Below, one piece after another: positions 1 through 57,289 of a stretch of DNA of 57,289 bases (the first letter of the stretch is position 1; each line of letters opens with the position of its first letter). The position numbers were made by a program, and so were the translations under genes. The stretch lies in the NCBI RefSeq assembly GCF_005222955.1, contig NZ_LWUA01000006.1, positions 1 through 57,289 of the forward strand, read 5' to 3'. Source of the stretch: Blastococcus sp. CCUG 61487 (GTDB lineage: Bacteria; Actinomycetota; Actinomycetes; Mycobacteriales; Geodermatophilaceae). Under the pieces are notes generated by a model. It made no database searches. It was not told the DNA's origin and saw nothing but the letters and a program-made list of their open reading frames with translations.

Positions 1-471
1 CTCGATGTTCGACAACGGCGCATACGCCGTCCAGCCGAAGTCCGGCGCCCCACCCGGGGTCAGCAGGCTGGACACCACGATCAGCGACCCGAACAGGAAC
101 AACCAGAACGACAACGCGTTCAGCCGCGGGAACGCCACATCCGGCGCCCCGATCTGGATCGGCATGATCAGGTTGCCGAACGCGAAGAACAACGGCGTCG
201 CGAACATCAGCAGCATCAACGTGCCGTGCATCGTGAACAGCTGGTTGTACTGCTCCGGCGACAAGAACTGCAGCCCCGGCCGCCCCAGCTCCGCCCGGAT
301 CAGCATGGCCATCAGGCCACCCAGGATGAAGAAGCCGAACGAGGCCGTCATGTACATCAGGCCGATGGTCTTGTGGTCCGTGGTCCGCAGCAGGTTCGAC
401 AGCCGCGAACCCTTCTCGACCACGTGCGCCGGGCTCGGCCGACTCACGATGGGCGCGGGTGCAATCGTCAC
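1..471 (-). CDS. ctaD: Cytochrome c oxidase subunit I (N-terminal part, runs off the window)
   Basis: Reading the minus strand from the GTG at 471 gives about 157 residues that match the start of actinobacterial haem-copper oxidase subunit I. The cues are the [12 protein letters not shown] entry into the first helix, the [10 protein letters not shown] helix carrying a haem-a histidine ligand, and the [21 protein letters not shown] loop, read here in pieces. Subunit I holds haem a and the haem a3-CuB centre that reduces oxygen in the membrane. The gene starts 10 bases after the RlmA-like gene stops, so the two are probably co-transcribed, with ctaG at the head of the same run. The C-terminal three quarters lie outside the window. 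Family call is firm; GTG as start is the only reasonable choice after the upstream stop. Confidence 0.93.
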
Positions 472-481
472 GCCCCGCAGC

Positions 482-1429
482 TTAGACAAGCCCTCCGCCG
501 TCCCGGCCGCGGGCGTGGCCGGGCGCGCCGCGCACCGGTTCCCGAGCCGCTCGGACGTCATCGGGACCTCGGCCGGGACGGCCGTAGACGGCGACCTCGA
601 CAGCGACGGTGACCTCGACCGGGTCGGGCAGCACGGCCAGCCGGCCGGCCAGCTGCTCGCCGGACAGGTGCCGTGCGTGCGGTCCCATGCCCACCAGCGT
701 GCCGACCGCCGCCCGGTCCAGCCGTAGCCGCTCGCGGTGGGCCGTGGTCGAGAGCCTCCGCAGGTGCGGCTCGAGGGAGGCGGCCAGCCGGGCCGACTTG
801 TCGGGGTCCACGCGGAGCAGGCCGAGCGGGCCGACGAGCTCGCCGAGGTGGTCGGGCGCCGGGGTCACCACGACCAGCCGCCCGTCCGGCCGGAGCACCC
901 GCGCGATCTCGGCCCCGTTGCGGGGCGCGAACACGACCAGCACCCGGTCGACGGCCTCGTCCCGCACCGGCAGCCGGGCCCAGGTGTCGGCGACGACCGC
1001 CATCGCGCGGGGATGCGCCCGTGCCGCCCGCCGGGCCGCGTACGTCGAGGAGTCGAGGACCACCCCGGCGGCGGCGGGCACGCGCGCGAGCACCGCCGCG
1101 AGGTGGTGCCCCGTGCCGCCTCCGAGATCGAGCAGCACCTCCGGCTGCCGCCCCTCCCCCGCGGTCACCGCGTCGCCGAGCGCCGCGGTGACCCCGGCGT
1201 AGTGGCCCGCGGCCAGGAAGGAGGCGCGGTCGGCCACCATCTCCGCCGAGTCCCCGGACGGCGGCCGGTGGCCCGGCGGCAGCAAGGTCACGTGCCCCTG
1301 TCGGGCACGGTCGTACGCGTGCCCGGCGGGGCAGCGGAGCACGTCGCCGTCGACGGCGAGCGCCGCCGTGCACACGGGACAGGCCAGCGCGGCGACGGCG
1401 GCGCCGGGCAGGGGTGGACGGCTCCTCAC
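482..1429 (-). CDS. RlmA-like 23S rRNA (guanine-N1) methyltransferase
   Basis: A 315-residue protein with an N-terminal zinc knuckle (C17, C20, C33, H37; CPVC...CPAGHAYD), followed by the family signature of a phosphate-rich loop and a SAM-binding motif [11 protein letters not shown] near residues 98-108. This is the RlmA/TlrB arrangement: these enzymes methylate N1 of a guanine in hairpin 35 of 23S rRNA, and some members give macrolide (tylosin-type) resistance. Whether this copy is housekeeping or protective cannot be told from sequence alone. The last 25 or so residues are arginine/glycine rich and probably disordered. The GTG start overlaps the stop of the upstream phosphoesterase in a GTGA, so the pair is translationally coupled. 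Confidence 0.85.
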
Positions 1430-1944
1430 GAGCGGGGCGGCACCGGGTGGAAGGCGACGTCGCGGAGCCGTCCCGCGTCGGCCACCGCCGTGACGAACGT
1501 GCCGTGCGGCTGCCGCCGGCGGTCGGTCGGCGAACCGGGGTTGAGCAGCCGCAGCCCGGTGTCGGCGGTGGTGTCCCAGGGGATGTGGCTGTGCCCGAAG
1601 ACCAGCACGTCGGCGTCGGGGAACCGTTGCGCGCAGCGCGCCTCCCGGCCCTTGGCGTCACCCGTCTCGTGGACGACGGCGACGCGGATCCCCTCGAGCT
1701 CGACGCGCGCCACCTCGGGCAGCCGCTCGCGGAGGACGCCGTGGTCGTTGTTGCCGTGCACGCCCACCAGCCGCCGGCAGCGCCGCTCGAACTGGTCCAG
1801 CAGGGCCACGTCCACCCAGTCCCCCGCGTGCAGCACGACGTCCACGGCCTCGATCTCGCGCCACACCCCGGGCGGGAGGTCGCGCGCACGCTTGGGGACG
1901 TGCGTGTCGGAGACGAGCACGAGCGAGAGCGGCACGGGTCCCAT
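1426..1944 (-). CDS. YfcE-type metallophosphoesterase
   Basis: A 172-residue calcineurin-like phosphoesterase. The metal motifs are all present and in order: SDTHVP, the GDWVD block, GNNDHG, HETGD and GHSHIP. Size and motif order match the YfcE/MJ0936 group of small phosphodiesterases, which hydrolyse phosphodiester bonds using two divalent metals; the natural substrate is usually unknown. I start it at the ATG at 1944 because an upstream extension would be low-complexity sequence that overlaps ctaG. It overlaps the RlmA-like gene by 4 bases and follows ctaG, so it looks like a passenger in an oxidase operon. Confidence 0.85.
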   Translation of the reverse strand: MGPVPLSLVLVSDTHVPKRARDLPPGVWREIEAVDVVLHAGDWVDVALLDQFERRCRRLVGVHGNNDHGVLRERLPEVARVELEGIRVAVVHETGDAKGREARCAQRFPDADVLVFGHSHIPWDTTADTGLRLLNPGSPTDRRRQPHGTFVTAVADAGRLRDVAFHPVPPRS

Positions 1945-1999
1945 GGTCGCACCGGCCGTCGTGCCCCGGCGCCGAGCAGGGACGACGGGTGCGGCCGGC

Positions 2000-2959
2000 T
2001 CAGCGGTGCTGCTCGGCCAGGGCGCGCAGGCGGGCGTTGTAGGCGTTGAGCTCGGCGTCGCCGTCCCGCTCGGCTGCCCGGTCGAGGGCACGCGCGCGGC
2101 GCTCGTCGGAGCCCATCCAGGCGATCAGGACGACGAGCAGCACGATCACCGTGGGGAGCTCGCCGAAGGACCACGCGATGCCGCCGGCCACCGTCTGGTC
2201 ACCCACCGGGTCGATCCTCCACTCGGCGGGCGGGTTGGCGAAGCTGTCCACGAGCAGCGTGCTGGCGATCATCACCGCCACGCCGAAGAAGGCGTGGAAC
2301 GGCACCGGTATGACCAGCTCGAGGATGCGCATCGGATGGCTGTGGGTGTGCGGCCACGGGTCCTGGGCGATGATCGGCCCGAAGAAGAGCACCCCGGTGA
2401 CGACGAAGTGCGCCAGCATGAACTGGTGCCCCGGCGCGGTGCTCATCAACGCGTCGAAGATCGGCGTGAAGTAGATGCCGTAGAGGCTGGCGATGAACAG
2501 CGGCACGGTGAACGCCGGTGCGGCGAGAAACCTGCCGACGCGGCTGTGCAGGAGGTTCAGCAGCAGCGCACGGGGTGCTCCTGCCGCACCCTGACCGCGC
2601 GGCAGGGTGCGCAACGCGAGCGTGACCGGCGCCGCCAGCAGCAGGAAGATCGGCGTGATCATCGCCAGGACCATGTGCTGGACCATGTGCAGGCTGAACA
2701 GGACCATGCTGTAGCCGTTCAGCCAGGTGCCGGTCACGGCGAAGATCGACAGCGTCCCGACGATCCAGGAGGCGGTCCGCCACCACGGCCAGCGGACGCC
2801 GGTCCGGCGGAGCCGGACGACCGCGAGCAGGTAGACGACCAGCCCGATCAGGCTGAGGACGGCGAGCACCGACCAGGCATCCAGGTGCACCTGGAACATC
2901 CGGCCCCACGTGGGCGGCTCGTCGGGTACCCACATGCCCGAGTGCTGCCCGTGGTCCAC
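2000..2959 (-). CDS. ctaG: Cytochrome c oxidase assembly protein, Caa3_CtaG family
   Basis: A 319-residue polytopic membrane protein with about seven hydrophobic helices and the histidine-rich patches typical of the caa3-type CtaG family: HMVQHM at about residue 88, HQFMLAHF, HTHSHPM and PFHAFFG. These proteins help insert copper into, or otherwise mature, the haem-copper oxidase. Start chosen at the GTG at 2959, because an AGGAGG sequence sits 5 bases upstream (2965-2970); the in-frame ATG at 2935 lacks one. The family was first described in Bacillus and is distinct from the Cox11-type CtaG. Location at the head of the ctaD run fits the role. Confidence 0.88.
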   Translation of the reverse strand: MDHGQHSGMWVPDEPPTWGRMFQVHLDAWSVLAVLSLIGLVVYLLAVVRLRRTGVRWPWWRTASWIVGTLSIFAVTGTWLNGYSMVLFSLHMVQHMVLAMITPIFLLLAAPVTLALRTLPRGQGAAGAPRALLLNLLHSRVGRFLAAPAFTVPLFIASLYGIYFTPIFDALMSTAPGHQFMLAHFVVTGVLFFGPIIAQDPWPHTHSHPMRILELVIPVPFHAFFGVAVMIASTLLVDSFANPPAEWRIDPVGDQTVAGGIAWSFGELPTVIVLLVVLIAWMGSDERRARALDRAAERDGDAELNAYNARLRALAEQHR

Positions 2960-3125
2960 CGCTGCCTCCTGATCCGCGCCGTCGTGCCGGCTCCACTGTC
3001 CCACCCGGCGCGGCCACGGCAGCCACGGGCGGCGGCGGTGTGACGCAGGACGCGCGACGCCCCCGTACCGGGCGAGCGGTACAGGGGCGTCGGACGAGTC
3101 GGGTCCCAGCGGCCGGCGGCCGGCG

Positions 3126-4445
3126 TCAGATGTTGACGCCGCGCTCCCGGAGCCAGGGCAGGGGATCGACCTTCGTGCCGTGCATGCCGCCCTTGTGCAC
3201 CTCGAAGTGCAGGTGCGGGCCGGTCGACTGACCCCGGTTGCCCAGCAGCGCGATGGTGTCGCCCGCACGGACGACCTGGCCGGCCCGGACGAGGATCTCG
3301 TCCATGTGCCCGTAGACGGTGACGTCGCCGTTGTCGTGCTGGATGTACACCGCGAGGCCGTAGCCGCTGGCCGGACCGGCCTCGAGGACGACGCCGTCCA
3401 TGACCGCGTACTCGGGCGTGCGCATGGGGGCGGCGAGGTCGATGCCGGAGTGCATCGTGCCCCAGCGCGGGCCGAAGCCGCTGGTGAGCCGGGCGCCGTT
3501 CACCGGAGCGACCGCCTTGGGCCGGGCCGCCTCGATCGCCGCGACGAGCGCCACGTGGTCGGCGGTCGCCTGCGTGTGGGCGGCGGCCACCTGCTCGGCG
3601 TCACGCTGGTACCGGCTGGCCACCAGCTCCGGCAGGACCCGGGTCGACTCCGACAGCGCCTCCGCCGGCTGGGCCTCGATGCCGAGCTGCTCGGCGACGC
3701 TGATCGAACGGCTCGCCGACGACGCCTCCGCGACATCCGTCGGGGCGGTGTCGACGAGGACACCCATGCTCATGGCACCGATCAGCCCCGCGGCCAGGTA
3801 GAACGCGGGCCGCCGGCGTTCGGAGGGGAGCCGCCGGAGCAGGCGGGAGCGGTACCCGGCAGCCGACACCGGAGCGACCTCGGCCGACAGCTCGTCGGAG
3901 GCGGTCTCGGTCTCCGCGACGACGTCGTCGGCGGGGGCCTCGCCCGCGATCTCCTCGGCGGGAGCAGCCGGACGCGGGTGCGGCGTGGGGCGCGGTCGAG
4001 CGGGCGCCGTGGCCGCGACCTCCGCGACGACGGCGGCGGCCTCGACGACGACCGCCTCGGCCGCGACTGCCGCGGGCTCGGCGGTGCTCTTCGCCGCCGG
4101 CTTGGCGGTGCTCTTCGCCGCCGGCTTGGCGGTGCTCTTCGCCGCCGGCCTGGCGGTGGCGGCCTTGGCGGCCGAGGTGGCCCGCGCCGCGGCGGTGCGC
4201 GCCTTGCCGGCGGCCTTGCCGGCCGCGGTCGTGGCCTTGGCGGCCAGCGCGCCGGCCGTGGAGGCGGTCCCGGTGCGCGACGCCGTCCCCTGGCGCTGCG
4301 ACGGAACCGTGGAGGCGTTCGTCCCGGCGACCGCGCCCGTGCGGCGACGCGAGGTTCCGCGAGCCGGGGCCGGGGTAGGAGTGGCCGCCGAGACGGCGTC
4401 TCCCTGACCCGCGTCGACGAGCCGAGCGTGGTGGAGCGAGCTCAT
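3126..4445 (-). CDS. M23 family metalloendopeptidase with histone-H1-like linker
   Basis: A 439-residue protein. Residues 1-200 are disordered and rich in Ala, Lys, Thr and Pro, including three AAKST repeats. A single hydrophobic segment near residues 216-237 (FYLAAGLIGAMSMGVLV) is a membrane anchor or late signal. Residues about 325-439 form the LytM/M23 domain with the zinc motifs HSGIDLA and HLHFEVHKGG, so the enzyme should cut peptidoglycan cross-links outside the membrane. The long cytoplasmic basic arm is unusual and could bind nucleic acid or acidic polymers. A second M23 protein at 39397-40182 is nearly identical in the catalytic domain but lacks the arm. Both share an 11-base-spaced promoter repeat. 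Confidence 0.92.
   Translation of the reverse strand: MSSLHHARLVDAGQGDAVSAATPTPAPARGTSRRRTGAVAGTNASTVPSQRQGTASRTGTASTAGALAAKATTAAGKAAGKARTAAARATSAAKAATARPAAKSTAKPAAKSTAKPAAKSTAEPAAVAAEAVVVEAAAVVAEVAATAPARPRPTPHPRPAAPAEEIAGEAPADDVVAETETASDELSAEVAPVSAAGYRSRLLRRLPSERRRPAFYLAAGLIGAMSMGVLVDTAPTDVAEASSASRSISVAEQLGIEAQPAEALSESTRVLPELVASRYQRDAEQVAAAHTQATADHVALVAAIEAARPKAVAPVNGARLTSGFGPRWGTMHSGIDLAAPMRTPEYAVMDGVVLEAGPASGYGLAVYIQHDNGDVTVYGHMDEILVRAGQVVRAGDTIALLGNRGQSTGPHLHFEVHKGGMHGTKVDPLPWLRERGVNI
4081..4152. repeat. Three 24-bp tandem repeats inside the M23 gene
   Basis: Three consecutive copies of a 24-base unit beginning gcggtgctcttcgccgcc occupy 4081-4104, 4105-4128 and 4129-4152; the third differs by one base (c for t). 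In the protein they give three AAKSTAKP-type repeats in the basic linker. Copy number could vary between strains by slippage without breaking the frame. Confidence 0.9.
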
Positions 4446-4514
4446 GCACCTGGACTTCCGTAGGGGACATTGCCGTGCCCCCGGGGAAGAGGAGCGGGGC
4501 CCATGTAAACACGC

Positions 4515-4531
4515 CGTGATGTGTTCGTGAT
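4515..4531 (-). promoter_or_regulatory. Direct repeat CGTGAT-N5-CGTGAT upstream of the M23 gene
   Basis: Two CGTGAT half-sites with start points 11 bases apart lie 70-86 bases upstream of the M23 start. The second peptidase at 39397-40182 has CGTGAC-N5-CGTGAC at 40243-40259, at almost the same distance and also with TT before the second half-site. On the coding strand this reads RTCACG-N5-RTCACG, resembling the direct-repeat GTMAC-type boxes of the cell-wall regulator MtrA. The MtrA link is inference; the repeat is seen directly. Confidence 0.45.
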
Positions 4532-4619
4532 CTGCGTCGCGGGGTATCCACCTGCAGTTTTGTGGCGTCCGGCGCCCGTCTCACGACCGATTTCCAGTCC
4601 TATCGAGGGAGAGAACCGC

Positions 4620-5801
4620 ATGCGCGCAGTGACCTGGCACGGTCGAGGCGAGGTCCGGGTGGAGACGGTCCCGGACCCGGTCATCCAGGAGCCCACCGAT
4701 GTCATCGTCGAGATCACCTCGAGCGGCATCTGCGGCTCCGACCTCCACCTGATCGAGATCATGGCGCCGTTCATGACGGTCGGGGACGTCATGGGCCACG
4801 AACCGATGGGCATCGTCCGCGAGGTGGGGTCCGAGGTCACCGCCGTCAAGGCGGGCGACCGGGTCGTCGTCCCGTTCAACATCTCCTGCAACACCTGCTG
4901 GATGTGCACCCAGGGACTGAACTCCCAGTGCGAGACCACGCAGAACCGCGAGCAGGGCTTCGGCGCCTCGCTCTTCGGCTACACCAAGCTCTACGGCCAG
5001 GTGCCGGGCGGGCAGGCCGAGTACCTCCGCGTCCCGTTCGGGAACACCCTGCCGATCAAGGTGCCCGATGCCCCGCTCGACGACCGCTTCGTCTACCTGT
5101 CCGACGTCCTGCCCACCGCGTGGCAGGCGGTGCAGTACGCCGGCATCCCGCAGGGCGGCAGCGTCCTGGTCCTGGGCCTCGGCCCGATCGGCGACATGGC
5201 CACCCGGATCGCCAAGCACCTCGGCGCCGGCCAGGTGATCGCATCCGACGTCGTCCCCGAGCGGCTGGCCCGGGCGCGACGCAACGGCATCACGGTCATC
5301 GACAGCACCAAGCAGGCCGACGTCGTCGCCCAGGTCCGGGACCTGACCGACGGTCGCGGGCCGGACGCCGTCATCGACGCCGTCGGCATGGAGGCCCACG
5401 GGTCGCCGGTGGCCACCGCCCTGCAGAAGGCGACCGCGGTCATCCCGGACGCGGTCATGGAGAAGGTCATGCAGGTGGCCGGCATCGACCGGTTGGCCGC
5501 GCTGAACACCGCCATCGAGGCGGTCCGTCGCGGCGGCACGATCTCGCTGTCCGGCGTCTACGGCGGAGCGACCGACCCGCTGCCCCTCATGCGCATGTTC
5601 GACAAGCAGATCCAGCTCCGCATGGGCCAGGCCAACGTGTGGCGCTGGGTGCCCGACATCCTCCCGCTGCTGCTCGAGGGCGATCCGCTGGGCGTGGACG
5701 AGTTCGCCACCCACCGCGTGCCGCTGGAGCAGGCGCCCGAGGCGTACGCGAACTTCCGCGAGAAGAAGGACGGCGCCGTCAAGGTGCTCCTCCAGCCGTG
5801 A
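4620..5801 (+). CDS. Zinc-dependent alcohol dehydrogenase (FDH/threonine-dehydrogenase type)
   Basis: A 393-residue medium-chain dehydrogenase. Catalytic zinc ligands sit in SGICGSDLH and GHEPMG; four structural-zinc cysteines are in SCNTCWMC and the following QC; the Rossmann motif is GLGPIGD. Length near 390 and a long insert after the Rossmann fold are typical of the glutathione-independent formaldehyde dehydrogenase / FdhA-like branch. The substrate is probably a small alcohol or aldehyde with NAD, but it cannot be named. Start at the ATG at 4620, with GAGGGAGAG 8 bases upstream. The gene stands alone and is divergent from the M23 gene. Confidence 0.88.
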   Translation: MRAVTWHGRGEVRVETVPDPVIQEPTDVIVEITSSGICGSDLHLIEIMAPFMTVGDVMGHEPMGIVREVGSEVTAVKAGDRVVVPFNISCNTCWMCTQGLNSQCETTQNREQGFGASLFGYTKLYGQVPGGQAEYLRVPFGNTLPIKVPDAPLDDRFVYLSDVLPTAWQAVQYAGIPQGGSVLVLGLGPIGDMATRIAKHLGAGQVIASDVVPERLARARRNGITVIDSTKQADVVAQVRDLTDGRGPDAVIDAVGMEAHGSPVATALQKATAVIPDAVMEKVMQVAGIDRLAALNTAIEAVRRGGTISLSGVYGGATDPLPLMRMFDKQIQLRMGQANVWRWVPDILPLLLEGDPLGVDEFATHRVPLEQAPEAYANFREKKDGAVKVLLQP

Positions 5802-5808
5802 GCTCGCT

Positions 5809-5837
5809 CCGGGGGTGGGTACGACGCCCGCCCCCGG
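5809..5837. terminator. Hairpin between convergent genes
   Basis: An 11-bp stem (ccgggggtggg with cccgcccccgg, one G-U pair) and a 7-base loop lie between the stop of the dehydrogenase (5801) and the stop of the convergent oxidase (5847). It could end transcription from both sides. There is no T-tract, as usual in such GC-rich genomes. Confidence 0.6.
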
Positions 5838-5846
5838 GGTCCGGGC

Positions 5847-7172
5847 TCACCCGGCGGGCACCGGGCCGAGCACCGTGTCGAGGTGGGCGTTGCCGAACAC
5901 ACCGGTGGGGTCCAGCCGGGCCCGCAGGGCGGTGAACTCGTCGAACCGCGGATAGCGGGTCCTGAGCGCCGCGGCGTCCAGACCGTGCAGCTTGCCCCAG
6001 TGCGGGCGCCCACCGACGCTGCCGGCCATCGACTCCAGGGCGGCGAACCAGGCCCCGGGGTCGGTGCGCGCCGGCACGTGCGCGGCGATGTAGGCGGTGT
6101 CGCGGCCCGATGCCGTGGACAGCGTGATGTCGTCGGCGGCGGCGACCCGCACCTCGACGGGGAAGGCAGCGCGGAACTCGCCCGCCTTCGCGATGCGATG
6201 CAGCTCGGTGAGGATGGCGGGGGCCTCGGCCCGCGGGACGGCGTACTCCATCTCCAGGAAGCGCACCCGTCGCCGGCTCACGAAGACGCGGTGCGAGGTG
6301 TCGGTCCACGTGCGCGCGCCCAGCCCGCCCGAGGCGACGGCGGCGAGGCGCGGGATCGCCGTCGGCCGGCGTCGTCCGGCAGCGACGATCCCGGCGAAGA
6401 CGGCGTTGGACAGCACCTCGTCGTCCCAGACGGCGCGCCAGCGCGGCAGCGGCGCCAGCCCTGCCTCCAGCGGCACACGGGTGTTGCGCTTGGTCAGGCA
6501 CCGGCTGGTGTGCGGGAACCAGTAGAACTCGACGTGGTCGGTGGACTCCATGAACTCGTCGAAGCCCTCGAGCAGCTCGGGCAGCCGCGCCGGGCCCTCC
6601 TCCGCGCGCAGCCCGAAGGCGGGCACCGCCTGCAGGGTGACGGTGTCGAGCACACCGAGGGCGCCCAGCCCGATGCGGGCCGCGGCGAAGACCTCCGGGT
6701 TCTCGGTGGCCGAGCAGTGCAGCAGCGACCCGTCGGCCAGCACCAGCCGGAGCGCCCGCAGCTGGGTGGCCAGCCCGCCGAACCGGGCGCCCGTCCCGTG
6801 CGTGCCGGTGGACAGCGCACCGGAGACCGTCTGCCGGTCGATGTCCCCGAGGTTGGTCAGCGCCCACCCGCGCCGGGCGAGCTCGGCGTTGAGCCGGTGC
6901 AGCGGCATCCCCGCCTGCACCGTCACCAGCCCGGCGTCGTCGACACCGAGGAGTCCGGCATGCCGGTCGAGACGGAGCTGCACCCCCTCGGGCCGGCCGA
7001 TGGCGGTGAAGGAGTGCCCGCTACCGATCGGGCGCACGCGGCGTCCCTGCCCGGCGGCCGCCGTGATCACCGAGGCGATCTCGTCGCTGCCCCCCGGCCG
7101 CGCCACCTCCACTCCGGTGGCCCGCTGGTTGCCCGCCCAGTTGCGCCAGCTGCCCGTGCCCGAATCCGTCAT
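5847..7172 (-). CDS. FAD-binding sugar-lactone oxidase (D-arabinono-1,4-lactone / L-gulonolactone oxidase family)
   Basis: A 441-residue flavoprotein. The N-terminal half is a VAO/PCMH FAD-binding fold with RPIGSGHSFTAI, the covalent-FAD loop pattern of this family, and TNLGDIDRQTVSGALSTGTHGTG. The C-terminal half is the ALO domain ending HWGKLH and FGNAHLDTVLG. Members oxidise aldonolactones or alditols with oxygen and release hydrogen peroxide. The mycobacterial-type relatives act as L-gulono-1,4-lactone dehydrogenases, so the electron acceptor is open. Start at the ATG at 7172, preceded by GGGAGGACGG. It is downstream of, and on the same strand as, the ABC-F gene with a 56-base gap. Confidence 0.85.
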   Translation of the reverse strand: MTDSGTGSWRNWAGNQRATGVEVARPGGSDEIASVITAAAGQGRRVRPIGSGHSFTAIGRPEGVQLRLDRHAGLLGVDDAGLVTVQAGMPLHRLNAELARRGWALTNLGDIDRQTVSGALSTGTHGTGARFGGLATQLRALRLVLADGSLLHCSATENPEVFAAARIGLGALGVLDTVTLQAVPAFGLRAEEGPARLPELLEGFDEFMESTDHVEFYWFPHTSRCLTKRNTRVPLEAGLAPLPRWRAVWDDEVLSNAVFAGIVAAGRRRPTAIPRLAAVASGGLGARTWTDTSHRVFVSRRRVRFLEMEYAVPRAEAPAILTELHRIAKAGEFRAAFPVEVRVAAADDITLSTASGRDTAYIAAHVPARTDPGAWFAALESMAGSVGGRPHWGKLHGLDAAALRTRYPRFDEFTALRARLDPTGVFGNAHLDTVLGPVPAG

Positions 7173-7206
7173 CGTCGTCCCGTCCTCCCGCTCGGCCCCG
7201 CCCGAG

Positions 7207-7219
7207 TTGATCATCGACG
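7207..7219. repeat. TGATCATCGACGA motif copy in an intergenic gap
   Basis: The gap between the lactone oxidase and the ABC-F gene contains gttgatcatcgacga. The same TGATCATCGACGA string recurs at about 52475-52487 next to a large palindrome, and gttgatcatcg starts the inverted repeat at 8921. This looks like a scattered intergenic motif. Its function is unknown. Confidence 0.4.
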
Positions 7220-7228
7220 AGAAGAGGC

Positions 7229-8860
7229 TCAGCGGGTGCGCTGGACGCGCGCCTCGTCGAACACCGGCTCGGCGGACTCGTAGACCCGGCCGTCGGCACC
7301 GAAGACGACGAACCTGTCGAAGGACCGCGCGAACCAGCGGTCGTGCGTCACCGCGAGGACGGTGCCCTCGAACGCGGCCAACGCCTCCTCCAACGCCTCC
7401 GCGGAGAGGACGTCGAGGTTGTCGGTCGGCTCGTCGAGCAGCAGCAGCGTCGCTCCGGACAGCTCCAGCAGCAGGATCTGGAACCGCGCCTGCTGCCCCC
7501 CGGACATCGTGCGGAACGGCTGGTCGGCCGCACCGGTGAGCCCGTAACGCCGCAGCGCCGCCATCGCCCGGCCCCTGTCCACGCCGGCCCGGCCTGGCTC
7601 GCCGTGCCACAGCAGGTCCACCGGGGTCCGGTCCTGCCACTCCGGGTGGGCGTGGGTCTGGGCGAAGAAGCCGGGGACGACGCGAGCGCCCAGCCGCCAC
7701 CCACCCGCGTGCGCGACCGGTTGCCCCGCGAGCAGCCGCAGGAAGTGCGACTTCCCCGCACCGTTCGCGCCCAGGACGGCGACCCGGTCGCCGTAGAAGA
7801 CCTCCAGGTCGAAGGGGTGCATGAGGCCGGTCAGCTCCAGCTGCTCGGCCGTGATCGCCCGGACACCGGTGCGCCCGCCCCGCAGGCGCATCGCGACCTT
7901 CTGCTCCGGCGGCCGGTCCGGGGGCGGGCCGGCCGCCTCGAACCTGGCCAGCCGCGTCTGCATGGCGTGGTACCTGCTGGCCATGTCCGGTGAGTTCGCC
8001 GCCTGCTGCTGCAGCGTGCGCACCAGGTCGACGAGCCGCTGGTGCTCCTCGTCCCAGCGCCGCCGCACCTCGGCCAGCCGTTCGTGCCGGGCGGCCCGCG
8101 CATCGTGGTAAGCGGCGAAGCCGCCGCCGTGCACCCATGCCGTCCCGCCCTCGACGGTGACGACGCGGTCGGCCACCCGCGCCAGCAGCTCGCGGTCGTG
8201 GCTGACGAACAGCACGGTCTTCCGCGTCTCCAGCAGCCGGTCCTCGAGCCACCGCTTGCCCGGGACGTCGAGGAAGTTGTCCGGCTCGTCGAGCAGCAGC
8301 ACCTGGTCGGGCCCGCGCAGGAGCGCCTCGAGGGCCAGCCGCTTCTGCTCCCCGCCGGACAGCGTGGACAGCTCCCGGTACTTGCAGCGCTCGTACGGGA
8401 CGCCGAGGGCGGCGACGGTGACGGTGTCCCAGGTGACCTCGGCGTCGTACCCGCCGGCGTCGCCCCACTGGGCCAGGGCGTCGGCGTAGGCCATCTGCGC
8501 CCGCTCGTCGTCGGTCTCCATGAGCGTCAGCTCGGCGCTCTCCAGCCCGTCCCACGCGGCGCGGACCGCCGGCGGCGCGAGGTCGACCAGGAAGCGCTGG
8601 ACCGTGGTGTCGTCGCGGACCGAGCCGATGAACTGCCGCATGACGCCGAGCCCGCCGGTCCGCGAGATGGTCCCGGCCTCCGGCACGAGGTCACCGGCGA
8701 TCAGTCGCAGCAGCGTCGTCTTCCCGGCGCCGTTCTCGCCGACGAGCGCTGCGCGCGCGCCCTCGCCGACCCGGAACGAGACGTCGTCGAGCAGCACGCG
8801 CCCGTCGGAGAGCGTGTGCCGCAGCGCGCTGACGTCGACAGCACCCGGACCCGTAGCCAC
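7229..8860 (-). CDS. ABC-F family ATPase (ribosome-associated)
   Basis: A 543-residue protein with two ABC ATPase domains and no membrane segment. Domain 1 has Walker A GENGAGKTT near residue 42, signature LSGGEQKR and Walker B LLLDEPDNFLD; domain 2 has GANGAGKSH, MSGGQQAR and LLLDEPTDNLD. Between them, at about residues 240-300, is a charged helical linker. That is the ABC-F layout. These proteins enter the ribosomal E site and either rescue stalled translation or protect from antibiotics. I cannot assign a subclass. Start is the GTG at 8860 with AGGAAG upstream; the ATG at 8868 is out of frame. Confidence 0.9.
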   Translation of the reverse strand: MATGPGAVDVSALRHTLSDGRVLLDDVSFRVGEGARAALVGENGAGKTTLLRLIAGDLVPEAGTISRTGGLGVMRQFIGSVRDDTTVQRFLVDLAPPAVRAAWDGLESAELTLMETDDERAQMAYADALAQWGDAGGYDAEVTWDTVTVAALGVPYERCKYRELSTLSGGEQKRLALEALLRGPDQVLLLDEPDNFLDVPGKRWLEDRLLETRKTVLFVSHDRELLARVADRVVTVEGGTAWVHGGGFAAYHDARAARHERLAEVRRRWDEEHQRLVDLVRTLQQQAANSPDMASRYHAMQTRLARFEAAGPPPDRPPEQKVAMRLRGGRTGVRAITAEQLELTGLMHPFDLEVFYGDRVAVLGANGAGKSHFLRLLAGQPVAHAGGWRLGARVVPGFFAQTHAHPEWQDRTPVDLLWHGEPGRAGVDRGRAMAALRRYGLTGAADQPFRTMSGGQQARFQILLLELSGATLLLLDEPTDNLDVLSAEALEEALAAFEGTVLAVTHDRWFARSFDRFVVFGADGRVYESAEPVFDEARVQRTR

Positions 8861-8920
8861 GCGGCCATCTTCCTGCAGCCGGCAACCCGGTTACCCGCTG
8901 CTCCACGTCGACCGACCGGA

Positions 8921-8992
8921 GTTGATCATCGTCTGCGTGCGCGGGACACGACGCGACATGCCGTGGGACCTGGCACGCGGACGATGATCAAC
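8921..8992. repeat. Long inverted repeat, 20-bp arms with TGATCA cores
   Basis: The arms at 8921-8940 and 8973-8992 are reverse complements with one mismatch in 20, enclosing a 32-base loop; each arm begins gttgatcatcgtc and holds the TGATCA palindrome. It sits between the ABC-F start and the end of the small helical protein gene. It may terminate the latter, or be one member of a repeat family; the motif recurs at 7207. Confidence 0.7.
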
Positions 8993-9033
8993 TGGGAGCC
9001 GGGCAACCGGCAACCGGGAGTCGGGAGCGGGCG

Positions 9034-9291
9034 TCAGCTGACGTGCACGCCCAGCCGGTAGCGGGCCAGCCGCTCGACGAGCTCGGGCAGCGCACCGACC
9101 GGCGAGCCGCCGAGGTCGCGCCGAGCCGCCCGGACCACCGTGCGCACGCACTGGGTGTCGATCCGGCCGGCGTACTCACCGTGCAGCCGCGCGACGGCCT
9201 GCTCGATCGCGGGATCGGCGAGCTGATCGCCCGCCCCGGCAGCGCGCTCGGGAGAGGGATCGGGGCTGCTCGGCGACACGATCAGGGTCAT
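9034..9291 (-). CDS. Small three-helix-bundle dimerisation-domain protein
   Basis: An 85-residue protein. After a short flexible start, residues 28-85 contain three amphipathic helices with the pattern IEQAVARLHGEYAG, VRTVVRAARRDL and LPELVERLARYRLG. This resembles the short actinobacterial family named for a three-helix bundle dimerisation domain, whose members usually end in an LVER-AR-L helix. The role is unknown; such domains occur alone or attached to regulators. Start at the ATG at 9291 with AAGGACAG upstream; the longer reading to 9390 adds Arg/Gly-rich sequence of low quality. Confidence 0.6.
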   Translation of the reverse strand: MTLIVSPSSPDPSPERAAGAGDQLADPAIEQAVARLHGEYAGRIDTQCVRTVVRAARRDLGGSPVGALPELVERLARYRLGVHVS

Positions 9292-9477
9292 GGACTGTCC
9301 TTCGCTGCGGACTGCGACGGCTCGGCCGCGTGGGAGCGGCGCGATCACCGTGCCGGTTCGCCGGTCCGACCCACCAGGGACGAAGGTCATGCCCCGCCGT
9401 CCGCCAGGCGGACACGTCGGCAGCAGATGACGGCAGGTGACCGTGTCGTCACCTGGCCCGGGGTGTCGGACCCTGGG

Positions 9478-9684
9478 TCAGCCGAGCCCGATGGCCAGCA
9501 GGGTGGCGGCGACCGACAGCACCATCGCCAGCACGATCACGGAGGCCACGAGCCGACGACGTCGCTCCGACTCCGGCCCACCGGCTCCACCCATGCCCAT
9601 CACAGGCGGGACCGTACCGCTCGGGTGATCGGCCGGGCTGTCGGCACCTCGATCCGTCGTACCTGTCTGCCACCGTGCATCCAT
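9478..9684 (-). CDS. Small hypothetical membrane protein
   Basis: A 68-residue reading (41 if started at the ATG at 9600 or GTG at 9603). The last 28 residues are a basic ERRRR stop signal followed by one clear transmembrane helix, VASVIVLAMVLSVAATLLAIG. Nothing else is recognisable. Its ATG at 9684 shares a CATG palindrome with the opposite-strand start of the winged-helix gene at 9683. Neither possible start has a good ribosome-binding site, so the start is uncertain and the gene itself only moderately supported. Confidence 0.4.
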   Translation of the reverse strand: MDARWQTGTTDRGADSPADHPSGTVPPVMGMGGAGGPESERRRRLVASVIVLAMVLSVAATLLAIGLG

Positions 9685-10747
9685 GACGACGCCACCATCG
9701 GAGGTGGGGCTGCTGCGGCTGGTGGCCCAGGGGCTCGCCGGGCCGAAGGCCACGACGGCGGTGGACGCCGTCCGCCGGCTCACCGCCGCGCAGGGCCAGG
9801 ACTACCCGGGTGCGCTCACCTCGATCGCGCTGCGTACCGAGAGCAGATCCCGCGACGAGGTCGTCGCCGCGCTCGACCGCGGCGAGGTGGTCCGTTCGTG
9901 GCCGATGCGCGGCACGCTGCACCTCACGGCCGCCGAGGACCTGCCGTGGATGCTCGACCTGCTCGGTGAGCGGGCCCTCGCGGGCGCAGCCCCGCGGCGG
10001 GCAGCTCTCGGCCTCACCGACGACGACGTCGCCCGAGCGAACGCCACCGTCGTCGACGCGCTGGCCGGAGGACGACGACTCACCCGCGCCGAGCTGCTCG
10101 CGGCGATCGAGGCGGCCGGGGTGGCCATCACGGGTCAGCGCGGCTACCACCTGCTCTGGTACGCGGCGCAGACCGGGCACACCTGCCTGGGCCCGACGGC
10201 CGACGGCGAGCAGCTGTTCGTGCTCCTCGCCGAGTGGGTTCCCACGCCGCGGCGGCCGGCGCGGGAGGAGGCGCTGGCCGAGCTCGCCGTCCGCTTCTTC
10301 ACCGGCCACGGTCCGGCGACGGTGCACGACCTCGCCCGCTGGGCGGGGCTCACCGTGCGCGACGCCCGCGCCGGCCTGGCTGCGGCCCGCCCGCAGCTCG
10401 ACTCGCTGACGATCGAGGCCACCGAGCACTTCCTCGACCCCGCCGTCCCAGAACGGCTGGCCGCCTGCCGGGCCGAGGCGCGCGGCACCTTCCTGCTGCC
10501 GGGCTTCGACGAGTTCGTGCTCGGCTACGGCGACCGCCGCCACGTGCTCGACCCCGCGTTCGCCGAGCGGATCGTCCCGGGGCGCAACGGCATGTTCCTG
10601 GCGTCCGTGGTGGTCGACGGCCGGATCGTCGGCACCTGGCGCCGGGAGGGCAGCGGCCGCCGTCGCACCGCCGTCGGCACCGCGTTCCGGCCGGAGGACG
10701 ACGCGCTGGTGGCGGGCGTCGCCGAGCTCGCCGCCGCCCTGCCGTGA
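9683..10747 (+). CDS. Winged-helix DNA-binding domain protein (HTH_42 / YcaQ-like family)
   Basis: A 354-residue protein whose whole length fits the HTH_42 family: the MRGTLHL segment at about residue 75, GRRLTRAELLAAIEAAG, RGYHLLWYAAQTGHTCLGP, and the C-terminal LLPGFDEFVLGYGDRR block. Some relatives (AlkX, AlkZ/YcaQ) are DNA glycosylases that unhook interstrand cross-links, using a QxQ or QxD catalytic motif. I do not see a clean QxQ/QxD motif here, so glycosylase activity should not be assumed. It stands alone, followed 54 bases later by the FUSC gene. Confidence 0.82.
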   Translation: MTTPPSEVGLLRLVAQGLAGPKATTAVDAVRRLTAAQGQDYPGALTSIALRTESRSRDEVVAALDRGEVVRSWPMRGTLHLTAAEDLPWMLDLLGERALAGAAPRRAALGLTDDDVARANATVVDALAGGRRLTRAELLAAIEAAGVAITGQRGYHLLWYAAQTGHTCLGPTADGEQLFVLLAEWVPTPRRPAREEALAELAVRFFTGHGPATVHDLARWAGLTVRDARAGLAAARPQLDSLTIEATEHFLDPAVPERLAACRAEARGTFLLPGFDEFVLGYGDRRHVLDPAFAERIVPGRNGMFLASVVVDGRIVGTWRREGSGRRRTAVGTAFRPEDDALVAGVAELAAALP

Positions 10748-10801
10748 GCGGGACGGCGGCACCGGCCGCAGGACAGGCCGAGCGCCTCCGGGGCGACCAC
10801 G

Positions 10802-12352
10802 ATGGACCCCGTGCGCGACCTCCTCCGTCCCCTCCGCCAGGCGGGCCGGTCCGCGTTCGGACCCTCGTTGCCCACGCTGTGGCAGAGCGGTGGCCGCCGG
10901 GGACTGACGGCGGCGGTCTGCGCCGTCGTGCCGCTGTCGGTCGGTGTCGCGTTCGACGAGCCGGGCCTGGGGGCCGCCGGTGCGCTCACCGCCTTCTCCG
11001 CGATCTACGGCCACGCGCTCCCCTACCCTCGCCGCGCCGTCGTCGTCGCCGGTGTGGCATCCGGTCTCGCGATCGCGGGCTGGCTCGGGGCGCTGACCGG
11101 CCAGCACCCGGTGGCGCTGTCCCTCCTCGTCGGGGTGCTCGCCGCCGTCGGCACGGTCGCGACTGCGGTATGGCGCATCGGTCCCCCGGGCGCGGTCGGC
11201 TTCGTCATCGTGGCGGGCGGTTCAAGCGCTCTGGGCACCTCGCCCACGGAGCACCTGCTCGTGGGGGTCGCTGCCGCCGCGCTGGCCTGGATCGGCTGCA
11301 TGCTGCCCTGGCTCTGGGACCCGACGGGGCCCGAACGCAGGGCGGTCGAGAACGCCGAGCGCACCGTCGCCGCCATGGCGGGGTCCGGTGAGGGCCGCCC
11401 CTCCCCCGCCGGGGTCTGGGACGTCGTCCGGGCGGCGGACACCGCGCTCGCGCAGTCCGACCGAGCGGGCAGGGACGACCTGCGCGTCCGGCAGCGCAGC
11501 ACGGAAGCCTGCTTCCTCCGCGCGCTGCCACGAACTGGACGCCCGGCCCCGGTGCACGCCGCGGCTGCGACGCCGGCCGGTCCGGCAACCCGGCCGCCGT
11601 GGGTCGAGACCGCGCTGCGCACCGGCCTCGCGGTGGCCCTCGCCGGGCTCGCCGCCGCGCTGCTCGACCTGGCCAACACCTATTGGGCGGCGACCACCGC
11701 GGCGGCGGTCCTGGCGAGCACCGATCCGCGCCACACCCGCATCCGCGCACTGGAACGAGGCCTGGGCACCCTGCTGGGCGTGCTGATCGCGGGCGCGATC
11801 ATCACCGCCGACCTGCCGGTCGCCGTCCAGATCGCGCTCGTCGGCGTCCTGCAGCTGACCATCGAGCTGTTCGTCGCGCACCGGTACTGGCTGGCGGTCT
11901 CGTTCATCACCCCGCTCGTGCTCACCCTCGTGCACATGGCGGTGCCCGAGCGCTCGAGCGACGAACTGGTGCTGGAACGGCTGACCGAGACCGCACTGGG
12001 CATCGTCGTCGCCCTGGTGATCGGGCTGAGCGTGTTCCGGCGCAGCGCGAGCCGGCGGCTGCCCGGCGCCGTCGCCGCCGCCCGCCAGGCCACGGTCCGG
12101 GCCGCCCGTCAGCCGTCGGGGCACGCCTCCGACGTGCGCCTGCACGACGCGCTCGTGGCGCTGGACCAGATCGCCGCGGCGGCCCGTGCCGAGCCGCTCC
12201 CGCGGGCCGAGGTGGCCGCGGACCTGGAGCGGGCCGAGCACGTCGCCGACCTCGGCTGGGCCCTGCTCGGAGCGCAGGGCCGCGAGGAGGAGGAGATCGA
12301 GGCCGCCCTCCGCCGGCGGATCACCGACGAGCTGGTGCCCGGCGGGCGGTGA
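10802..12352 (+). CDS. FUSC family inner-membrane protein
   Basis: A 516-residue protein with two blocks of hydrophobic helices (about residues 35-170 and 270-400), separated and followed by soluble helical segments. This is the duplicated FUSC (fusaric-acid resistance/YccS) architecture. The second block contains the characteristic YWAATTAAAVL...RALERGLGTLLG pattern. Family members are thought to export aromatic acids or similar toxic compounds. There is no partner membrane-fusion protein nearby. The ATG at 10802 is used; the stop is only 6 bases from that of the convergent deazaflavin oxidoreductase. Confidence 0.85.
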   Translation: MDPVRDLLRPLRQAGRSAFGPSLPTLWQSGGRRGLTAAVCAVVPLSVGVAFDEPGLGAAGALTAFSAIYGHALPYPRRAVVVAGVASGLAIAGWLGALTGQHPVALSLLVGVLAAVGTVATAVWRIGPPGAVGFVIVAGGSSALGTSPTEHLLVGVAAAALAWIGCMLPWLWDPTGPERRAVENAERTVAAMAGSGEGRPSPAGVWDVVRAADTALAQSDRAGRDDLRVRQRSTEACFLRALPRTGRPAPVHAAAATPAGPATRPPWVETALRTGLAVALAGLAAALLDLANTYWAATTAAAVLASTDPRHTRIRALERGLGTLLGVLIAGAIITADLPVAVQIALVGVLQLTIELFVAHRYWLAVSFITPLVLTLVHMAVPERSSDELVLERLTETALGIVVALVIGLSVFRRSASRRLPGAVAAARQATVRAARQPSGHASDVRLHDALVALDQIAAAARAEPLPRAEVAADLERAEHVADLGWALLGAQGREEEEIEAALRRRITDELVPGGR

Positions 12353-12358
12353 GGCCCG

Positions 12359-12808
12359 TCAGGCCGGCCGGCGCTCCACCAGGAAGATCGGGATCCGGCG
12401 CTCGGTCTTGCGCTGGTAGTCGGCGTAGTCGGGGAAGGCGGCAACGGCGCGGTCCCACCACTCCTCGCGTTCGGCGCCCTCGAGCTCCCGCGCGACGCCG
12501 TCCCACGGCTCCGGGCCGTCCTGGACGGTGACCTGGTCGGGGGCTGCCCGCAGGTTGGCCACCCAGGCGGGGTCGGTGGGCGCGCCGCCCTGGGAGCCGA
12601 CCATGAGGTAGGCGCCGTCGTGCTCGACGCGCATGAGCGGCTGCTTGCGCACCTTGCCGGTCTTCGCCCCGCGGGTGCTGAAGATGACCACCGGCAGCTC
12701 CCGACCGGGCAGGGTGTTGCCCTCGCGGCCTCCGGTGCGCTCGTACAGCTCCACCTGGTCGCGGACCCACTTCTGCGGACTCGGCTCGTACTCACCTTCC
12801 AGCGGCAT
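12359..12808 (-). CDS. Deazaflavin (F420)-dependent nitroreductase-family oxidoreductase
   Basis: A 149-residue protein matching the Ddn/DUF385 family: WVRDQVELYERTGG at the start, VVIFSTRGAKTGKVRKQPLMRVEHDGAYL in the middle (split beta-barrel that binds the F420 phosphate and lactyl tail), and DYQRKTERRIPIFLVERRP at the end. The mycobacterial homologue Ddn activates pretomanid. Physiological substrates are probably quinones or other small oxidants. F420 use is consistent with an actinobacterium. Single gene, ATG at 12808. Confidence 0.9.
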   Translation of the reverse strand: MPLEGEYEPSPQKWVRDQVELYERTGGREGNTLPGRELPVVIFSTRGAKTGKVRKQPLMRVEHDGAYLMVGSQGGAPTDPAWVANLRAAPDQVTVQDGPEPWDGVARELEGAEREEWWDRAVAAFPDYADYQRKTERRIPIFLVERRPA

Positions 12809-12817
12809 GGACCGAAC

Positions 12818-14071
12818 CTACGACCGGCGCCCACTCCCGTCCTGGCGAACAGCGAAGTCGATGGTGTGCGGCACGAAGAAGCTGAGGTTGTCGGTGATCA
12901 ACCCGTCGCTCTCCCGGATGCCGAGCCCTGCCGGCTCGCCGTCGACCACCCACGCGCCGAGCACCGGGTGGTGCGACCCGTCCACCCCGGGGAAGTCGGG
13001 CAGCGGCGCGAACTCCTGGACGACGAAGCCCTCGGTGCCGTACCTCCCGGGCAGCTGGGTGACGACGTCGCCGTCGCGCACGATCGCCACGTTGGCGCCC
13101 TCCCTGCCCCACAGCGGTTTGCGGACGTAGTCGCGCCAGCTGGCCGGCATGTCGTCGGCGAAGTAGGCCGGCAGCAGGTACTGGCCGAGCACCGGGTCGG
13201 CGCCGAACAGCTGCCACAGCACCGGGAGGAGCGCCTTGGTGCTCCACAGCATCTTGTAGACGGGCTCGATCCAGGTGGTCCCGCCCGGCCGCATGCTGTC
13301 GGCGAGCACGGCGGCCCCGAACTCGTCCTCGACCAGCCACTCCCAGGGATAGAGCTTGAACACGACGTCGAGGTGGCGGCCCTGCTGGTCGTAGAACCGG
13401 CCGTCCCCGGAGTCCAGCACGATGTCCTCGACGACCAGCTCGACCGCCTCGTAGCCGGCCTGCACCACCGTGTCCATCAGGTAGGCGACGGTCATCCGGT
13501 CCTCGCCGGAGGTCTCCTCGCTGGTCCAGGCCAGGTGCACGCGCGGGCGGACGCCGGTGCGCCGCTCCCACCGCGTGAGGTTGCGCCGCCAGGCGGCGAC
13601 GAGCGTGTCGTGCAGCGCGTTCCACTGGTCACGGCCCTGCCCGGTGAACAGGTGCCAGTTCCACTGGGTGACGGCGGACTCGACCAGGCCGGTCGGGGTG
13701 TCCGCGTTGAACTCGAGCAGCTTGGGCGGCCCCTGGCCGTCGTACCGCAGGTCGAAGCGGCCGTAGATGCTCGGCGGCTCCTCCGCCCACGTCCGGCGGA
13801 TCGGCTCCCGAGCCGCCGGCGGGATGCGCAACCGGTCGAACAGGTCGTTGTCGACGACGTGGTCACCGGCGGCCACGCACATCTGGAACAGCTGGGCGAC
13901 GGCGCCCTCGAGCTCGGTGATCTCCGCCATGGAGAAGTCGTAGAAAGGGCCCTCGCGCCAGTAGCTGCGCACCTCTCCACCGGGCAGGTGGGTGCGGTTG
14001 TAGACCAGCCCCTGGGACTCGATCTCGGCCTCCCAGCCGGGCCGGACCACCCCGCTCTCGATCCTGCGCAC
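12818..14071 (-). CDS. Glutathionylspermidine synthase family protein (YgiC/YjfC-like)
   Basis: A 417-residue ATP-grasp-like protein. Recognisable blocks are YDFSMAEITELE, EPPSIYGRFDLRYDG, KLLEFNADTPTGLVESAV, YPWEWLVEDEFG, KMLWSTKALLPVLW, KPLWGREGANV and the closing LGAWVVDGEPAGLGIRE. This is the C-terminal synthetase domain of glutathionylspermidine synthase without the amidase, as in E. coli YgiC. Actinobacteria lack glutathionylspermidine, so the real product is probably another amide-linked conjugate. Start is the GTG at 14071 with GGAG upstream; earlier in-frame codons run into the lipoprotein gene. It follows that lipoprotein by 10 bases. Confidence 0.85.
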   Translation of the reverse strand: MRRIESGVVRPGWEAEIESQGLVYNRTHLPGGEVRSYWREGPFYDFSMAEITELEGAVAQLFQMCVAAGDHVVDNDLFDRLRIPPAAREPIRRTWAEEPPSIYGRFDLRYDGQGPPKLLEFNADTPTGLVESAVTQWNWHLFTGQGRDQWNALHDTLVAAWRRNLTRWERRTGVRPRVHLAWTSEETSGEDRMTVAYLMDTVVQAGYEAVELVVEDIVLDSGDGRFYDQQGRHLDVVFKLYPWEWLVEDEFGAAVLADSMRPGGTTWIEPVYKMLWSTKALLPVLWQLFGADPVLGQYLLPAYFADDMPASWRDYVRKPLWGREGANVAIVRDGDVVTQLPGRYGTEGFVVQEFAPLPDFPGVDGSHHPVLGAWVVDGEPAGLGIRESDGLITDNLSFFVPHTIDFAVRQDGSGRRS

Positions 14072-14081
14072 GGGCTCCGGC

Positions 14082-14477
14082 TCAGCTCCCCGCGCCGCCG
14101 CGGTTGCCGATCCCCTTGCCGATGCCGCCGCTGACCCGCTGCCCGGCGCTGACCTTGCCGGTGGGCGGCAGGCCCGCGCGCTGCCTCGCGACGCTGTCAC
14201 CCGGGTCGACGCGGGTGCCGCCGGGCGGCAGGACGGTGCCGACGGGGAGGCCCGGCCGGAAGGCGCCCAGGTACAGGAAGAACAGGCCGGGACCGACGCC
14301 GCCGCTGCGCCCGTCGTCGCAGAGGTCGTCGTCGACGATCTCGCCGTTCTCGTCGGTGCAGTACGCGACCTGCTCGTCGTCCTCGCCGCCCACGGTGCAG
14401 CCGGCCAGGAAACCGGTGGCGGCAGTGGCCAGCACCGTCGTCGTCAGGGCGGCGCGGACGCGGTTGGAGACCGCCAT
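14082..14477 (-). CDS. Small lipoprotein paired with the glutathionylspermidine-synthase-like gene
   Basis: A 131-residue secreted protein with a signal peptide and lipobox (FLAGC, lipidated Cys about residue 27), then an acidic segment with cysteines (VAYCTDENGEIVDDDLCDD) and a glycine-rich tail. In E. coli, ygiC is preceded by the DUF1190 protein YgiB; a cysteine-bearing envelope protein in the same position here suggests a similar partnership, by analogy only. Start at the ATG at 14477, nine bases after GGAGG. Confidence 0.65.
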   Translation of the reverse strand: MAVSNRVRAALTTTVLATAATGFLAGCTVGGEDDEQVAYCTDENGEIVDDDLCDDGRSGGVGPGLFFLYLGAFRPGLPVGTVLPPGGTRVDPGDSVARQRAGLPPTGKVSAGQRVSGGIGKGIGNRGGAGS

Positions 14478-14627
14478 GACCACGTTCCTCCTCGGGATGC
14501 TCCGTCGAACAGTAGGTGCTCCGACGGAGGTCGCGCTCGGTCCGCACCCCCGGTCGCGGCTCCCCCGCCCCGGATGGCACGGTTCCTCTTCGCGACCGAC
14601 CGACACGGGCTGACGCAGAGGATCTCC

Positions 14628-15410
14628 GTGCCCACCACCGATCTGACCCTGACCCGCACCGGGCACACGGCCGTGTTGACCATCGACCGCCCGGAGAAGC
14701 GGAACGCGATGACCGCCGCAATGTGGGCGGCGCTCCCGGACCTGCTCGCGGAGCCGGCCGCCGACCCCGACGTCCGCGTGCTCGTGGTCACCGGCGCCGG
14801 ACCGAGCTTCTGCGCCGGCGCCGACATCTCCGACCTGCTGGGCGGCGCCGATCCGGCCGACCCGATGGCCGACGTCCGGCGGCACAACCTGGCCGCCCAG
14901 TCCGCCCTCCGCGCGTTCCCCAAGCCGACCGTCGCCCTGATCCGCGGGCACTGCATCGGCGGCGGCGTCGAGATCGCCGCCTCCTGCGACCTGCGGTTCG
15001 CCGACACCACGGCCGTCTTCGGGGTCACCCCCGCGAAGGTCGGCATCGTCTACCCGCCGGTGTCGACCGGGGCGCTGGTCGACCTGGTCGGCCCCGCCAC
15101 CACCAAGTACCTGCTGTTCAGCGGCGAACTGATCGACGCCGACACCGCGCTGCGCACCGGCCTGGTCGACCGGCTGGTCGATCCCGACGCCCTCGAGGAG
15201 GAGGTGCGGCGCTTCGCCGACGTCCTGGCCGCACGGTCGGGACTGACGCAGCGGGCGACCAAGGAGGTCGTCGCCGCCCTCACCGGCGGGGACGACGCCG
15301 AGGCCGTCGTCGCCCCCTGGTACCGCCGGACCATCGCCGAGGGCGAGCTGCCCGAAGGCGTCGCGGCGTTCGCCGAGCGCCGCCCGCCGCGATTCCGCTG
15401 GTCAGGCTGA
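14628..15410 (+). CDS. Enoyl-CoA hydratase/isomerase family protein
   Basis: A 260-residue crotonase-fold protein. Oxyanion-hole segments are GAGPSFCAGADISDL and GHCIGGGVEIAASCDLRFAD; the second contains the Glu of GGGVEIA, which is often the first catalytic glutamate, and VGIVYPP occupies the second-glutamate region. It should act on acyl-CoA thioesters, in beta-oxidation or a related pathway. No fatty-acid genes are adjacent. Start is the GTG at 14628 with GAGGAT upstream. It is divergent from the lipoprotein gene. Confidence 0.85.
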   Translation: MPTTDLTLTRTGHTAVLTIDRPEKRNAMTAAMWAALPDLLAEPAADPDVRVLVVTGAGPSFCAGADISDLLGGADPADPMADVRRHNLAAQSALRAFPKPTVALIRGHCIGGGVEIAASCDLRFADTTAVFGVTPAKVGIVYPPVSTGALVDLVGPATTKYLLFSGELIDADTALRTGLVDRLVDPDALEEEVRRFADVLAARSGLTQRATKEVVAALTGGDDAEAVVAPWYRRTIAEGELPEGVAAFAERRPPRFRWSG

Positions 15411-15451
15411 CCGCACGGTTCCGTTTCGCACCCCGCACGTCCGGGGTACCA

Positions 15452-15493
15452 CCGCACCCAGCGTTTCCCAGGGGGGAAGGGAACGCGGTGCGG
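15452..15493 (+). terminator. Hairpin after the enoyl-CoA hydratase
   Basis: CCGCACC (15452-15458) pairs with GGTGCGG (15487-15493), and inside it GCGTTTCCC pairs with GGGAACGC with a one-base bulge. A smaller hairpin, CCCCG...CGGGG, precedes it at about 15431-15446. Together they are a plausible terminator 42 bases after the stop. Confidence 0.55.
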
Positions 15494-15662
15494 CGCCCCG
15501 CCGCGCCCCTCACACCTCCCTCCTGCCTGCTCCTGACGCACGGATGCGCCGGGCGCGAGTTGCCCGTTCTGCCCGCCCACCTGGGCAGGTGTGGCCGGTC
15601 AGCTCGTGGGTAGCGCCGACGCCGACCACGAGAACTGCCCAAGAATCAGCCGAGGAGGACCG

Positions 15663-16460
15663 ATGACTCACTCCATCGACGCCCCGCTCCCCCCGCCCAC
15701 TGCCACGGCGGGGAGCACGGGACAGAGCTCGTCGAGCACCCACGATTCGCCGACCACCAAGGACATCGCCACGGACGAGGCCAAGGCCGTCGGCCAGACC
15801 GCCGCGGACGCCGGGAGCCAGGTCGCCTCGACCGCGGCCGACCAGGCCAAGCAGGTCGCCCACGAGACCCAGCGCCAGGCGCAGGATCTGCTCCAGCAGG
15901 GCCAGGCCCAGCTGAAGGACCAGGCGCTCGCCCAGCAACACAAGGCGGCCCAGGGGCTCAGCTCGCTCGCCGGTGAGCTGCGCAGCCTCGCCGACGGCAC
16001 CAGCGACGGCGCCCCCGGCCCGGCCCGCGACCTGCTCCAGCAGGCCTCCGGGTTCATCGACGGCTTCGCCGACAAGCTGCAGAACCGCGAGCCCGCGCAG
16101 CTGCTCGACGAGGTCCGCAGCTTCGCCCGCCGCAAGCCCGGGATGTTCCTGCTCGGCGCCGCCGCGGCCGGCATCGTCGCGGGCCGGCTCACCAGCGGCG
16201 TCCGCGCGGCACACAGCGACTCCGGCTCCGGGACCTCCGGCTCGGGCGGCTACCCGTCGACGAACTACGTCGACCCGGCGCCCACCTACTCGGACACCGG
16301 CACCACCTACACCGGTACCGGCGCCGCCTACTCGACCGCCGGATCGGCTCCGCTGCCGCCGCCCCCGTACGGCACCGTGCCGCCCGAGGGCACCGCGGTG
16401 CCGCCGACCGCACCGGCGGGCTGGGACGACCCGGCACGCCGTCCGGGTGGGGTGAGCTGA
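15663..16460 (+). CDS. Alanine/glutamine-rich envelope protein with one membrane segment
   Basis: A 265-residue protein. Residues 1-40 are Ser/Thr/Pro rich; residues about 40-110 form a long Ala/Gln-rich amphipathic helix like LEA or apolipoprotein repeats (DEAKAVGQTAADAGSQVAS); residues about 158-172 (GMFLLGAAAAGIVAG) are one membrane helix; the rest is Gly/Ser/Tyr/Pro rich and disordered. It is first in a three-gene unit with a holin-family and a DUF3618 protein, 3 bases before the next start. Such sets are common in actinobacteria and are thought to act at the membrane under stress. RBS is cgaggaggaccg. Confidence 0.7.
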   Translation: MTHSIDAPLPPPTATAGSTGQSSSSTHDSPTTKDIATDEAKAVGQTAADAGSQVASTAADQAKQVAHETQRQAQDLLQQGQAQLKDQALAQQHKAAQGLSSLAGELRSLADGTSDGAPGPARDLLQQASGFIDGFADKLQNREPAQLLDEVRSFARRKPGMFLLGAAAAGIVAGRLTSGVRAAHSDSGSGTSGSGGYPSTNYVDPAPTYSDTGTTYTGTGAAYSTAGSAPLPPPPYGTVPPEGTAVPPTAPAGWDDPARRPGGVS

Positions 16461-16463
16461 CCG

Positions 16464-16991
16464 ATGAGCACCCCGTACTCCGGTGGCCAGCAGGGCGCAG
16501 GGCCCGGCTACGCGCCGCCCATGGTCGAGCCGGCCACCCAGAACTACGCGGCTGATTACGCCCAGCAGCACAGCGGCGCGATGGGCACGCCGATGACCGA
16601 CGAGGGGCGCCCCGACGTCGAGGGCAACTCGGTCGGTGCACTGATCGGCGAGGTCACGAAGGATCTCTCGACCCTCATGCGCCAGGAGCTCGAGCTGGCC
16701 AAGGTCGAGCTGAAGACCGAGGCCAAGAAGGCCGGGCAGGGCGCGGGCATGTTCGGCGCCGCCGGCTTCGCCGGCTACATGGTGGCGCTGTTCCTCTCCC
16801 TGGCCCTGATGTGGGCGCTGGCCAGCGCCATCCCGACCGGCTGGTCGGCGCTGATCGTCGCCGTCCTCTGGGGTGTCGTCGGCGCCGTCGCGTTCGTGCT
16901 GGGCCGCAAGAAGTTCCAGCAGGTGAACCCCAAGCCCGAGCGGACCGTCGACACGCTGTCCCAGGTGCCCGGCGCCCTCAAGCCCCACTGA
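16464..16991 (+). CDS. Phage-holin-3-6 superfamily (DUF1469) membrane protein
   Basis: A 175-residue protein. After a 50-residue flexible tail comes the family core: VGALIGEVTKDLSTLMRQELELAKVELKTEAKKAGQG in pieces, then two membrane helices (about residues 98-120 and 127-146) and GRKKFQQ. Despite the Pfam name, these are chromosomal proteins in actinobacteria, not lysis holins, and no phage genes are near. Middle gene of the 15663-17696 unit. Confidence 0.85.
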   Translation: MSTPYSGGQQGAGPGYAPPMVEPATQNYAADYAQQHSGAMGTPMTDEGRPDVEGNSVGALIGEVTKDLSTLMRQELELAKVELKTEAKKAGQGAGMFGAAGFAGYMVALFLSLALMWALASAIPTGWSALIVAVLWGVVGAVAFVLGRKKFQQVNPKPERTVDTLSQVPGALKPH

Positions 16992-17030
16992 CCACGCCGA
17001 CCTCCCTTTACTCCCGAAGGAGTGCCAGAC

Positions 17031-17696
17031 ATGACCAGCAGTGACCCGGACGTCATCCGGCGGCAGATCGAGGACACGCGGCGAGAGCTCAGCTACGACG
17101 TCGACGCCCTCAACGAGAAGGTCAACCCGGCCCGCGTCGTGGACCGGCGGGTCACCGCCGCCAAGGGACGCATGACCAGCCTCAAAGACAAGGTGATGGG
17201 CACCGCCGAGGACACCAGGCAGTCCGCGCACGGGGCGGCGTCCTCTGCCGCCGGTTCCGTGCAGGACGCGGCGAGCAACGCGGCCGGAACCGTCCAGGAC
17301 GCCGCGTCCAGCGCGGCCGACGCTGTCCAGCAGGCCCCGCAGATGGTCCGGCAGCAGACGCAGGGCAACCCTCTCGCGGCCGGCCTGATCGCGTTCGGCG
17401 TCGGCTGGCTGGTGTCCAGCCTGATGCCGGCCACGCAGAAGGAGCAGCAGCTCGCCCGGCAGGCCGAGACGGCGGTCCGCGAGAACAAGGACGCGCTGAT
17501 GGCGCCGGCCAAGCAGGCGGCCCAGGAGATGGGCGAGCAACTGAAGCCGGCCGCCCAGGACGCCATGGAGTCGGTGAAGTCCACCGCCGAGGACGCCGCG
17601 GAGACGGTGAAGAGCGAGGGCCAGTCCGCAGCCCAGGACGTGCAGAGCCAGGCTCAGCAGTCCAAGGAGTCGGTGCAGAGCCAGTCCGGCTCCTGA
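17031..17696 (+). CDS. DUF3618 domain protein
   Basis: A 221-residue protein. The N-terminal 40 residues (DPDVIRRQIEDTRRELSYDVDAL) are the DUF3618 signature. An Ala-rich helical stretch follows, then one membrane helix at about residues 116-135 (AAGLIAFGVGWLVSSLM), then a second Ala/Gln/Glu-rich helical tail. Start at the ATG at 17031 with AAGGAG eight bases upstream; the GTG at 17022 would sit directly on that site. Last gene of the unit, ended by the hairpin at 17730. Confidence 0.85.
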   Translation: MTSSDPDVIRRQIEDTRRELSYDVDALNEKVNPARVVDRRVTAAKGRMTSLKDKVMGTAEDTRQSAHGAASSAAGSVQDAASNAAGTVQDAASSAADAVQQAPQMVRQQTQGNPLAAGLIAFGVGWLVSSLMPATQKEQQLARQAETAVRENKDALMAPAKQAAQEMGEQLKPAAQDAMESVKSTAEDAAETVKSEGQSAAQDVQSQAQQSKESVQSQSGS

Positions 17697-17729
17697 CCCG
17701 GGCGGGTCGCTGACCCGGGCCCGAGCCCT

Positions 17730-17758
17730 GTGCCCCGCCGGGATTCCCGGCGGGGCAC
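17730..17758 (+). terminator. Perfect 13-bp terminator hairpin
   Basis: gtgccccgccggg pairs perfectly with cccggcggggcac around a 3-base att loop, 34 bases after the DUF3618 stop. It closes the 15663-17696 operon. Confidence 0.8.
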
Positions 17759-17890
17759 GGTGCTGTCCGGGGTCGCCCGAAGGGGTGAGGAACGGGCCCT
17801 GGGGGCTGCTGCCCGGTGCGGCGGAGGACGAAGTCCGGAGGGACGACGCCGTCGCTCCGCCCCGCGGAGCCCGACCGACAGGAGCGCCCC

Positions 17891-18325
17891 GTGGGCGACG
17901 CCCCGCGCACCCTCGTGCCCGCTCCCCGGCAGCCGGTCGACGAACCCGGCCCCCGCGTGCTGGTCGCCGACGACGAGGACGACATCCGCGCGCTGGTCTG
18001 CCTCGCGGTGGCCAAGGCGGGCGGCACCGTCGTCGGCTCGGTCGGCGACGGCGCGTCCGCGCTGACCGTCGCGCGCGCGGAGCTCCCCGACGTCGCGATC
18101 CTCGACGTCTCCATGCCGGGGCTCGACGGGCTGGACGCCTGCTCGGCCCTGCGCGGCGACCCGCTGACCTCCGGTGTGCGCGTGCTCCTGCTGTCGGCCG
18201 GCGCCTCGTTCGACGACGTGGCTCGCGGGCTGTCCGCCGGCGCCGACGCCTACCTGTCCAAGCCGTTCTCGATCGCCGGGCTGGTCCACCAGCTCCGTTC
18301 GGTCACCGGGCGGCAGCCGGCATGA
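17891..18325 (+). CDS. Single-domain response regulator (receiver)
   Basis: A 144-residue protein with only a receiver domain after a 20-residue proline-rich lead. The acidic pocket is D27/D28, the phosphoacceptor D72 lies in AILDVSMPG, and the conserved K124 lies in YLSKPF. With no output domain it probably passes a phosphate on, or acts by protein contact. Its TGA overlaps the start of the PAS kinase at 18322, so the two form a cognate pair. Start is the GTG at 17891 with GGAG seven bases upstream. Confidence 0.88.
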   Translation: MGDAPRTLVPAPRQPVDEPGPRVLVADDEDDIRALVCLAVAKAGGTVVGSVGDGASALTVARAELPDVAILDVSMPGLDGLDACSALRGDPLTSGVRVLLLSAGASFDDVARGLSAGADAYLSKPFSIAGLVHQLRSVTGRQPA

Positions 18326-19926
18326 CCACCGCCGTCCTCGACCGCGGCGACGCCGCCGTCGTCGGCCGGCCGCACCCCCGCTCCCGGGTCGGCGTCCCGG
18401 TCGGCTCGCTGACCGGTGCCGGCCTCACCGCCGCCGTCGTCGCCCTGCTGGCGCTCGGCGTGCTGCCCGTCGTCGACGGCCTGCTCGTGGCCGGCGGTGT
18501 CGCCGCCGGCCTCGTGGCGGCCATCGCCGCCTCGTTCGTGGAGAGTCGTCCCGGACCCGCGCCGGTCCTCGCCGCGACGGCGATGCAGCTCGCCGCGGTG
18601 GTCCTGCTGTCCGCCGGCACCGCGTCCGCCGTCCCGCTCGTGCTCCTGGTCGGTCCGGCCGGGGTCCTGCTGAGCCGCCGGCTGGCGGACCAGGCCGCCG
18701 TCGTCGAGCAGCTGACCGCCGACCGGGCCGCGCTGCTCGAGCAGGCGCAGCACCGGGCCGAGGAGCTGGACGAGGCCTCGCGCATGCTGGCCGCCCGCGC
18801 CCGGACGATGACCAGCGTGATCGACGCCGTCACCGAGCAGTCGATCATCGGCACGGACCCCGACGGCACAATCCGCGTGTGGAACCCCGGGGCGGAGAAG
18901 CTGCTCGGGTTGCCCCGCGCCGACGTCGTGCGCCGCCGGTCGATCGTGGAGTTCCACCTCCCCGAGGAGCTGGCGGACGCGGCCGCCGACCACGGTCTGG
19001 ACGCCGGGCTCCGCGTCCTCGTGCACGCCGCCCAGGAGCACGGCAGCGACGTGCGGGACTGGACCTACGTCGCCGCCGACGGACGGCAGCGGATCGTGTC
19101 GGTGGCGGTCACCCCGCGCACGGACGACCGCGGGGCCCACGCCGGATGGAACTTCGTCGGCACCGACATGACCGAGGCGCGCGCCACCGAGCGCACGAAG
19201 GACCAGTTCGTCAGCCTGATCTCGCACGAGCTGCGCACCCCGCTCACCTCGATCCTCGGCTACCTCGAACTCGTCCTGGACGACCCCGAGCAGCCGCTCA
19301 CCGACGAGCAGCGGCAGTACCTGACCACGGTCGAGCGCAACGCCGACCGGCTGCTGCGCCTGGTGGGCGACCTGCTGTTCACCGCACGCGTCGAGGCCGG
19401 CCAGTTCACCCTGCAGCCCGAGGACGTCGACCTGGTGTCGATCGCGCGCGCCGCGGAGGAGAACGCCCGGGTCGCCGCCGCGGCGGCCCAGGTGGAGCTG
19501 CACGTCGAGGCGCCGGACCAGCCGATCGTGGTGTCGGGTGATGCCGGCCGCCTCGGACAGGCCTGCGACAACCTCGTCTCGAACGCCGTGAAGTTCACGC
19601 CGGCGGGAGGGCAGGTCACCCTCGACGTCTCGGCCGGCTGGCGTTCGCCCGACGGCACCGTGACGGCGCACGAGCGCCCGGGCGCCCAGCCTGTCGCGCG
19701 GCTGTCGGTGCGGGACACCGGCATCGGCATCCCCGACGACGAGCAGGGCAAGTTGTTCACCCGCTTCTTCCGGGCCTCGACCGCGCAGCGCAGCGCCGTC
19801 CCGGGCGTGGGCCTGGGCCTGTCGATCACCAAGGCGATCACCACGGCGCACGGCGGCACGCTCGACCTGGTCAGCGTCGAGGGCGAGGGAACCACCTTCA
19901 CCCTGACCCTCCCCCGCCCCGCGTAG
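18322..19926 (+). CDS. PAS-domain membrane sensor histidine kinase
   Basis: A 534-residue kinase. Residues about 30-120 hold two to four hydrophobic helices, followed by a coiled coil (EQLTADRAALLEQAQHRAEEL). A PAS domain spans about residues 165-290 (ITEQSIIGTDPDGTIRVWN-like, in DAVTEQSIIGTD). HisKA carries the H-box LISHELRTPLTS, and the HATPase has DNLVSNAVKF, DTGIGIPDDE and GVGLGLSITK. All catalytic motifs are intact, so it is an active kinase. It overlaps the receiver gene by 4 bases and ends 204 bases before the TasA-like gene, whose expression it may control. Confidence 0.92.
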   Translation: MTTAVLDRGDAAVVGRPHPRSRVGVPVGSLTGAGLTAAVVALLALGVLPVVDGLLVAGGVAAGLVAAIAASFVESRPGPAPVLAATAMQLAAVVLLSAGTASAVPLVLLVGPAGVLLSRRLADQAAVVEQLTADRAALLEQAQHRAEELDEASRMLAARARTMTSVIDAVTEQSIIGTDPDGTIRVWNPGAEKLLGLPRADVVRRRSIVEFHLPEELADAAADHGLDAGLRVLVHAAQEHGSDVRDWTYVAADGRQRIVSVAVTPRTDDRGAHAGWNFVGTDMTEARATERTKDQFVSLISHELRTPLTSILGYLELVLDDPEQPLTDEQRQYLTTVERNADRLLRLVGDLLFTARVEAGQFTLQPEDVDLVSIARAAEENARVAAAAAQVELHVEAPDQPIVVSGDAGRLGQACDNLVSNAVKFTPAGGQVTLDVSAGWRSPDGTVTAHERPGAQPVARLSVRDTGIGIPDDEQGKLFTRFFRASTAQRSAVPGVGLGLSITKAITTAHGGTLDLVSVEGEGTTFTLTLPRPA

Positions 19927-20075
19927 GCAACGCGACAGAAGGCCGTCAGCGCGCCCAGCGGGCGGCCCCCTCGCAGGGGCCCGCCACGAGCCTGCGAGTG
20001 GTGGGGGGCGAGGGGGTCCTTCTTCTTGCGGATTCCTTGCGGTTTCCCGGCGGGTGGCCTGCGGAACGCCCGTCA

Positions 20076-20126
20076 GTGTTCTCCCTGTCGCCGGAAGCCC
20101 CGGTGGCTCGGACACAGGGAGAACAC
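20076..20126 (+). promoter_or_regulatory. Perfect 13-bp inverted repeat that would hide the TasA-like gene's ribosome-binding site
   Basis: gtgttctccctgt at 20076-20088 is an exact reverse complement of acagggagaacac at 20114-20126, with a 25-base loop. The right arm contains GGGAG, the only Shine-Dalgarno sequence for the ATG at 20131. In the mRNA the stem would therefore block ribosome entry unless opened. A protein-binding dyad is the alternative reading. Confidence 0.6.
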
Positions 20127-20130
20127 AGTC

Positions 20131-20745
20131 ATGAGCGCCAAGGTCACCAGCTCCACCGCCCGCAAGGTCATCGGTTCGCTCGGCGTCGTCGGCGCCGCGG
20201 CTGCGGTCGCCGGCATGGGCACGTTCGGTACGTTCACCGACAGCAGCACCCCGGTCGCCACGACCATCTCGTCGGGCACCGTCTCGATCGACCTCACCCA
20301 GGCTCGCGCCATCCCGTTCACCGCCACCGGCCTGGTGCCCGGCGACACCGTCACCCGCGCCATGAACCTGCGCAACGACGGCACCACCCCGCTGAGCACG
20401 GTCCGCCTGAAGTCCACCGTGACCGGCACGCCCAGCATCCTGACCACCGACGTGGTCAACGGCCTCCAGCTGACGGTCAAGGCCTGCCCCACCCCGTACG
20501 TCCAGGGCGGCCCCGACGCTGCGCCGACCTTCACCTGCACCGCCGGCGAGCGAGTTGTCCTCGCCAAGGGGCCGGCTGTCAACAACGCGCCCCTCACGGC
20601 CCCCACGTCGCTGACGCCTGGTGCGACCGACCACCTCGCGGTGTCCTTCACGCTGCCCTCGGACGCCGACAACACGTTCCAGGGCAAGTCCTCGACGCTG
20701 AGCCTGGAGTTCGTGGCCACCCAGCGCACCGCCGGCGACCGCTGA
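20131..20745 (+). CDS. TasA/camelysin-like secreted protein with SipW-type signal peptide
   Basis: A 204-residue exported protein. The N-terminus (RKVIGSLGVVGAAAAVAGMG then TFGTFTDSST) is the SipW-dependent signal type, with cleavage expected just before FTDSS or after a nearby Ala/Gly. The mature part is a Thr/Val-rich beta sandwich (TGLVPGDTVTRAMNLRNDGT, VSFTLPSDADNTFQG) with two cysteines. TasA and CalY form matrix fibres or surface layers in Bacillus; actinobacterial relatives are uncharacterised. Followed 28 bases later by the dedicated signal peptidase. Translation may be gated by the hairpin at 20076-20126. Confidence 0.8.
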   Translation: MSAKVTSSTARKVIGSLGVVGAAAAVAGMGTFGTFTDSSTPVATTISSGTVSIDLTQARAIPFTATGLVPGDTVTRAMNLRNDGTTPLSTVRLKSTVTGTPSILTTDVVNGLQLTVKACPTPYVQGGPDAAPTFTCTAGERVVLAKGPAVNNAPLTAPTSLTPGATDHLAVSFTLPSDADNTFQGKSSTLSLEFVATQRTAGDR

Positions 20746-20773
20746 CCCGGCTGATCCGACCGGAGATCACACG

Positions 20774-21403
20774 ATGACTGCCGTCCTCCCCGTCCACCGC
20801 CCGGGGGCAGCGAAGCAGCTGCCCCCGGCCGGGGACGTCCGATCCGCGCACGACCGGTTCGCCGGTCCGGCCCGCCGCTTCCTGGGCCTCGTCGCCCCGT
20901 GGCTGGTCCGCGGACTGGTGGGGCTGGCCGTCGCGATCTTCCTGCTCCTCGCCGTGGGACCCCACGTCCTCGGCTACCGCACCATGACGATGCTCACCGG
21001 CAGCATGGCTCCCGAGATCGAGCCCGGTGACGTCACCGTCGTCACGCCCATCGCCCTCGAGGACGTGACCGAGGGCATGGTCATCACGTACCACCAGCCG
21101 ATCGGCGACCGCTCCGTCGTGACCCACCGGGTCATCTCGGTGGAGCAGGGGCCCGACGGCGCGATCAGCGTCCAGACCAAGGGCGACGCCAACGCGGCAG
21201 CCGACCCCTGGACCGCCACCCTGGAGGGCGACACCGCCTACCAGGTGCGGGCGGTGATCCCCGAGCTCGGCCACCTGATCCAGGCCCTGCGGGCTCCGGT
21301 CGTCGCCCAGGTGCTGCTCTACGGAGCGCCCGCCCTGCTGGCCGGCTGGCTCCTGCTAACCATCTGGCGTCCCACCGCGACCGACGAGGAGGACCGGGCA
21401 TGA
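20774..21403 (+). CDS. SipW-like signal peptidase I (S26B)
   Basis: A 209-residue membrane protease. A transmembrane helix at about residues 43-65 is followed by TGSMAPEIEPGD, which carries the catalytic serine in the GSM motif. THRVISV then has His in place of the bacterial Lys, which is the ER/archaeal/SipW type of signal peptidase. A second helix at about 175-195 anchors the C-terminus. It should process the two flanking exported proteins. Its TGA overlaps the ATG of the next gene at 21400. Confidence 0.88.
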   Translation: MTAVLPVHRPGAAKQLPPAGDVRSAHDRFAGPARRFLGLVAPWLVRGLVGLAVAIFLLLAVGPHVLGYRTMTMLTGSMAPEIEPGDVTVVTPIALEDVTEGMVITYHQPIGDRSVVTHRVISVEQGPDGAISVQTKGDANAAADPWTATLEGDTAYQVRAVIPELGHLIQALRAPVVAQVLLYGAPALLAGWLLLTIWRPTATDEEDRA

Positions 21404-21825
21404 ACGCCATCCGCCGCACGGCCACGCTGGTCGGCCTCACCCTGGCCGTCATCGTCGGCAGCAGCATCCCCGCCTCTGCCGACTTCCGCGATGCCGTCAC
21501 CACGAACGCCGCCCTCGCCACGGGCACGGTGGCCGCCCCCACGAACCTGAACGTCACCGTCCAGTGCGTGGGCTCGGAACTGCACGCGACAGTCAGCTGG
21601 ACGCGGAGCACCAGCCCGCGGATCAGCGGTTACGCGATCGACGCGACGATCAACACCGACCGCATGTCCTTCCGCGCCCCCGCCAACGCCAGCAGCTACA
21701 CGTACAGGATCCCGCGGCTCTGGCAGTCGCACTCCATCCCGGTCGCCGTGACGGTCACCACGGACACGGAGTACCGCTGGACCGCGACGTCCCCGTCGCT
21801 GCACAGGTGGGTGACGACGTGCTGA
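21400..21825 (+). CDS. Secreted SipW-substrate-like protein with fibronectin-III-like fold
   Basis: A 141-residue exported protein. The signal peptide (LVGLTLAVIVGSSIPASADF) ends near ASADFRDA, similar to SipW substrates. The remainder looks like a single fibronectin type III or Ig-like sandwich (APTNLNVTVQC, ATVSWTRSTSPRISGYAIDA, SYTYRIPRLW). Cysteines near residues 56 and 141 could bridge. It is translationally coupled to the peptidase upstream and overlaps the next gene by 7 bases, making it part of the same secretion unit. Confidence 0.7.
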   Translation: MNAIRRTATLVGLTLAVIVGSSIPASADFRDAVTTNAALATGTVAAPTNLNVTVQCVGSELHATVSWTRSTSPRISGYAIDATINTDRMSFRAPANASSYTYRIPRLWQSHSIPVAVTVTTDTEYRWTATSPSLHRWVTTC

Positions 21826-22490
21826 CCGCCCTGGTCGTCGACGCCGACGCCCTCGCCCGCCGCCGCGTGACCGGTCTGCTGCGCCTCGGTGGCTGGCAGG
21901 TCCGCGAGGCCGCCGACGTCGCCACCGCCCGCCACCTCGCCACCGCCGAGATCGACCTGGTCGTCACCGACGCGCTGATCGGCGCCGAGGACGGCCTGGA
22001 GCTCCTCCGGCAGCTGCGGCAGGACGGCTCGCAGGCCCGCTTCCTCGTCGTCACCCGGCAGGTCACCGACGAGCTGCGGGCGCAGGCCACCGCGGCCGGC
22101 GCGCTGGCCTGCCTGACCAAGCCGGTCGACGCCGGCGTCCTCCTCGACTTCCTGCGCAGCCGGACCACGGGGCCGGCTGCGCAGGGGAACACGCACGAGA
22201 TCCACGACGTCGACGACCTGCACGACGCCGACGTCGAGGCAGAACTGATGGACCGACTCCAGGAGATGTACGTGAACGCACTGCCCGGCCGGGTGTCGGC
22301 CATCGAGACCCACACCCGTCAGGGCAACGGCCCGGGCGTGGCCTCGGCCGCCTACACGCTGGCCGGCACCAGCGGCCAGCTCGGGCACCCGGAGGTCGCC
22401 TCGCTGTGCCGGGCGATCGCCGCCGACGCCCGACGCGGCGTCATGGCCCACTCCCGTGTGCAGTACCTGCACGCACTGGCCGGCGTCTGA
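21819..22490 (+). CDS. Receiver domain fused to a degenerate Hpt domain
   Basis: A 223-residue protein. Residues 1-115 are a receiver with D8/D10, phosphoacceptor D51 (VVTDALIG) and K101 (LTKP). Residues about 138-223 fold like a histidine phosphotransfer (Hpt) four-helix bundle: the segment AAYTLAGTSGQLG aligns with the usual AHxLKGSSxxLG motif. However, the phospho-accepting histidine is Tyr179 and the lysine is Ala182. The domain therefore cannot relay phosphate in the normal way and may be a binding or anti-adaptor module. Start is the GTG at 21819 with AGGTGG 8 bases upstream. Confidence 0.78.
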   Translation: MLTALVVDADALARRRVTGLLRLGGWQVREAADVATARHLATAEIDLVVTDALIGAEDGLELLRQLRQDGSQARFLVVTRQVTDELRAQATAAGALACLTKPVDAGVLLDFLRSRTTGPAAQGNTHEIHDVDDLHDADVEAELMDRLQEMYVNALPGRVSAIETHTRQGNGPGVASAAYTLAGTSGQLGHPEVASLCRAIAADARRGVMAHSRVQYLHALAGV

Positions 22491-22513
22491 GCCCCGACCC
22501 CGCTCGGACGCCC

Positions 22514-22562
22514 GAACGCAGCAGCCCCCCGCATCCGTCGGATGCGGGGGACTGCTGCGTTC
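22514..22562. terminator. Strong bidirectional terminator
   Basis: A 23-position stem with a single C-A mismatch and a 3-base loop: gaacgcagcag followed by cccccgcatcc on the left arm, their complements on the right. It lies between the convergent receiver-Hpt gene and the OmpR-type regulator, and can serve both. Confidence 0.85.
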
Positions 22563-22578
22563 AGCTCCGGGACGCGGC

Positions 22579-23283
22579 TCAGGCGACGAGGCGGTAGCCG
22601 ACTCCGCGCACGGTCCGGATCTCCGGGGAGCTGAGCCCGGCCGCCTGCAGCTTGCGGCGCAGGTTGGACATGTGGGCCTCCACCAGGCGGAGGTTGCCCT
22701 CCCAGTCGGTCTGCCAGACCTCGCGCAGCAGCGTCTCGCGCTGCAGCACCCGGCCGGGCCGGGAGGCCAGCGCGGCCAGCAGGTCGAACTCCGTGCGGGT
22801 CAGGTCGACGACGGCGCCGTCGACCCGCACCTCGCGGCTCTCCTCGTCCACCTCGAGCTCGGCCAGCCGGCGGACCTGGTCGGCGGCCTCGTCGGCCGCC
22901 TCCGGGGCCGGCGCCGTGCGCGGGAACCGCAGCATGGCCTGCACGCGTGCGACCAGTTCGCGGGGCGAGAACGGCTTGGCCATGTATCCGTCGGCGCCGA
23001 CGGCCAGCCCGATGAGCAGGTCGACCTCCTCGGCGCGGGCGGTGAGCATGAGGACGTAGCAGGGCGTCTCGGCGCGGATCTGCCGGCACAGCTCGGTGCC
23101 GTCGGTGTCGGGCAGGCCCAGGTCGAGCACGATCAGGTCGGGCGCCTCGCGGCGCACCTCGTCCATGCACTCCGCTCCGGAGCCGACGGCCCGTACCTGC
23201 ATCCCGGCGCGTTCCAGCACCGTGGTGATCAGCTCGCGGATCTCTGCGGTGTCCTCCACCACGAGCACGGATGATCCGGCCAC
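22579..23283 (-). CDS. OmpR/PhoB-family response regulator
   Basis: A 234-residue two-domain regulator. The receiver has E10/D11, phosphoacceptor Asp in LIVLDLGLPD (about residue 54) and Lys in YMAKPFSP. The winged-helix DNA-binding domain (about residues 140-234) has LTRTEFDLLAALA, RETLLREVW, HMSNLRRKL and the closing IRTVRGVGYRL. No kinase is adjacent on its strand; the PAS kinase at 18322 is a possible partner. Start is the GTG at 23283 behind a GGAGGAGGG site. Confidence 0.92.
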   Translation of the reverse strand: MAGSSVLVVEDTAEIRELITTVLERAGMQVRAVGSGAECMDEVRREAPDLIVLDLGLPDTDGTELCRQIRAETPCYVLMLTARAEEVDLLIGLAVGADGYMAKPFSPRELVARVQAMLRFPRTAPAPEAADEAADQVRRLAELEVDEESREVRVDGAVVDLTRTEFDLLAALASRPGRVLQRETLLREVWQTDWEGNLRLVEAHMSNLRRKLQAAGLSSPEIRTVRGVGYRLVA

Positions 23284-23429
23284 GACCCTCCTCCCTCCGA
23301 TGCGTCCGGGGCGCGCGTCCCGAGGGCGCGCGTCACCTGACCGAGTGATCGGCGGCGGGAGCAGGCAGCTTGAGCCGAGGCGGGGTGCCCGGGCAGCTGC
23401 CCCTCACCCCTCGGAGGGAGAGCGGCGGG

Positions 23430-24212
23430 CTAGGTGAGCATCCGGGTCGCCGGCGGGAGGCCGCCTCCGGCCACCAGCGCGGCCGTCGCGTCCTGCAGCG
23501 CCGTCAGCGCCACCCGCTGCGTGTTCGGCCCCGCGGAGACCCGGGCCACGCCCAGGTCGGCGAGCTCGCGGACCGACGGCGACCTGCCGGGCACGGTGAG
23601 CACGCTCAGCCGCCGTGGCCCCAGCGCCTCCGCCAGCACCGCGATCTCCGCGCGGTCGACGACGCCGGGCACGAAGACGACGGGCGCGCCCACGGCCAGG
23701 TAGGCCCGGCCACGTCGGACCGCCTCGGCGAGCACCTCCTCGCGGTCAGCGTCCGGCTCGGCCCGGAGCACGGCGTCGGTGCGGGCGTTCAGCACGAGCT
23801 CGAACCCGGCGTCCCGGCCCGCGGCCAGGACCGCCTCGACCGCCGCGACGGCGTCGTCCAGCGGTCGCATCTCGTCCTCGAGGTTGCCGCCCACCGCGCC
23901 GGCCGCGATCGCCCGGCGTGCGGTCTCCCCGGGGTCGCCGTAACCGGCCTCCATGTCCATGGAGACGGGCAGGTCCACGGCGGCGGCGATGCGGGCGACC
24001 ATGTCCAGGTGCAGGTCCAGCGGGATCTGCTCGCCGTCCTCGTAGCCGAAGGTGGCCGCGATCGAGTGGCTGGCGGTGGCGAGCGCCTGCACACCGGCGG
24101 TGCCGGCCACCACCCGCGCGGAGGCGACGTCCCACACGTTGGCGAGGACGAGCACGTCCGGTGCGGTGTGCAGGTCGAGCAGGCGGCGGGCGTGGTCAGC
24201 GAGGTCGGGCAC
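23430..24212 (-). CDS. Isocitrate lyase / PEP mutase family protein
   Basis: A 260-residue alpha/beta-barrel enzyme. Family cues are NVWDVASARVV near the start, the SMDMEAGYGD metal-binding segment, GAVGGNLEDE, LVLNARTDAVL and the late VARVSAGPN. The catalytic KKCGH-type loop of true isocitrate lyase is absent, as in the oxaloacetase/2-methylisocitrate lyase-like and PEP-mutase-like members. Substrate unknown. Start is a GTG at 24212 with a weak RBS. Confidence 0.85.
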   Translation of the reverse strand: MPDLADHARRLLDLHTAPDVLVLANVWDVASARVVAGTAGVQALATASHSIAATFGYEDGEQIPLDLHLDMVARIAAAVDLPVSMDMEAGYGDPGETARRAIAAGAVGGNLEDEMRPLDDAVAAVEAVLAAGRDAGFELVLNARTDAVLRAEPDADREEVLAEAVRRGRAYLAVGAPVVFVPGVVDRAEIAVLAEALGPRRLSVLTVPGRSPSVRELADLGVARVSAGPNTQRVALTALQDATAALVAGGGLPPATRMLT

Positions 24213-24265
24213 GCACCGAACCTAGCGGCACACCGCCCGTGAGCAGCAGTTCTGGCGCTTTCCGT

Positions 24266-24284
24266 TCAGGTAAGGCTAACCTGC
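24266..24284 (+). promoter_or_regulatory. IdeR/DtxR-type iron box upstream of bfd-bfr
   Basis: The 19-mer matches the iron-box consensus TWAGGTTAGSCTWACCTWA at most positions (tcaggtaaggctaacctgc) and lies 44 bases upstream of bfd. In actinobacteria IdeR with Fe2+ can activate ferritin-type genes and repress uptake genes. A second box sits between the siderophore genes at 26099. Confidence 0.75.
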
Positions 24285-24327
24285 ATTCGCTCGTCCCCCC
24301 GCCGTCTCCCGGTTAGGCGATCGCCGC

Positions 24328-24534
24328 ATGTACGTGTGCCACTGCAACGTGGTGACCGACCAGGACGTCATCGAGTCGATCGCCAACGGCGCCCGGTGCA
24401 TCGCCGACGTCGCCCGGGACACCGGGGCCGGCCGCACGTGCGGCGGCTGCGTCGACACCATGCGCGAGCTCGTGTGCCAGCATTGCCCGGTCATGACCGA
24501 GCGACAGCTGGGAGTTGCAGGTGCAGCCCGTTAG
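24328..24534 (+). CDS. bfd: Bacterioferritin-associated ferredoxin
   Basis: A 68-residue [2Fe-2S] protein with the BFD cysteine pattern: YVCHCNVV at residues 4 and 6, then TCGGCVDT at about 38 and 41. Bfd donates electrons to the haem of bacterioferritin to release stored iron as Fe2+. It overlaps bfr by 14 bases and shares its iron box, so store and release functions are co-expressed. Confidence 0.92.
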   Translation: MYVCHCNVVTDQDVIESIANGARCIADVARDTGAGRTCGGCVDTMRELVCQHCPVMTERQLGVAGAAR

Positions 24535-25003
24535 TCCCCGGGTGGTCGAACTGCTCAACGATGCGTTGACCTTCGAGCTCACCGTCACCAACACGTACTT
24601 CCTCAACGCCCGCATGCTGGACGCCTGGGGACTCCCGAAGCTGGGCAAGGTCTTCTACGACCTGTCCATCGACGAGATGCGCGACGCCGACGACCTGATC
24701 CAGCGCGTGCTGCTGTTCGACGGCCACCCCAACCTGCAGCGCCTGGGCGCGATCCGGGTCGGCGAGACCGCCGAGGAGATGCTCGTCCTCGCGCTCGACA
24801 GCGAGAAGTCCGCGGTGGCGCAGTTCAACGCCTCGGCCAAGGAGTGCCACGACCTCGGTGACCACGGCACCGCCGCCGTCTTCGAGGAGATGGTGCGGGA
24901 CGAGGAGAAGCACGCCGACTGGTTCGAGGCGCAGATCGCCGCGATCGAGCGGGTCGGGGCGCAGCAGTACCTCGCCGCGCAGATCAACACCGAGACGCCC
25001 TGA
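24521..25003 (+). CDS. bfr: Bacterioferritin (with an altered ferroxidase ligand)
   Basis: A 160-residue four-helix ferritin. The haem-binding methionine is Met53 in SIDEMRDAD. Ferroxidase ligands E19, E52 and the Glu/His of RDEEKHADW are kept, and the Glu of DSEKS aligns with E94 of E. coli Bfr. However, the histidine that follows the haem Met two residues later in E. coli (H54) is aspartate here (D55). That may change iron oxidation. Start is the GTG at 24521 with GGAG six bases upstream; a TTG at 24515 is the alternative. Terminated by the hairpin at 25024. Confidence 0.9.
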   Translation: MQPVSPRVVELLNDALTFELTVTNTYFLNARMLDAWGLPKLGKVFYDLSIDEMRDADDLIQRVLLFDGHPNLQRLGAIRVGETAEEMLVLALDSEKSAVAQFNASAKECHDLGDHGTAAVFEEMVRDEEKHADWFEAQIAAIERVGAQQYLAAQINTETP

Positions 25004-25023
25004 GCGGTTCGCCGACGACAGAC

Positions 25024-25060
25024 CGAGGGCCCCTCACCCGATCCGGGTGAGGGGCCCTCG
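25024..25060. terminator. Perfect 17-bp hairpin between bfr and the siderophore-binding gene
   Basis: cgagggcccctcacccg pairs exactly with cgggtgaggggccctcg around the loop atc. It lies 20 bases after the bfr stop and 4 bases before the convergent lipoprotein stop, so it can end both transcripts. Confidence 0.85.
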
Positions 25061-25064
25061 CCGG

Positions 25065-26021
25065 TCAATCGAGCAGGAGGTCGCGGAGCTGCTCCAGTTG
25101 GAGGGTCGCCGCGCGCAGCCCGATGCCGGTGAAGAACACGTCGTCCTCCACCGCGTAGGCCCGCCCTTCGGCCACCGCGGCGAGCCGCTCCCAGAGCGGC
25201 CCGGCCACCACGGCGGCCGCGCCGGAGTCGGACTCCGATCCGTAGGAGGAGTAGAGGACGACGTCGGCGTCGGCCTGCGTGACCTCCTCGGCGGACAGCT
25301 CCGCGAAGGTCGGCGTCCGGCTGGTCGGCAGCTGCAACTGGTCCAGCCCGATGTCGGCGAGCACGGTGCCGATGAAGGAGTCCGCGGTGTAGACGCGGAT
25401 GGTCCCCTCCACGAAGCGCACGGCGCTCACCGTCACGCCGTCGGCCGCGCCGAGCTCCTCGCCGAGGGCGGCGGCGTCCGCGCGGTAGGCGTCGAGCGCC
25501 TCCTGCGCCTCGTCCTCGAGCCCGAGCGCCTCGGCGTCGAGCAGGAAGTTCTCCGCCCAGACCGCGCCGACGCGCTCGGTGAACACGGTGGGCGCGATCT
25601 GCGAGAGCTGTTCGTAGATGTCCTCGTGCCGCACCTTGTTGGACAGGATCAGGTCCGGCTCCAGCGCGGCGATCGCCTCGAGGTTGGGCTCGGCGATCGT
25701 GCCGACGACCTCGACGCCCTCGGCGTCCTCGGCCAGGTAGCTCAGGAAGTCCTCGGAGACCGCCGTCGTGACCGCCCCCACGGGCGTCACCCCGAGCGAC
25801 AGGACGGTGTCGAGCTCCCCGGTGTCCAGGACGACGACCCGCTCGGGTCGCTCCGGGATCTCGGTGCTGCCCATCGCGTGCTCCACGATCCGCGGGAAGC
25901 CCTCGTCGGCAGCGGCAGCGCCGCCCGCGTCCGGGGACTCCTCACCACCGTCACCGCACGCGCTGAGCGCCAGGACCGCTGCTGCGGTCATCGCGACGGT
26001 GCGCAGGATCCGCCTGGCCAT
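25065..26021 (-). CDS. Iron-siderophore ABC transporter substrate-binding lipoprotein
   Basis: A 318-residue lipoprotein. Signal peptide and lipobox are LALSAC at about residue 22. The body is a type III (FepB/FhuD-like) periplasmic binding fold: RVVVLDTGELDTVLSLGVTPVG, EAIAALEPDLILSN, IAPTVF, ALDAYRADAAALGEELG and a C-terminal long helix. It should capture Fe-siderophore outside the membrane. No permease or ATPase is in the window, so the transporter core is encoded elsewhere. Start at the ATG at 26021 with GAGGAG upstream. Expression is likely iron-repressed through the box at 26099. Confidence 0.9.
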   Translation of the reverse strand: MARRILRTVAMTAAAVLALSACGDGGEESPDAGGAAAADEGFPRIVEHAMGSTEIPERPERVVVLDTGELDTVLSLGVTPVGAVTTAVSEDFLSYLAEDAEGVEVVGTIAEPNLEAIAALEPDLILSNKVRHEDIYEQLSQIAPTVFTERVGAVWAENFLLDAEALGLEDEAQEALDAYRADAAALGEELGAADGVTVSAVRFVEGTIRVYTADSFIGTVLADIGLDQLQLPTSRTPTFAELSAEEVTQADADVVLYSSYGSESDSGAAAVVAGPLWERLAAVAEGRAYAVEDDVFFTGIGLRAATLQLEQLRDLLLD

Positions 26022-26098
26022 CCGCTCTCCTCGTCTCGGGCGTCCCTCGGGACGCACCTCTGGTCCTCGCCGCCGGCCGTGTGCAACACTGCCGAGAG

Positions 26099-26117
26099 CC
26101 AGGTGAGGCTAGCCTAA
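26099..26117. promoter_or_regulatory. IdeR/DtxR-type iron box in the divergent siderophore promoter
   Basis: ccaggtgaggctagcctaa matches the iron-box consensus core AGGTxAGGCTAxCCTAA. It lies between the divergent lipoprotein gene (start 26021) and the siderophore-interacting protein gene (start 26158), so one site can repress both. Confidence 0.75.
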
Positions 26118-26157
26118 GTCGCGAGACCGTCTGCACCTGCCGAACCTGGGAGCCGCC

Positions 26158-27090
26158 ATGACCGTCGAGACCGTGCAGGTCCCCGCCTACCGCACCTTCC
26201 CGGTCCAGGTGTCCCGGCTGCAGCGGCTGAGCCCGAGCTTCCTGCGGGTCACCTTCACCGGCCCGGAGCTGGACGATTTCGCGTCCAACGGCTGGGACCA
26301 GCGGATCAAGGTCATGCTGCCGCTGCCCGGACGCGGCCTCGACGACTGCCCGTCCGGCCCCGACTGGTACGGCGACTGGCGGGCACTCCCGGCCGAGCGG
26401 CAGATGCCGATCCGCACGTACACGGTCCGGGCCGCCCGCCCCGAGCAGCACGAGGTCGACGTCGACTTCGTCCTGCACGGCGCCACCGGCCCGGCCTCGG
26501 CGTGGGCGGAGTCGGCGGCGGTCGGCGACGAGGTCGTCCTCGTCGGGCCGAACGCTCGCTTCGCCGGCCCGACCGGCGGCTTCGAGTGGCATCCCCCGGT
26601 GGACGCCTCCTGCCTGCTGATCGCCGGCGACGAGACGGCGGTGCCGGCCATCTGCATGATCGTCGAGTCCCTGCCCGCCGGGCAGCGGGCCCGTGTCCTG
26701 CTCGAGGTGCCCGAGGCCGGGGACGTGCTGGACGTCGCCGCGCCCGCGGGCGTCGAGGTCACCTGGCTGCCCCGCAGCTCCGGCGACGGCGTCCCGGCCG
26801 CCCGCGGAGCCCGGCTCGCCGCCGCCGTCATCGAGGCCGCGGCCGAGCTCGCCGACGACCTGGCGCCGAGCCCGGCGGTCGAGCTCGAGGACGTCGACAT
26901 CGACAGCGCCATCCTCTGGGAGGTCCCCACCGAGGCCGCCGCCCCGGCCCGGTCCTCGGGCGTCTACGCCTGGCTGGCCGGCGAGGCCGCGGTGGTCAAG
27001 GGGCTGCGCCGCCACCTGGTGCAGGAGCTCGGCGTCGACCGGCGTTCGGTGGCCTTCATGGGCTACTGGCGCGAGGGCCGCGCGAGCTGA
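26158..27090 (+). CDS. Siderophore-interacting protein (FAD-dependent ferric reductase, ViuB/YqjH type)
   Basis: A 310-residue cytosolic flavoprotein. The FAD-binding beta-barrel carries MPIRTYTVR (flavin) and DVDFVLHG...GPASAWA; the C-terminal SIP domain carries LIAGDETAVPAI, SGVYAWLAGEAAVVK and VAFMGYWREGRA. It should reduce and release iron from imported ferric siderophores. It is divergent from the binding lipoprotein with a shared iron box. Confidence 0.93.
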   Translation: MTVETVQVPAYRTFPVQVSRLQRLSPSFLRVTFTGPELDDFASNGWDQRIKVMLPLPGRGLDDCPSGPDWYGDWRALPAERQMPIRTYTVRAARPEQHEVDVDFVLHGATGPASAWAESAAVGDEVVLVGPNARFAGPTGGFEWHPPVDASCLLIAGDETAVPAICMIVESLPAGQRARVLLEVPEAGDVLDVAAPAGVEVTWLPRSSGDGVPAARGARLAAAVIEAAAELADDLAPSPAVELEDVDIDSAILWEVPTEAAAPARSSGVYAWLAGEAAVVKGLRRHLVQELGVDRRSVAFMGYWREGRAS

Positions 27091-27099
27091 TCCTCGGTT

Positions 27100-27125
27100 T
27101 GACACCCTGACAGCAGCCGGTGTCA
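27100..27125 (+). promoter_or_regulatory. Inverted repeat TGACACC-N12-GGTGTCA
   Basis: Perfect 7-bp arms with a 12-base spacer lie directly upstream of the small membrane-protein start at 27135; the left arm forms a TTGACA hexamer with the preceding t. It could be an operator. No matching site is seen at the nearby MerR gene. Confidence 0.35.
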
Positions 27126-27134
27126 CATGGAGGC

Positions 27135-27353
27135 ATGCCTACTCCCGACGTCGTCGCCATGGACGGCCTCAGCATGATCGGGACCGTCGGCTTCTTCGTG
27201 CCGGCGGCACTGCTCGTCGCGATCGTCGTGGGAGCCGTCGTCCGCGACCGCCGGCTGAGCGCCCGCGAGGCCGCCGAGGAGGCGACCCGCGAGGCCATGG
27301 CCCGCGAGGCACTGCCCGAGCGGGACAGCCCTACTCGTCCCCGAGCTGACTGA
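27135..27353 (+). CDS. Small single-helix membrane protein, function unknown
   Basis: A 72-residue protein with a short N-terminus, one strong transmembrane helix at about residues 14-36 (GTVGFFVPAALLVAIVVGAVV), then a charged Arg/Glu/Ala helix (RDRRLSAREAAEEATREAM). No family recognised. Its 3' end overlaps the 3' end of the convergent MerR gene by 23 bases. GGAGG sits too close to the ATG at 27135 to be ideal; the GTG at 27120 or ATG at 27159 are alternatives. Confidence 0.55.
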   Translation: MPTPDVVAMDGLSMIGTVGFFVPAALLVAIVVGAVVRDRRLSAREAAEEATREAMAREALPERDSPTRPRAD

Positions 27354-28098
27354 GCGCGGCCTCGACCGCCGCGGCGACCTCTGCCGCCATCTCGGTCCGG
27401 AACGCCGCCAGCACCGCCTGCGCGGCCACCGGCTGGAGCCTGGTGACCGTCGCGAGGATCTCCGCGCGCCGCTCCGCAGGAGCGCCGGCGTCCACGAACT
27501 CCCGCCAGCGAGTGTCGACGAACATCTGCACGTAGGTGCGGGCGAGCGCCCGCACGTGCTCGTTGACCTGCGTCTGCGCGGCGATCAGCGCCGACGGCGG
27601 CACGCCCAGCGCGACCACCTGCAGCCCGGCCATCAGCAGCGCCGGGTCGAGCACGCGCAACCGGCCGTCGTCCTGCCGCTCCACCAGGCCCAGCTCCACG
27701 AGTTGGTCGACCACCTCGGGCTGCTCGGGCACGCCGGCGCGGGCGGCGAGCTCCTCGCCGGTGGTGAGCTCCGGCTCCGGCGGGAGCCAGGGGGCCAGCA
27801 GGGCGCGGTGCAGCGCCAGCGTCGCCGAGCTCGCCGTGGGCGGGGCGCTGGACAGGGTCCGCTCGATCATCGCCAGCGAGTAGCCCTCGGCGAGCATCTC
27901 GCGGACCAGCAGCAGCCGGGCGACGTGCTCGCGCCCGTAGTACCCGGTGCGGCCCACCATCCGTGGCGGCGGCAGCAGACCCCGGGCGGCGTAGGCGCGG
28001 ACGTTGCGCACGGTCAGGCCAACGCGAGCGGCCAGCTCGTCGACGGTCAGGTCGCTCTCGTCCGACTCGCCGGCCGGATCGACCTGTGCTGTGCTCAC
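27331..28098 (-). CDS. MerR-family transcriptional regulator
   Basis: A 255-residue regulator. The N-terminal MerR winged helix spans residues about 17-85: LTVDELAARVGLTVRNVRAYAARGLLPPP, read in pieces, then TGYYGREHVARL and GYSLAMIERTL. The remaining 170 residues are helical with no metal-binding cysteines, so a small-molecule or protein signal is more likely than a metal. It is divergent from the PmoC-motif membrane operon (28207-31852) and is the obvious candidate to control it. Start is the GTG at 28098, five bases after AAGGAGG; the GTG at 28104 would overlap that site. Confidence 0.88.
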   Translation of the reverse strand: MSTAQVDPAGESDESDLTVDELAARVGLTVRNVRAYAARGLLPPPRMVGRTGYYGREHVARLLLVREMLAEGYSLAMIERTLSSAPPTASSATLALHRALLAPWLPPEPELTTGEELAARAGVPEQPEVVDQLVELGLVERQDDGRLRVLDPALLMAGLQVVALGVPPSALIAAQTQVNEHVRALARTYVQMFVDTRWREFVDAGAPAERRAEILATVTRLQPVAAQAVLAAFRTEMAAEVAAAVEAALSQLGDE

Positions 28099-28206
28099 CG
28101 CCACCTCCTTCCCGTCGTGACCCCACGGTAAGCCGCTCGTTCTATCTATCAGTTGTCGATGTCACCGTGATGGGTGTTCCATAGCCCCATGCCTCGAGGG
28201 GATGCC

Positions 28207-30102
28207 ATGCCGCTAGACGTGCCGCTGGACGTGCCGCCCGATGTGCTGCCCCTGGCTGCCGAAACTCGTCCGGCGGGCGGCGCCGCCATCGGCGAGGTGC
28301 TGCTCGCTACCGCCATCGGCGTCGGTCTCACCGTGCTCCTGCTCGCCCTGGTCTACCTGCACCGCACCCGGCGCACCACCGTCCTGACCCGGATCGGCGA
28401 CCGGCTCGGGTCGGCGACGGGCGTGCCCGCCTGGGTGGCGGTGCCCACCGTCCTGACGACGATCTCGCTGCTCACCGCGCTGCTCGGGATGCTCTGGGAC
28501 ATCAGCCTGCACATCGGCGTCGGCCGCGACGAGGGCCCGCTGGCCAACCCGGCGCACTTCCTCATCCTGTTCGGGCTGTTCGGCGTCTTCGCCGGCGGCG
28601 TGCTGGCCTGCGCCATGCCGCTGGACGAGAAGCCCGGCCCGGCCGCCGTCCACTTCCTGCGCGGCTGGGACGTCCCGGTGGGCGGCATCATCCTCACCGC
28701 GGCCGGCTTCTACGCCCTGCTCGGCTTCCCGCTCGACGACGTCTGGCACCGCATGTTCGGCCAGGACGTCACCCTGTGGGGCCCGACCCACCTGATGCTC
28801 ATCGGCGGCGCCGGCCTGTCCATCATCGGCCTGCTGCTCCTGGAGCAGGAGGGCCACGGCGGCCTGTCCACCGACGACGGCGACCGCAAGGTCGGCCAGA
28901 CCGCCCGCTTCATCCGGCAGGCCTCCGCCATGGGCGGGCTGCTGCTGGGCATGTCGGTGTTCCAGGGCGAGTACGACTTCGACGTCCCGCAGTTCCGGCT
29001 GGTGCTCGAGCCGCTCATGATCGCCGGCGCCGCCGGCATCGCGCTGGTGGCCGCCCGGCTGTTCATGGGCCGCGGCGGCGCGCTGGCCGCGGCCGCGTTC
29101 TTCCTGGTGATCCGCGGGGTGATCTCGCTGATCGTCGGGCCCGGGTTCGACGAGATCATGCCGAGCTTCCCGCTGTACCTCGGCTCGGCGATCGTCGTGG
29201 AGCTGCTCGCCCTGTCTGTTCCGCTCGTCCGGAAGCCGCTGGCCTTCGGCGCCGTCGCCGGTGTGCTCGTCGGCACGGTCGGGCACGCCACCGAGTGGGG
29301 CTGGACGCAGTTCACCCAGACGCTCTCCTGGAACAGCGACATCCTCGTAGAGGGCACGCTCATGGCCGTCGCCGGCGGCGTCACCGGCGGCCTGCTCGGC
29401 GCGCTGCTCGCCACGGGCCTGCGCCGTCGGCTGCCCCGTCCGGCCGTCGCGCGCAGCGTCCTCGTCGGCTCGCTCGTCGTGCTGGCCGCCGCCGTCGCCA
29501 ACGGGCTGATCGCGACGGTTCCCGACGACGTGCAGGCGACCTTCGACATCGAGGACGTCGAGACCGACCCGCGCACCGCGAACATCACCGTGCAACTCGA
29601 CCCCGCCGACGCCGTGGACGACCCCGCGTGGGTGCAGATCACCGCCTGGCAGGGGGACGGCCTGGTCGTCACCGAGCTCGAGCGGACCGGGGAGGGCGAG
29701 TACCGGACGACCGAGCCGGTTCCGCTGCACGGCACCTGGAAGACCCTGCTGCGCCTCCACGACGGCCGCGTCCTCACCGCCGTCCCCATCTACCTGCCCG
29801 CCGACGAGGCGATCGGCGAGGAGGAGCTCCCGGCCGAGGACGGCATGACCCGCGCGGCGATCCCCGAGGTCGAGATCCTGCAGCGCGAGCTGAAGGACGC
29901 CACCGGCAGCCTGTGGACGATCTCCAACCTGGTCGTGCTCGCCTGCACCCTGGCGCTCATCGCGACCATCTCGTGGGGCGTCGGCCGGTACTCCCGGCGG
30001 GCCGGCGTGCGGGACCCGTACGCCGACACGTCCGCCGAGGGCCTCCCGGAGGGCGCGCCCGCACCTGTCGACGACCCGGCGCACGGGGCGGTGCGCCGAT
30101 GA
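28207..30102 (+). CDS. Polytopic membrane protein with two PmoC/AmoC-like metal motifs and a YtkA/FixH-like domain
   Basis: A 631-residue protein with about 12 membrane helices up to residue 430, an extracytoplasmic beta domain (about 435-570, with WKTLLRLHDGRVLTAVPIY resembling YtkA/FixH domains), and a last helix near 585-605. Two similar motifs sit at helix ends: D98-x3-H102-x4-RD-x8-H117 and D177-x3-H181-x4-QD-x7-H195. The second, DDVWHRMFGQDVTLWGPTHL, closely resembles the D-x3-H-x12-H copper/zinc site I recall from PmoC and AmoC. A further His is in GHATEWGW (H360). I infer a membrane metalloenzyme or metal-handling protein; I do not know its reaction. Start ATG 28207 with GAGGGG. It overlaps the cupredoxin gene by ATGA. 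Confidence 0.6.
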   Translation: MPLDVPLDVPPDVLPLAAETRPAGGAAIGEVLLATAIGVGLTVLLLALVYLHRTRRTTVLTRIGDRLGSATGVPAWVAVPTVLTTISLLTALLGMLWDISLHIGVGRDEGPLANPAHFLILFGLFGVFAGGVLACAMPLDEKPGPAAVHFLRGWDVPVGGIILTAAGFYALLGFPLDDVWHRMFGQDVTLWGPTHLMLIGGAGLSIIGLLLLEQEGHGGLSTDDGDRKVGQTARFIRQASAMGGLLLGMSVFQGEYDFDVPQFRLVLEPLMIAGAAGIALVAARLFMGRGGALAAAAFFLVIRGVISLIVGPGFDEIMPSFPLYLGSAIVVELLALSVPLVRKPLAFGAVAGVLVGTVGHATEWGWTQFTQTLSWNSDILVEGTLMAVAGGVTGGLLGALLATGLRRRLPRPAVARSVLVGSLVVLAAAVANGLIATVPDDVQATFDIEDVETDPRTANITVQLDPADAVDDPAWVQITAWQGDGLVVTELERTGEGEYRTTEPVPLHGTWKTLLRLHDGRVLTAVPIYLPADEAIGEEELPAEDGMTRAAIPEVEILQRELKDATGSLWTISNLVVLACTLALIATISWGVGRYSRRAGVRDPYADTSAEGLPEGAPAPVDDPAHGAVRR

Positions 30103-30551
30103 CCGCCCGGCGCACCCTCGCCGCCTTGTTGCTGCCCCTCCCCCTCGTCCTGGCCGGCTGCGCCGGCACGGAGGCCTCCGAGTCGGGGGCGACCAGCACC
30201 CCGGAGCGCTCGTCGGACAGCACCTCACCCGACAGCACCTCGACCGACCGCGGCTCCGCGGAGACCAGCGCTCCCGCGCCGAGCTCCGCGGCGACGGCGT
30301 TCGAGGTGCAGGTGACGGGTGGGCAGCCGACCGGGGACACCGGCCGCGTGCTCGTCCCGCTGGGGAACCGGGTGACGGTCACCATCACCAGCGACGCCCC
30401 CGACGAGGCGCACCTGCACGGGTACGACGTCCTGGTGGACCTCGAGCCGGGCACCCCCGCGGAGCTGGCCTTCGACGCGACGGTGCCCGGGGTGTTCGAG
30501 CTGGAGCTGCACGACGCGGGGACGGTGCTGCAGACGCTGCAGGTCGGATGA
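30099..30551 (+). CDS. Cupredoxin-like lipoprotein
   Basis: A 150-residue lipoprotein: signal peptide with lipobox VLAGC (about residue 20), a 45-residue Ser/Thr/Pro/Glu spacer, then a compact cupredoxin-type beta sandwich (about residues 65-150). Key residues are in VLVPLGNRVTVTITSDAPDE, AHLHGYD and PGVFELELHDAG. The His-x-His of AHLHGY and the C-terminal His of ELHDAG are the likely metal ligands; the usual Cys ligand of type-1 copper is missing. It could deliver copper or electrons to the membrane protein upstream. ATGA overlaps on both sides make translation coupled. Confidence 0.75.
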   Translation: MTARRTLAALLLPLPLVLAGCAGTEASESGATSTPERSSDSTSPDSTSTDRGSAETSAPAPSSAATAFEVQVTGGQPTGDTGRVLVPLGNRVTVTITSDAPDEAHLHGYDVLVDLEPGTPAELAFDATVPGVFELELHDAGTVLQTLQVG

Positions 30552-31852
30552 CGGTCCTGGCGCACGGGGTCGGGTCGCGCACGGACCTCCCGATCCCGCT
30601 CGGTCTGGCCCTGTACGGAGCCGGCGCGGCGATCCTGATCAGCTTCGCGGTGCTGCTGCTGTTCTGGCGGACGCCGAAGCTGGGCGGCCCGGAGTCCGGC
30701 CGGCCGCTGCCGCCCGCGCTGCAACGCGTCCTGGACGGCGCTCCCCTGCGTCGCGGGCTGCAGGCGGTCGCGCTCGGCTGCCTGCTCCTGGTGGTCGCCG
30801 CCGCGCTGGCCGGCCCGCCGGAGACGGCGCGCAACCTCGGCCCCTGGGCGCTGTACGTGACGTTCTGGGTCGGCCTGGTCCCGGTCAGCCTGCTGTTCGG
30901 ACCGGTCTGGCGGGTGGCCAACCCCCTGCGGCTGGTGCACCGCCTGCTCCGCGGCGTGGTGCCGGCGGCCCCGGGTGCTCGGCAGCTGCCGGCCCTGGGC
31001 CTGTGGCCGGCGGCGGTGTCGCTGGTGGTCTTCCTGTGGTTCGAGCTGGTCCACCCCGATCGGGCGGAGCCGGGGACCGTGGCCGGCTTCCTGATCGGCT
31101 ACGCGGTCGTGCAGACGGCGCTGGCGCTCTGGTTCGGCGAGGGCTGGTTCGCCCGCGGTGATGGCTTCGAGGTCTACTCCGTCCTCATCGCGCGACTGTC
31201 GCCCTGGGACCGCCGCAGCGACGGGCGGCTGGTGGTGCGCAACCCGCTGGTCAACGCACTGAACACCCCGGAGGTCCCGGGGCTGGCCGCCGTCGTCGTC
31301 GTGCTGCTCGGCTCCACGGGGTTCGACGGGATCACCCGCACCGTGTGGTGGCAGACCGGCCCCGGCGCCGCGAACGACGCGTTCTCCGGCACCGTCGGGC
31401 TGCTGGCGTCGATCGCGCTGGTCGCCGGGCTGTACCTCCTCGGCACCCGGCTCTCCGGCCGGCTGGCCGGCCAGCCACCGGGGGTGCAGCCGGCGCGGTA
31501 CGCCGCGACGGTCATCCCGATCGCCCTGGGTTACACGGTCGCCCACTACTTCAGCCTGCTGATGCTGGACGGGCAGACGACCTGGATCCTGCTCAGCAAC
31601 CCGTTCGGGATGTCGGGCGTGGACCTGTTCGGCACCTACGACAACGTCGTCGACCTCACGGCGGTCAGCCCCGACACCATCGCCTACGTGCAGGTGGGTG
31701 CGGTGATCGCCGGGCACGTGGCCGGGGTGACGCTGGCCCACGAACGGGCGCTGCTCTCGGCCCGCCACGCTCGCGCGTCGGACCAGCTGCCGCTGGTCGT
31801 GGTCATGGTGCTGTTCACCGTGGGCGGCCTGGGTCTGCTCTTCGGTTTCTGA
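30548..31852 (+). CDS. Polytopic membrane protein of the actinobacterial 'fenitrothion hydrolase' family
   Basis: A 434-residue protein with about 10-11 membrane helices. Its opening AHGVGSRTDLPIPLGLALYG and internal features (WRVANPLRLVHRLL, FSGTVGLLASIAL, VAHYFSLLMLDGQTTW) resemble proteins that databases label fenitrothion hydrolase after one organophosphate-degrading Burkholderia enzyme. That name may not reflect the role here. Homologues usually have a signal peptide ending just before the HG; here only four residues precede AHG, so the start may be shortened or the export signal lost. Third gene of the coupled operon. Confidence 0.6.
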   Translation: MTVLAHGVGSRTDLPIPLGLALYGAGAAILISFAVLLLFWRTPKLGGPESGRPLPPALQRVLDGAPLRRGLQAVALGCLLLVVAAALAGPPETARNLGPWALYVTFWVGLVPVSLLFGPVWRVANPLRLVHRLLRGVVPAAPGARQLPALGLWPAAVSLVVFLWFELVHPDRAEPGTVAGFLIGYAVVQTALALWFGEGWFARGDGFEVYSVLIARLSPWDRRSDGRLVVRNPLVNALNTPEVPGLAAVVVVLLGSTGFDGITRTVWWQTGPGAANDAFSGTVGLLASIALVAGLYLLGTRLSGRLAGQPPGVQPARYAATVIPIALGYTVAHYFSLLMLDGQTTWILLSNPFGMSGVDLFGTYDNVVDLTAVSPDTIAYVQVGAVIAGHVAGVTLAHERALLSARHARASDQLPLVVVMVLFTVGGLGLLFGF

Positions 31853-31878
31853 CCCCCGTCCCTCCGGGTGAGGTCGGC

Positions 31879-31906
31879 TTCAGTCCGCCGGCGGATCGGC
31901 CGATGG
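31879..31906 (+). promoter_or_regulatory. FliA (sigma-28)-like promoter
   Basis: TTCAGTCC (31879-31886), 12 bases, then GCCGATGG (31899-31906) resembles the sigma-28 consensus TAAAGTTT-N11-GCCGATAA; the -10 element matches 6 of 8. It lies about 60 bases upstream of a flagellar FlbD-family gene, which makes the assignment more credible. Confidence 0.5.
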
Positions 31907-31967
31907 GAGGGAAGCCCCTCCGGGCGCCCTCGGGGTCCACCGCCCCGACCAGCGGAAGGACCGTTCC

Positions 31968-32321
31968 GTGATCGCAGTGACCTGCCGCAACGGCGAGCTC
32001 TACTCGATCGACCCGAACACCATCGAGCGGATCGAGACCGTGCCCGACACGGTGATCCACACGGTCCACGGCCGCACCTACGCCGTCGCGGCCCCCGTCG
32101 ACGAGGTCGTCCGCATCATCCGCGACCACCACGCCGCCCTGCTGGTGGTCCAGAAGCGGCTGGCCGGAGGCACCGCCCAGATCGCCGACCACGCCTCGGA
32201 CGTGCGTACGTCCACGCTGCGGGTGGAGCGGCGGGCCCGAAGCCGGGACGGCGACCACCCGGGCTCCCCGGCCGACCGCCGGCCGGCGTCCACCGACGCG
32301 GGCGACCCAGCCCGGGACTGA
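31968..32321 (+). CDS. FlbD family protein with extended C-terminus
   Basis: A 117-residue protein. Residues 1-60 match the flagellar FlbD family: MIAVTCRNGELYSIDPNTIERIE in pieces, then PDTVIHTVHGRTY and the closing VVRIIRDHH. The family is normally about 65-80 residues; the last 50 residues here are Arg/Asp/Pro rich and probably disordered. FlbD genes usually lie inside flagellar operons. None is nearby, but a FliA-like promoter precedes it, so it may belong to the motility regulon at a distance. GTG start. Confidence 0.78.
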   Translation: MIAVTCRNGELYSIDPNTIERIETVPDTVIHTVHGRTYAVAAPVDEVVRIIRDHHAALLVVQKRLAGGTAQIADHASDVRTSTLRVERRARSRDGDHPGSPADRRPASTDAGDPARD

Positions 32322-32327
32322 CCGCTC

Positions 32328-32858
32328 CTACCGGATCGCCCGTTCCTGCCGCAGCGCAGCCAGCAGCGCGTCGGCGACCGCACCGGGTGAGCCGGTGCCG
32401 GGAACCGCAGCGCCCGGCTCGTCCGGGCCCAACGGCTCGAGCAGGGCCAGCTGGCTGTCCAGCAGCGACGACGGCATGTAGTGGCCGGTGCGTTGCTCGA
32501 TCCGCTCGCGGAGGACCGCGGCGTCCGCGGTCACGTGGGCGAACCAGACCGACGGGCGCCCGTCCCGCAGCACGTCCCGGAAGCTGCGCTTGAGCGCCGA
32601 GCAGGTGACGACGGCCGACCGTCCGGCCGCCTCGTGCTCCCCGATCCACGCCGAGAGCGACCGCAGCCACGGCCACCTGTCCTCGTCGTCCAGCGGCCGG
32701 CCGGCGGCCATCTTCTCGACATTGGCCCGCGGGTGGAAGTCGTCGCCCTCGGCGAACGGCCACCCGAGCCGGGCGACCAGCTCGGCGGCGACGGTGGACT
32801 TGCCCGAGCCGGACACCCCCATGACGACGATGGTGGTGCTCCCCGGCTCGACCTGCAT
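32328..32858 (-). CDS. gntK: Gluconokinase
   Basis: A 176-residue kinase. P-loop GVSGSGKST at about residues 14-22; the gluconate-kinase signature EGDDFHPRANVEKMAAGRPL then DEDRWPWL; later CSALKRSFRDVLR and RTGHYMPSSLLDSQLALLE. It phosphorylates D-gluconate to 6-phosphogluconate for the pentose phosphate or Entner-Doudoroff route. No gluconate permease is adjacent. Single gene, ATG at 32858. Confidence 0.93.
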   Translation of the reverse strand: MQVEPGSTTIVVMGVSGSGKSTVAAELVARLGWPFAEGDDFHPRANVEKMAAGRPLDDEDRWPWLRSLSAWIGEHEAAGRSAVVTCSALKRSFRDVLRDGRPSVWFAHVTADAAVLRERIEQRTGHYMPSSLLDSQLALLEPLGPDEPGAAVPGTGSPGAVADALLAALRQERAIR

Positions 32859-32904
32859 GGACCGACCGTAGGGCGTCGAGCACCGCGGTACCGGCCGGGG
32901 ACCC

Positions 32905-33654
32905 TCAGCCGGCCGAGAGGGCGGCGAGCACCTCGGGCCACGCGGTGCTGCGCGGGTCGATGACGGCGAAGTGCCCGCCCTCGACGGTGACCAGCTTCAC
33001 CGCGGGGTGGGTGGCGGCGTAGGACTGCGCGAGGGCGAGCGGGACGAGCTCGTCGTCGGCACCGTGCACGACCGTCACGGGGACCCCGGGCGCCGGCCGC
33101 CGCACCGGGTCGAGGTCCGGACGGTCCGCGGCCGGCCGACCCAGGAAGGCGGCGACGGCGTCCCCGTCGAGGGCCAGCGCCTCGGCGAGACCGAGGTCGG
33201 CCACCGGCGCCAGCGCGACCACCCCGGCCATCGCCGGAGCACGGGGATCGGCGGCGGCGTGGAGCACCAGGTGGCCGCCGGCGGAGTGCCCGGCCAGGAG
33301 GAGGCGCCCGTCGCAGCGCCCGGCGAGCGCACCGGCGCCGGCCAGCATCCCGAGCGCCGCGACGACGTCGTCGATCGTGTCGTCGGGCCGTCCGGGGGTG
33401 CGGCGGTACTCGATGGCCGCCGTCGTGAGACCTGCCGCGGCCAGCGCGTCGGTCAGCGGACGCAGGTGCACCCGGTCGTAGGCCGGACGCCAGAACCCGC
33501 CGTGGACCACGACCACGAGGGGGCGCTCCGCTGCCTCGCCACGACCGAACCGGACGTCGACGACGGCGTCCGGGTGCGTGCCGTACCGGAGGACGAGGTC
33601 GGGGCCGGGGGCGGGCAGGTCCAGCACCGAGCGGTCCTCGCCGGAGGGGGTCAC
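32905..33654 (-). CDS. Alpha/beta hydrolase (kynurenine formamidase/carboxylesterase type)
   Basis: A 249-residue hydrolase. The HGGFWR oxyanion motif is at about residue 51, the nucleophile elbow GHSAGGH at about 122, and the acid and His lie in VVHGADDELVP and EGGHFAVID. The HGGxW motif is shared with arylformamidases and hormone-sensitive-lipase-like esterases. Its GTG start is 4 bases after the stop of the alcohol dehydrogenase, so the two form an operon and the hydrolase may supply or remove an ester of the same substrate. Confidence 0.85.
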   Translation of the reverse strand: MTPSGEDRSVLDLPAPGPDLVLRYGTHPDAVVDVRFGRGEAAERPLVVVVHGGFWRPAYDRVHLRPLTDALAAAGLTTAAIEYRRTPGRPDDTIDDVVAALGMLAGAGALAGRCDGRLLLAGHSAGGHLVLHAAADPRAPAMAGVVALAPVADLGLAEALALDGDAVAAFLGRPAADRPDLDPVRRPAPGVPVTVVHGADDELVPLALAQSYAATHPAVKLVTVEGGHFAVIDPRSTAWPEVLAALSAG

Positions 33655-33658
33655 GCGG

Positions 33659-34735
33659 TCAGGGTCGCACCGACACGTGGATGGCGCCCTCGCCCTCGGC
33701 GAGCACCTGCAGCGCCTCGTCGGCGGCGTCGATCGAGAACGCGTGGGTGTGCATCCGCTCCAGCGGGAACCGACGCGACTCGAGCACGGAGATCGCGCGG
33801 CGGAAGTTGCGGGCGTGCACGCCGAGCACGCCCTTCAGCGTGATCGAGCGGCCGAGGACGGCGTCGGTCGAGAACTCCGGCACCGGCCTGCCCTTGATCC
33901 CGGCGAGGACGACGGTGCCCCCGCGGCGGACGGCGTTCACGGCGTCGACCGCGGTCTGCGTCGCGTGGCCGGCGGTGTCGACGACGACGTCGGCCAGGCG
34001 GCCGGCGGTGAGCTCCCGCACCGTCTCCACCACGTCCTGCTCGTCGGCGGCGATCGCGTGGTCGGCGCCGAACTCCAACGCCAGGTCCAGCTTGTGCCGG
34101 GCGGCGGCGAGGTCGGTGACGATCACCGTCCCGGCGCCGGCCGTGCGTGCGGCGACCACGGAGGCGAGGCCCCGCTGGCCGGAGCCCAGGATGACCACGG
34201 TGTCGCCGATGCCGACGCCACCGGCGTCGACGACCCAGTCGAAGCCCGCGCCCATGGCGTTCCAGAGCGAGGCGAGCTCCAGGGGCAGCTCGGGGTCGAT
34301 CTCGTGCACGAGGGCCCGCGGGCCGAGGTGCAGGTACTCGGCGTAGCCGCCCCACAGGCCCGAGCCGCGCTGGATGTCGCGGGCGCCGTGCATGCCGCGG
34401 ACCGTCTGGCAGCTGAGGTACTCCCCGTCGAGGCACTGGGCGCACGTGCCGCACGGCGTCGAGGGCTCGACCGCGACCCGCGATCCGACGCCGACCCGCC
34501 ACCGCTTCGCCGCCGCCGGGCCGATCTGCTCGATGACGCCGACCGCCTCGTGGCCGGGGATGTACTCGTACGGGATGCCCCAGCTGCCGTTCCAGGCGTC
34601 CAGGTCGCTGCCGCACAGCCCGCAGGCCTCGACCCGCAGGAGCGCCTCGTCGTCGGCGATGGCCGGCAGCGGGAGTTCGCGGACCTCGAAGGTACCGGGC
34701 GAGGTCAGGACGGCGGCGCGTGCGGTGCGGCTCAC
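33659..34735 (-). CDS. Zinc-dependent medium-chain alcohol dehydrogenase
   Basis: A 358-residue dehydrogenase. Catalytic zinc: CGLCGSD and GHEAVGV; structural zinc: four Cys in PCGTCAQC and YLSC; Rossmann motif GSGQRGLASV, where QRG replaces the usual GPxG. Substrate unknown. Divergent from a carboxymuconolactone-decarboxylase-like gene and a TetR regulator, with a dyad at 34776-34805 in the shared promoter, which suggests one inducible catabolic cluster. GTG start at 34735 with GAGGAG upstream. Confidence 0.88.
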   Translation of the reverse strand: MSRTARAAVLTSPGTFEVRELPLPAIADDEALLRVEACGLCGSDLDAWNGSWGIPYEYIPGHEAVGVIEQIGPAAAKRWRVGVGSRVAVEPSTPCGTCAQCLDGEYLSCQTVRGMHGARDIQRGSGLWGGYAEYLHLGPRALVHEIDPELPLELASLWNAMGAGFDWVVDAGGVGIGDTVVILGSGQRGLASVVAARTAGAGTVIVTDLAAARHKLDLALEFGADHAIAADEQDVVETVRELTAGRLADVVVDTAGHATQTAVDAVNAVRRGGTVVLAGIKGRPVPEFSTDAVLGRSITLKGVLGVHARNFRRAISVLESRRFPLERMHTHAFSIDAADEALQVLAEGEGAIHVSVRP

Positions 34736-34775
34736 GGGGGCTCCTCGGGCGGTCGGCTCGGGACTTTTCCGGCAC

Positions 34776-34805
34776 GCTATCTGATAGCTTCCGCTCTCAG
34801 ATAGC
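34776..34805. promoter_or_regulatory. Probable TetR operator in the divergent promoter
   Basis: gctatctga (34776-34784) and tcagatagc (34797-34805) are perfect 9-bp inverted arms with a 12-base spacer. The left arm is itself part of the palindrome gctatctgatagc. It lies between the dehydrogenase start (34735) and the start at 34828, in one of the few AT-rich stretches here. The TetR gene at 35392 is the obvious binder. Confidence 0.65.
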
Positions 34806-34827
34806 CCTTCGGAGAGACGGAGTCGCC

Positions 34828-35385
34828 GTGCCCAGCGAGCCCAGGATCCCGCCGGTCAGTCCGCAGGACTGCGACCCCGATGTGCAGCGCCTGCTCGAGC
34901 GGGTGCCGAAGACCGCCGACGGCGAGCCGATGCGGGTGTTCTCCACGCTGGCGCACCACGGACCGCTGTTCGGCGCCTGGCTGCCCTTCGGCGGCCAGCT
35001 GCTCTCCTCGGGCCGGCTCTCGCACCGCGACCGCGAGCTGCTGATCCTGCGCAGCGCCTGGCTGTGCCGGGCGGAGTACGAGTGGGGCCACCACGTCCCG
35101 CTCGCGCAGCGGGCCGGGCTGACCGAGGAGCAGGTCGCCGCGGTGGCGGCCGGTCCCACGGATCCGTCCTGGGACGCCGACGACGCCCTGCTGCTCACCG
35201 CCGTCGACGAGCTGCACGCCGACTCCCGCGTCAGCCAGGCCACCTACGAGGCGCTGAGCCGGCGCTTCGACACCGCCGAGGTCATCGAGCTGCTCATGGT
35301 CGTCGGGCAGTACCACATGCTCGGCTTCGTCCTGAACAGCGCGGGGACCCAGCTCGAGCCCGGGTTCTCCGGCTTCCCGGAGTAG
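34828..35385 (+). CDS. Carboxymuconolactone decarboxylase family protein
   Basis: A 185-residue all-helical protein of the CMD/AhpD superfamily. The core is LSHRDRELLILRSAWLCRAEYEWGHH in pieces, with the conserved Cys, Glu and His of the LCRAEYEWGHHV motif; there is no CxxC, so it is not a peroxidase of the AhpD type. It may act as a decarboxylase or hydrolase on a ring-cleavage product. GTG start at 34828. Six bases separate it from the TetR gene. Confidence 0.85.
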   Translation: MPSEPRIPPVSPQDCDPDVQRLLERVPKTADGEPMRVFSTLAHHGPLFGAWLPFGGQLLSSGRLSHRDRELLILRSAWLCRAEYEWGHHVPLAQRAGLTEEQVAAVAAGPTDPSWDADDALLLTAVDELHADSRVSQATYEALSRRFDTAEVIELLMVVGQYHMLGFVLNSAGTQLEPGFSGFPE

Positions 35386-35391
35386 CCGCCG

Positions 35392-36066
35392 GTGCGCGCC
35401 GACGCCGCGCGGAACCGGCAGACCCTGCTGGTCGCCGCCCGGCAGCTGTTCGTCGAGCAGGGCGTGGACGTGCCGCTGGACGTCGTCGCCCGGGCGGCCG
35501 GCGTCGGGACGGCGACCCTGTACCGGCGCTTCCCCGACCGTGCGTCGCTGCTGTCGGCGGTCGCCCAGCTCAGCCTGGCCGAGTGCCGGGCCGTGGCGGA
35601 GGCGGGACTGCGCTCGCTCGAGGAGACGACCGCAGCCGCCGACGCCGAGCAGGCCTGGCAGGACCTGCTGCAGGCCGTCGTCCGCGACTGGGTCGGCCCG
35701 TACCTGCTGACGCTGGTGCGCAGTACCGCGCTGCTGGACGACCCGGCGCTCGACGAGGCGCGGCGCGGCACGCTCGGCGCCATCGACCGATTGGTCGACG
35801 CCCTGCGTGCCCGCGGCGTGCTGCGCGGCGACGTCACCTCCTTCGAGGTGTGGAGCCTGCTGCTCGCCGTCGCCCGCCCGCTGCCCGGCGTCCCGGGCTC
35901 GCACGCCGCGCCGCTGGTGCAGCGGCACCTGCAGGTCGTCGTGGCGGGCCTCCGGCCCACCGGCGCCGCCCTGAGCGGGGTGCCGGTCACCCAGCGGGAC
36001 GCGGAGGCCGCCGCCACCCGGCTCGCGGCGGGTCCGGTCGAGGGGCAGGCCGCCGCGGCGCGCTGA
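35392..36066 (+). CDS. TetR/AcrR-family transcriptional regulator
   Basis: A 224-residue regulator. The N-terminal helix-turn-helix is RQTLLVAARQLFVEQG, then VARAAGVGTATLYRRFPDRASLL. The ligand-binding half is Ala/Leu rich with no recognisable specificity. Its position behind the CMD-like gene and the dyad at 34776-34805 suggest it represses both divergent transcripts. GTG start. Confidence 0.88.
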   Translation: MRADAARNRQTLLVAARQLFVEQGVDVPLDVVARAAGVGTATLYRRFPDRASLLSAVAQLSLAECRAVAEAGLRSLEETTAAADAEQAWQDLLQAVVRDWVGPYLLTLVRSTALLDDPALDEARRGTLGAIDRLVDALRARGVLRGDVTSFEVWSLLLAVARPLPGVPGSHAAPLVQRHLQVVVAGLRPTGAALSGVPVTQRDAEAAATRLAAGPVEGQAAAAR

Positions 36067-36085
36067 GCCCCAGCGGTCGCTGCGC

Positions 36086-36745
36086 TCAGCCGTCGCTGCG
36101 CAGCACGTCCAGCGCGGGGCCGTACATGCGCGCCTTGATCGTGCCCAGCGTCTCCCCCGCCTTGCCGGCGAGGCCGGTGGCGATCTCCACCGCCGTGCTC
36201 CGGACCGCGTCCTCGGCCACCGCCTGGTCGACGATGCCGGCGGCCGCGGCCTCCTCGCCGCCGTAGCGGCGGCCGGTGGTCATGGCGACGTGCGCCGTCT
36301 GCGGAGCCAGCCGCCCCTGGATGAGCGCCGACATCCCAGGAGTGAAGGGGATCTGGATGTCGACCTCGGGCAGGCACCAGAAGCCGCGGTCGGCACGCAT
36401 GACCCGGACGTCGTGCGCCAGGGTCAGCATGGCGCCGGCGGCGAAGGCGTGTCCCTGGATCGCGGCGACGGTCGGCACCGGCAGGGCCAGGACGCGGGCG
36501 AAGAGCCGGTGGACGCTCGCGACGTACGCGGCGTTCTCGTCCGCGTGGGCCGACAGCCAGTCGAGGTCCAGGCCGTTGGAGAAGAACTTGCCCGTGGCTG
36601 TGGTGACCAGTGCGCGCGACCCCTCGGCCCGCTCGACCTCCTCGAGGGCGGCGTCGACCGCGGCCAGCCAGTCCGGGTGGAAGCGGTTCTCCGAGTTCCC
36701 GAGGTCGAGGACGAAGACGTCGCCGGAGCGGTCGAGCGTGGGCAT
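36086..36745 (-). CDS. Enoyl-CoA isomerase-like crotonase (peroxisomal ECI type)
   Basis: A 219-residue crotonase. The pattern RFHPDWLAAVDAALEE, TTATGKFFSNGLDLDW, GHAFAAGAMLTLAHDVRVM and PEVDIQIPFTPGM is close to plant and peroxisomal delta3,delta2-enoyl-CoA isomerases, rather than hydratases. PEVD carries the single catalytic Glu. It should shift double bonds of unsaturated acyl-CoAs for beta-oxidation. Single gene; convergent with the TetR gene, stops 19 bases apart. Confidence 0.8.
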   Translation of the reverse strand: MPTLDRSGDVFVLDLGNSENRFHPDWLAAVDAALEEVERAEGSRALVTTATGKFFSNGLDLDWLSAHADENAAYVASVHRLFARVLALPVPTVAAIQGHAFAAGAMLTLAHDVRVMRADRGFWCLPEVDIQIPFTPGMSALIQGRLAPQTAHVAMTTGRRYGGEEAAAAGIVDQAVAEDAVRSTAVEIATGLAGKAGETLGTIKARMYGPALDVLRSDG

Positions 36746-36790
36746 GCGGGGTTCCTTCCGGGGAGGGCGCGGCGGGCCGGTCCCCGCTGA

Positions 36791-37537
36791 TCATGCCGTC
36801 CCGGCCTCCGGGGGTCTGCGCCAGACCGAGACGTGGCTCTCGCTGTCGCCCGTGAAGGGGCTGCCGTGCCAGTCGGCCAGCCGCTGCTCGAACTCCAGCC
36901 CGGCGAGCCGGGCCATCAGGTCGCACTCGGCCGGCCAGATGTAGCGGAAGCGACTGGCCTGGTAGGTGACCGTGCCGTCGGCCAGGCGCGAGTAGTGGTG
37001 CGAGGTGCCCTGCTGGCTCACCAGGTCCAGGGTGTCGAACCCGACGTGCCTCCTGCCGACGTGGAAGGGCACCGCGGACTGGCCGGGCGGGAAGCGGCGC
37101 AGCGCCGGGACACCGAGTTCGACGACGAAGCGCCCGCCCGGCGTGAGGTGCCGCGCGGCGTTGCGGAAGCAGGCCACCTGCTCGTCCTGCGTGCGGAGGT
37201 TCCCGATGCTGTTCCAGACGACGTAGACCAGCGCGTACTCCCCGGCTGCCGTGCTGGTCGCCATGTCGCCGACGACGACGGGCACGCCGGCCCGCTTCCG
37301 GTGCAGCACCTCGACCATCGCCGGGGAGAGCTCGATCCCGGTGACCGGCACGCCGCGGTCGATCAGCGGCAGCGCGACCCGGCCGGTGCCGATCGCGAAC
37401 TCGAGCGCCGGACCGCCGTCGGCCAGCCCGGCCAGGAGGTCGACCGCCGGGTCGAGCACCTCCGGCGCGTACATGTGCGCCGCGGCGTCGTCGTAGGCCG
37501 CCGCCGTCGCCTCGTCCCAGAGGTCGCTGCTGCTCAT
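36791..37537 (-). CDS. Class I SAM-dependent methyltransferase
   Basis: A 248-residue methyltransferase. SAM-binding motif I is ALEFAIGTGRVALPL at about residue 44; motif II VTGIELSPAMV; then VVGDMATS and LVYVVWNSIGNL. A C-terminal beta-rich extension ending in HVSVWRRP is common in this group. Substrate not recognisable. No clear operon partner. Confidence 0.85.
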   Translation of the reverse strand: MSSSDLWDEATAAAYDDAAAHMYAPEVLDPAVDLLAGLADGGPALEFAIGTGRVALPLIDRGVPVTGIELSPAMVEVLHRKRAGVPVVVGDMATSTAAGEYALVYVVWNSIGNLRTQDEQVACFRNAARHLTPGGRFVVELGVPALRRFPPGQSAVPFHVGRRHVGFDTLDLVSQQGTSHHYSRLADGTVTYQASRFRYIWPAECDLMARLAGLEFEQRLADWHGSPFTGDSESHVSVWRRPPEAGTA

Positions 37538-37596
37538 CCGGGCATGGTGGCCGCAGCCGGCGAACCGGGCGTACCATTTCCGGCAACCTCAGACGG

Positions 37597-38211
37597 TCAG
37601 AACTGCCACTCCCAGCCGCCGGTCGCGCCGGGCGGGCTGTAGACCACGGTCCCCGAGCCGACGGGAACGTCGAGCACCAGCCAGCCCCGGTACTCCACCC
37701 CCGCCGGGAACCGCATGTTGGGGACGAACACCTCCGGATCCAGGCAGTCCGACGCGTTGCTGTCCTCGGTCGTGATCGAGGTCCCGTCCGGGGCGAGGAC
37801 GGAGAACCGCTCCTCGGTGAAGGACATCGGCACCCGCGGATCGAGGTCGGGCGTCGTCAGCACCGACATCTCGAGGGCGACGAAACGGCCGTTCACCGGA
37901 ACTTCCTCGGACTCGCACTCCGGGTCGACGACGATCTGCTCGACGCGGATCGCCGCCTGCGGCGCGGCCCCCGGGGCGCCCCCGGGGCGGACGCCGGCGA
38001 GCTCGCCCAGTTGCCTGGGCACGTTGCCGCGTTCGTTGCGCTGCGCCTCGAGGTCGGACAGCAGCGGCGCCGCCTCGCCGGTCGACGCCGCCGGGGTGCC
38101 CTCCGCGGGCGGGGTGGGCGTCGGAGCAGCGGCGTCGGCGTCCTCCCCGGAGCCGCAGGCGGCCACCGTCACGGCGATCGCCGCCAGCGCGGGGAGGAGC
38201 GATCGGCGCAT
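37597..38211 (-). CDS. Lipoprotein with Ig-like (DUF4352-like) domain
   Basis: A 204-residue lipoprotein. Signal peptide and lipobox VAAC at about residue 19; a Pro/Thr/Ala linker; then a beta-sandwich of about 110 residues (VPVNGRFVALEMSVLTTP, FSVLAPDGTSITTEDSN, MRFPAGVEYRGWLVLDVP) with paired cysteines in PECESEE and SDCLDPE. The pattern resembles DUF4352 domains of exported actinobacterial proteins. Function unknown. ATG at 38211. Confidence 0.75.
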   Translation of the reverse strand: MRRSLLPALAAIAVTVAACGSGEDADAAAPTPTPPAEGTPAASTGEAAPLLSDLEAQRNERGNVPRQLGELAGVRPGGAPGAAPQAAIRVEQIVVDPECESEEVPVNGRFVALEMSVLTTPDLDPRVPMSFTEERFSVLAPDGTSITTEDSNASDCLDPEVFVPNMRFPAGVEYRGWLVLDVPVGSGTVVYSPPGATGGWEWQF

Positions 38212-38292
38212 GGCCGATGACGGTACCCGCAGGAGGACCGGGGACCGGGATGGCGGAGCCGTGCGCGCCGGGAGCACGGACAGCGGAACGAG

Positions 38293-38326
38293 TCAGGCCG
38301 CCCTCCCCGGAGGGAGGACGGCCTGA
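38293..38326 (-). terminator. Terminator after tRNA-Ala
   Basis: tcaggccgccctcc pairs with ggaggacggcctga with one mismatch (14 positions, 6-base loop), starting 9 bases past the 3' end of the tRNA in its direction of transcription. The ggaggacg and cctgatcg segments resemble the larger palindromes at 52400 and 55593. Confidence 0.7.
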
Positions 38327-38334
38327 TCGACGGG

Positions 38335-38407
38335 TGGAGCTGAGGGGACTCGAACCCCTGACCCCCACACTGCCAGTGTGGTGCGCTACCAGCTGCGCCA
38401 CAGCCCC
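38335..38407 (-). tRNA. tRNA-Ala (anticodon GGC)
   Basis: On the minus strand a 73-base cloverleaf can be folded: acceptor GGGGCTG with CAGCTCC, D-arm with GCGCAGCTGGTAGCGC, anticodon stem CCACA/TGTGG around the loop CTGGCAG (anticodon GGC), and T-arm AGGGG-TTCGAGT-CCCCT. The G3-U70 wobble pair, the alanine identity element, is present. The 3' CCA is not encoded (CCC follows A73). Confidence 0.96.
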
Positions 38408-38499
38408 GTACCCGGCCCGGTCTGGTGTGCCCGAGCCGCAGGCAACTGTACAGCCCCGATCGAGCCGGACGTCGCAGGGGTGGGCGGCGCGGCTGTGGG

Positions 38500-38910
38500 T
38501 CAGCCCTCCTTCAGCTGGGCGATACGGACGTTGTTGCCGAACGGGTCGCGCAGGCCGAAGTCGATGCCGTAGTCCCAGTCCTCGGGCTCCTCGGAGAGCT
38601 CGACCCCCTTGGCCTTGAGCTCGGCGTACGTCCTGTAGGCGTCCTCGCAGGCGAAGAACAGGGTTCCGCCAGCGGCGCCCTTGGTCAGCATCGCGCGGAC
38701 CTCGGCGGCGGTCTCCTCGCTCATGGCCGGCGGCCCCGGCCGCTCGAGCAGGATCTTCTGGTCGGTGCCGGGGACGCGGACCGTGAGCCACCGCATGAAG
38801 CCCAGGTCGGCGTCGGTGTCGACCTCGAGTCCGAGCTTGCCCACGTAGAAGTCGAGCGCCTGGTCCTGGTCGAGGACGTAGATGCCGGAGATGTTCAGAC
38901 GAGTGATCAT
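38500..38910 (-). CDS. VOC family protein (glyoxalase/bleomycin-resistance fold)
   Basis: A 136-residue metal-dependent VOC protein: ISGIYVLDQDQALDFYVGKLG, MRWLTVRVPG, LKAKGVELSEEPEDWDYG and FGLRDPFGNNVRIAQL mark the paired beta-alpha-beta modules. Such small proteins are usually lyases, dioxygenases or drug-binding proteins; specificity is unknown. It is coupled to the upstream AraC-type gene (a GTG at 38934 overlaps that stop), but I prefer the ATG at 38910, which matches the usual family start. Confidence 0.83.
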   Translation of the reverse strand: MITRLNISGIYVLDQDQALDFYVGKLGLEVDTDADLGFMRWLTVRVPGTDQKILLERPGPPAMSEETAAEVRAMLTKGAAGGTLFFACEDAYRTYAELKAKGVELSEEPEDWDYGIDFGLRDPFGNNVRIAQLKEG

Positions 38911-38930
38911 GACCGGAACGCTAGGAGCGC

Positions 38931-39344
38931 TCACCCCCTCGATGCTTCTCCGAAACTGCTCGGTCGCAGCCAGGCCATCGCGAAGCAGGACGGCACCGGC
39001 GGCAGCGGCCCCCGGCTCCGGTAGACGCTCGGCGGCTCCCCGACGATCTCCCGGAACACCCGGCTGAACGTGCCCAGGCCGGAGAAGCCGACGTCCATGC
39101 AGATGTCGGTCACGCTGCGGTCGCCCGACCGCAGCAGGACCATCGCGCGCTCGACCCGCCGTCGCTGCAGGTACCGATTCGGCGTCTCCCCGAACGTGGC
39201 CCGGAAGGTGCGGATGAAGTGCGCCTCCGACACGAGCGCGACGCGCGCCAGGGTCGCGATGTCGAGCGGTTCGGCGTAGCGCCGGTCCATCTCGTCCCGG
39301 GCACGCAGCAGCCGACGGTTGGACTCCTCGACCGCCCGGCTCAC
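38931..39344 (-). CDS. Short AraC-family DNA-binding protein
   Basis: A 137-residue protein consisting almost only of the AraC double helix-turn-helix: LDIATLARVALVSEAHFIRTF, then TPNRYLQRRRVERAMVLL and VTDICMDVGFSGLGTFSRVF. There is no ligand-binding domain, so activity may be set by its level alone (MarA/SoxS style). It precedes and probably regulates the VOC gene. The last 20 residues are not part of the domain. Confidence 0.88.
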   Translation of the reverse strand: MSRAVEESNRRLLRARDEMDRRYAEPLDIATLARVALVSEAHFIRTFRATFGETPNRYLQRRRVERAMVLLRSGDRSVTDICMDVGFSGLGTFSRVFREIVGEPPSVYRSRGPLPPVPSCFAMAWLRPSSFGEASRG

Positions 39345-39396
39345 GGAGGCGACCCTAGGGAACGACGGGCTCCCAGGGGCCAGAGCCGGTCCTGCT

Positions 39397-40182
39397 TCAG
39401 ATGGAGACGCCGCGCTCGCGCAGCCAGGTCACCGGGTTGACCCGCTTGCCGTCCAGCCCGCCCTTGTGCACCTCGAAGTGCAGGTGCGGCCCGGTCGACT
39501 GGCCGCGGTTGCCCAGCAGCGCGATCGTCTCGCCGGCGTCCACGTACTGCCCCGGCTTGACCAGGATCTTGTCCATGTGGCCGTAGACGGTGACGTCGCC
39601 GTTGGCGTGCAGGATGTAGACGGCCAGCCCGAAGCCCGACGCCGAGCCGGCCCGGAGCACCACCCCGTCGACGGCCGCGTACTCGGGCGTGTGCATGGGC
39701 GCGGCCAGGTCGATGCCGTAGTGGAAGCTGCCCCACCGGCTCCCGTAACCGCTGGTCAGCCGCGCACCGGCGACCGGCAGCACCGCCTTCGGCCGCGCGG
39801 CCTCCGCGGCGGCTGCCTCCGCCTCCGCGGCCGCCTCGGCCCGAGCCGCCCGCGAGGCCGCGACCTCGTGCAGCCGGGCCTCCGCCTCGGCCACCGTCAC
39901 CGACGCCTGGGGCAGCACCTCCAACTGCTCCTCGGCGCCCAACATCTGCTGCTGCGCCACCAGCACCGACGTGCCCGCCGTCGCCCCCGCTGCGCCCGGG
40001 AGGCTCAGCGTGGCCGCCGCCAGGCCGCCGGCCAGCAGGGCACCGAGGAGCACGCCCGGGCTGCGCCGCACCCGCGGGGTCGCCGCGCGCCGCGAGTGCC
40101 TGGCGGCGGCGCGCCGACCGGTGGCGGGGCCCACCGCGACCAGGAGGTCGGTCGGGGTCTCGGAGCCCATCCGTGGGTGCAT
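39397..40182 (-). CDS. M23 family metalloendopeptidase (secreted)
   Basis: A 261-residue exported endopeptidase. A Ser/Arg-rich start is followed by a hydrophobic signal or anchor (LLGALLAGGLAAATLSLPGAAGA), an Ala/Glu-rich coiled coil (about residues 88-125), and the M23 domain with HYGIDLAAP and HLHFEVHKGG. The catalytic domain is almost the same as that of the M23 protein at 3126-4445. It should trim peptidoglycan during growth or division. ATG at 40182 or 40170 are both possible starts; neither has a strong RBS. The promoter has the direct repeat at 40243. Confidence 0.9.
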   Translation of the reverse strand: MHPRMGSETPTDLLVAVGPATGRRAAARHSRRAATPRVRRSPGVLLGALLAGGLAAATLSLPGAAGATAGTSVLVAQQQMLGAEEQLEVLPQASVTVAEAEARLHEVAASRAARAEAAAEAEAAAAEAARPKAVLPVAGARLTSGYGSRWGSFHYGIDLAAPMHTPEYAAVDGVVLRAGSASGFGLAVYILHANGDVTVYGHMDKILVKPGQYVDAGETIALLGNRGQSTGPHLHFEVHKGGLDGKRVNPVTWLRERGVSI

Positions 40183-40623
40183 GCAGGTGCCCGTTCGCAA
40201 GTGGGGGATGCCGGTTCACGCGGCCCCGCAATCGAAACATTGCGTGACGGATTCGTGACCAGACGCACGGCGCGTTGCCCGTGACACGCCGAGCGCGGCG
40301 CCTCACCCACCCCACTCGTCACACACGTTACCTACACGGCTGTCATTCAGCGCGGCCGCGCCGTCCGGCGCGCTGCCCCGGTGTGACCCTCGACCCACTG
40401 CAGCCGGCTCCGGTTTGGACGGGCCCCGGCCAGGCAATGAAGCGCTCTCAGGCGTGAAAACACCCGCGCCGGCCGAACGCCAGCGTCTCGGTTGCGACAG
40501 GGACACATCGGCGCCGGAAACGTTGCGCGGCTGGTGCCGCGCCCGTGTACTGCTCGACACCACCGGTCCGACTCGGGTCGGCCGCCGGAGTCGGCAGCAC
40601 GGACGCGACGAGGGAGGGGTGTG
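40183..40623. other. 441-base intergenic region between divergent genes
   Basis: This holds the leaders of the M23 gene (minus) and the polyol operon (plus). I see the CGTGAC direct repeat at 40243-40259, a GTAACG-type sequence near 40325-40330 on the minus strand, and alternating GC-rich palindromic stretches around 40350-40380. I looked for a c-di-AMP (ydaO) riboswitch, often found before actinobacterial cell-wall hydrolases, and could not find its conserved core. No ORF here is convincing. Confidence 0.5.
40243..40259 (-). promoter_or_regulatory. Direct repeat CGTGAC-N5-CGTGAC upstream of the second M23 gene
   Basis: Two CGTGAC half-sites start 11 bases apart, 61-77 bases upstream of the ATG at 40182. 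Same spacing, same TT before the second half-site, and similar distance as the repeat upstream of the other M23 gene (4515-4531). This suggests one regulator, plausibly MtrA-like, for both peptidases. Confidence 0.45.
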
Positions 40624-42159
40624 ATGACGCAGGTCGAGGTACTCCTGTCCTCCACCGGGGCCGCCCCGCCGGCCAACGTCGTGGCCCATCCCCTCACGCA
40701 GAGCTCGCTCGGCCGGTACGGCGACCAGCTCTCCGTGCCCACCTACGACCGCGCCGCCCTCACCCCGGCCGTCGTCCACTTCAGCGTGGGCGGCTTCCAC
40801 CGCGCCCACCAGCTCCTGTACTTCGACGAGGTCGCCGAGCGGCGGATCAGCAGCGGCTGGGGCGTGGTCGGCGTCGGCCTGCACAGCCGCACGATGAAGG
40901 ACGCGCTCGCCCCCCAGGACCACCTGTACACGGTGGTGGAGCGCAGCCCCGACGGCGAGCGGGCCCGCGTCGTCGGCGTGATGGTCGACTACCACTTCGC
41001 CCCCGACGACCCGGCCCGCGTCCTCGACCTGCTCACCGACGAGCGCACCCGCATGGTGTCGTTGACGATCACCGGCAGCGGCTACCGTCTCTCCCCGTCG
41101 ACCCGAACGTTCGACGCCGACGACGTCGACATCCAGGCCGACCTGCGCTCCCCCGCGACCCCCCGGACGGTGTTCGGCTACCTCGTGGAGGCGCTCGACC
41201 GGCGCCGTCGCGCGGGGCTCGCCCCGTTCACCGTCGTCTCCTGCGACAACATGCACCGCAACGGCGACGCCGCCCGCGACGCGGTGGTCGGCTTCGCGCG
41301 GCTCCGCGACGAGGTGCTGGCGCGCTGGATCAGCGACCGGGTGGCCTTCCCGAGCAGCATGGTCGACCGGATCACCCCGCACACCCCGCCCGGCGAGCGG
41401 GAGGCGGTGGCCCGCCGCTACGGCGTCGACGACCGCTGGCCGGTCATCACCGAGCCGTTCTCGCAGTGGGTCATCGAGGACACGTTCTGCAACGGCCGCC
41501 CACCGCTGGACGAGGTCGGCGTGCGCTTCGTGCCCGATGTCGCGGCCTACGAGCTGATGAAGACCCGGCTGCTCAACGCCAGCCACTGCGCGCTCGGCTA
41601 CCTGGGCTCGCTCGCCGGCCTGCGCTCCCTCGACGAGGTCATGGCCGAGCCGGTCTTCGCCCGGTACGTCGAGCGGATGATGGACGACGAGGTCACCCCG
41701 CTGCTGCCCGAGCCGCCCGGCATCGACCTCGCCGACTACAAGCGGACGCTCCTGCAACGCTTCGCCAACCCGGCGATCTCCGACGGGCTGCCCCGGCTGT
41801 GCCGGCGCGGCTCGACGAAGATGCCGCACCACCTGCTGCCCTCGCTGCACGAGGCGCTGGCCTCCGGCCGCCCGCACCGGCTGCTCACCCTCGGCCTGGC
41901 CGGCTGGCTGCGCTATCTCCGGGGCACCGACGAGCGGGGCGGTCCGCTGGTGATCGACGACCCGCACGCGGAGCTGCTGCGGGCCCGCGCCCGCGCCGGC
42001 GGCGACGATCCGCGGCCGCTGCTCGACCTGCGGTCGATCTTCGGCGGCCTGGGCGACGACGCGGCGTTCGTCGCCGCCCTGCGCGAGGCGCTCGTCCGCC
42101 TCGACCGCGACGGCGTCCGCGCCACCCTCGCCGCCGCGACCGCCGCCCCGTTGCACTGA
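40624..42159 (+). CDS. Mannitol dehydrogenase family polyol/polyol-phosphate dehydrogenase
   Basis: A 511-residue long-chain polyol dehydrogenase. Recognisable blocks are VVHFSVGGFHRAHQLLYFDE (N-terminal NAD domain), VVSCDNMHRNGD, SSMVDRITPHTPP, WPVITEPFSQWVIED and the catalytic region MKTRLLNASHCALGYLGSL. The family reduces ketoses or ketose phosphates to alditols (fructose/mannitol, arabinitol, fructuronate, mannitol-1-phosphate). The next genes are a HAD phosphatase, a TagF-type polymerase and a cytidylyltransferase, so a role in making a polyol phosphate for a cell-wall polymer is attractive. Start at the ATG at 40624 with GAGGG upstream. Confidence 0.85.
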   Translation: MTQVEVLLSSTGAAPPANVVAHPLTQSSLGRYGDQLSVPTYDRAALTPAVVHFSVGGFHRAHQLLYFDEVAERRISSGWGVVGVGLHSRTMKDALAPQDHLYTVVERSPDGERARVVGVMVDYHFAPDDPARVLDLLTDERTRMVSLTITGSGYRLSPSTRTFDADDVDIQADLRSPATPRTVFGYLVEALDRRRRAGLAPFTVVSCDNMHRNGDAARDAVVGFARLRDEVLARWISDRVAFPSSMVDRITPHTPPGEREAVARRYGVDDRWPVITEPFSQWVIEDTFCNGRPPLDEVGVRFVPDVAAYELMKTRLLNASHCALGYLGSLAGLRSLDEVMAEPVFARYVERMMDDEVTPLLPEPPGIDLADYKRTLLQRFANPAISDGLPRLCRRGSTKMPHHLLPSLHEALASGRPHRLLTLGLAGWLRYLRGTDERGGPLVIDDPHAELLRARARAGGDDPRPLLDLRSIFGGLGDDAAFVAALREALVRLDRDGVRATLAAATAAPLH

Positions 42160-42192
42160 CCCCGCCCACCCGACCCCCGAACGGAGACCTCT

Positions 42193-42957
42193 GTGCCGAC
42201 CCTTCCGCCGACGGCCGTCGAGCGGGTGACCCACCTGCTCTGCGACGCCGACGGGAACCTCTTCCCGTCCGAGGAGCCGGCCTTCGACGCGTCCGTCGAG
42301 GTGACCAACGCCTTCCTCGCCTCGCTCGGGATCGACCGGCGCTTCACCGCGACCGAGTTGAGGGCGGCCGCCACGGGGATGAACTTCCGGACGACGGCGC
42401 GCACCCTGGCCGAGCAGGCGGGGATGCCGGACGTCGACGTCGAGCCGTGGGTCGCCGAGGAGCGCCGGGTGGTCACCGAGCACCTGGGCCACGTGCTGCG
42501 CCCGCACCCGCCGACGCAGGACGCCCTGCGCCGCCTGGCCGGCTCCCTGGAGCTCGCCGTCGTCAGCTCCAGCGCGCTCGCCCGGCTGGCCGCCTGCTTC
42601 ACCGCGACCGGGTTGGTCGAGCTGCTGCCGCCGGCGCGCCGGTTCAGCGCCGAGGACTCGCTGCCCACCCCGACGAGCAAGCCCGACCCGGCCGTCTACC
42701 TGCACGCCTGCGCGCAGTTGGGGATCGATCCGGCGCAGGGCCTGGCCGTGGAGGACGCCGTCGCCGGGGTGACCTCGGCGGTCGCGGCCGGCTGCCCCGT
42801 CGTCGGCAACGTGCTCTTCGTGCTCCCCGAGGAGCGGGAGCAGCGGGCCGAGGCGCTGCTGGCGGCCGGCGCGCTGACCGTCGTCGGCGACTGGCAGCAG
42901 CTCGCCGACCTGCTGCTCCCCCTGCTCGAGCGCCGGGCCGCGGAGGTGGCCCGGTGA
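42193..42957 (+). CDS. HAD-superfamily hydrolase (phosphatase/beta-phosphoglucomutase-like)
   Basis: A 254-residue HAD protein. The nucleophile motif is LLCDADGNLFPSEE (D-x-D), motif II VVSSSALARL, and motifs III/IV are SKPDPAVYLHA then AVEDAVAGVTSAVAAG. With its cap domain it resembles sugar-phosphate phosphatases. In Acinetobacter MtlD a HAD phosphatase is fused to a mannitol-1-phosphate dehydrogenase, which supports a joint role with the upstream gene. GTG start; its stop overlaps the next start as GTGA. Confidence 0.85.
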   Translation: MPTLPPTAVERVTHLLCDADGNLFPSEEPAFDASVEVTNAFLASLGIDRRFTATELRAAATGMNFRTTARTLAEQAGMPDVDVEPWVAEERRVVTEHLGHVLRPHPPTQDALRRLAGSLELAVVSSSALARLAACFTATGLVELLPPARRFSAEDSLPTPTSKPDPAVYLHACAQLGIDPAQGLAVEDAVAGVTSAVAAGCPVVGNVLFVLPEEREQRAEALLAAGALTVVGDWQQLADLLLPLLERRAAEVAR

Positions 42958-44081
42958 ACATCGTCTACGTCGCCTTCCGCGGCCACTTCTCCGACAGCCC
43001 GCGCGCGCTCTACGAGGAGCTCCTGACCCGCGGCGTCGACGCCACCCACACCTGGCTGTCGGCGCCGCACACGCAGGCCACCTTCCCCGACGACGTCGCG
43101 ACGGTGACCTTCGGCAGCCCGGAGTCGATCGCCGCGCTGGAGGCCGCCGACCTCGTCGTCTCCAACGACCACATCCCGCTGGACTGGGAGAAGCGCCCCG
43201 GCACCACCTACCTGCAGACCTGGCACGGCACGATGCTCAAGCGCATCCACAACGACGTGCTGTGGGCGCCCGAGGGCCGGCTGGCCTACCTGGACCAGGA
43301 CATCGCCCGCTGGGACCTGCTGCTCTCCCCCAACGCCGTGACCACCGACCGGCTGCGCCGGGCCTTCGGCTTCACCGGGCCCGTCCACGAGACGGGGCTG
43401 CCGCGCAACGACCTGCTCACCAGCCCCCGGCGGGACGAGATCCGGGCGCAGGTGCGCGCCGACCTCGGCATCGACGCCGACCAGAAGGTCGTCCTCTACA
43501 CGCCCACCTGGCGCGACGACCTGGTCTTCGAGGGCGGCGACGGCCGGGACTTCGAGTTCCCGATCGACCTCGACGCGTTCACCGACCGCCTCGGCGAGGA
43601 CCACGTGCTCCTGCTCCGGCTGCACAACATGGTCATGAGCCGGCTGGAGGTCGTCGAGGGCTCCGTGGTCCGGGACGTGTGCAGCCACCCTGACATCCGG
43701 GACCTGTACCTGGCCGCCGACCTCATGGTCACCGACTACTCCTCGACCATGTTCGACTTCGCCATCACCGGCCGGCCGATGGTCTTCTTCACCTACGACC
43801 TCGACCGCTACCGCGACCAGCTGCGCGGCTTCTACTTCGACCTCGCCGAGGTGGCGCCGGGACCGCTGGTCGGCACCAGCGAGGAGCTCGTCGCGGCGAT
43901 CGCCGACATCGACCGGATCAGCGAGCAGTACGCCGGGCGGTACGCCCAATTCCAGGAGACCTTCACCCACCTCGAGGACGGCGCCGCGACCCGGCGGGTC
44001 CTCGATCTCGTCCTCCCGACCGCAACCGCGTCCGGGCAGTCCAGCAGCACCGAGGGAGATGATGTCCGTGCGCACCGGTGA
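42954..44081 (+). CDS. CDP-glycerol glycerophosphotransferase family protein (TagB/TagF-like)
   Basis: A 375-residue transferase. It has the teichoic-acid polymerase hallmarks QTWHGTMLKRI, VHETGLPRNDLL, VLYTPTWRDD and LMVTDYSSTMFDFA (the TDYSS motif). Members transfer polyol phosphate from a CDP-alditol to a growing chain or primer at the inner face of the membrane. At this length it resembles primases (TagB) or single-domain polymerases. GTG start behind GGAGG. It overlaps both neighbours, so it is translationally coupled within the four-gene operon. Confidence 0.9.
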   Translation: MNIVYVAFRGHFSDSPRALYEELLTRGVDATHTWLSAPHTQATFPDDVATVTFGSPESIAALEAADLVVSNDHIPLDWEKRPGTTYLQTWHGTMLKRIHNDVLWAPEGRLAYLDQDIARWDLLLSPNAVTTDRLRRAFGFTGPVHETGLPRNDLLTSPRRDEIRAQVRADLGIDADQKVVLYTPTWRDDLVFEGGDGRDFEFPIDLDAFTDRLGEDHVLLLRLHNMVMSRLEVVEGSVVRDVCSHPDIRDLYLAADLMVTDYSSTMFDFAITGRPMVFFTYDLDRYRDQLRGFYFDLAEVAPGPLVGTSEELVAAIADIDRISEQYAGRYAQFQETFTHLEDGAATRRVLDLVLPTATASGQSSSTEGDDVRAHR

Positions 44082-44886
44082 CCGCGTACTCAACCCCGTC
44101 CGGCGGGGAATGGCACCCCTCTCGACGCGCTCAACCGGCCGGCGGTCCGCCACGCCGTCGGTCCAGGTGGTGATCCTCGCCGCCGGCATGGGCACCCGCC
44201 TCGGCCGGCAGGACCCCAAGCCGCTGACCCAGCTCCGCGACGGCCGCAGCATCCTGCAGCGCCAGCTCGACGGCCTGCGCGGCGTCCTCGGCGAGGACGT
44301 CAGCATCACGGCCGTGGTCGGCTACCGGAGCAAGCGGATCATGAAGGCCGCGCCCGATCTGCTGTTCGCCTACAACCCCGACTTCGCCGTCACGAACACC
44401 TCGAAGAGCCTGCTGCGCGGGCTGCGCTCGACCCGCGAGGGCGGCGTCCTGTGGCTCAACGGTGACGTGGTGTTCGATCCGGCGGTGCTCGAGCACGCGC
44501 TGCCGACGATCGCCGCCGACCAGAGCTTCGTGTGCGTCGACACCAGCGCCGTCGCCGAGGAGGAGGTCAAGTACACCCTCGACGGCGACGGGTTCGTGGC
44601 GGAGCTGTCCAAGACCGTCTCCGGCGGGCTGGGCGAGGCCGTGGGCATCAACTACGTCTCGTCGGCCGACAAGGCGGTGCTGATCGAGCACCTGCGCGCC
44701 TGCGGTGACCAGGACTACTTCGAGCGCGGCATCGAGACCGCGATCGCCAGCGAGGGGCTGCGGGTGCGCCCCGTGGACATCTCGGCCTTCCACGCCGTCG
44801 AGGTCGACTTCGAGACCGACCTGGCCCGCGCGAACTCGCTGTTCCCGCTGAACACCGTCGCGGACCTCTCCGCCGAGGTCGGCTGA
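44062..44886 (+). CDS. LicC-type nucleotidyltransferase (probable alditol- or choline-phosphate cytidylyltransferase)
   Basis: A 274-residue sugar-nucleotidyltransferase fold. The N-terminus of the domain is VVILAAGMGTRLG with KPLTQL (residues about 37-60), then VWLNGDVVFD-like LWLNGDVVFDP as the metal-binding Asp segment, and EVDFETDLARA near the end. This is the LicC/phosphocholine cytidylyltransferase pattern, with a 33-residue N-terminal extension. In this operon the substrate is more likely a polyol phosphate, giving CDP-polyol for the TagF-like enzyme. ATGs at 44059 and 44062 and a GTG at 44068 are all possible starts behind GAGGGAG. Confidence 0.8.
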   Translation: MSVRTGDRVLNPVRRGMAPLSTRSTGRRSATPSVQVVILAAGMGTRLGRQDPKPLTQLRDGRSILQRQLDGLRGVLGEDVSITAVVGYRSKRIMKAAPDLLFAYNPDFAVTNTSKSLLRGLRSTREGGVLWLNGDVVFDPAVLEHALPTIAADQSFVCVDTSAVAEEEVKYTLDGDGFVAELSKTVSGGLGEAVGINYVSSADKAVLIEHLRACGDQDYFERGIETAIASEGLRVRPVDISAFHAVEVDFETDLARANSLFPLNTVADLSAEVG

Positions 44887-44891
44887 GCCGG

Positions 44892-44921
44892 GGCCGGCCG
44901 GGACCGTCGTCCCGGCCGGCC
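44892..44921. terminator. Perfect 13-bp hairpin between convergent operons
   Basis: ggccggccgggac pairs exactly with gtcccggccggcc around the loop cgtc, 6 bases past the nucleotidyltransferase stop and 22 bases before the convergent SCO-family stop. Confidence 0.8.
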
Positions 44922-44943
44922 GCCGACGGGGGTCAGCCGACGA

Positions 44944-45660
44944 TCAGCTGCCGACGACCAGCTCGAGATCGGAGGCGATGTCCCGGAAGTCGTTGGCGGT
45001 GTCGAACGCGACGCGCGCCTCGTCGTCGGTCCCGTACAGCAGGAGCAGCGTCGAGTGCATCCGGCCGTCGTCCTCGGCCTGGGGCACGCCCGCCGCGAGC
45101 TGCGCCGTCACCACGTCCTCCTGGCTGCCGGTGAGCCCGATGAACCGGTTCGGCAGGTCGCCGTCGAACCGGCCCAGGTACTCCCCGAGCACCTCCGGGG
45201 TGTCGACGGCCGGGTCGGTGCTCACGAAGACGACCTGCACCTGCTCGGCGATCTCCGGATCCACGGTGCGCAGCGCCACCGCGACGTCGGCCATGGTGGT
45301 CGGGCAGACGTCCGGGCAGTTCGTGTAGCCGAAGAAGAGCAGCGTGGGCTTGCCCGCCGTCTGCGTCCGGAAGTCGAACGGCGCCCCGGTGGTGTCGGTG
45401 AGCGAGAAGGTCGGCCGGCGGTAGGGCTCGGCCAGGTCGAAGCCCGCGTAGGTGTCCTCCGGGCCCTGCACCACGGCCGGCGCCTGCGCCGCGTGGTCGT
45501 GCCCTCCCCCGGAAGAATGCGCGTCGTCCCCCTCGGTCGTCGACGACCCGCCGCAGGCGGACAGCACCAGCCCGGCCGACAGGAGGAGGGCGGGCAGCGC
45601 CGCCCGCCGCCGGGCGATGACCGGGCGGCGGGCGGCACGGCTCGGGAGCATTCGGATCAC
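44944..45660 (-). CDS. SCO1/SenC family copper chaperone (lipoprotein)
   Basis: A 238-residue lipoprotein with lipobox VLSAC, a His-containing linker (SGGGHDHAA) and a thioredoxin-like domain with the copper-binding CPDVCP motif (about residue 115) and the distal His in MHSTLLLL. SCO proteins insert copper into the CuA site of cytochrome c oxidase or act as thiol reductases. Last gene of the copper operon. Its GTG start overlaps the YcnI stop as GTGA. Confidence 0.92.
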   Translation of the reverse strand: MIRMLPSRAARRPVIARRRAALPALLLSAGLVLSACGGSSTTEGDDAHSSGGGHDHAAQAPAVVQGPEDTYAGFDLAEPYRRPTFSLTDTTGAPFDFRTQTAGKPTLLFFGYTNCPDVCPTTMADVAVALRTVDPEIAEQVQVVFVSTDPAVDTPEVLGEYLGRFDGDLPNRFIGLTGSQEDVVTAQLAAGVPQAEDDGRMHSTLLLLYGTDDEARVAFDTANDFRDIASDLELVVGS

Positions 45661-46379
45661 GAAGACACGGTACGTCGGCCGGCGCGCACCCCGAGGACGA
45701 CGGCGGCGATCGCCCCCAGCAGCGCGACGATCGCGACGGCCAGCGCGATGCCCGCCGTCGAGTCGTCGTCGGCGTCGGCCTCGGCGGCATCGCTGCCCGC
45801 GCCCGCGTTCGAGACGGCGGCACCGTCGTCGCCGCTGTCCGCGGCGCCCAGGGTGAGCACCGGCGACGGCCGCTCGGGCTCCTCGCCGTTCACCGTCGGC
45901 TCGATCCAGGCCGACTCGCTGCCGTCGCTGTAGGTCTGCACGCTCGGGAAGGACAGCTCGGTGCTGTCGGGGAACGGGCCGCCCGACAGCGCGAACTCCT
46001 GGAACTCACCCGGGGCGATGCCCTCCCCCGTGGCGCGGAACTCCACGACGGAGACGTAGGACGTGATCTCGCGCCCGTGCGACTCGATGGGCTCGGCCAG
46101 GTCGGCGGTGGTCAGCGTCGCCTCCCAGCCCGGCGTCGGCTGGTAGCGCAGGGAGGGCATCGCCGCCTCCTCCGGGATCTGGATGCGCAGACCCACCGTG
46201 CTCGCGACGTCGCTCTCGTTGGGCACCCGGAAGACCAGCTTCCCGTAGCCGCCGGGAGACGCGTCGGCGGACGAGACGGTGACGTGCGCGGCTGCCGTCG
46301 ATGCGACGGACACCGACGCGACGAGCGCGAGCAGCGCCGCCGCGAGGACGGCGGTCACCCGGGATCGGGACATGGACAT
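45657..46379 (-). CDS. YcnI-family copper-binding membrane protein (DUF1775)
   Basis: A 240-residue exported protein. The signal peptide ends STAAA, leaving His as the first mature residue (HVTVSS), the copper ligand of the family. The beta-sandwich domain shows KLVFRVPNESD, GWEATL and FQEFALSGGPFP; a Trp ligand is expected in ESAWIEP. A C-terminal helix (IALAVAIVALLGAIAAVVLG) anchors it in the membrane. YcnI proteins bind Cu2+ outside the membrane and usually neighbour CopC/CopD, as here. The ATG at 46379 or 46373 could be the start; AGGAGA precedes both. Confidence 0.88.
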   Translation of the reverse strand: MSMSRSRVTAVLAAALLALVASVSVASTAAAHVTVSSADASPGGYGKLVFRVPNESDVASTVGLRIQIPEEAAMPSLRYQPTPGWEATLTTADLAEPIESHGREITSYVSVVEFRATGEGIAPGEFQEFALSGGPFPDSTELSFPSVQTYSDGSESAWIEPTVNGEEPERPSPVLTLGAADSGDDGAAVSNAGAGSDAAEADADDDSTAGIALAVAIVALLGAIAAVVLGVRAGRRTVSS

Positions 46380-46411
46380 GGATCTCCTGTTCATCGGTGG
46401 GAGCGGCACTG

Positions 46412-48208
46412 TCACCGCACCCGGAGGTCGGTGCTCGCCGTGGCGGCGGAGAACTCGTCGAGGCGGACGGACACGGTCACGGTCCAGGTCCCGGGGCTGG
46501 GCACCGGCATGGCCGGGGCGACGTAGTGCCCCGGCCCGGCCGGCTGGAGGGTGACGGCGATGGGGCCGAGGTCCTGGCTCGGCTCGACCAGCGAGACGTC
46601 GATGTCGGCGGGTTGGGTGAGCCGGCCCTGGGGGTCGAAGAGGTAGAGGCGCAGCTCGTTCGGGCCGACCGTGCCCGGGTCGACCGACAGCTGCACGCTG
46701 CCCGCCTCCCCGGACGTGCCCTGCAACGCGAGCACGACGTCCACCGGCTGGGCGACCGAGGAGCGGGCCGGCGGCGTGCCGACGAGGACGCCGGAGAGCA
46801 CGAGGATGAGGGCCGCGGCCACCGCCTCGACCAGCATGGAGCGGCGCAGCGACGGCAGGTGGTCCACCGCGTGCTCCGCTTGGGCCCGCTCCCGCGCGCT
46901 CGCGGTCTCGTCGCCGTCCCCACCCCCGACCGTCTCGCCGGCCGGCGCGGCGAACGCCTGCGCGGTCACCCGCCGCACGCCGCCCGGCCGGGGCCGACGC
47001 ACGCCCAGCCGCTGCTGCACCCAGACCCGGGAGACCCCGGCAGCGCCCAGCACCACGAGGACGACGACGATCTTGACCAGCAGCAGGCGGCCGTAGGTGC
47101 TGCCGAACAGCGCCGTGGGCGAGGCCACCTCGCGGACCGCCTGGACGACGCCGCTCACCACGAGCGCCACCACGGCGGCGAAGGCGACGCGGGAGAAGCG
47201 GGACATCGCCGCGGCCAGCGTGTGCGCGTCCGGGCCCGGGCGCAGCAGCCCGAGCAGCAGGCCGGTCAGGCCCCCGAGCCACACGGCCATCGCGGCCACG
47301 TGGACGGCGGCCACCGCGACGGCGAGCACCGGCCAGGAGCCGGCGACCGGGTGGCCGATCGCGGCGGTGGCCACCACGAGGCCGATCGCGAACGTCGCGG
47401 CGGCCGCGAGCCGCGGCCCATGCGGCGCCTCGCCGCGGCGCCAGGCCGGTGCCAGCGCAGCCGCCAGGGCCAGGGCGAGGACGGCGCGGACGAGGAGCGA
47501 CCAGCCGCCGCCGGAGGTGACCGTCGCCGAGATCAGGTCCGGGTCGACCACGTCCGCCAGGCCGGTGCCGGCCGAGTACGGCCCCTGCAGCAGGAAGGTC
47601 AGCAGCGCGGCGACCGCGGCGGTCAGCGCGCCTCCGGTCGCGAGACGGCGCAGCGGGCCCGACCGCCAGCCGGCGGGCCAGCACAGCAGCGCCAGCACGG
47701 GTATGCCGACGGCGAGCGCGATCCCGCCGTACCCGATCGCCCGCACCACCGGCAGCAGCGCGGCCACGACCGGATCGGCGTCCGCCGTCTCCGCGCTCGC
47801 GCCCGCCGGCACCAGCTCCCCCTCCCCCACCACGAAGGAGTAGGCGCCGGAGATCGGATGGGAGTCGCTGGAGATGACCCGGTAGGCGACCAGGTAGCCG
47901 CCGTCCTCCATCCCGTCGGGTAGCGGGATGGTGACCACCCGGCCGTCGACCGACGCCTCACCGCCGTCCACCTCCTGGCCGTCGGCGGTGCTGACCCGCG
48001 CGTAACCGGCCCCGAGGGAGACGCCCTCGCTGAACTCCAGCGTCACCGCGTCGGGTGCGTCGTCCAGCCGCGCGCCCTCGGCGGGGTCGGTGGAGACGAG
48101 CGTGGCGTGCGCGGCCGCGGGGGCGGCCGCGACCACGCCCGCCCCGAGCCAGCCCACGAGCGCGACCAGGAAGACCAGGACCGTGCGCAGCGGCAGCAGC
48201 CTGGTCAC
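46412..48208 (-). CDS. CopC-CopD-YtkA-like fusion protein
   Basis: A 598-residue fusion. Signal peptide ending PAAA; mature His start (HATLVSTDPAEG) begins a CopC domain to about residue 125, with the second copper ligands in SSDSHPISG. Next is an eight-helix CopD membrane domain (about 145-390, including GHPVAGSW and HVAAMAVWLGGL), a cytoplasmic loop, one more helix, and a C-terminal extracytoplasmic YtkA-like domain (about 500-598). CopC captures copper outside, CopD is thought to carry it in. The YtkA addition is found in some actinobacteria. GTG start overlaps the anti-sigma stop. Confidence 0.9.
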   Translation of the reverse strand: MTRLLPLRTVLVFLVALVGWLGAGVVAAAPAAAHATLVSTDPAEGARLDDAPDAVTLEFSEGVSLGAGYARVSTADGQEVDGGEASVDGRVVTIPLPDGMEDGGYLVAYRVISSDSHPISGAYSFVVGEGELVPAGASAETADADPVVAALLPVVRAIGYGGIALAVGIPVLALLCWPAGWRSGPLRRLATGGALTAAVAALLTFLLQGPYSAGTGLADVVDPDLISATVTSGGGWSLLVRAVLALALAAALAPAWRRGEAPHGPRLAAAATFAIGLVVATAAIGHPVAGSWPVLAVAVAAVHVAAMAVWLGGLTGLLLGLLRPGPDAHTLAAAMSRFSRVAFAAVVALVVSGVVQAVREVASPTALFGSTYGRLLLVKIVVVLVVLGAAGVSRVWVQQRLGVRRPRPGGVRRVTAQAFAAPAGETVGGGDGDETASARERAQAEHAVDHLPSLRRSMLVEAVAAALILVLSGVLVGTPPARSSVAQPVDVVLALQGTSGEAGSVQLSVDPGTVGPNELRLYLFDPQGRLTQPADIDVSLVEPSQDLGPIAVTLQPAGPGHYVAPAMPVPSPGTWTVTVSVRLDEFSAATASTDLRVR

Positions 48209-48846
48209 GCGACGACCCGCCGGCCCACGGCGTGCGCCGACCGCTGCCGGCGGCTCCGCCAGGCCGTCGTCGCCACCAGGACCACCCCGCCGAGCAGCAG
48301 GAGGTGGGCGGCCGCCCGTTCCAGGTGCACGTGCCCCGCCGCGAGGTCGGCGGCGGTCACCCAGACCAGGACGACGCTCAGCGTGCCCAGGAAGGGCAGG
48401 GCGCCCGCCGCGAGCCGCGGCAACGCCGCCACGGCGAGGAACGAGGCGCCCACGGCGATGTTCCAGGCGCCCGTCTCGTGCGCCATGTGCATCGGCGCGC
48501 TCATCGCGCCGGCGCCGGTGACGAGCAGCGGCCAGGCCAACCCCGTCTGGGCCACCCCGATGGCCAGCAACGCGAAGCGCAGGCCCGTCTCCACCAGCCG
48601 GGCCCGGGCGGCCGCAGCCGCTCCCGGCAGCTCCCGCGGCAGCGCCCCCAGGACGACCGCGGTCAGGTCGGGCACGACAGGGGCGGTGGCGAGCCGTGCC
48701 CGCCGGGTCACCGCGGCGGCGTCGGCCGCCCAGGAGGCGCAGGCGGAACAGCCGGAGAGGTGCTCGTCGAGCGCGCGGCCGGGCAGCCCGAGGGGCTCGT
48801 CGTCGAGGCGGGCGGAGACCGCTTCGCGGAACGGCTGGCAGGACAT
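48205..48846 (-). CDS. Zinc-finger anti-sigma factor with membrane helices
   Basis: A 213-residue protein. Residues 1-45 form a ZAS-type anti-sigma domain: Cys3 in MSCQPFREAVSARLDDE, and the metal motif HLSGCSAC at about residues 29-36. Then come five or so membrane helices. It is divergent from an ECF-type sigma factor (48960) and first in the copper operon. The simplest model is that it holds that sigma factor at the membrane and frees it when copper or thiol state changes. GTGA overlap with CopC-CopD. Confidence 0.83.
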   Translation of the reverse strand: MSCQPFREAVSARLDDEPLGLPGRALDEHLSGCSACASWAADAAAVTRRARLATAPVVPDLTAVVLGALPRELPGAAAAARARLVETGLRFALLAIGVAQTGLAWPLLVTGAGAMSAPMHMAHETGAWNIAVGASFLAVAALPRLAAGALPFLGTLSVVLVWVTAADLAAGHVHLERAAAHLLLLGGVVLVATTAWRSRRQRSAHAVGRRVVA

Positions 48847-48959
48847 GTCCTACTGGTCGTCGGCGGCCTCTCGGAAGTTCCCGCGATCCCGGTCACAATC
48901 TCGGGGTCGGGAGGGCGACCGACCGCCGCCTCCGCCCGCCGGACCGGGAGGATGGAGGA

Positions 48960-49520
48960 ATGGACGACCTCGCCCGCATCACCGCCGACGCAGCCGCGGG
49001 CGACCCGCTGGCCGCAGCGGCGCTCGTGCGGGCGACGCAGTCCGACGTCTGGCGGCTGTGCGCCGCCCTCGGCGACCCCGGTTCGGCCGACGACCTGGCC
49101 CAGGAGACCTACCTGCGCGCCTTCCAGTCGCTGCACCGCTTCGAGGGCCGGTCCTCGGTGCGCACCTGGCTGCTGTCCATCGCCCGCCGGGTCTGCGCCG
49201 ACGCCGTGCGGCGCCGGCGTCGCCGCCGGCTCGTGCTGGTCGGTGACGACGACGCGCTGGCCGCGGTGCCCGGCGCCGGAGGTGCCGACCCCACCGGTGA
49301 GGGCGCCGCGGTGGCCGATCTCCTGGGCCGGCTCGACCCGGAGCGGCGTGAGGCCTTCGCGCTCACCCAGCTGCTGGGGCTGTCCTACGCGGAGGCAGCC
49401 GAGGTCGCGGGCTGCGCCGTCGGCACGATCCGCTCGCGCGTGGCGCGCGGCCGGGCAGAACTCGTCGCGGCCCTCCGCGGGACGGCGGACGGGCACGACG
49501 GCGACGTCGCTCACAGCTGA
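48960..49520 (+). CDS. ECF-type sigma-70 factor
   Basis: A 186-residue sigma factor. Region 2: VWRLCAALGDPGSADDLAQETYLRAF, seen in parts, and RTWLLSIARRVCADAVRRRRRR; region 4: LDPERREAFALTQLLGLSYAEAAEVAGCAVGTIRSRVARGR in parts. It resembles the SigC group of actinobacteria. Together with the divergent anti-sigma factor it probably controls the copper operon. Start at the ATG at 48960 with a GGAGGA site. The 113-base divergent region contains ggaagttc (48873-48880), a possible ECF -35 element, but I cannot define a full promoter. Confidence 0.9.
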   Translation: MDDLARITADAAAGDPLAAAALVRATQSDVWRLCAALGDPGSADDLAQETYLRAFQSLHRFEGRSSVRTWLLSIARRVCADAVRRRRRRRLVLVGDDDALAAVPGAGGADPTGEGAAVADLLGRLDPERREAFALTQLLGLSYAEAAEVAGCAVGTIRSRVARGRAELVAALRGTADGHDGDVAHS

Positions 49521-49613
49521 CGTCCGGTCGGCGATCGCAGCCTATGCTCCCCGACGGTCGTGTCACCGTCACGTGCGGCGGCCCCCGCGGATCGATCGAG
49601 ACGGAGCCACCGC

Positions 49614-50231
49614 GTGCCCTTCAGCTTCAGCCCCAAGGACTCGAGCTTCTACCCGCTGTTCGCCGCCTCGGCGGACAACCTGGTGACCGCCACCGAGGTC
49701 CTCGGCGAGTTCATCCACGACCACGCGCGCCGCGCCGAGCTGGCCGTGAAGCTGCGCGACCTCGAGCACGTCGGCGACCAGGCGACGCACGCGATCTTCC
49801 GCGCGCTCAACACGAGCTTCGTGACGCCGTTCGACCGGGACGACATCTACAACCTGGCCAGCTACCTCGACGACGTCATGGACGCCATCGAGGCGGCCGC
49901 CGACCTGGTGATCCTCACCGGGCTGGGCACGCTGCCCGCGGAGATGGCCCAGCAGGCCTCCTTGCTGCAGCGCTGCGCGCAGACGACCGCCGAGGCGATG
50001 CCGCGGCTGAAGACGCTCAAGGACCTCTCCGACTATTGGATCGAGGTCAACCGGCTGGAGAACGAGGCCGACAAGCTCTACCGCCGGCTGCTCTCCCGGC
50101 TCTACAGCGGTGAGTTCGACGCGCTGGAGATCCTCAAGCTGAAGGAGGTCGCCGACCAGCTCGAGGAGGCGGCCGACCACTTCGAGCACGTGGCCAACGT
50201 GGTCGAGACGATCGCCGTCAAGGAGTCCTAG
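49614..50231 (+). CDS. DUF47 (PhoU-like) phosphate-transport regulator
   Basis: A 205-residue helical-bundle protein: FSFSPKDSSFYPLFAASADN at the start, KLRDLEHVGDQATHAIF, FDRDDIYNLASYLDDVMDAIE (metal-binding Asp/Glu), and NRLENEADKLYRRLLSRLY. DUF47 proteins are PhoU relatives that partner with Pit transporters, and the pit gene starts 5 bases downstream. It probably regulates or gates phosphate uptake. GTG start with ACGGAG upstream. Confidence 0.9.
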   Translation: MPFSFSPKDSSFYPLFAASADNLVTATEVLGEFIHDHARRAELAVKLRDLEHVGDQATHAIFRALNTSFVTPFDRDDIYNLASYLDDVMDAIEAAADLVILTGLGTLPAEMAQQASLLQRCAQTTAEAMPRLKTLKDLSDYWIEVNRLENEADKLYRRLLSRLYSGEFDALEILKLKEVADQLEEAADHFEHVANVVETIAVKES

Positions 50232-50236
50232 AGCCC

Positions 50237-51238
50237 GTGGACGCGGCGTTCATCGGCCTCGTCGTCATCATCGTGGTGGCGCTGGTCTTCGACTACACCA
50301 ACGGCTTCCACGACGCGGCCAACGCCATCGCCGTCGCCGTCTCCACCAAGGCGCTCACCCCGCGGGTGGCCCTGGCGCTCGCGGCGGTCATGAACCTGAT
50401 CGGCGCGCTGCTGTCCACCGAGGTCGCCAAGACCGTCGGCGCCGGCATCATCGACCCGCCCGAGGGCAGCGGCGGGCTCGAGATCGTCTTCGCCGCCCTG
50501 ATCGGCGCCATCACCTGGAACATGATCACCTGGTGGTACGGGCTGCCGTCGTCCTCCTCGCACGCGCTCATCGGCGGGCTCGTGGGCGCAGCGCTCGCGG
50601 CGGCCCACTCCGTGCAGTGGATGGGCGTGTTCGAGAAGGTCCTCATCCCGATGGTGGTCTCGCCGCTGGTCGGGTTCGGCCTGGGCTACCTGTTCATGCT
50701 GGCGCTGCTGTGGACGTTCCGGAAGGCGACGGTCAGCAAGGCCAACCGCAACTTCCGCTACGCGCAGATCGTGAGCTCCGCGACGATGGCCCTGGGCCAC
50801 GGCATGCAGGACGCGCAGAAGACGATGGGCATCATCACCCTGGCGCTGTTCACCGCCGGCGAGATCGACGACTTCGAGGTCCCGTTCTGGGTGGTGCTGG
50901 CCGCCGCCGCGGCGATCAGCGCGGGGACGTACGCGGGTGGCTTCCGGATCATGCGGACCATGGGCCGGCGGATCATCCAGCTCACCCCGGCCGGCGGGTT
51001 CGCCGCCCAGACGGTGGCCTCCAGCGTCATGGTGACCACCGCGACGGTCTTCGCCGTCCCGGTGTCGACGACGCACATCACGACCACCTCGATCATGGGC
51101 GTGGGCTCGACCCGGCGGCTGTCGGCGGTGCGCTGGGGCGTGGCCGGGAACATCGTCGTGGCCTGGGTGGTCACCCTGCCGGCGGCCGCCGCGGTGGCCG
51201 CCGTGGCGTTCTTCCTCACCGACCTCGCCGTCGGCTGA
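50237..51238 (+). CDS. pit: Low-affinity inorganic phosphate transporter (PiT family)
   Basis: A 333-residue membrane protein with about 10 helices. It has both PD001131 signature repeats: FDYTNGFHDAANAIAVAVSTKAL in parts, and GFAAQTVASSVMV...VPVSTTHITTTSIMGVG; GLPSSSSHALIGGLVG also fits. It symports metal-phosphate with protons. Encoded directly after the DUF47 regulator. GTG start. Confidence 0.93.
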   Translation: MDAAFIGLVVIIVVALVFDYTNGFHDAANAIAVAVSTKALTPRVALALAAVMNLIGALLSTEVAKTVGAGIIDPPEGSGGLEIVFAALIGAITWNMITWWYGLPSSSSHALIGGLVGAALAAAHSVQWMGVFEKVLIPMVVSPLVGFGLGYLFMLALLWTFRKATVSKANRNFRYAQIVSSATMALGHGMQDAQKTMGIITLALFTAGEIDDFEVPFWVVLAAAAAISAGTYAGGFRIMRTMGRRIIQLTPAGGFAAQTVASSVMVTTATVFAVPVSTTHITTTSIMGVGSTRRLSAVRWGVAGNIVVAWVVTLPAAAAVAAVAFFLTDLAVG

Positions 51239-51281
51239 GACCGGCCGTCCCACTGGGTGGGCGGCCACATTGACCACTAAG

Positions 51282-51298
51282 TCCACCGATCTGGTAGA
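51282..51298 (+). promoter_or_regulatory. Dyad TCYACC-N5-GGTAGA upstream of the leader peptide
   Basis: tccacc (51282-51287) and ggtaga (51293-51298) form near-perfect 6-bp inverted arms, with ttgacc (51270-51275) as a possible -35 and the overlapping tagata as a -10. The AT-rich dyad ends 10 bases before the leader-peptide start. It looks like an operator of a sulfur-responsive (Rrf2/CymR-like) repressor; that identity is inference. Confidence 0.45.
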
Positions 51299-51307
51299 TA
51301 TATCGCC

Positions 51308-51397
51308 GTGACGCGGACGCCGACGACGCTGCTCCTGGTGAGCCGCCTGCACGTCGATCTCCTGCGCGTCTGCGCCGCCGCCTGTCCGGGCCGCTGA
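51308..51397 (+). CDS. 29-residue cysteine leader peptide
   Basis: A short GTG-started ORF encodes 29 residues containing LLVSRLHVDLLRVCAAAC. It matches the actinobacterial leader-peptide pattern of SR-x-HVDLxR followed by one or two Cys close to the stop, normally found in front of sulfur and cysteine genes. The two Cys codons (tgc at 51371, tgt at 51383) sit 5 and 9 codons before the stop. A UUCG-capped hairpin (51402-51417) starts 4 bases after the stop. Ribosome stalling at Cys codons when cysteine is scarce would change folding and expression of the TauE gene downstream. It is too short for standard gene callers. Confidence 0.75.
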   Translation: MTRTPTTLLLVSRLHVDLLRVCAAACPGR

Positions 51398-51401
51398 CCC
51401 C

Positions 51402-51417
51402 GCGCCGTTCGCGGCGC
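51402..51417 (+). promoter_or_regulatory. Attenuator-like hairpin GCGCCG-TTCG-CGGCGC
   Basis: A perfect 6-bp stem capped by the very stable UUCG tetraloop lies 4 bases after the leader-peptide stop and 71 bases before the TauE gene. Its position suggests attenuation or control of translation linked to leader translation. Confidence 0.5.
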
Positions 51418-51488
51418 CGCTCGTCTCGCCCCTTCCTCTCCCGCGGGCCCTCGCGCGCCCGCGCCCCTGAGACCGGAGTCAGTCCCCC

Positions 51489-52409
51489 GTGAAGACCTTC
51501 GTCCTGCTCGCCCTCGTCGGCCTGGGCGCCCAACTCGTCGACGGCAGCCTCGGCATGGCCTACGGCGTCACCTCGACGACGCTGCTGCTGGCCATCGGCA
51601 CCAACCCGGCCCTCGCCTCGGCCACCATCCACCTCGCGGAGATCGGGACGACGCTCGCGTCGGGCCTCTCCCACTGGAAGTTCGGCAACGTCGACTGGAA
51701 GGTCGTCGCCAAGATCGGCCTGCCGGGCGCGATCGGCGCGTTCGCCGGCGCGACGTTCCTGTCGAACCTGCCGACCGAGGTCGCGGCGCCCGTCATGTCG
51801 CTGATCCTCGTGTCGCTGGGCGTCTACCTGCTCGTGCGGTTCTCGCTGCGCGGCCTCGACCGGCGCAACCTCGGCAAGCCGGTCCGCAAACGGTTCCTCG
51901 GCCCGCTCGGCCTGGTCGCAGGCTTCGTCGACGCCACCGGCGGCGGTGGCTGGGGGCCGGTGGGCACGCCCGCGCTGCTCGCCAGCGGCCGGATGGAGCC
52001 CCGCAAGGTCATCGGCTCCATCGACACCTCCGAGTTCCTCGTGGCGCTGGCCGCCTCGCTCGGCTTCCTGGTCGCGCTCGGGTCCCAGGGCATCAACTTC
52101 GCCTGGGTCGCCGTGCTGCTCGGCGGCGGTCTGGTGGCCGCCCCGATCGCGGCCTGGCTGGTGCGGCACATCCCGCCGCGGATGCTCGGGTCGATGGTGG
52201 GCGGCATCATCGTGCTCACCAACACCCGGACGCTGCTCAAGAGCGACTGGATCGGCGCGGAGGACGGCACGCGCTACGGCGTCTACGCGGTGATCTGCGT
52301 GGTCTGGGCGGCCGCCGTCGTCTGGTCCTTCCGCGAGTACCGCAAGGACCGCGCGCTGGAGTCGGCCGACGTCCTCACTCCCCAGCCCTCGCCCGTCGGG
52401 ATCAGGTGA
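51489..52409 (+). CDS. Sulfite exporter TauE/SafE family protein
   Basis: A 306-residue membrane protein with about 8 helices and the TauE/SafE repeats: LGAQLVDGSLGMAYGVTSTTLLLAIG in parts, and the second-half equivalent FVDATGGGGWGPVGTPALLASG. These move sulfite, sulfoacetate or other organosulfur anions across the membrane. The cysteine leader peptide upstream fits a sulfur substrate. GTG start at 51489. Its stop codon lies inside the left arm of the palindromic element at 52400-52479. Confidence 0.9.
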   Translation: MKTFVLLALVGLGAQLVDGSLGMAYGVTSTTLLLAIGTNPALASATIHLAEIGTTLASGLSHWKFGNVDWKVVAKIGLPGAIGAFAGATFLSNLPTEVAAPVMSLILVSLGVYLLVRFSLRGLDRRNLGKPVRKRFLGPLGLVAGFVDATGGGGWGPVGTPALLASGRMEPRKVIGSIDTSEFLVALAASLGFLVALGSQGINFAWVAVLLGGGLVAAPIAAWLVRHIPPRMLGSMVGGIIVLTNTRTLLKSDWIGAEDGTRYGVYAVICVVWAAAVVWSFREYRKDRALESADVLTPQPSPVGIR

Positions 52410-52479
52410 CCTGACCATCGGGCGTCCTCCCTCACCGCAGACCACGAGGGAGGACGCCGCACGATCAGGTCACCTGATC
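52400..52479. repeat. 80-bp intergenic palindromic element, copy A (also a terminator)
   Basis: Arms of 34 bases (52400-52433 and 52446-52479) are reverse complements at 30 of 34 positions with a 12-base loop. The inner 12 bp (gcgtcctccctc with gagggaggacgc) pair perfectly and form a strong terminator between TauE and the convergent DUF5994 gene. Each outer end is itself a palindrome, GATCAGGT-N-ACCTGATC. A related copy lies at 55593. The left arm includes the last codons and stop of TauE. Confidence 0.8.
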
Positions 52480-52499
52480 ATCGACGACGCGAACAGGGG

Positions 52500-52997
52500 T
52501 CAGACGGCGCGGCGGTGCAGCTGCGGGACCTGCGGCAGCGGCGTCGAGCGCGCCGCCGCGAGCACCATCTGCGGCGAGCTGGGCAACCCCCGCCGGGTGC
52601 ACAGCCGCAATGCGCGGGCCCCGGTCAGCACGTCGGTCTCCGGGGGGACGACGAGCAGGTCGGCGCGCTGGTTGCCGCCCTGCCAGGTCAGGCAGACCAC
52701 CATCGGATCCATGCTGCGGAAGCCACCGGTGCGGACCACGCGGCCGGAGACGACCAGCTTGCGCGCGGCCGGCTGCCAGGCGTCCAGCGAGTAGGTGAAC
52801 CGCTCGATCCGCACGCCGCGCCGGTCGAGCTCGGCGACCAGCTCCGGCAGCTCCACCTGCAGGTCGCGGCTGCGCGGGAACCAAGCGCCGTCGAAGGCCG
52901 AGCTCCCGTCACCCGCGCCGTCCCGCAGGCTGACCCGCACGTCGATGCCGCCCCGGAAGCCGTTCTCCACCGGAGCCGTACGGGTGATCGTGGTCAT
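52500..52997 (-). CDS. DUF5994 family protein
   Basis: A 165-residue protein of an actinobacterial family of unknown function. Typical features are FDGAWFPRSRDLQVELPELVAELDRRG in parts, VRIERFTYSLDAWQPAARKL, GGFRSMDP and LLVVPPETD. It is probably a small cytosolic beta-rich protein. No operon partner; convergent with TauE. Start at the ATG at 52997. Confidence 0.78.
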   Translation of the reverse strand: MTTITRTAPVENGFRGGIDVRVSLRDGAGDGSSAFDGAWFPRSRDLQVELPELVAELDRRGVRIERFTYSLDAWQPAARKLVVSGRVVRTGGFRSMDPMVVCLTWQGGNQRADLLVVPPETDVLTGARALRLCTRRGLPSSPQMVLAAARSTPLPQVPQLHRRAV

Positions 52998-53167
52998 GCG
53001 CTCGGCCGCCTCTCCTGCTCTCGCCCTGCGGAGCCCGGACCTACGGCTCCGAGACGAACGTAGGTGGCGCACCGCGCGCCCCCCGGCGCGCGCGTGACGG
53101 GCGTGGCGAGCCGCCACGGCCCGCCATCACCCGTCGTGATCCCCCGAGCACTCCCCTGCCCCGGAAT

Positions 53168-53213
53168 CCTGCTTCTCCGCGGAAAAGCAGCCTGCTTCTC
53201 CGCGGAAAGGCAG
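53168..53213 (-). terminator. Tandem pair of 23-bp palindromic repeats after typA
   Basis: Two adjacent 23-base units (53168-53190 and 53191-53213) differ at one position; each is a near-palindrome around CCGCGG (CTGCTT-c-TCCGCGGA-a-AAGCAG). They lie 9 bases past the typA stop and would form either two small hairpins or one long one. Likely the typA terminator. Confidence 0.7.
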
Positions 53214-53221
53214 GCGGGGGG

Positions 53222-55111
53222 TCAGGGCTTGGGCTTGCGGTTCTTGGCCTTGCCGCGCTCGGTCTGGTCGAGCACCACCTTGCGGATCCGCACGGTCGCC
53301 GGCGTCACCTCGACGCACTCGTCCTCGGCGCAGAACTCCAGCGCCTGCTCCAGGTTGAGGATCCGCGGCGGGATCAGCCGCTCGAGCTCCTCGGAGGTGG
53401 ACTTGCGCATGTTGGTGAGCTTCTTCTCCTTGGTGATGTTCACGTCCATGTCGTCCGGACGGGAGTTCTCACCGACGATCATGCCCTCGTAGACCTCGGT
53501 GCCCGGCTCGACCATGAGCGAGCCGCGCTCCTGCAGCGAGAACATCGAGTACGTCGTCGCGACGCCCTGGCGGTCGGCCACCAGCGAGCCGGTGGGCCGG
53601 GCGCGCATGTCGCCCATCCACGGCTCGTAGCCCTCGAGGTTGTGGTTGAGGACGCCGGTGCCGCGGGTCTCGGTGAGGAACTCTGTGCGGAACCCGATCA
53701 GGCCGCGGGACGGGACGATGTACTCCATCCGCGCCCAGCCGGTGTCGTGGTGCACCAGGTTCTCGAGCCGGGCCCGGCGGACGGCGAGGGCCTGGGTCAG
53801 GGTGCCGACGTACTCGCCCGGGGTGTCGATCGTGACGCGCTCGACCGGCTCGTGCAGCTTGCCGTCGATCTCCTTGGTGACGACGGTCGGGCGGCCCACG
53901 GTGAGCTCGAACTCCTCGCGGCGCAGCTGCTCGACGAGGATGGCCAGCGCGAGCTCGCCGCGGCCCTGCATCTCCCAGGTGTCGGGACGGTCGGTGGGCA
54001 GCATCCGCACGCTGACGTTGCCGACCAGCTCCTGGTCGAGGCGGTTCTTGATCAGCCGGGCGGTCAGCTTCTTGCCCGACCTGCCGGCCAGCGGCGAGGT
54101 GTTGATCCCGATGGTGATGGAGATCGACGGCTCGTCGACGACCAGCGGCGGCAGCGGGCGCGGGTCGTTCGGGTCGGCGAGGGTGTCGCCGATCATGATG
54201 TCCTCGATGCCGGCGATGGCCACCAGCTCACCGGGGCCGGCGCTGGCGGCGGGCGTGCGGGTGAGGCCCTCGGTGACCAGCAGCTCGGTGATCTTGACGT
54301 TCTTGATGCTGCCGTCGACCTTGCACCACGCGACCTGCTGGCCGCTCTTCATCTCACCGGAGTGGATGCGCAGCAGCGCGAGCCGGCCGAGGTAGGGCGA
54401 CGCGTCGAGGTTGGTGACCTGCGCGCGCAGCGGCTCCTCGGCGTCGTAGACCGGGGCGGGGATGGTGTCGAGCAGCGTGGTGACCAGCGGACCGAGGTCG
54501 TCGTTGTCGGGCTCGGAGCCGTTCTCGGGGCGGGTCAGCGACGCCTTCCCGGCGCGGCCGCTGCAGTAGACGATCGGGAACTCGAGGGCATCGGCGTCCA
54601 GGCCGGCGTCCTCCATGAGCTCCATGAACAGCTCGTAGCACTCGTCGACGACCTCGGCGATGCGCGCATCGGAGCGGTCGGTCTTGTTCACCGCGAGGAT
54701 GACCGGCATCCCCTTGCCCAGCGCCTTGCGCAGCACGAAACGGGTCTGCGGCAGCGGGCCCTCGGAGGAGTCCACGAGCAGGACGACGCCGTCGACCATC
54801 GACAGGCCGCGCTCGACCTCACCGCCGAAGTCGGCGTGCCCGGGGGTGTCGACGATGTTGACGACGACGGGGTTGCCGTTGCCGTCGGCCAGCCGGATCG
54901 CGGTGTTCTTGGCCAGGATGGTGATGCCGCGCTCGCGCTCGAGGTCCATCGAGTCCATGACGCGGTCCTGCGTGGTGTCGGCGTCGGTGCCCTCGCCCTT
55001 GGCGCGCCCGAGCGCACCGGCCTGGCGGAGGAGGGCGTCGACCAGGGTCGTCTTGCCGTGGTCGACGTGAGCGATGATCGCCACGTTGCGCAGGTCGTCG
55101 CGAGTGGGCAT
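53222..55111 (-). CDS. typA: Translational GTPase TypA/BipA
   Basis: A 629-residue GTPase of normal length. G1 AHVDHGKTT, G2 RERGITI, G3 DTPGHADFGGEVER, G4 NKTDRSDAR and G5 in YCSGRAG; domain III and V follow, and the TypA-specific C-terminal domain is present (EYIVPSRGLIGFRTEFLTETRGTG in parts, KSTSEELERLIPPR). It binds ribosomes and helps large-subunit assembly and growth under stress or cold. The lysine-rich tail is usual. Start at the ATG at 55111 with GAGG 11 bases upstream; the GTG at 55123 has no room for one. Confidence 0.96.
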   Translation of the reverse strand: MPTRDDLRNVAIIAHVDHGKTTLVDALLRQAGALGRAKGEGTDADTTQDRVMDSMDLERERGITILAKNTAIRLADGNGNPVVVNIVDTPGHADFGGEVERGLSMVDGVVLLVDSSEGPLPQTRFVLRKALGKGMPVILAVNKTDRSDARIAEVVDECYELFMELMEDAGLDADALEFPIVYCSGRAGKASLTRPENGSEPDNDDLGPLVTTLLDTIPAPVYDAEEPLRAQVTNLDASPYLGRLALLRIHSGEMKSGQQVAWCKVDGSIKNVKITELLVTEGLTRTPAASAGPGELVAIAGIEDIMIGDTLADPNDPRPLPPLVVDEPSISITIGINTSPLAGRSGKKLTARLIKNRLDQELVGNVSVRMLPTDRPDTWEMQGRGELALAILVEQLRREEFELTVGRPTVVTKEIDGKLHEPVERVTIDTPGEYVGTLTQALAVRRARLENLVHHDTGWARMEYIVPSRGLIGFRTEFLTETRGTGVLNHNLEGYEPWMGDMRARPTGSLVADRQGVATTYSMFSLQERGSLMVEPGTEVYEGMIVGENSRPDDMDVNITKEKKLTNMRKSTSEELERLIPPRILNLEQALEFCAEDECVEVTPATVRIRKVVLDQTERGKAKNRKPKP

Positions 55112-55212
55112 GCGGAGAGGCACCTCAGAGGGTTTCGGGGAGCCGAGCGACGTCCAGCGCGCGGCATCTCGTCCAACGGCCGCCGGCGCGGCGACCGTCC
55201 GACTCTACGCGC

Positions 55213-55560
55213 TCAGCGGGCGACGGCGTCGTCGGTCGGCCCGTCTGCCACCCCGAACGTCACCCCTGCCGCGGTCAGCGTGACCAGGCTCACGGCGAGC
55301 CAGGCCGACATCCCGACCCCGATGGCCAGGACGTGGGCGAGCACGAAGGCCGCGACGTAGAGGCCCGCGAGGGCGACGGCGGTGGCCGCACCGCGACGGC
55401 GCAGCCACAGCACCCCCGCCGCGACGCCGGCGCCGGCGAACACCGCGCCGCCCAGCGCCCGGATCCCGGTGCCCTGGGCGATGCCGAACCCTGCGGCCAG
55501 CCCCACGGCGACCAGGAGGGCGGAGGGGAACCGGGTGCGGGTCAGCGAGGCTGTCGACAT
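55213..55560 (-). CDS. Small four-helix membrane protein, function unknown
   Basis: A 115-residue hydrophobic protein with four predicted membrane helices (FPSALLVAVGLAAGFGIAQG; ALGGAVFAGAGVAAGVLWL; ATAVALAGLYVAAFVLAHVLAIG; WLAVSLVTLTAAGVTFGVA, some shown shortened). No family signature seen. It precedes typA by about 100 bases on the same strand but probably has its own transcript. ATG at 55560. Confidence 0.65.
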   Translation of the reverse strand: MSTASLTRTRFPSALLVAVGLAAGFGIAQGTGIRALGGAVFAGAGVAAGVLWLRRRGAATAVALAGLYVAAFVLAHVLAIGVGMSAWLAVSLVTLTAAGVTFGVADGPTDDAVAR

Positions 55561-55592
55561 GTCGACCAGTCTCCCCGACGCGGCGCGGCGTT

Positions 55593-55657
55593 GATCAGGT
55601 TCCCTGATCGTGACGCCTCCCCCCTCGCGGTGGGCGGTGAGGGAGGAGGCGCTACGA
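55593..55657. repeat. Intergenic palindromic element, copy B (partial)
   Basis: The first 34 bases (55593-55626) match the 34-base arm of copy A at 27 positions, including GATCAGG, CCTGATCGTG and the CCCTC end. gcctccccccctc-type sequence at 55615-55626 pairs with gagggaggaggc at 55639-55650 with one mismatch. The right outer GATCAGGT palindrome is missing; instead cgagggaggacg is repeated. Two copies 3 kb apart imply a dispersed repeat family. Confidence 0.65.
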
Positions 55658-55672
55658 CGAGGGAGGACGACG

Positions 55673-55710
55673 CGAGAGGCCCCGGACGGCGGTGCGTCCG
55701 GGGCCTCTCG
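55673..55710 (-). terminator. Perfect 16-bp terminator hairpin of yceI
   Basis: cgagaggccccggacg pairs exactly with cgtccggggcctctcg around a 6-base loop, 16 bases past the stop of the YceI-family gene. Confidence 0.85.
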
Positions 55711-55726
55711 TGACGTGCTGTGCGGG

Positions 55727-56299
55727 TCAGGCCTGCTCGCGGAGCACGGCCTCGATCTCGAGCTCGATGCTGATCTTGTCGCCGACGACGACGCCACCAC
55801 CCTCGATCGGCATGTCGATGTCGACGCCGAAGTCACGACGGTTGATGACCGACTTGGCGCTGAAGCCGGCGCGGGTGCCGCCGTAGGCGTCCGGGCCGAA
55901 GCCGTTGATCTCCAGCTCGAGGGTCACCGGCTTGGTGATGCCCTTGAGGGTGAGCTCGCCCTCGACGAACCAGTCCTCGCCGCGGGCGACGACGCCCGTG
56001 GAACGGAACGTCATCTCGGTGTGGTTGCCGACGTCGAAGAAGTCGGCGGAGCGGATGTGGGCGTCGCGCTGCTCCTGGCGGGTGTCGATCGAGTCCATGT
56101 CGATGGTGGCGGTGACCGACGACTGCGACGGGTCGGCGGCGGTGACGATGACGCCGGAGAAGTTGCGGAAGTAGCCGCGGACCTTGCTCACCATCATGTG
56201 GCGGACGGAGAAGCCGACGGTCGAGTGGGCGGCGTCGATGTCCCAGGTGCCGACGACGTAGCCGGGGATCTGGCGGAGCGTGCTGGTCGTGCTGGTCAT
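55727..56299 (-). CDS. YceI family lipid-binding protein (cytosolic type)
   Basis: A 190-residue lipocalin-like protein without signal peptide. Motifs: GTWDIDAAHSTVGFSVRHMMVSKVRG in parts, SVTATIDMDSIDTRQEQRDAHIRSADFFD in parts, GELTLKGITKPVTLE, and INRRDFGVD. YceI proteins bind polyisoprenoids or amphiphiles. It is divergent from a MarR regulator with a dyad between them, a common actinobacterial pair. Start at the ATG at 56299; the extension to 56413 would run through the promoter. Confidence 0.92.
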   Translation of the reverse strand: MTSTTSTLRQIPGYVVGTWDIDAAHSTVGFSVRHMMVSKVRGYFRNFSGVIVTAADPSQSSVTATIDMDSIDTRQEQRDAHIRSADFFDVGNHTEMTFRSTGVVARGEDWFVEGELTLKGITKPVTLELEINGFGPDAYGGTRAGFSAKSVINRRDFGVDIDMPIEGGGVVVGDKISIELEIEAVLREQA

Positions 56300-56351
56300 G
56301 GGGTCCTCCGGGGTGGTAGTTGAGCGTTTGACCTTCTGCCGGACCGTAGCG

Positions 56352-56369
56352 TAGTTGAAAGCAGAACTA
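56352..56369. promoter_or_regulatory. Probable MarR operator
   Basis: TAGTT (56352-56356) and AACTA (56365-56369) are inverted arms with an 8-base spacer in an AT-rich stretch between the divergent yceI and marR starts. This is typical in size and placement for a MarR-family binding site. Confidence 0.45.
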
Positions 56370-56390
56370 TTCCGCCAGTAGGATGAAAAA

Positions 56391-56888
56391 ATGTCCGCGC
56401 ACGTCAGGCCCACGTCCCCGCCCGCCCCGGTCGCCGAACCGCGCTGGCTGGACGCCGAGGAGCAGAAGGCCTGGCGCGCGTGGCTCTACAGCGCCCAGCT
56501 GCTCATGGATCGGCTCGATCGTGAGCTCACCCACGCCACCGGCATCTCGCACGCGTACTACGAGATCCTGGTCGCGCTCTCCGAGGCGCCCGAGCGCCGG
56601 ATGCGGATGAGCGAGCTCGCCGACAGGTGCCTCTCCTCCCGCAGCCGCCTGTCGCACGCGGTGTCCCGCCTGCAGGAGCGCGGCTGGGTCCGCCGGGAGG
56701 TGTGCGCCGAGGACGGTCGCGGCCAGCTCGCGGTGCTCACCGACGCCGGCTTCGCCGCCCTGGAGGCCGCCGCGCCGGTGCACGTCGAAGGCGTGCGCAC
56801 CCACCTGTTCGACCAGCTCACCCCCGAGCAGGTGCAGAACATGCGCGACGTCGGCGAGACGCTCCTGCGCCACCTCGGCCCGAGGTGA
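56391..56888 (+). CDS. MarR-family transcriptional regulator
   Basis: A 165-residue regulator: QKAWRAWLYSAQLLMDRLDREL (dimerisation helix), ISHAYYEILVALSEAP, the winged helix MSELADRCLSSRSRLSHAVSRL and WVRREVCAEDGRGQLAVLTDAG, then a C-terminal helix. The recognition wing DGRGQ is standard. It likely represses itself and yceI. ATG at 56391, preceded by AGGA and a run of A. Confidence 0.92.
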   Translation: MSAHVRPTSPPAPVAEPRWLDAEEQKAWRAWLYSAQLLMDRLDRELTHATGISHAYYEILVALSEAPERRMRMSELADRCLSSRSRLSHAVSRLQERGWVRREVCAEDGRGQLAVLTDAGFAALEAAAPVHVEGVRTHLFDQLTPEQVQNMRDVGETLLRHLGPR

Positions 56889-56891
56889 CCG

Positions 56892-57289
56892 TCAGGTCCT
56901 GACGGTCCCGGCGACCCGCCCGAGCTCCCGCGCGACGGCCGTCGACAGGTAGCCCCTGCGCAAGGTCGCATCCCTGATCCGGGCGGTCCGCTCGGCCAGG
57001 TGCTCCGCGGCCCGGCGGGCGACGTCGTCCGCGCGCGGGTCCCCCGCCGCGGCGAGCACCCGGTGGACGTCGACGAGCACGCGGCCCGGTTCGACGGCGC
57101 CCGGCTCGACGGCCAGGTCCAGCCCGGCCAGCACCTCCTCCACCACCTCGAGCGCCTCGCGGAGCCAGCCCTCGCCGAGCAGCGCGACCGCGAGCACCGA
57201 CAGGCACTCCAGCCGATCGGGCGGGACGTCGAGCTCGGCGAGCCGGACCGCCGTCGCCCGCAGCAGCGGCACGGCCGCCGGGTCACCCG
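56892..57289 (-). CDS. C-terminal fragment of a TPR-type helical protein (runs off the window)
   Basis: About 131 residues of a helical-repeat C-terminus: VPPDRLECLSVLAVALLGEGWLREALEVVEEVLAG in parts, ADDVARRAAEHLAERTARI and the closing ATLRRGYLSTAVARELG. Tails of this shape end the long ATPase/TPR proteins of the adenylate-cyclase-like, LuxR-MalT-like and SARP families, often with a final LRRSFLExVPxHRE helix. The N-terminal domains that would decide the function lie beyond 57289. The frame is open through the window edge. Confidence 0.65.
   Translation of the reverse strand, partial: GDPAAVPLLRATAVRLAELDVPPDRLECLSVLAVALLGEGWLREALEVVEEVLAGLDLAVEPGAVEPGRVLVDVHRVLAAAGDPRADDVARRAAEHLAERTARIRDATLRRGYLSTAVARELGRVAGTVRT

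What the first reader, a model, noticed from the sequence alone, without database searches (positions are those of the whole stretch)
28207..31852. Membrane operon with PmoC/AmoC-like metal motifs, a cupredoxin lipoprotein and a third membrane protein
Seen: the 631-residue first protein has two copies of a motif at helix ends, D98-x3-H102-x4-RD-x8-H117 and D177-x3-H181-x4-QD-x7-H195. Known: PmoC/AmoC of copper membrane monooxygenases bind metal through D-x3-H-x12-H in a segment of the form D-x-x-W-H-x4-RD-x4-P-S-H. The second copy here (DDVWH, then QD, then PTH) fits that form with one extra residue. The next gene encodes a cupredoxin-like lipoprotein, and copper monooxygenases carry cupredoxin domains in PmoB. 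All three genes overlap by ATGA. Inference: an undescribed membrane metalloenzyme or copper-handling complex with an internally duplicated PmoC-like core. The substrate is unknown and no methane or ammonia role is implied.
Basis: partly seen in the sequence, partly recalled or inferred. Interest (0 to 1): 0.85.

Follow-up and report, generated by a model that had tools for sequence, protein, structure and literature searches.

The report
Fused methane-monooxygenase-like copper membrane protein
A soil and rock bacterium, like many of its relatives, carries an unnamed membrane protein that looks like two subunits of the copper enzyme that burns methane joined into one chain, next to a small copper-type protein, which suggests an unrecognised family of copper membrane enzymes in bacteria not known to eat methane or ammonia.

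Summary
Protein A (631 aa, window 28207-30102, Blastococcus) has two Asp-x3-His...His triads, invariant in every aligned homologue that covers them, in a family with no Pfam, NCBIfam or PDB relative by sequence. The PmoC lead holds, with a correction: the second triad is not a copy of PmoC's CuC motif. PmoC itself has two triads, CuC (D156/H160/H173, R165 nearby) and CuD (N227/H231/H245), and A's residues pair with both in order in one profile alignment (Asp replacing Asn). Folded alone, A27-224 finds PmoC/AmoC chains first in the PDB; A222-408 finds PmoA/AmoA chains first by the VIA aligner (not by Foldseek E-value). A therefore looks like a fused PmoC-PmoA core plus an extracytoplasmic beta domain. 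Each single score is weak; the joint pattern is the argument. B is a Cys-less cupredoxin lipoprotein, C an unclassified membrane protein. B-C pairs away from A lie near copper or oxidase genes in several loci, so copper is likely. A divergent MerR gene, kept in about half the loci, suggests inducible expression. Best guess: a copper membrane oxygenase or oxidase of unknown substrate. Architecture is fairly well supported; catalysis is inference.

The parts
28207..30102 (+). Protein A, 631 aa: PmoC-like + PmoA-like membrane core in one chain, with extracytoplasmic beta domain
28285..28878 (+). A residues 27-224: PmoC-like domain (model mac2e75bb5859, pLDDT 88.2)
   Evidence: Foldseek ranks 1-3 and VIA ranks 1-5 are PmoC/AmoC chains
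28498..28557 (+). CuC-like triad D98-x3-H102-x4-R107-D108-x8-H117
   Evidence: pairs with PmoC D156/H160/R165/H173 (residues named in passages of PMC12576850)
28735..28791 (+). CuD-like triad D177-x3-H181-x13-H195
   Evidence: pairs with PmoC N227/H231/H245, Asp replacing Asn
28870..29430 (+). A residues 222-408: PmoA-like domain
29524..29856 (+). A residues 440-550: beta-sandwich domain, assigned outside (weakly FixH-like)
   Evidence: (FixH in 3 of 30 members, best 0.057)
30099..30551 (+). Protein B: cupredoxin-fold lipoprotein without a blue-copper Cys; H105, H107, E136, H138 conserved
30548..31852 (+). Protein C: polytopic membrane protein without Pfam, NCBIfam or PDB relative; N-terminal HG...DLP motif; UniRef calls a few relatives 'Fenitrothion hydrolase'
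27331..28104 (-). MerR-family regulator, divergent from A
   Evidence: PF13411 2.2e-19; homologue within 1.5 kb of A in 46 of 94 loci with at least 0.9 kb upstream
28142..28184 (.). Conserved intergenic element between MerR and A, probable operator/promoter
   Evidence: near-identical in most of the Blastococcus loci aligned, recognisable in other Geodermatophilaceae

Best explanation
A is a remote relative of the copper membrane monooxygenase core in which the PmoC-like and PmoA-like parts are one polypeptide, in the order xmoC-xmoA, followed by an extracytoplasmic beta domain. Its two triads (D98/H102/H117 near R107, and D177/H181/H195) would form two neighbouring copper positions equivalent to CuC and CuD at the outer face (in the pMMO structures CuC and CuD are not filled at the same time). 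Lipoprotein B, a Cys-less cupredoxin, would bring copper or electrons to A, and membrane protein C would help load copper. In the genomes that keep the divergent MerR gene, expression is probably induced through it. The most likely role is copper-dependent oxidation (oxygenase or oxidase) of an unknown small or membrane-soluble substrate. Shown by computation: conservation, operon, loop-charge trend, fold ranking, gene linkage. Inferred: copper as the metal, the assembled site, catalysis, and the roles of B, C and MerR.
Confidence: 0.55

Rival explanations
1. A is a PmoC/PmoA-like copper protein that is not an oxygenase: it takes up, stores or hands over copper, for example to a terminal oxidase, with B and C as chaperones.
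For: C loci away from A have CopC, SCO1, PCuAC, DUF1775 or COX1/2/3 genes nearby in 6 of the 20 fetched, among neighbours that I picked for scanning. On the M. vanbaalenii plasmid A sits beside CopC, with cytochrome oxidase and assembly genes within about 12 kb. No catabolic genes were found conserved beside A.
Against: A occurs without C in 22 of the 36 sampled genomes that have A. Conservation of two triads plus R107 and further acidic residues (E255, E332) suggests a reaction centre more than a store. The MerR partner scores far below the CueR cut-off (21.2 of 147.4 bits).
Confidence: 0.3
2. The resemblance to PmoC/PmoA is convergence of helix bundles and of Asp/His motifs; A is a membrane enzyme or transporter using another metal (iron or zinc).
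For: Foldseek E-values above 0.05 throughout; N-terminal Z tied with a designed bundle; masking the motifs removes the profile signal; no profile signal for PmoA.
Against: Two neighbouring segments each rank a partner subunit of the same enzyme first in VIA, in operon order. Eight residues including both triads pair collinearly. The partner gene is of cupredoxin type.
Confidence: 0.12
3. The operon is a pesticide-hydrolase system, as the UniRef name of some C relatives suggests.
For: The name 'Fenitrothion hydrolase' stands on 4 of the 120 listed C homologues.
Against: An automatic-looking name on a few entries; C is in 55 of 296 sampled actinobacterial genomes; the searches that used this name showed no functional study in their short listings. 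The source of the name was not traced.
Confidence: 0.03

Closest known systems
PmoC/AmoC (PF04896), subunit of copper membrane monooxygenases
   Same: D-x3-H-x4-RD...H (CuC) followed by x-x3-H-x13-H (CuD) at helix ends; chains of this subunit rank first for A27-224
   Different: Not recognised by PF04896; H-x14-H instead of H-x12-H in the first triad; Asp instead of Asn in the second; in one chain with a PmoA-like part
PmoA/AmoA (PF02461)
   Different: No detectable sequence-profile similarity; no separate gene
PmoB/AmoB
   Same: Extracytoplasmic beta domain(s) in the system
   Different: A has one weakly FixH-like domain between two helices; the cupredoxin is a separate lipoprotein (B); no His-brace CuB site identified
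Cytochrome oxidase subunit II / Cupredoxin_1 proteins
   Same: B's fold by profile
   Different: No Cys ligand; conserved HxH and ExH instead
Short 394-aa paralogue in Geodermatophilaceae (L009-L012, P0241-P0360)
   Same: Both triads and the RD motif invariant in the 120 listed sequences; hhalign E 1.7e-10 to A27-225, and an aligned stretch reaching into the PmoA-like part
   Different: Too short for the beta domain; no B or C hit in L009-L012

Membership tests
Copper membrane monooxygenase (CuMMO) | PF04896/PF02461/PF04744 profile match | tested here: not met
   no such family listed for any of 30 members at E up to 10 (filters drop most weak matches); PF04896 no match in G000 at E 0.001
Copper membrane monooxygenase (CuMMO) | PmoC CuC ligands Asp, His, His with neighbouring Arg | tested here: met
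   D98/H102/R107/H117 invariant and aligned with the positions of D156/H160/R165/H173
Copper membrane monooxygenase (CuMMO) | PmoC CuD ligands Asn227, His231, His245 | tested here: inconclusive
   both His present and aligned, Asn replaced by invariant Asp177
Copper membrane monooxygenase (CuMMO) | PmoC fold | tested here: inconclusive
Copper membrane monooxygenase (CuMMO) | PmoA fold | tested here: met
Copper membrane monooxygenase (CuMMO) | PmoB with two cupredoxin domains and CuB histidines | tested here: inconclusive
   no profile signal of PmoB to A; B carries HxH but was not compared by fold
Copper membrane monooxygenase (CuMMO) | Separate genes for the C, A and B subunits | tested here: not met
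   the PmoC-like and PmoA-like parts of A are one reading frame
Copper membrane monooxygenase (CuMMO) | Copper content and oxygenase activity | not testable with these tools
   needs purified protein
Blue-copper cupredoxin (protein B) | Type-1 ligands His, Cys, His, Met (recalled) | tested here: not met
   only Cys is the lipobox; H105, H107, E136, H138 conserved
Cupredoxin fold (protein B) | Cupredoxin_1 / COX2 profile similarity | tested here: met
   12 of 17 family members at E up to 0.1; COX II chains 1.6e-06 with the family profile; the window copy alone does not match
CueR-type copper MerR (window 27331-28104) | NCBIfam CueR cut-off | tested here: not met
   21.2 bits against 147.4
Fenitrothion hydrolase (protein C) | Similarity to the characterised enzyme, and activity | not tested
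   only the UniRef label was seen

The most novel reading that the evidence does not exclude
A founds a new, widespread branch of the copper membrane monooxygenase superfamily in which xmoC and xmoA are one gene. It occurs in actinobacteria not known as methanotrophs or nitrifiers, has both CuC- and CuD-like sites with Asp in place of Asn, and oxidises an unknown substrate. It would be a natural single-chain variant for testing which site is catalytic in pMMO and AMO.
Probability: 0.42. Interest if true: 0.94.

Novelty: new variant of a known kind. Interest (0 to 1): 0.84.

Why it matters
Which copper site of particulate methane monooxygenase is the active one has been argued over, with CuB, CuC and CuD all proposed (passages of PMC12576850), and the enzyme is hard to make outside its hosts (recalled). 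A large unnamed family that keeps exactly the CuC and CuD positions, has an Asp where pMMO has Asn, and has no recognisable PmoB would be a natural experiment on which residues are essential. If catalytic, it would also give many actinobacteria an unrecognised copper oxidation capacity.

Tried and rejected
Profile search of A against Pfam, NCBIfam and PDB sequences: nothing but weak FixH for the beta domain and chance hits. hhalign of A against PmoA and PmoB: no signal above decoys, so the PmoA claim rests on the model alone; a tempting match of E255/D257 to PmoA's first acidic motif could not be confirmed and is not claimed. Decoys of PmoA and PmoB against A27-225 reached 21.7, still below 29.3. 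Masking the eight motif columns removed the PmoC profile signal. Foldseek of the N-terminal model against viral structures: no match of interest. hhalign of C against PmoA/B/C and A: nothing. A search for conserved neighbours beyond B, C and MerR found none in the loci compared. Literature: nine searches (open-access PMC only, no preprints; the listings were cut to 8-10 papers) showed nothing recognisable as this family in the listings; only passages of PMC12576850 and PMC9038741 were seen, the rest as listings. Co-occurrence: A in 36 and C in 55 of the same 296 genomes, both in 14, against 6.7 expected if independent (my count from the lists; not corrected for relatedness, weak hits included).

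Full report
WHAT IS THERE. Three overlapping genes on the + strand: A 28207-30102 (631 aa), B 30099-30551 (150 aa lipoprotein), C 30548-31852 (434 aa), with ATGA junctions. A MerR-family gene (27331-28104, PF13411 at 2.2e-19) is divergent from A. The organism is a Blastococcus by its best named relatives (89-90% identity). Of 23 same-genus genomes, the own one counted, 20 have a full-length A; one more matches only weakly, through the short paralogue, and two not at all.

THE FAMILY. A belongs to a large unnamed family: 6851 of 8000 scored candidates pass E 0.001 (only the best 120 are listed), and 36 of 296 sampled Actinomycetota genomes match at E 0.001. No Pfam, NCBIfam or PDB relative is found by sequence. 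A scan of one genome per species over all phyla gave 572 relatives, of which the best 80 were kept; 79 of the 80 bear actinobacterial titles and one, titled Bacillus, is 89% identical to A and looks mislabelled. More distant members of that scan were not seen. Both triads are invariant in every aligned sequence that covers them.

BETA DOMAIN AND TOPOLOGY. Residues 440-550 form a beta sandwich between two helices, weakly like FixH (3 of 30 members, best 0.057). Loop charges over 118 rows fit an N-out topology: mean K+R is 1.9-4.9 in the loops assigned inside and 0.1-1.3 in the short ones assigned outside. The helix list was mine: it counts 325-341 as crossing and 59-71 as not. It places both triad loops and the beta domain on the outer side, where lipoprotein B would be.

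PARTNERS. B has a cupredoxin fold by profile, with conserved H105, H107, E136 and H138 and no Cys beyond the lipobox. C is polytopic and unclassified, with invariant H6, G7 and D13-L14-P15; UniRef labels 4 of the 120 listed relatives Fenitrothion hydrolase. Of 80 named loci, 67 hold both B and C along with A, 48 with B on A's strand and 19 on the other; 3 lack them, 10 are too short to judge (positions). Of 20 wider loci fetched around A, mostly from distant families, 1 has both and 19 neither. C occurs in 55 of 296 genomes, 14 of them with A. Of 20 loci around C genes away from A (some in genomes that have A elsewhere), 13 have B. Neighbours that I picked by eye in 8 of these 20 loci were scanned: 6 loci gave DUF1775, SCO1, CopC (two loci, one also COX3), PCuAC or COX1/COX2, one gave an E1-E2 ATPase and one nothing; this is not a full count. 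On a Mycolicibacterium vanbaalenii plasmid A lies next to CopC, near CbtA, cytochrome oxidase and assembly genes, with B and C about 8 kb away.

REGULATION. A homologue of the MerR gene lies within 1.5 kb of A in 46 of 94 loci with enough upstream sequence (39 flagged divergent by the script; the coordinates suggest two more). 38 of the 46 are named loci, mostly Geodermatophilaceae, and 8 come from distant families; nearly all Actinomadura, Aeromicrobium, Rhodococcus and Saccharopolyspora loci lack it. The intergenic stretch 28142-28184 is nearly identical in most of the Blastococcus loci aligned and recognisable in other Geodermatophilaceae, as expected for a regulated divergent promoter. The regulator is not CueR by NCBIfam cut-off.

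INTERPRETATION. I commit to a PmoC-PmoA-like copper protein in one chain (about 0.8 for the architecture, 0.75 for copper) that is more likely an oxidising enzyme than a copper carrier (about 0.45 against 0.30). It is not filed as a CuMMO: the profile match and the separate-gene layout were tested and not met. It would work like one, if the model is right.

Noticed in passing
G000 contig 237, 26720-28021 (-) (locus L182): The same genome carries a second B-C pair (C 74% identical) without A nearby, next to a DUF1775 gene.
   Followed up: partly
L009 1902-3083 (-), also L010-L012: A 394-aa paralogue in other Geodermatophilaceae keeps both triads and the RD motif but is too short for the beta domain; no Pfam match.
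   Followed up: partly
L050 (SPQJ01000016.1): A record titled Bacillus sp. AZ43 (unverified organism) carries a Blastococcus-like copy 89% identical to A; probably mislabelled.
   Followed up: no
window 24515-27090: Ferritin-like, periplasmic-binding (Peripla_BP_2) and siderophore-interacting protein genes lie upstream of the MerR gene: an iron-handling group.
   Followed up: no
L157 9724-10920 (-): A 399-aa reading frame between A and its MerR gene in a distant actinobacterium has no Pfam match at E 0.01.
   Followed up: no
L149 (NZ_CP126903.1 220052-245812): A plasmid copper/oxidase island: COX I and III, assembly protein, CopC, CbtA, DUF305, BlaI/M56, with A, B and C within it.
   Followed up: partly
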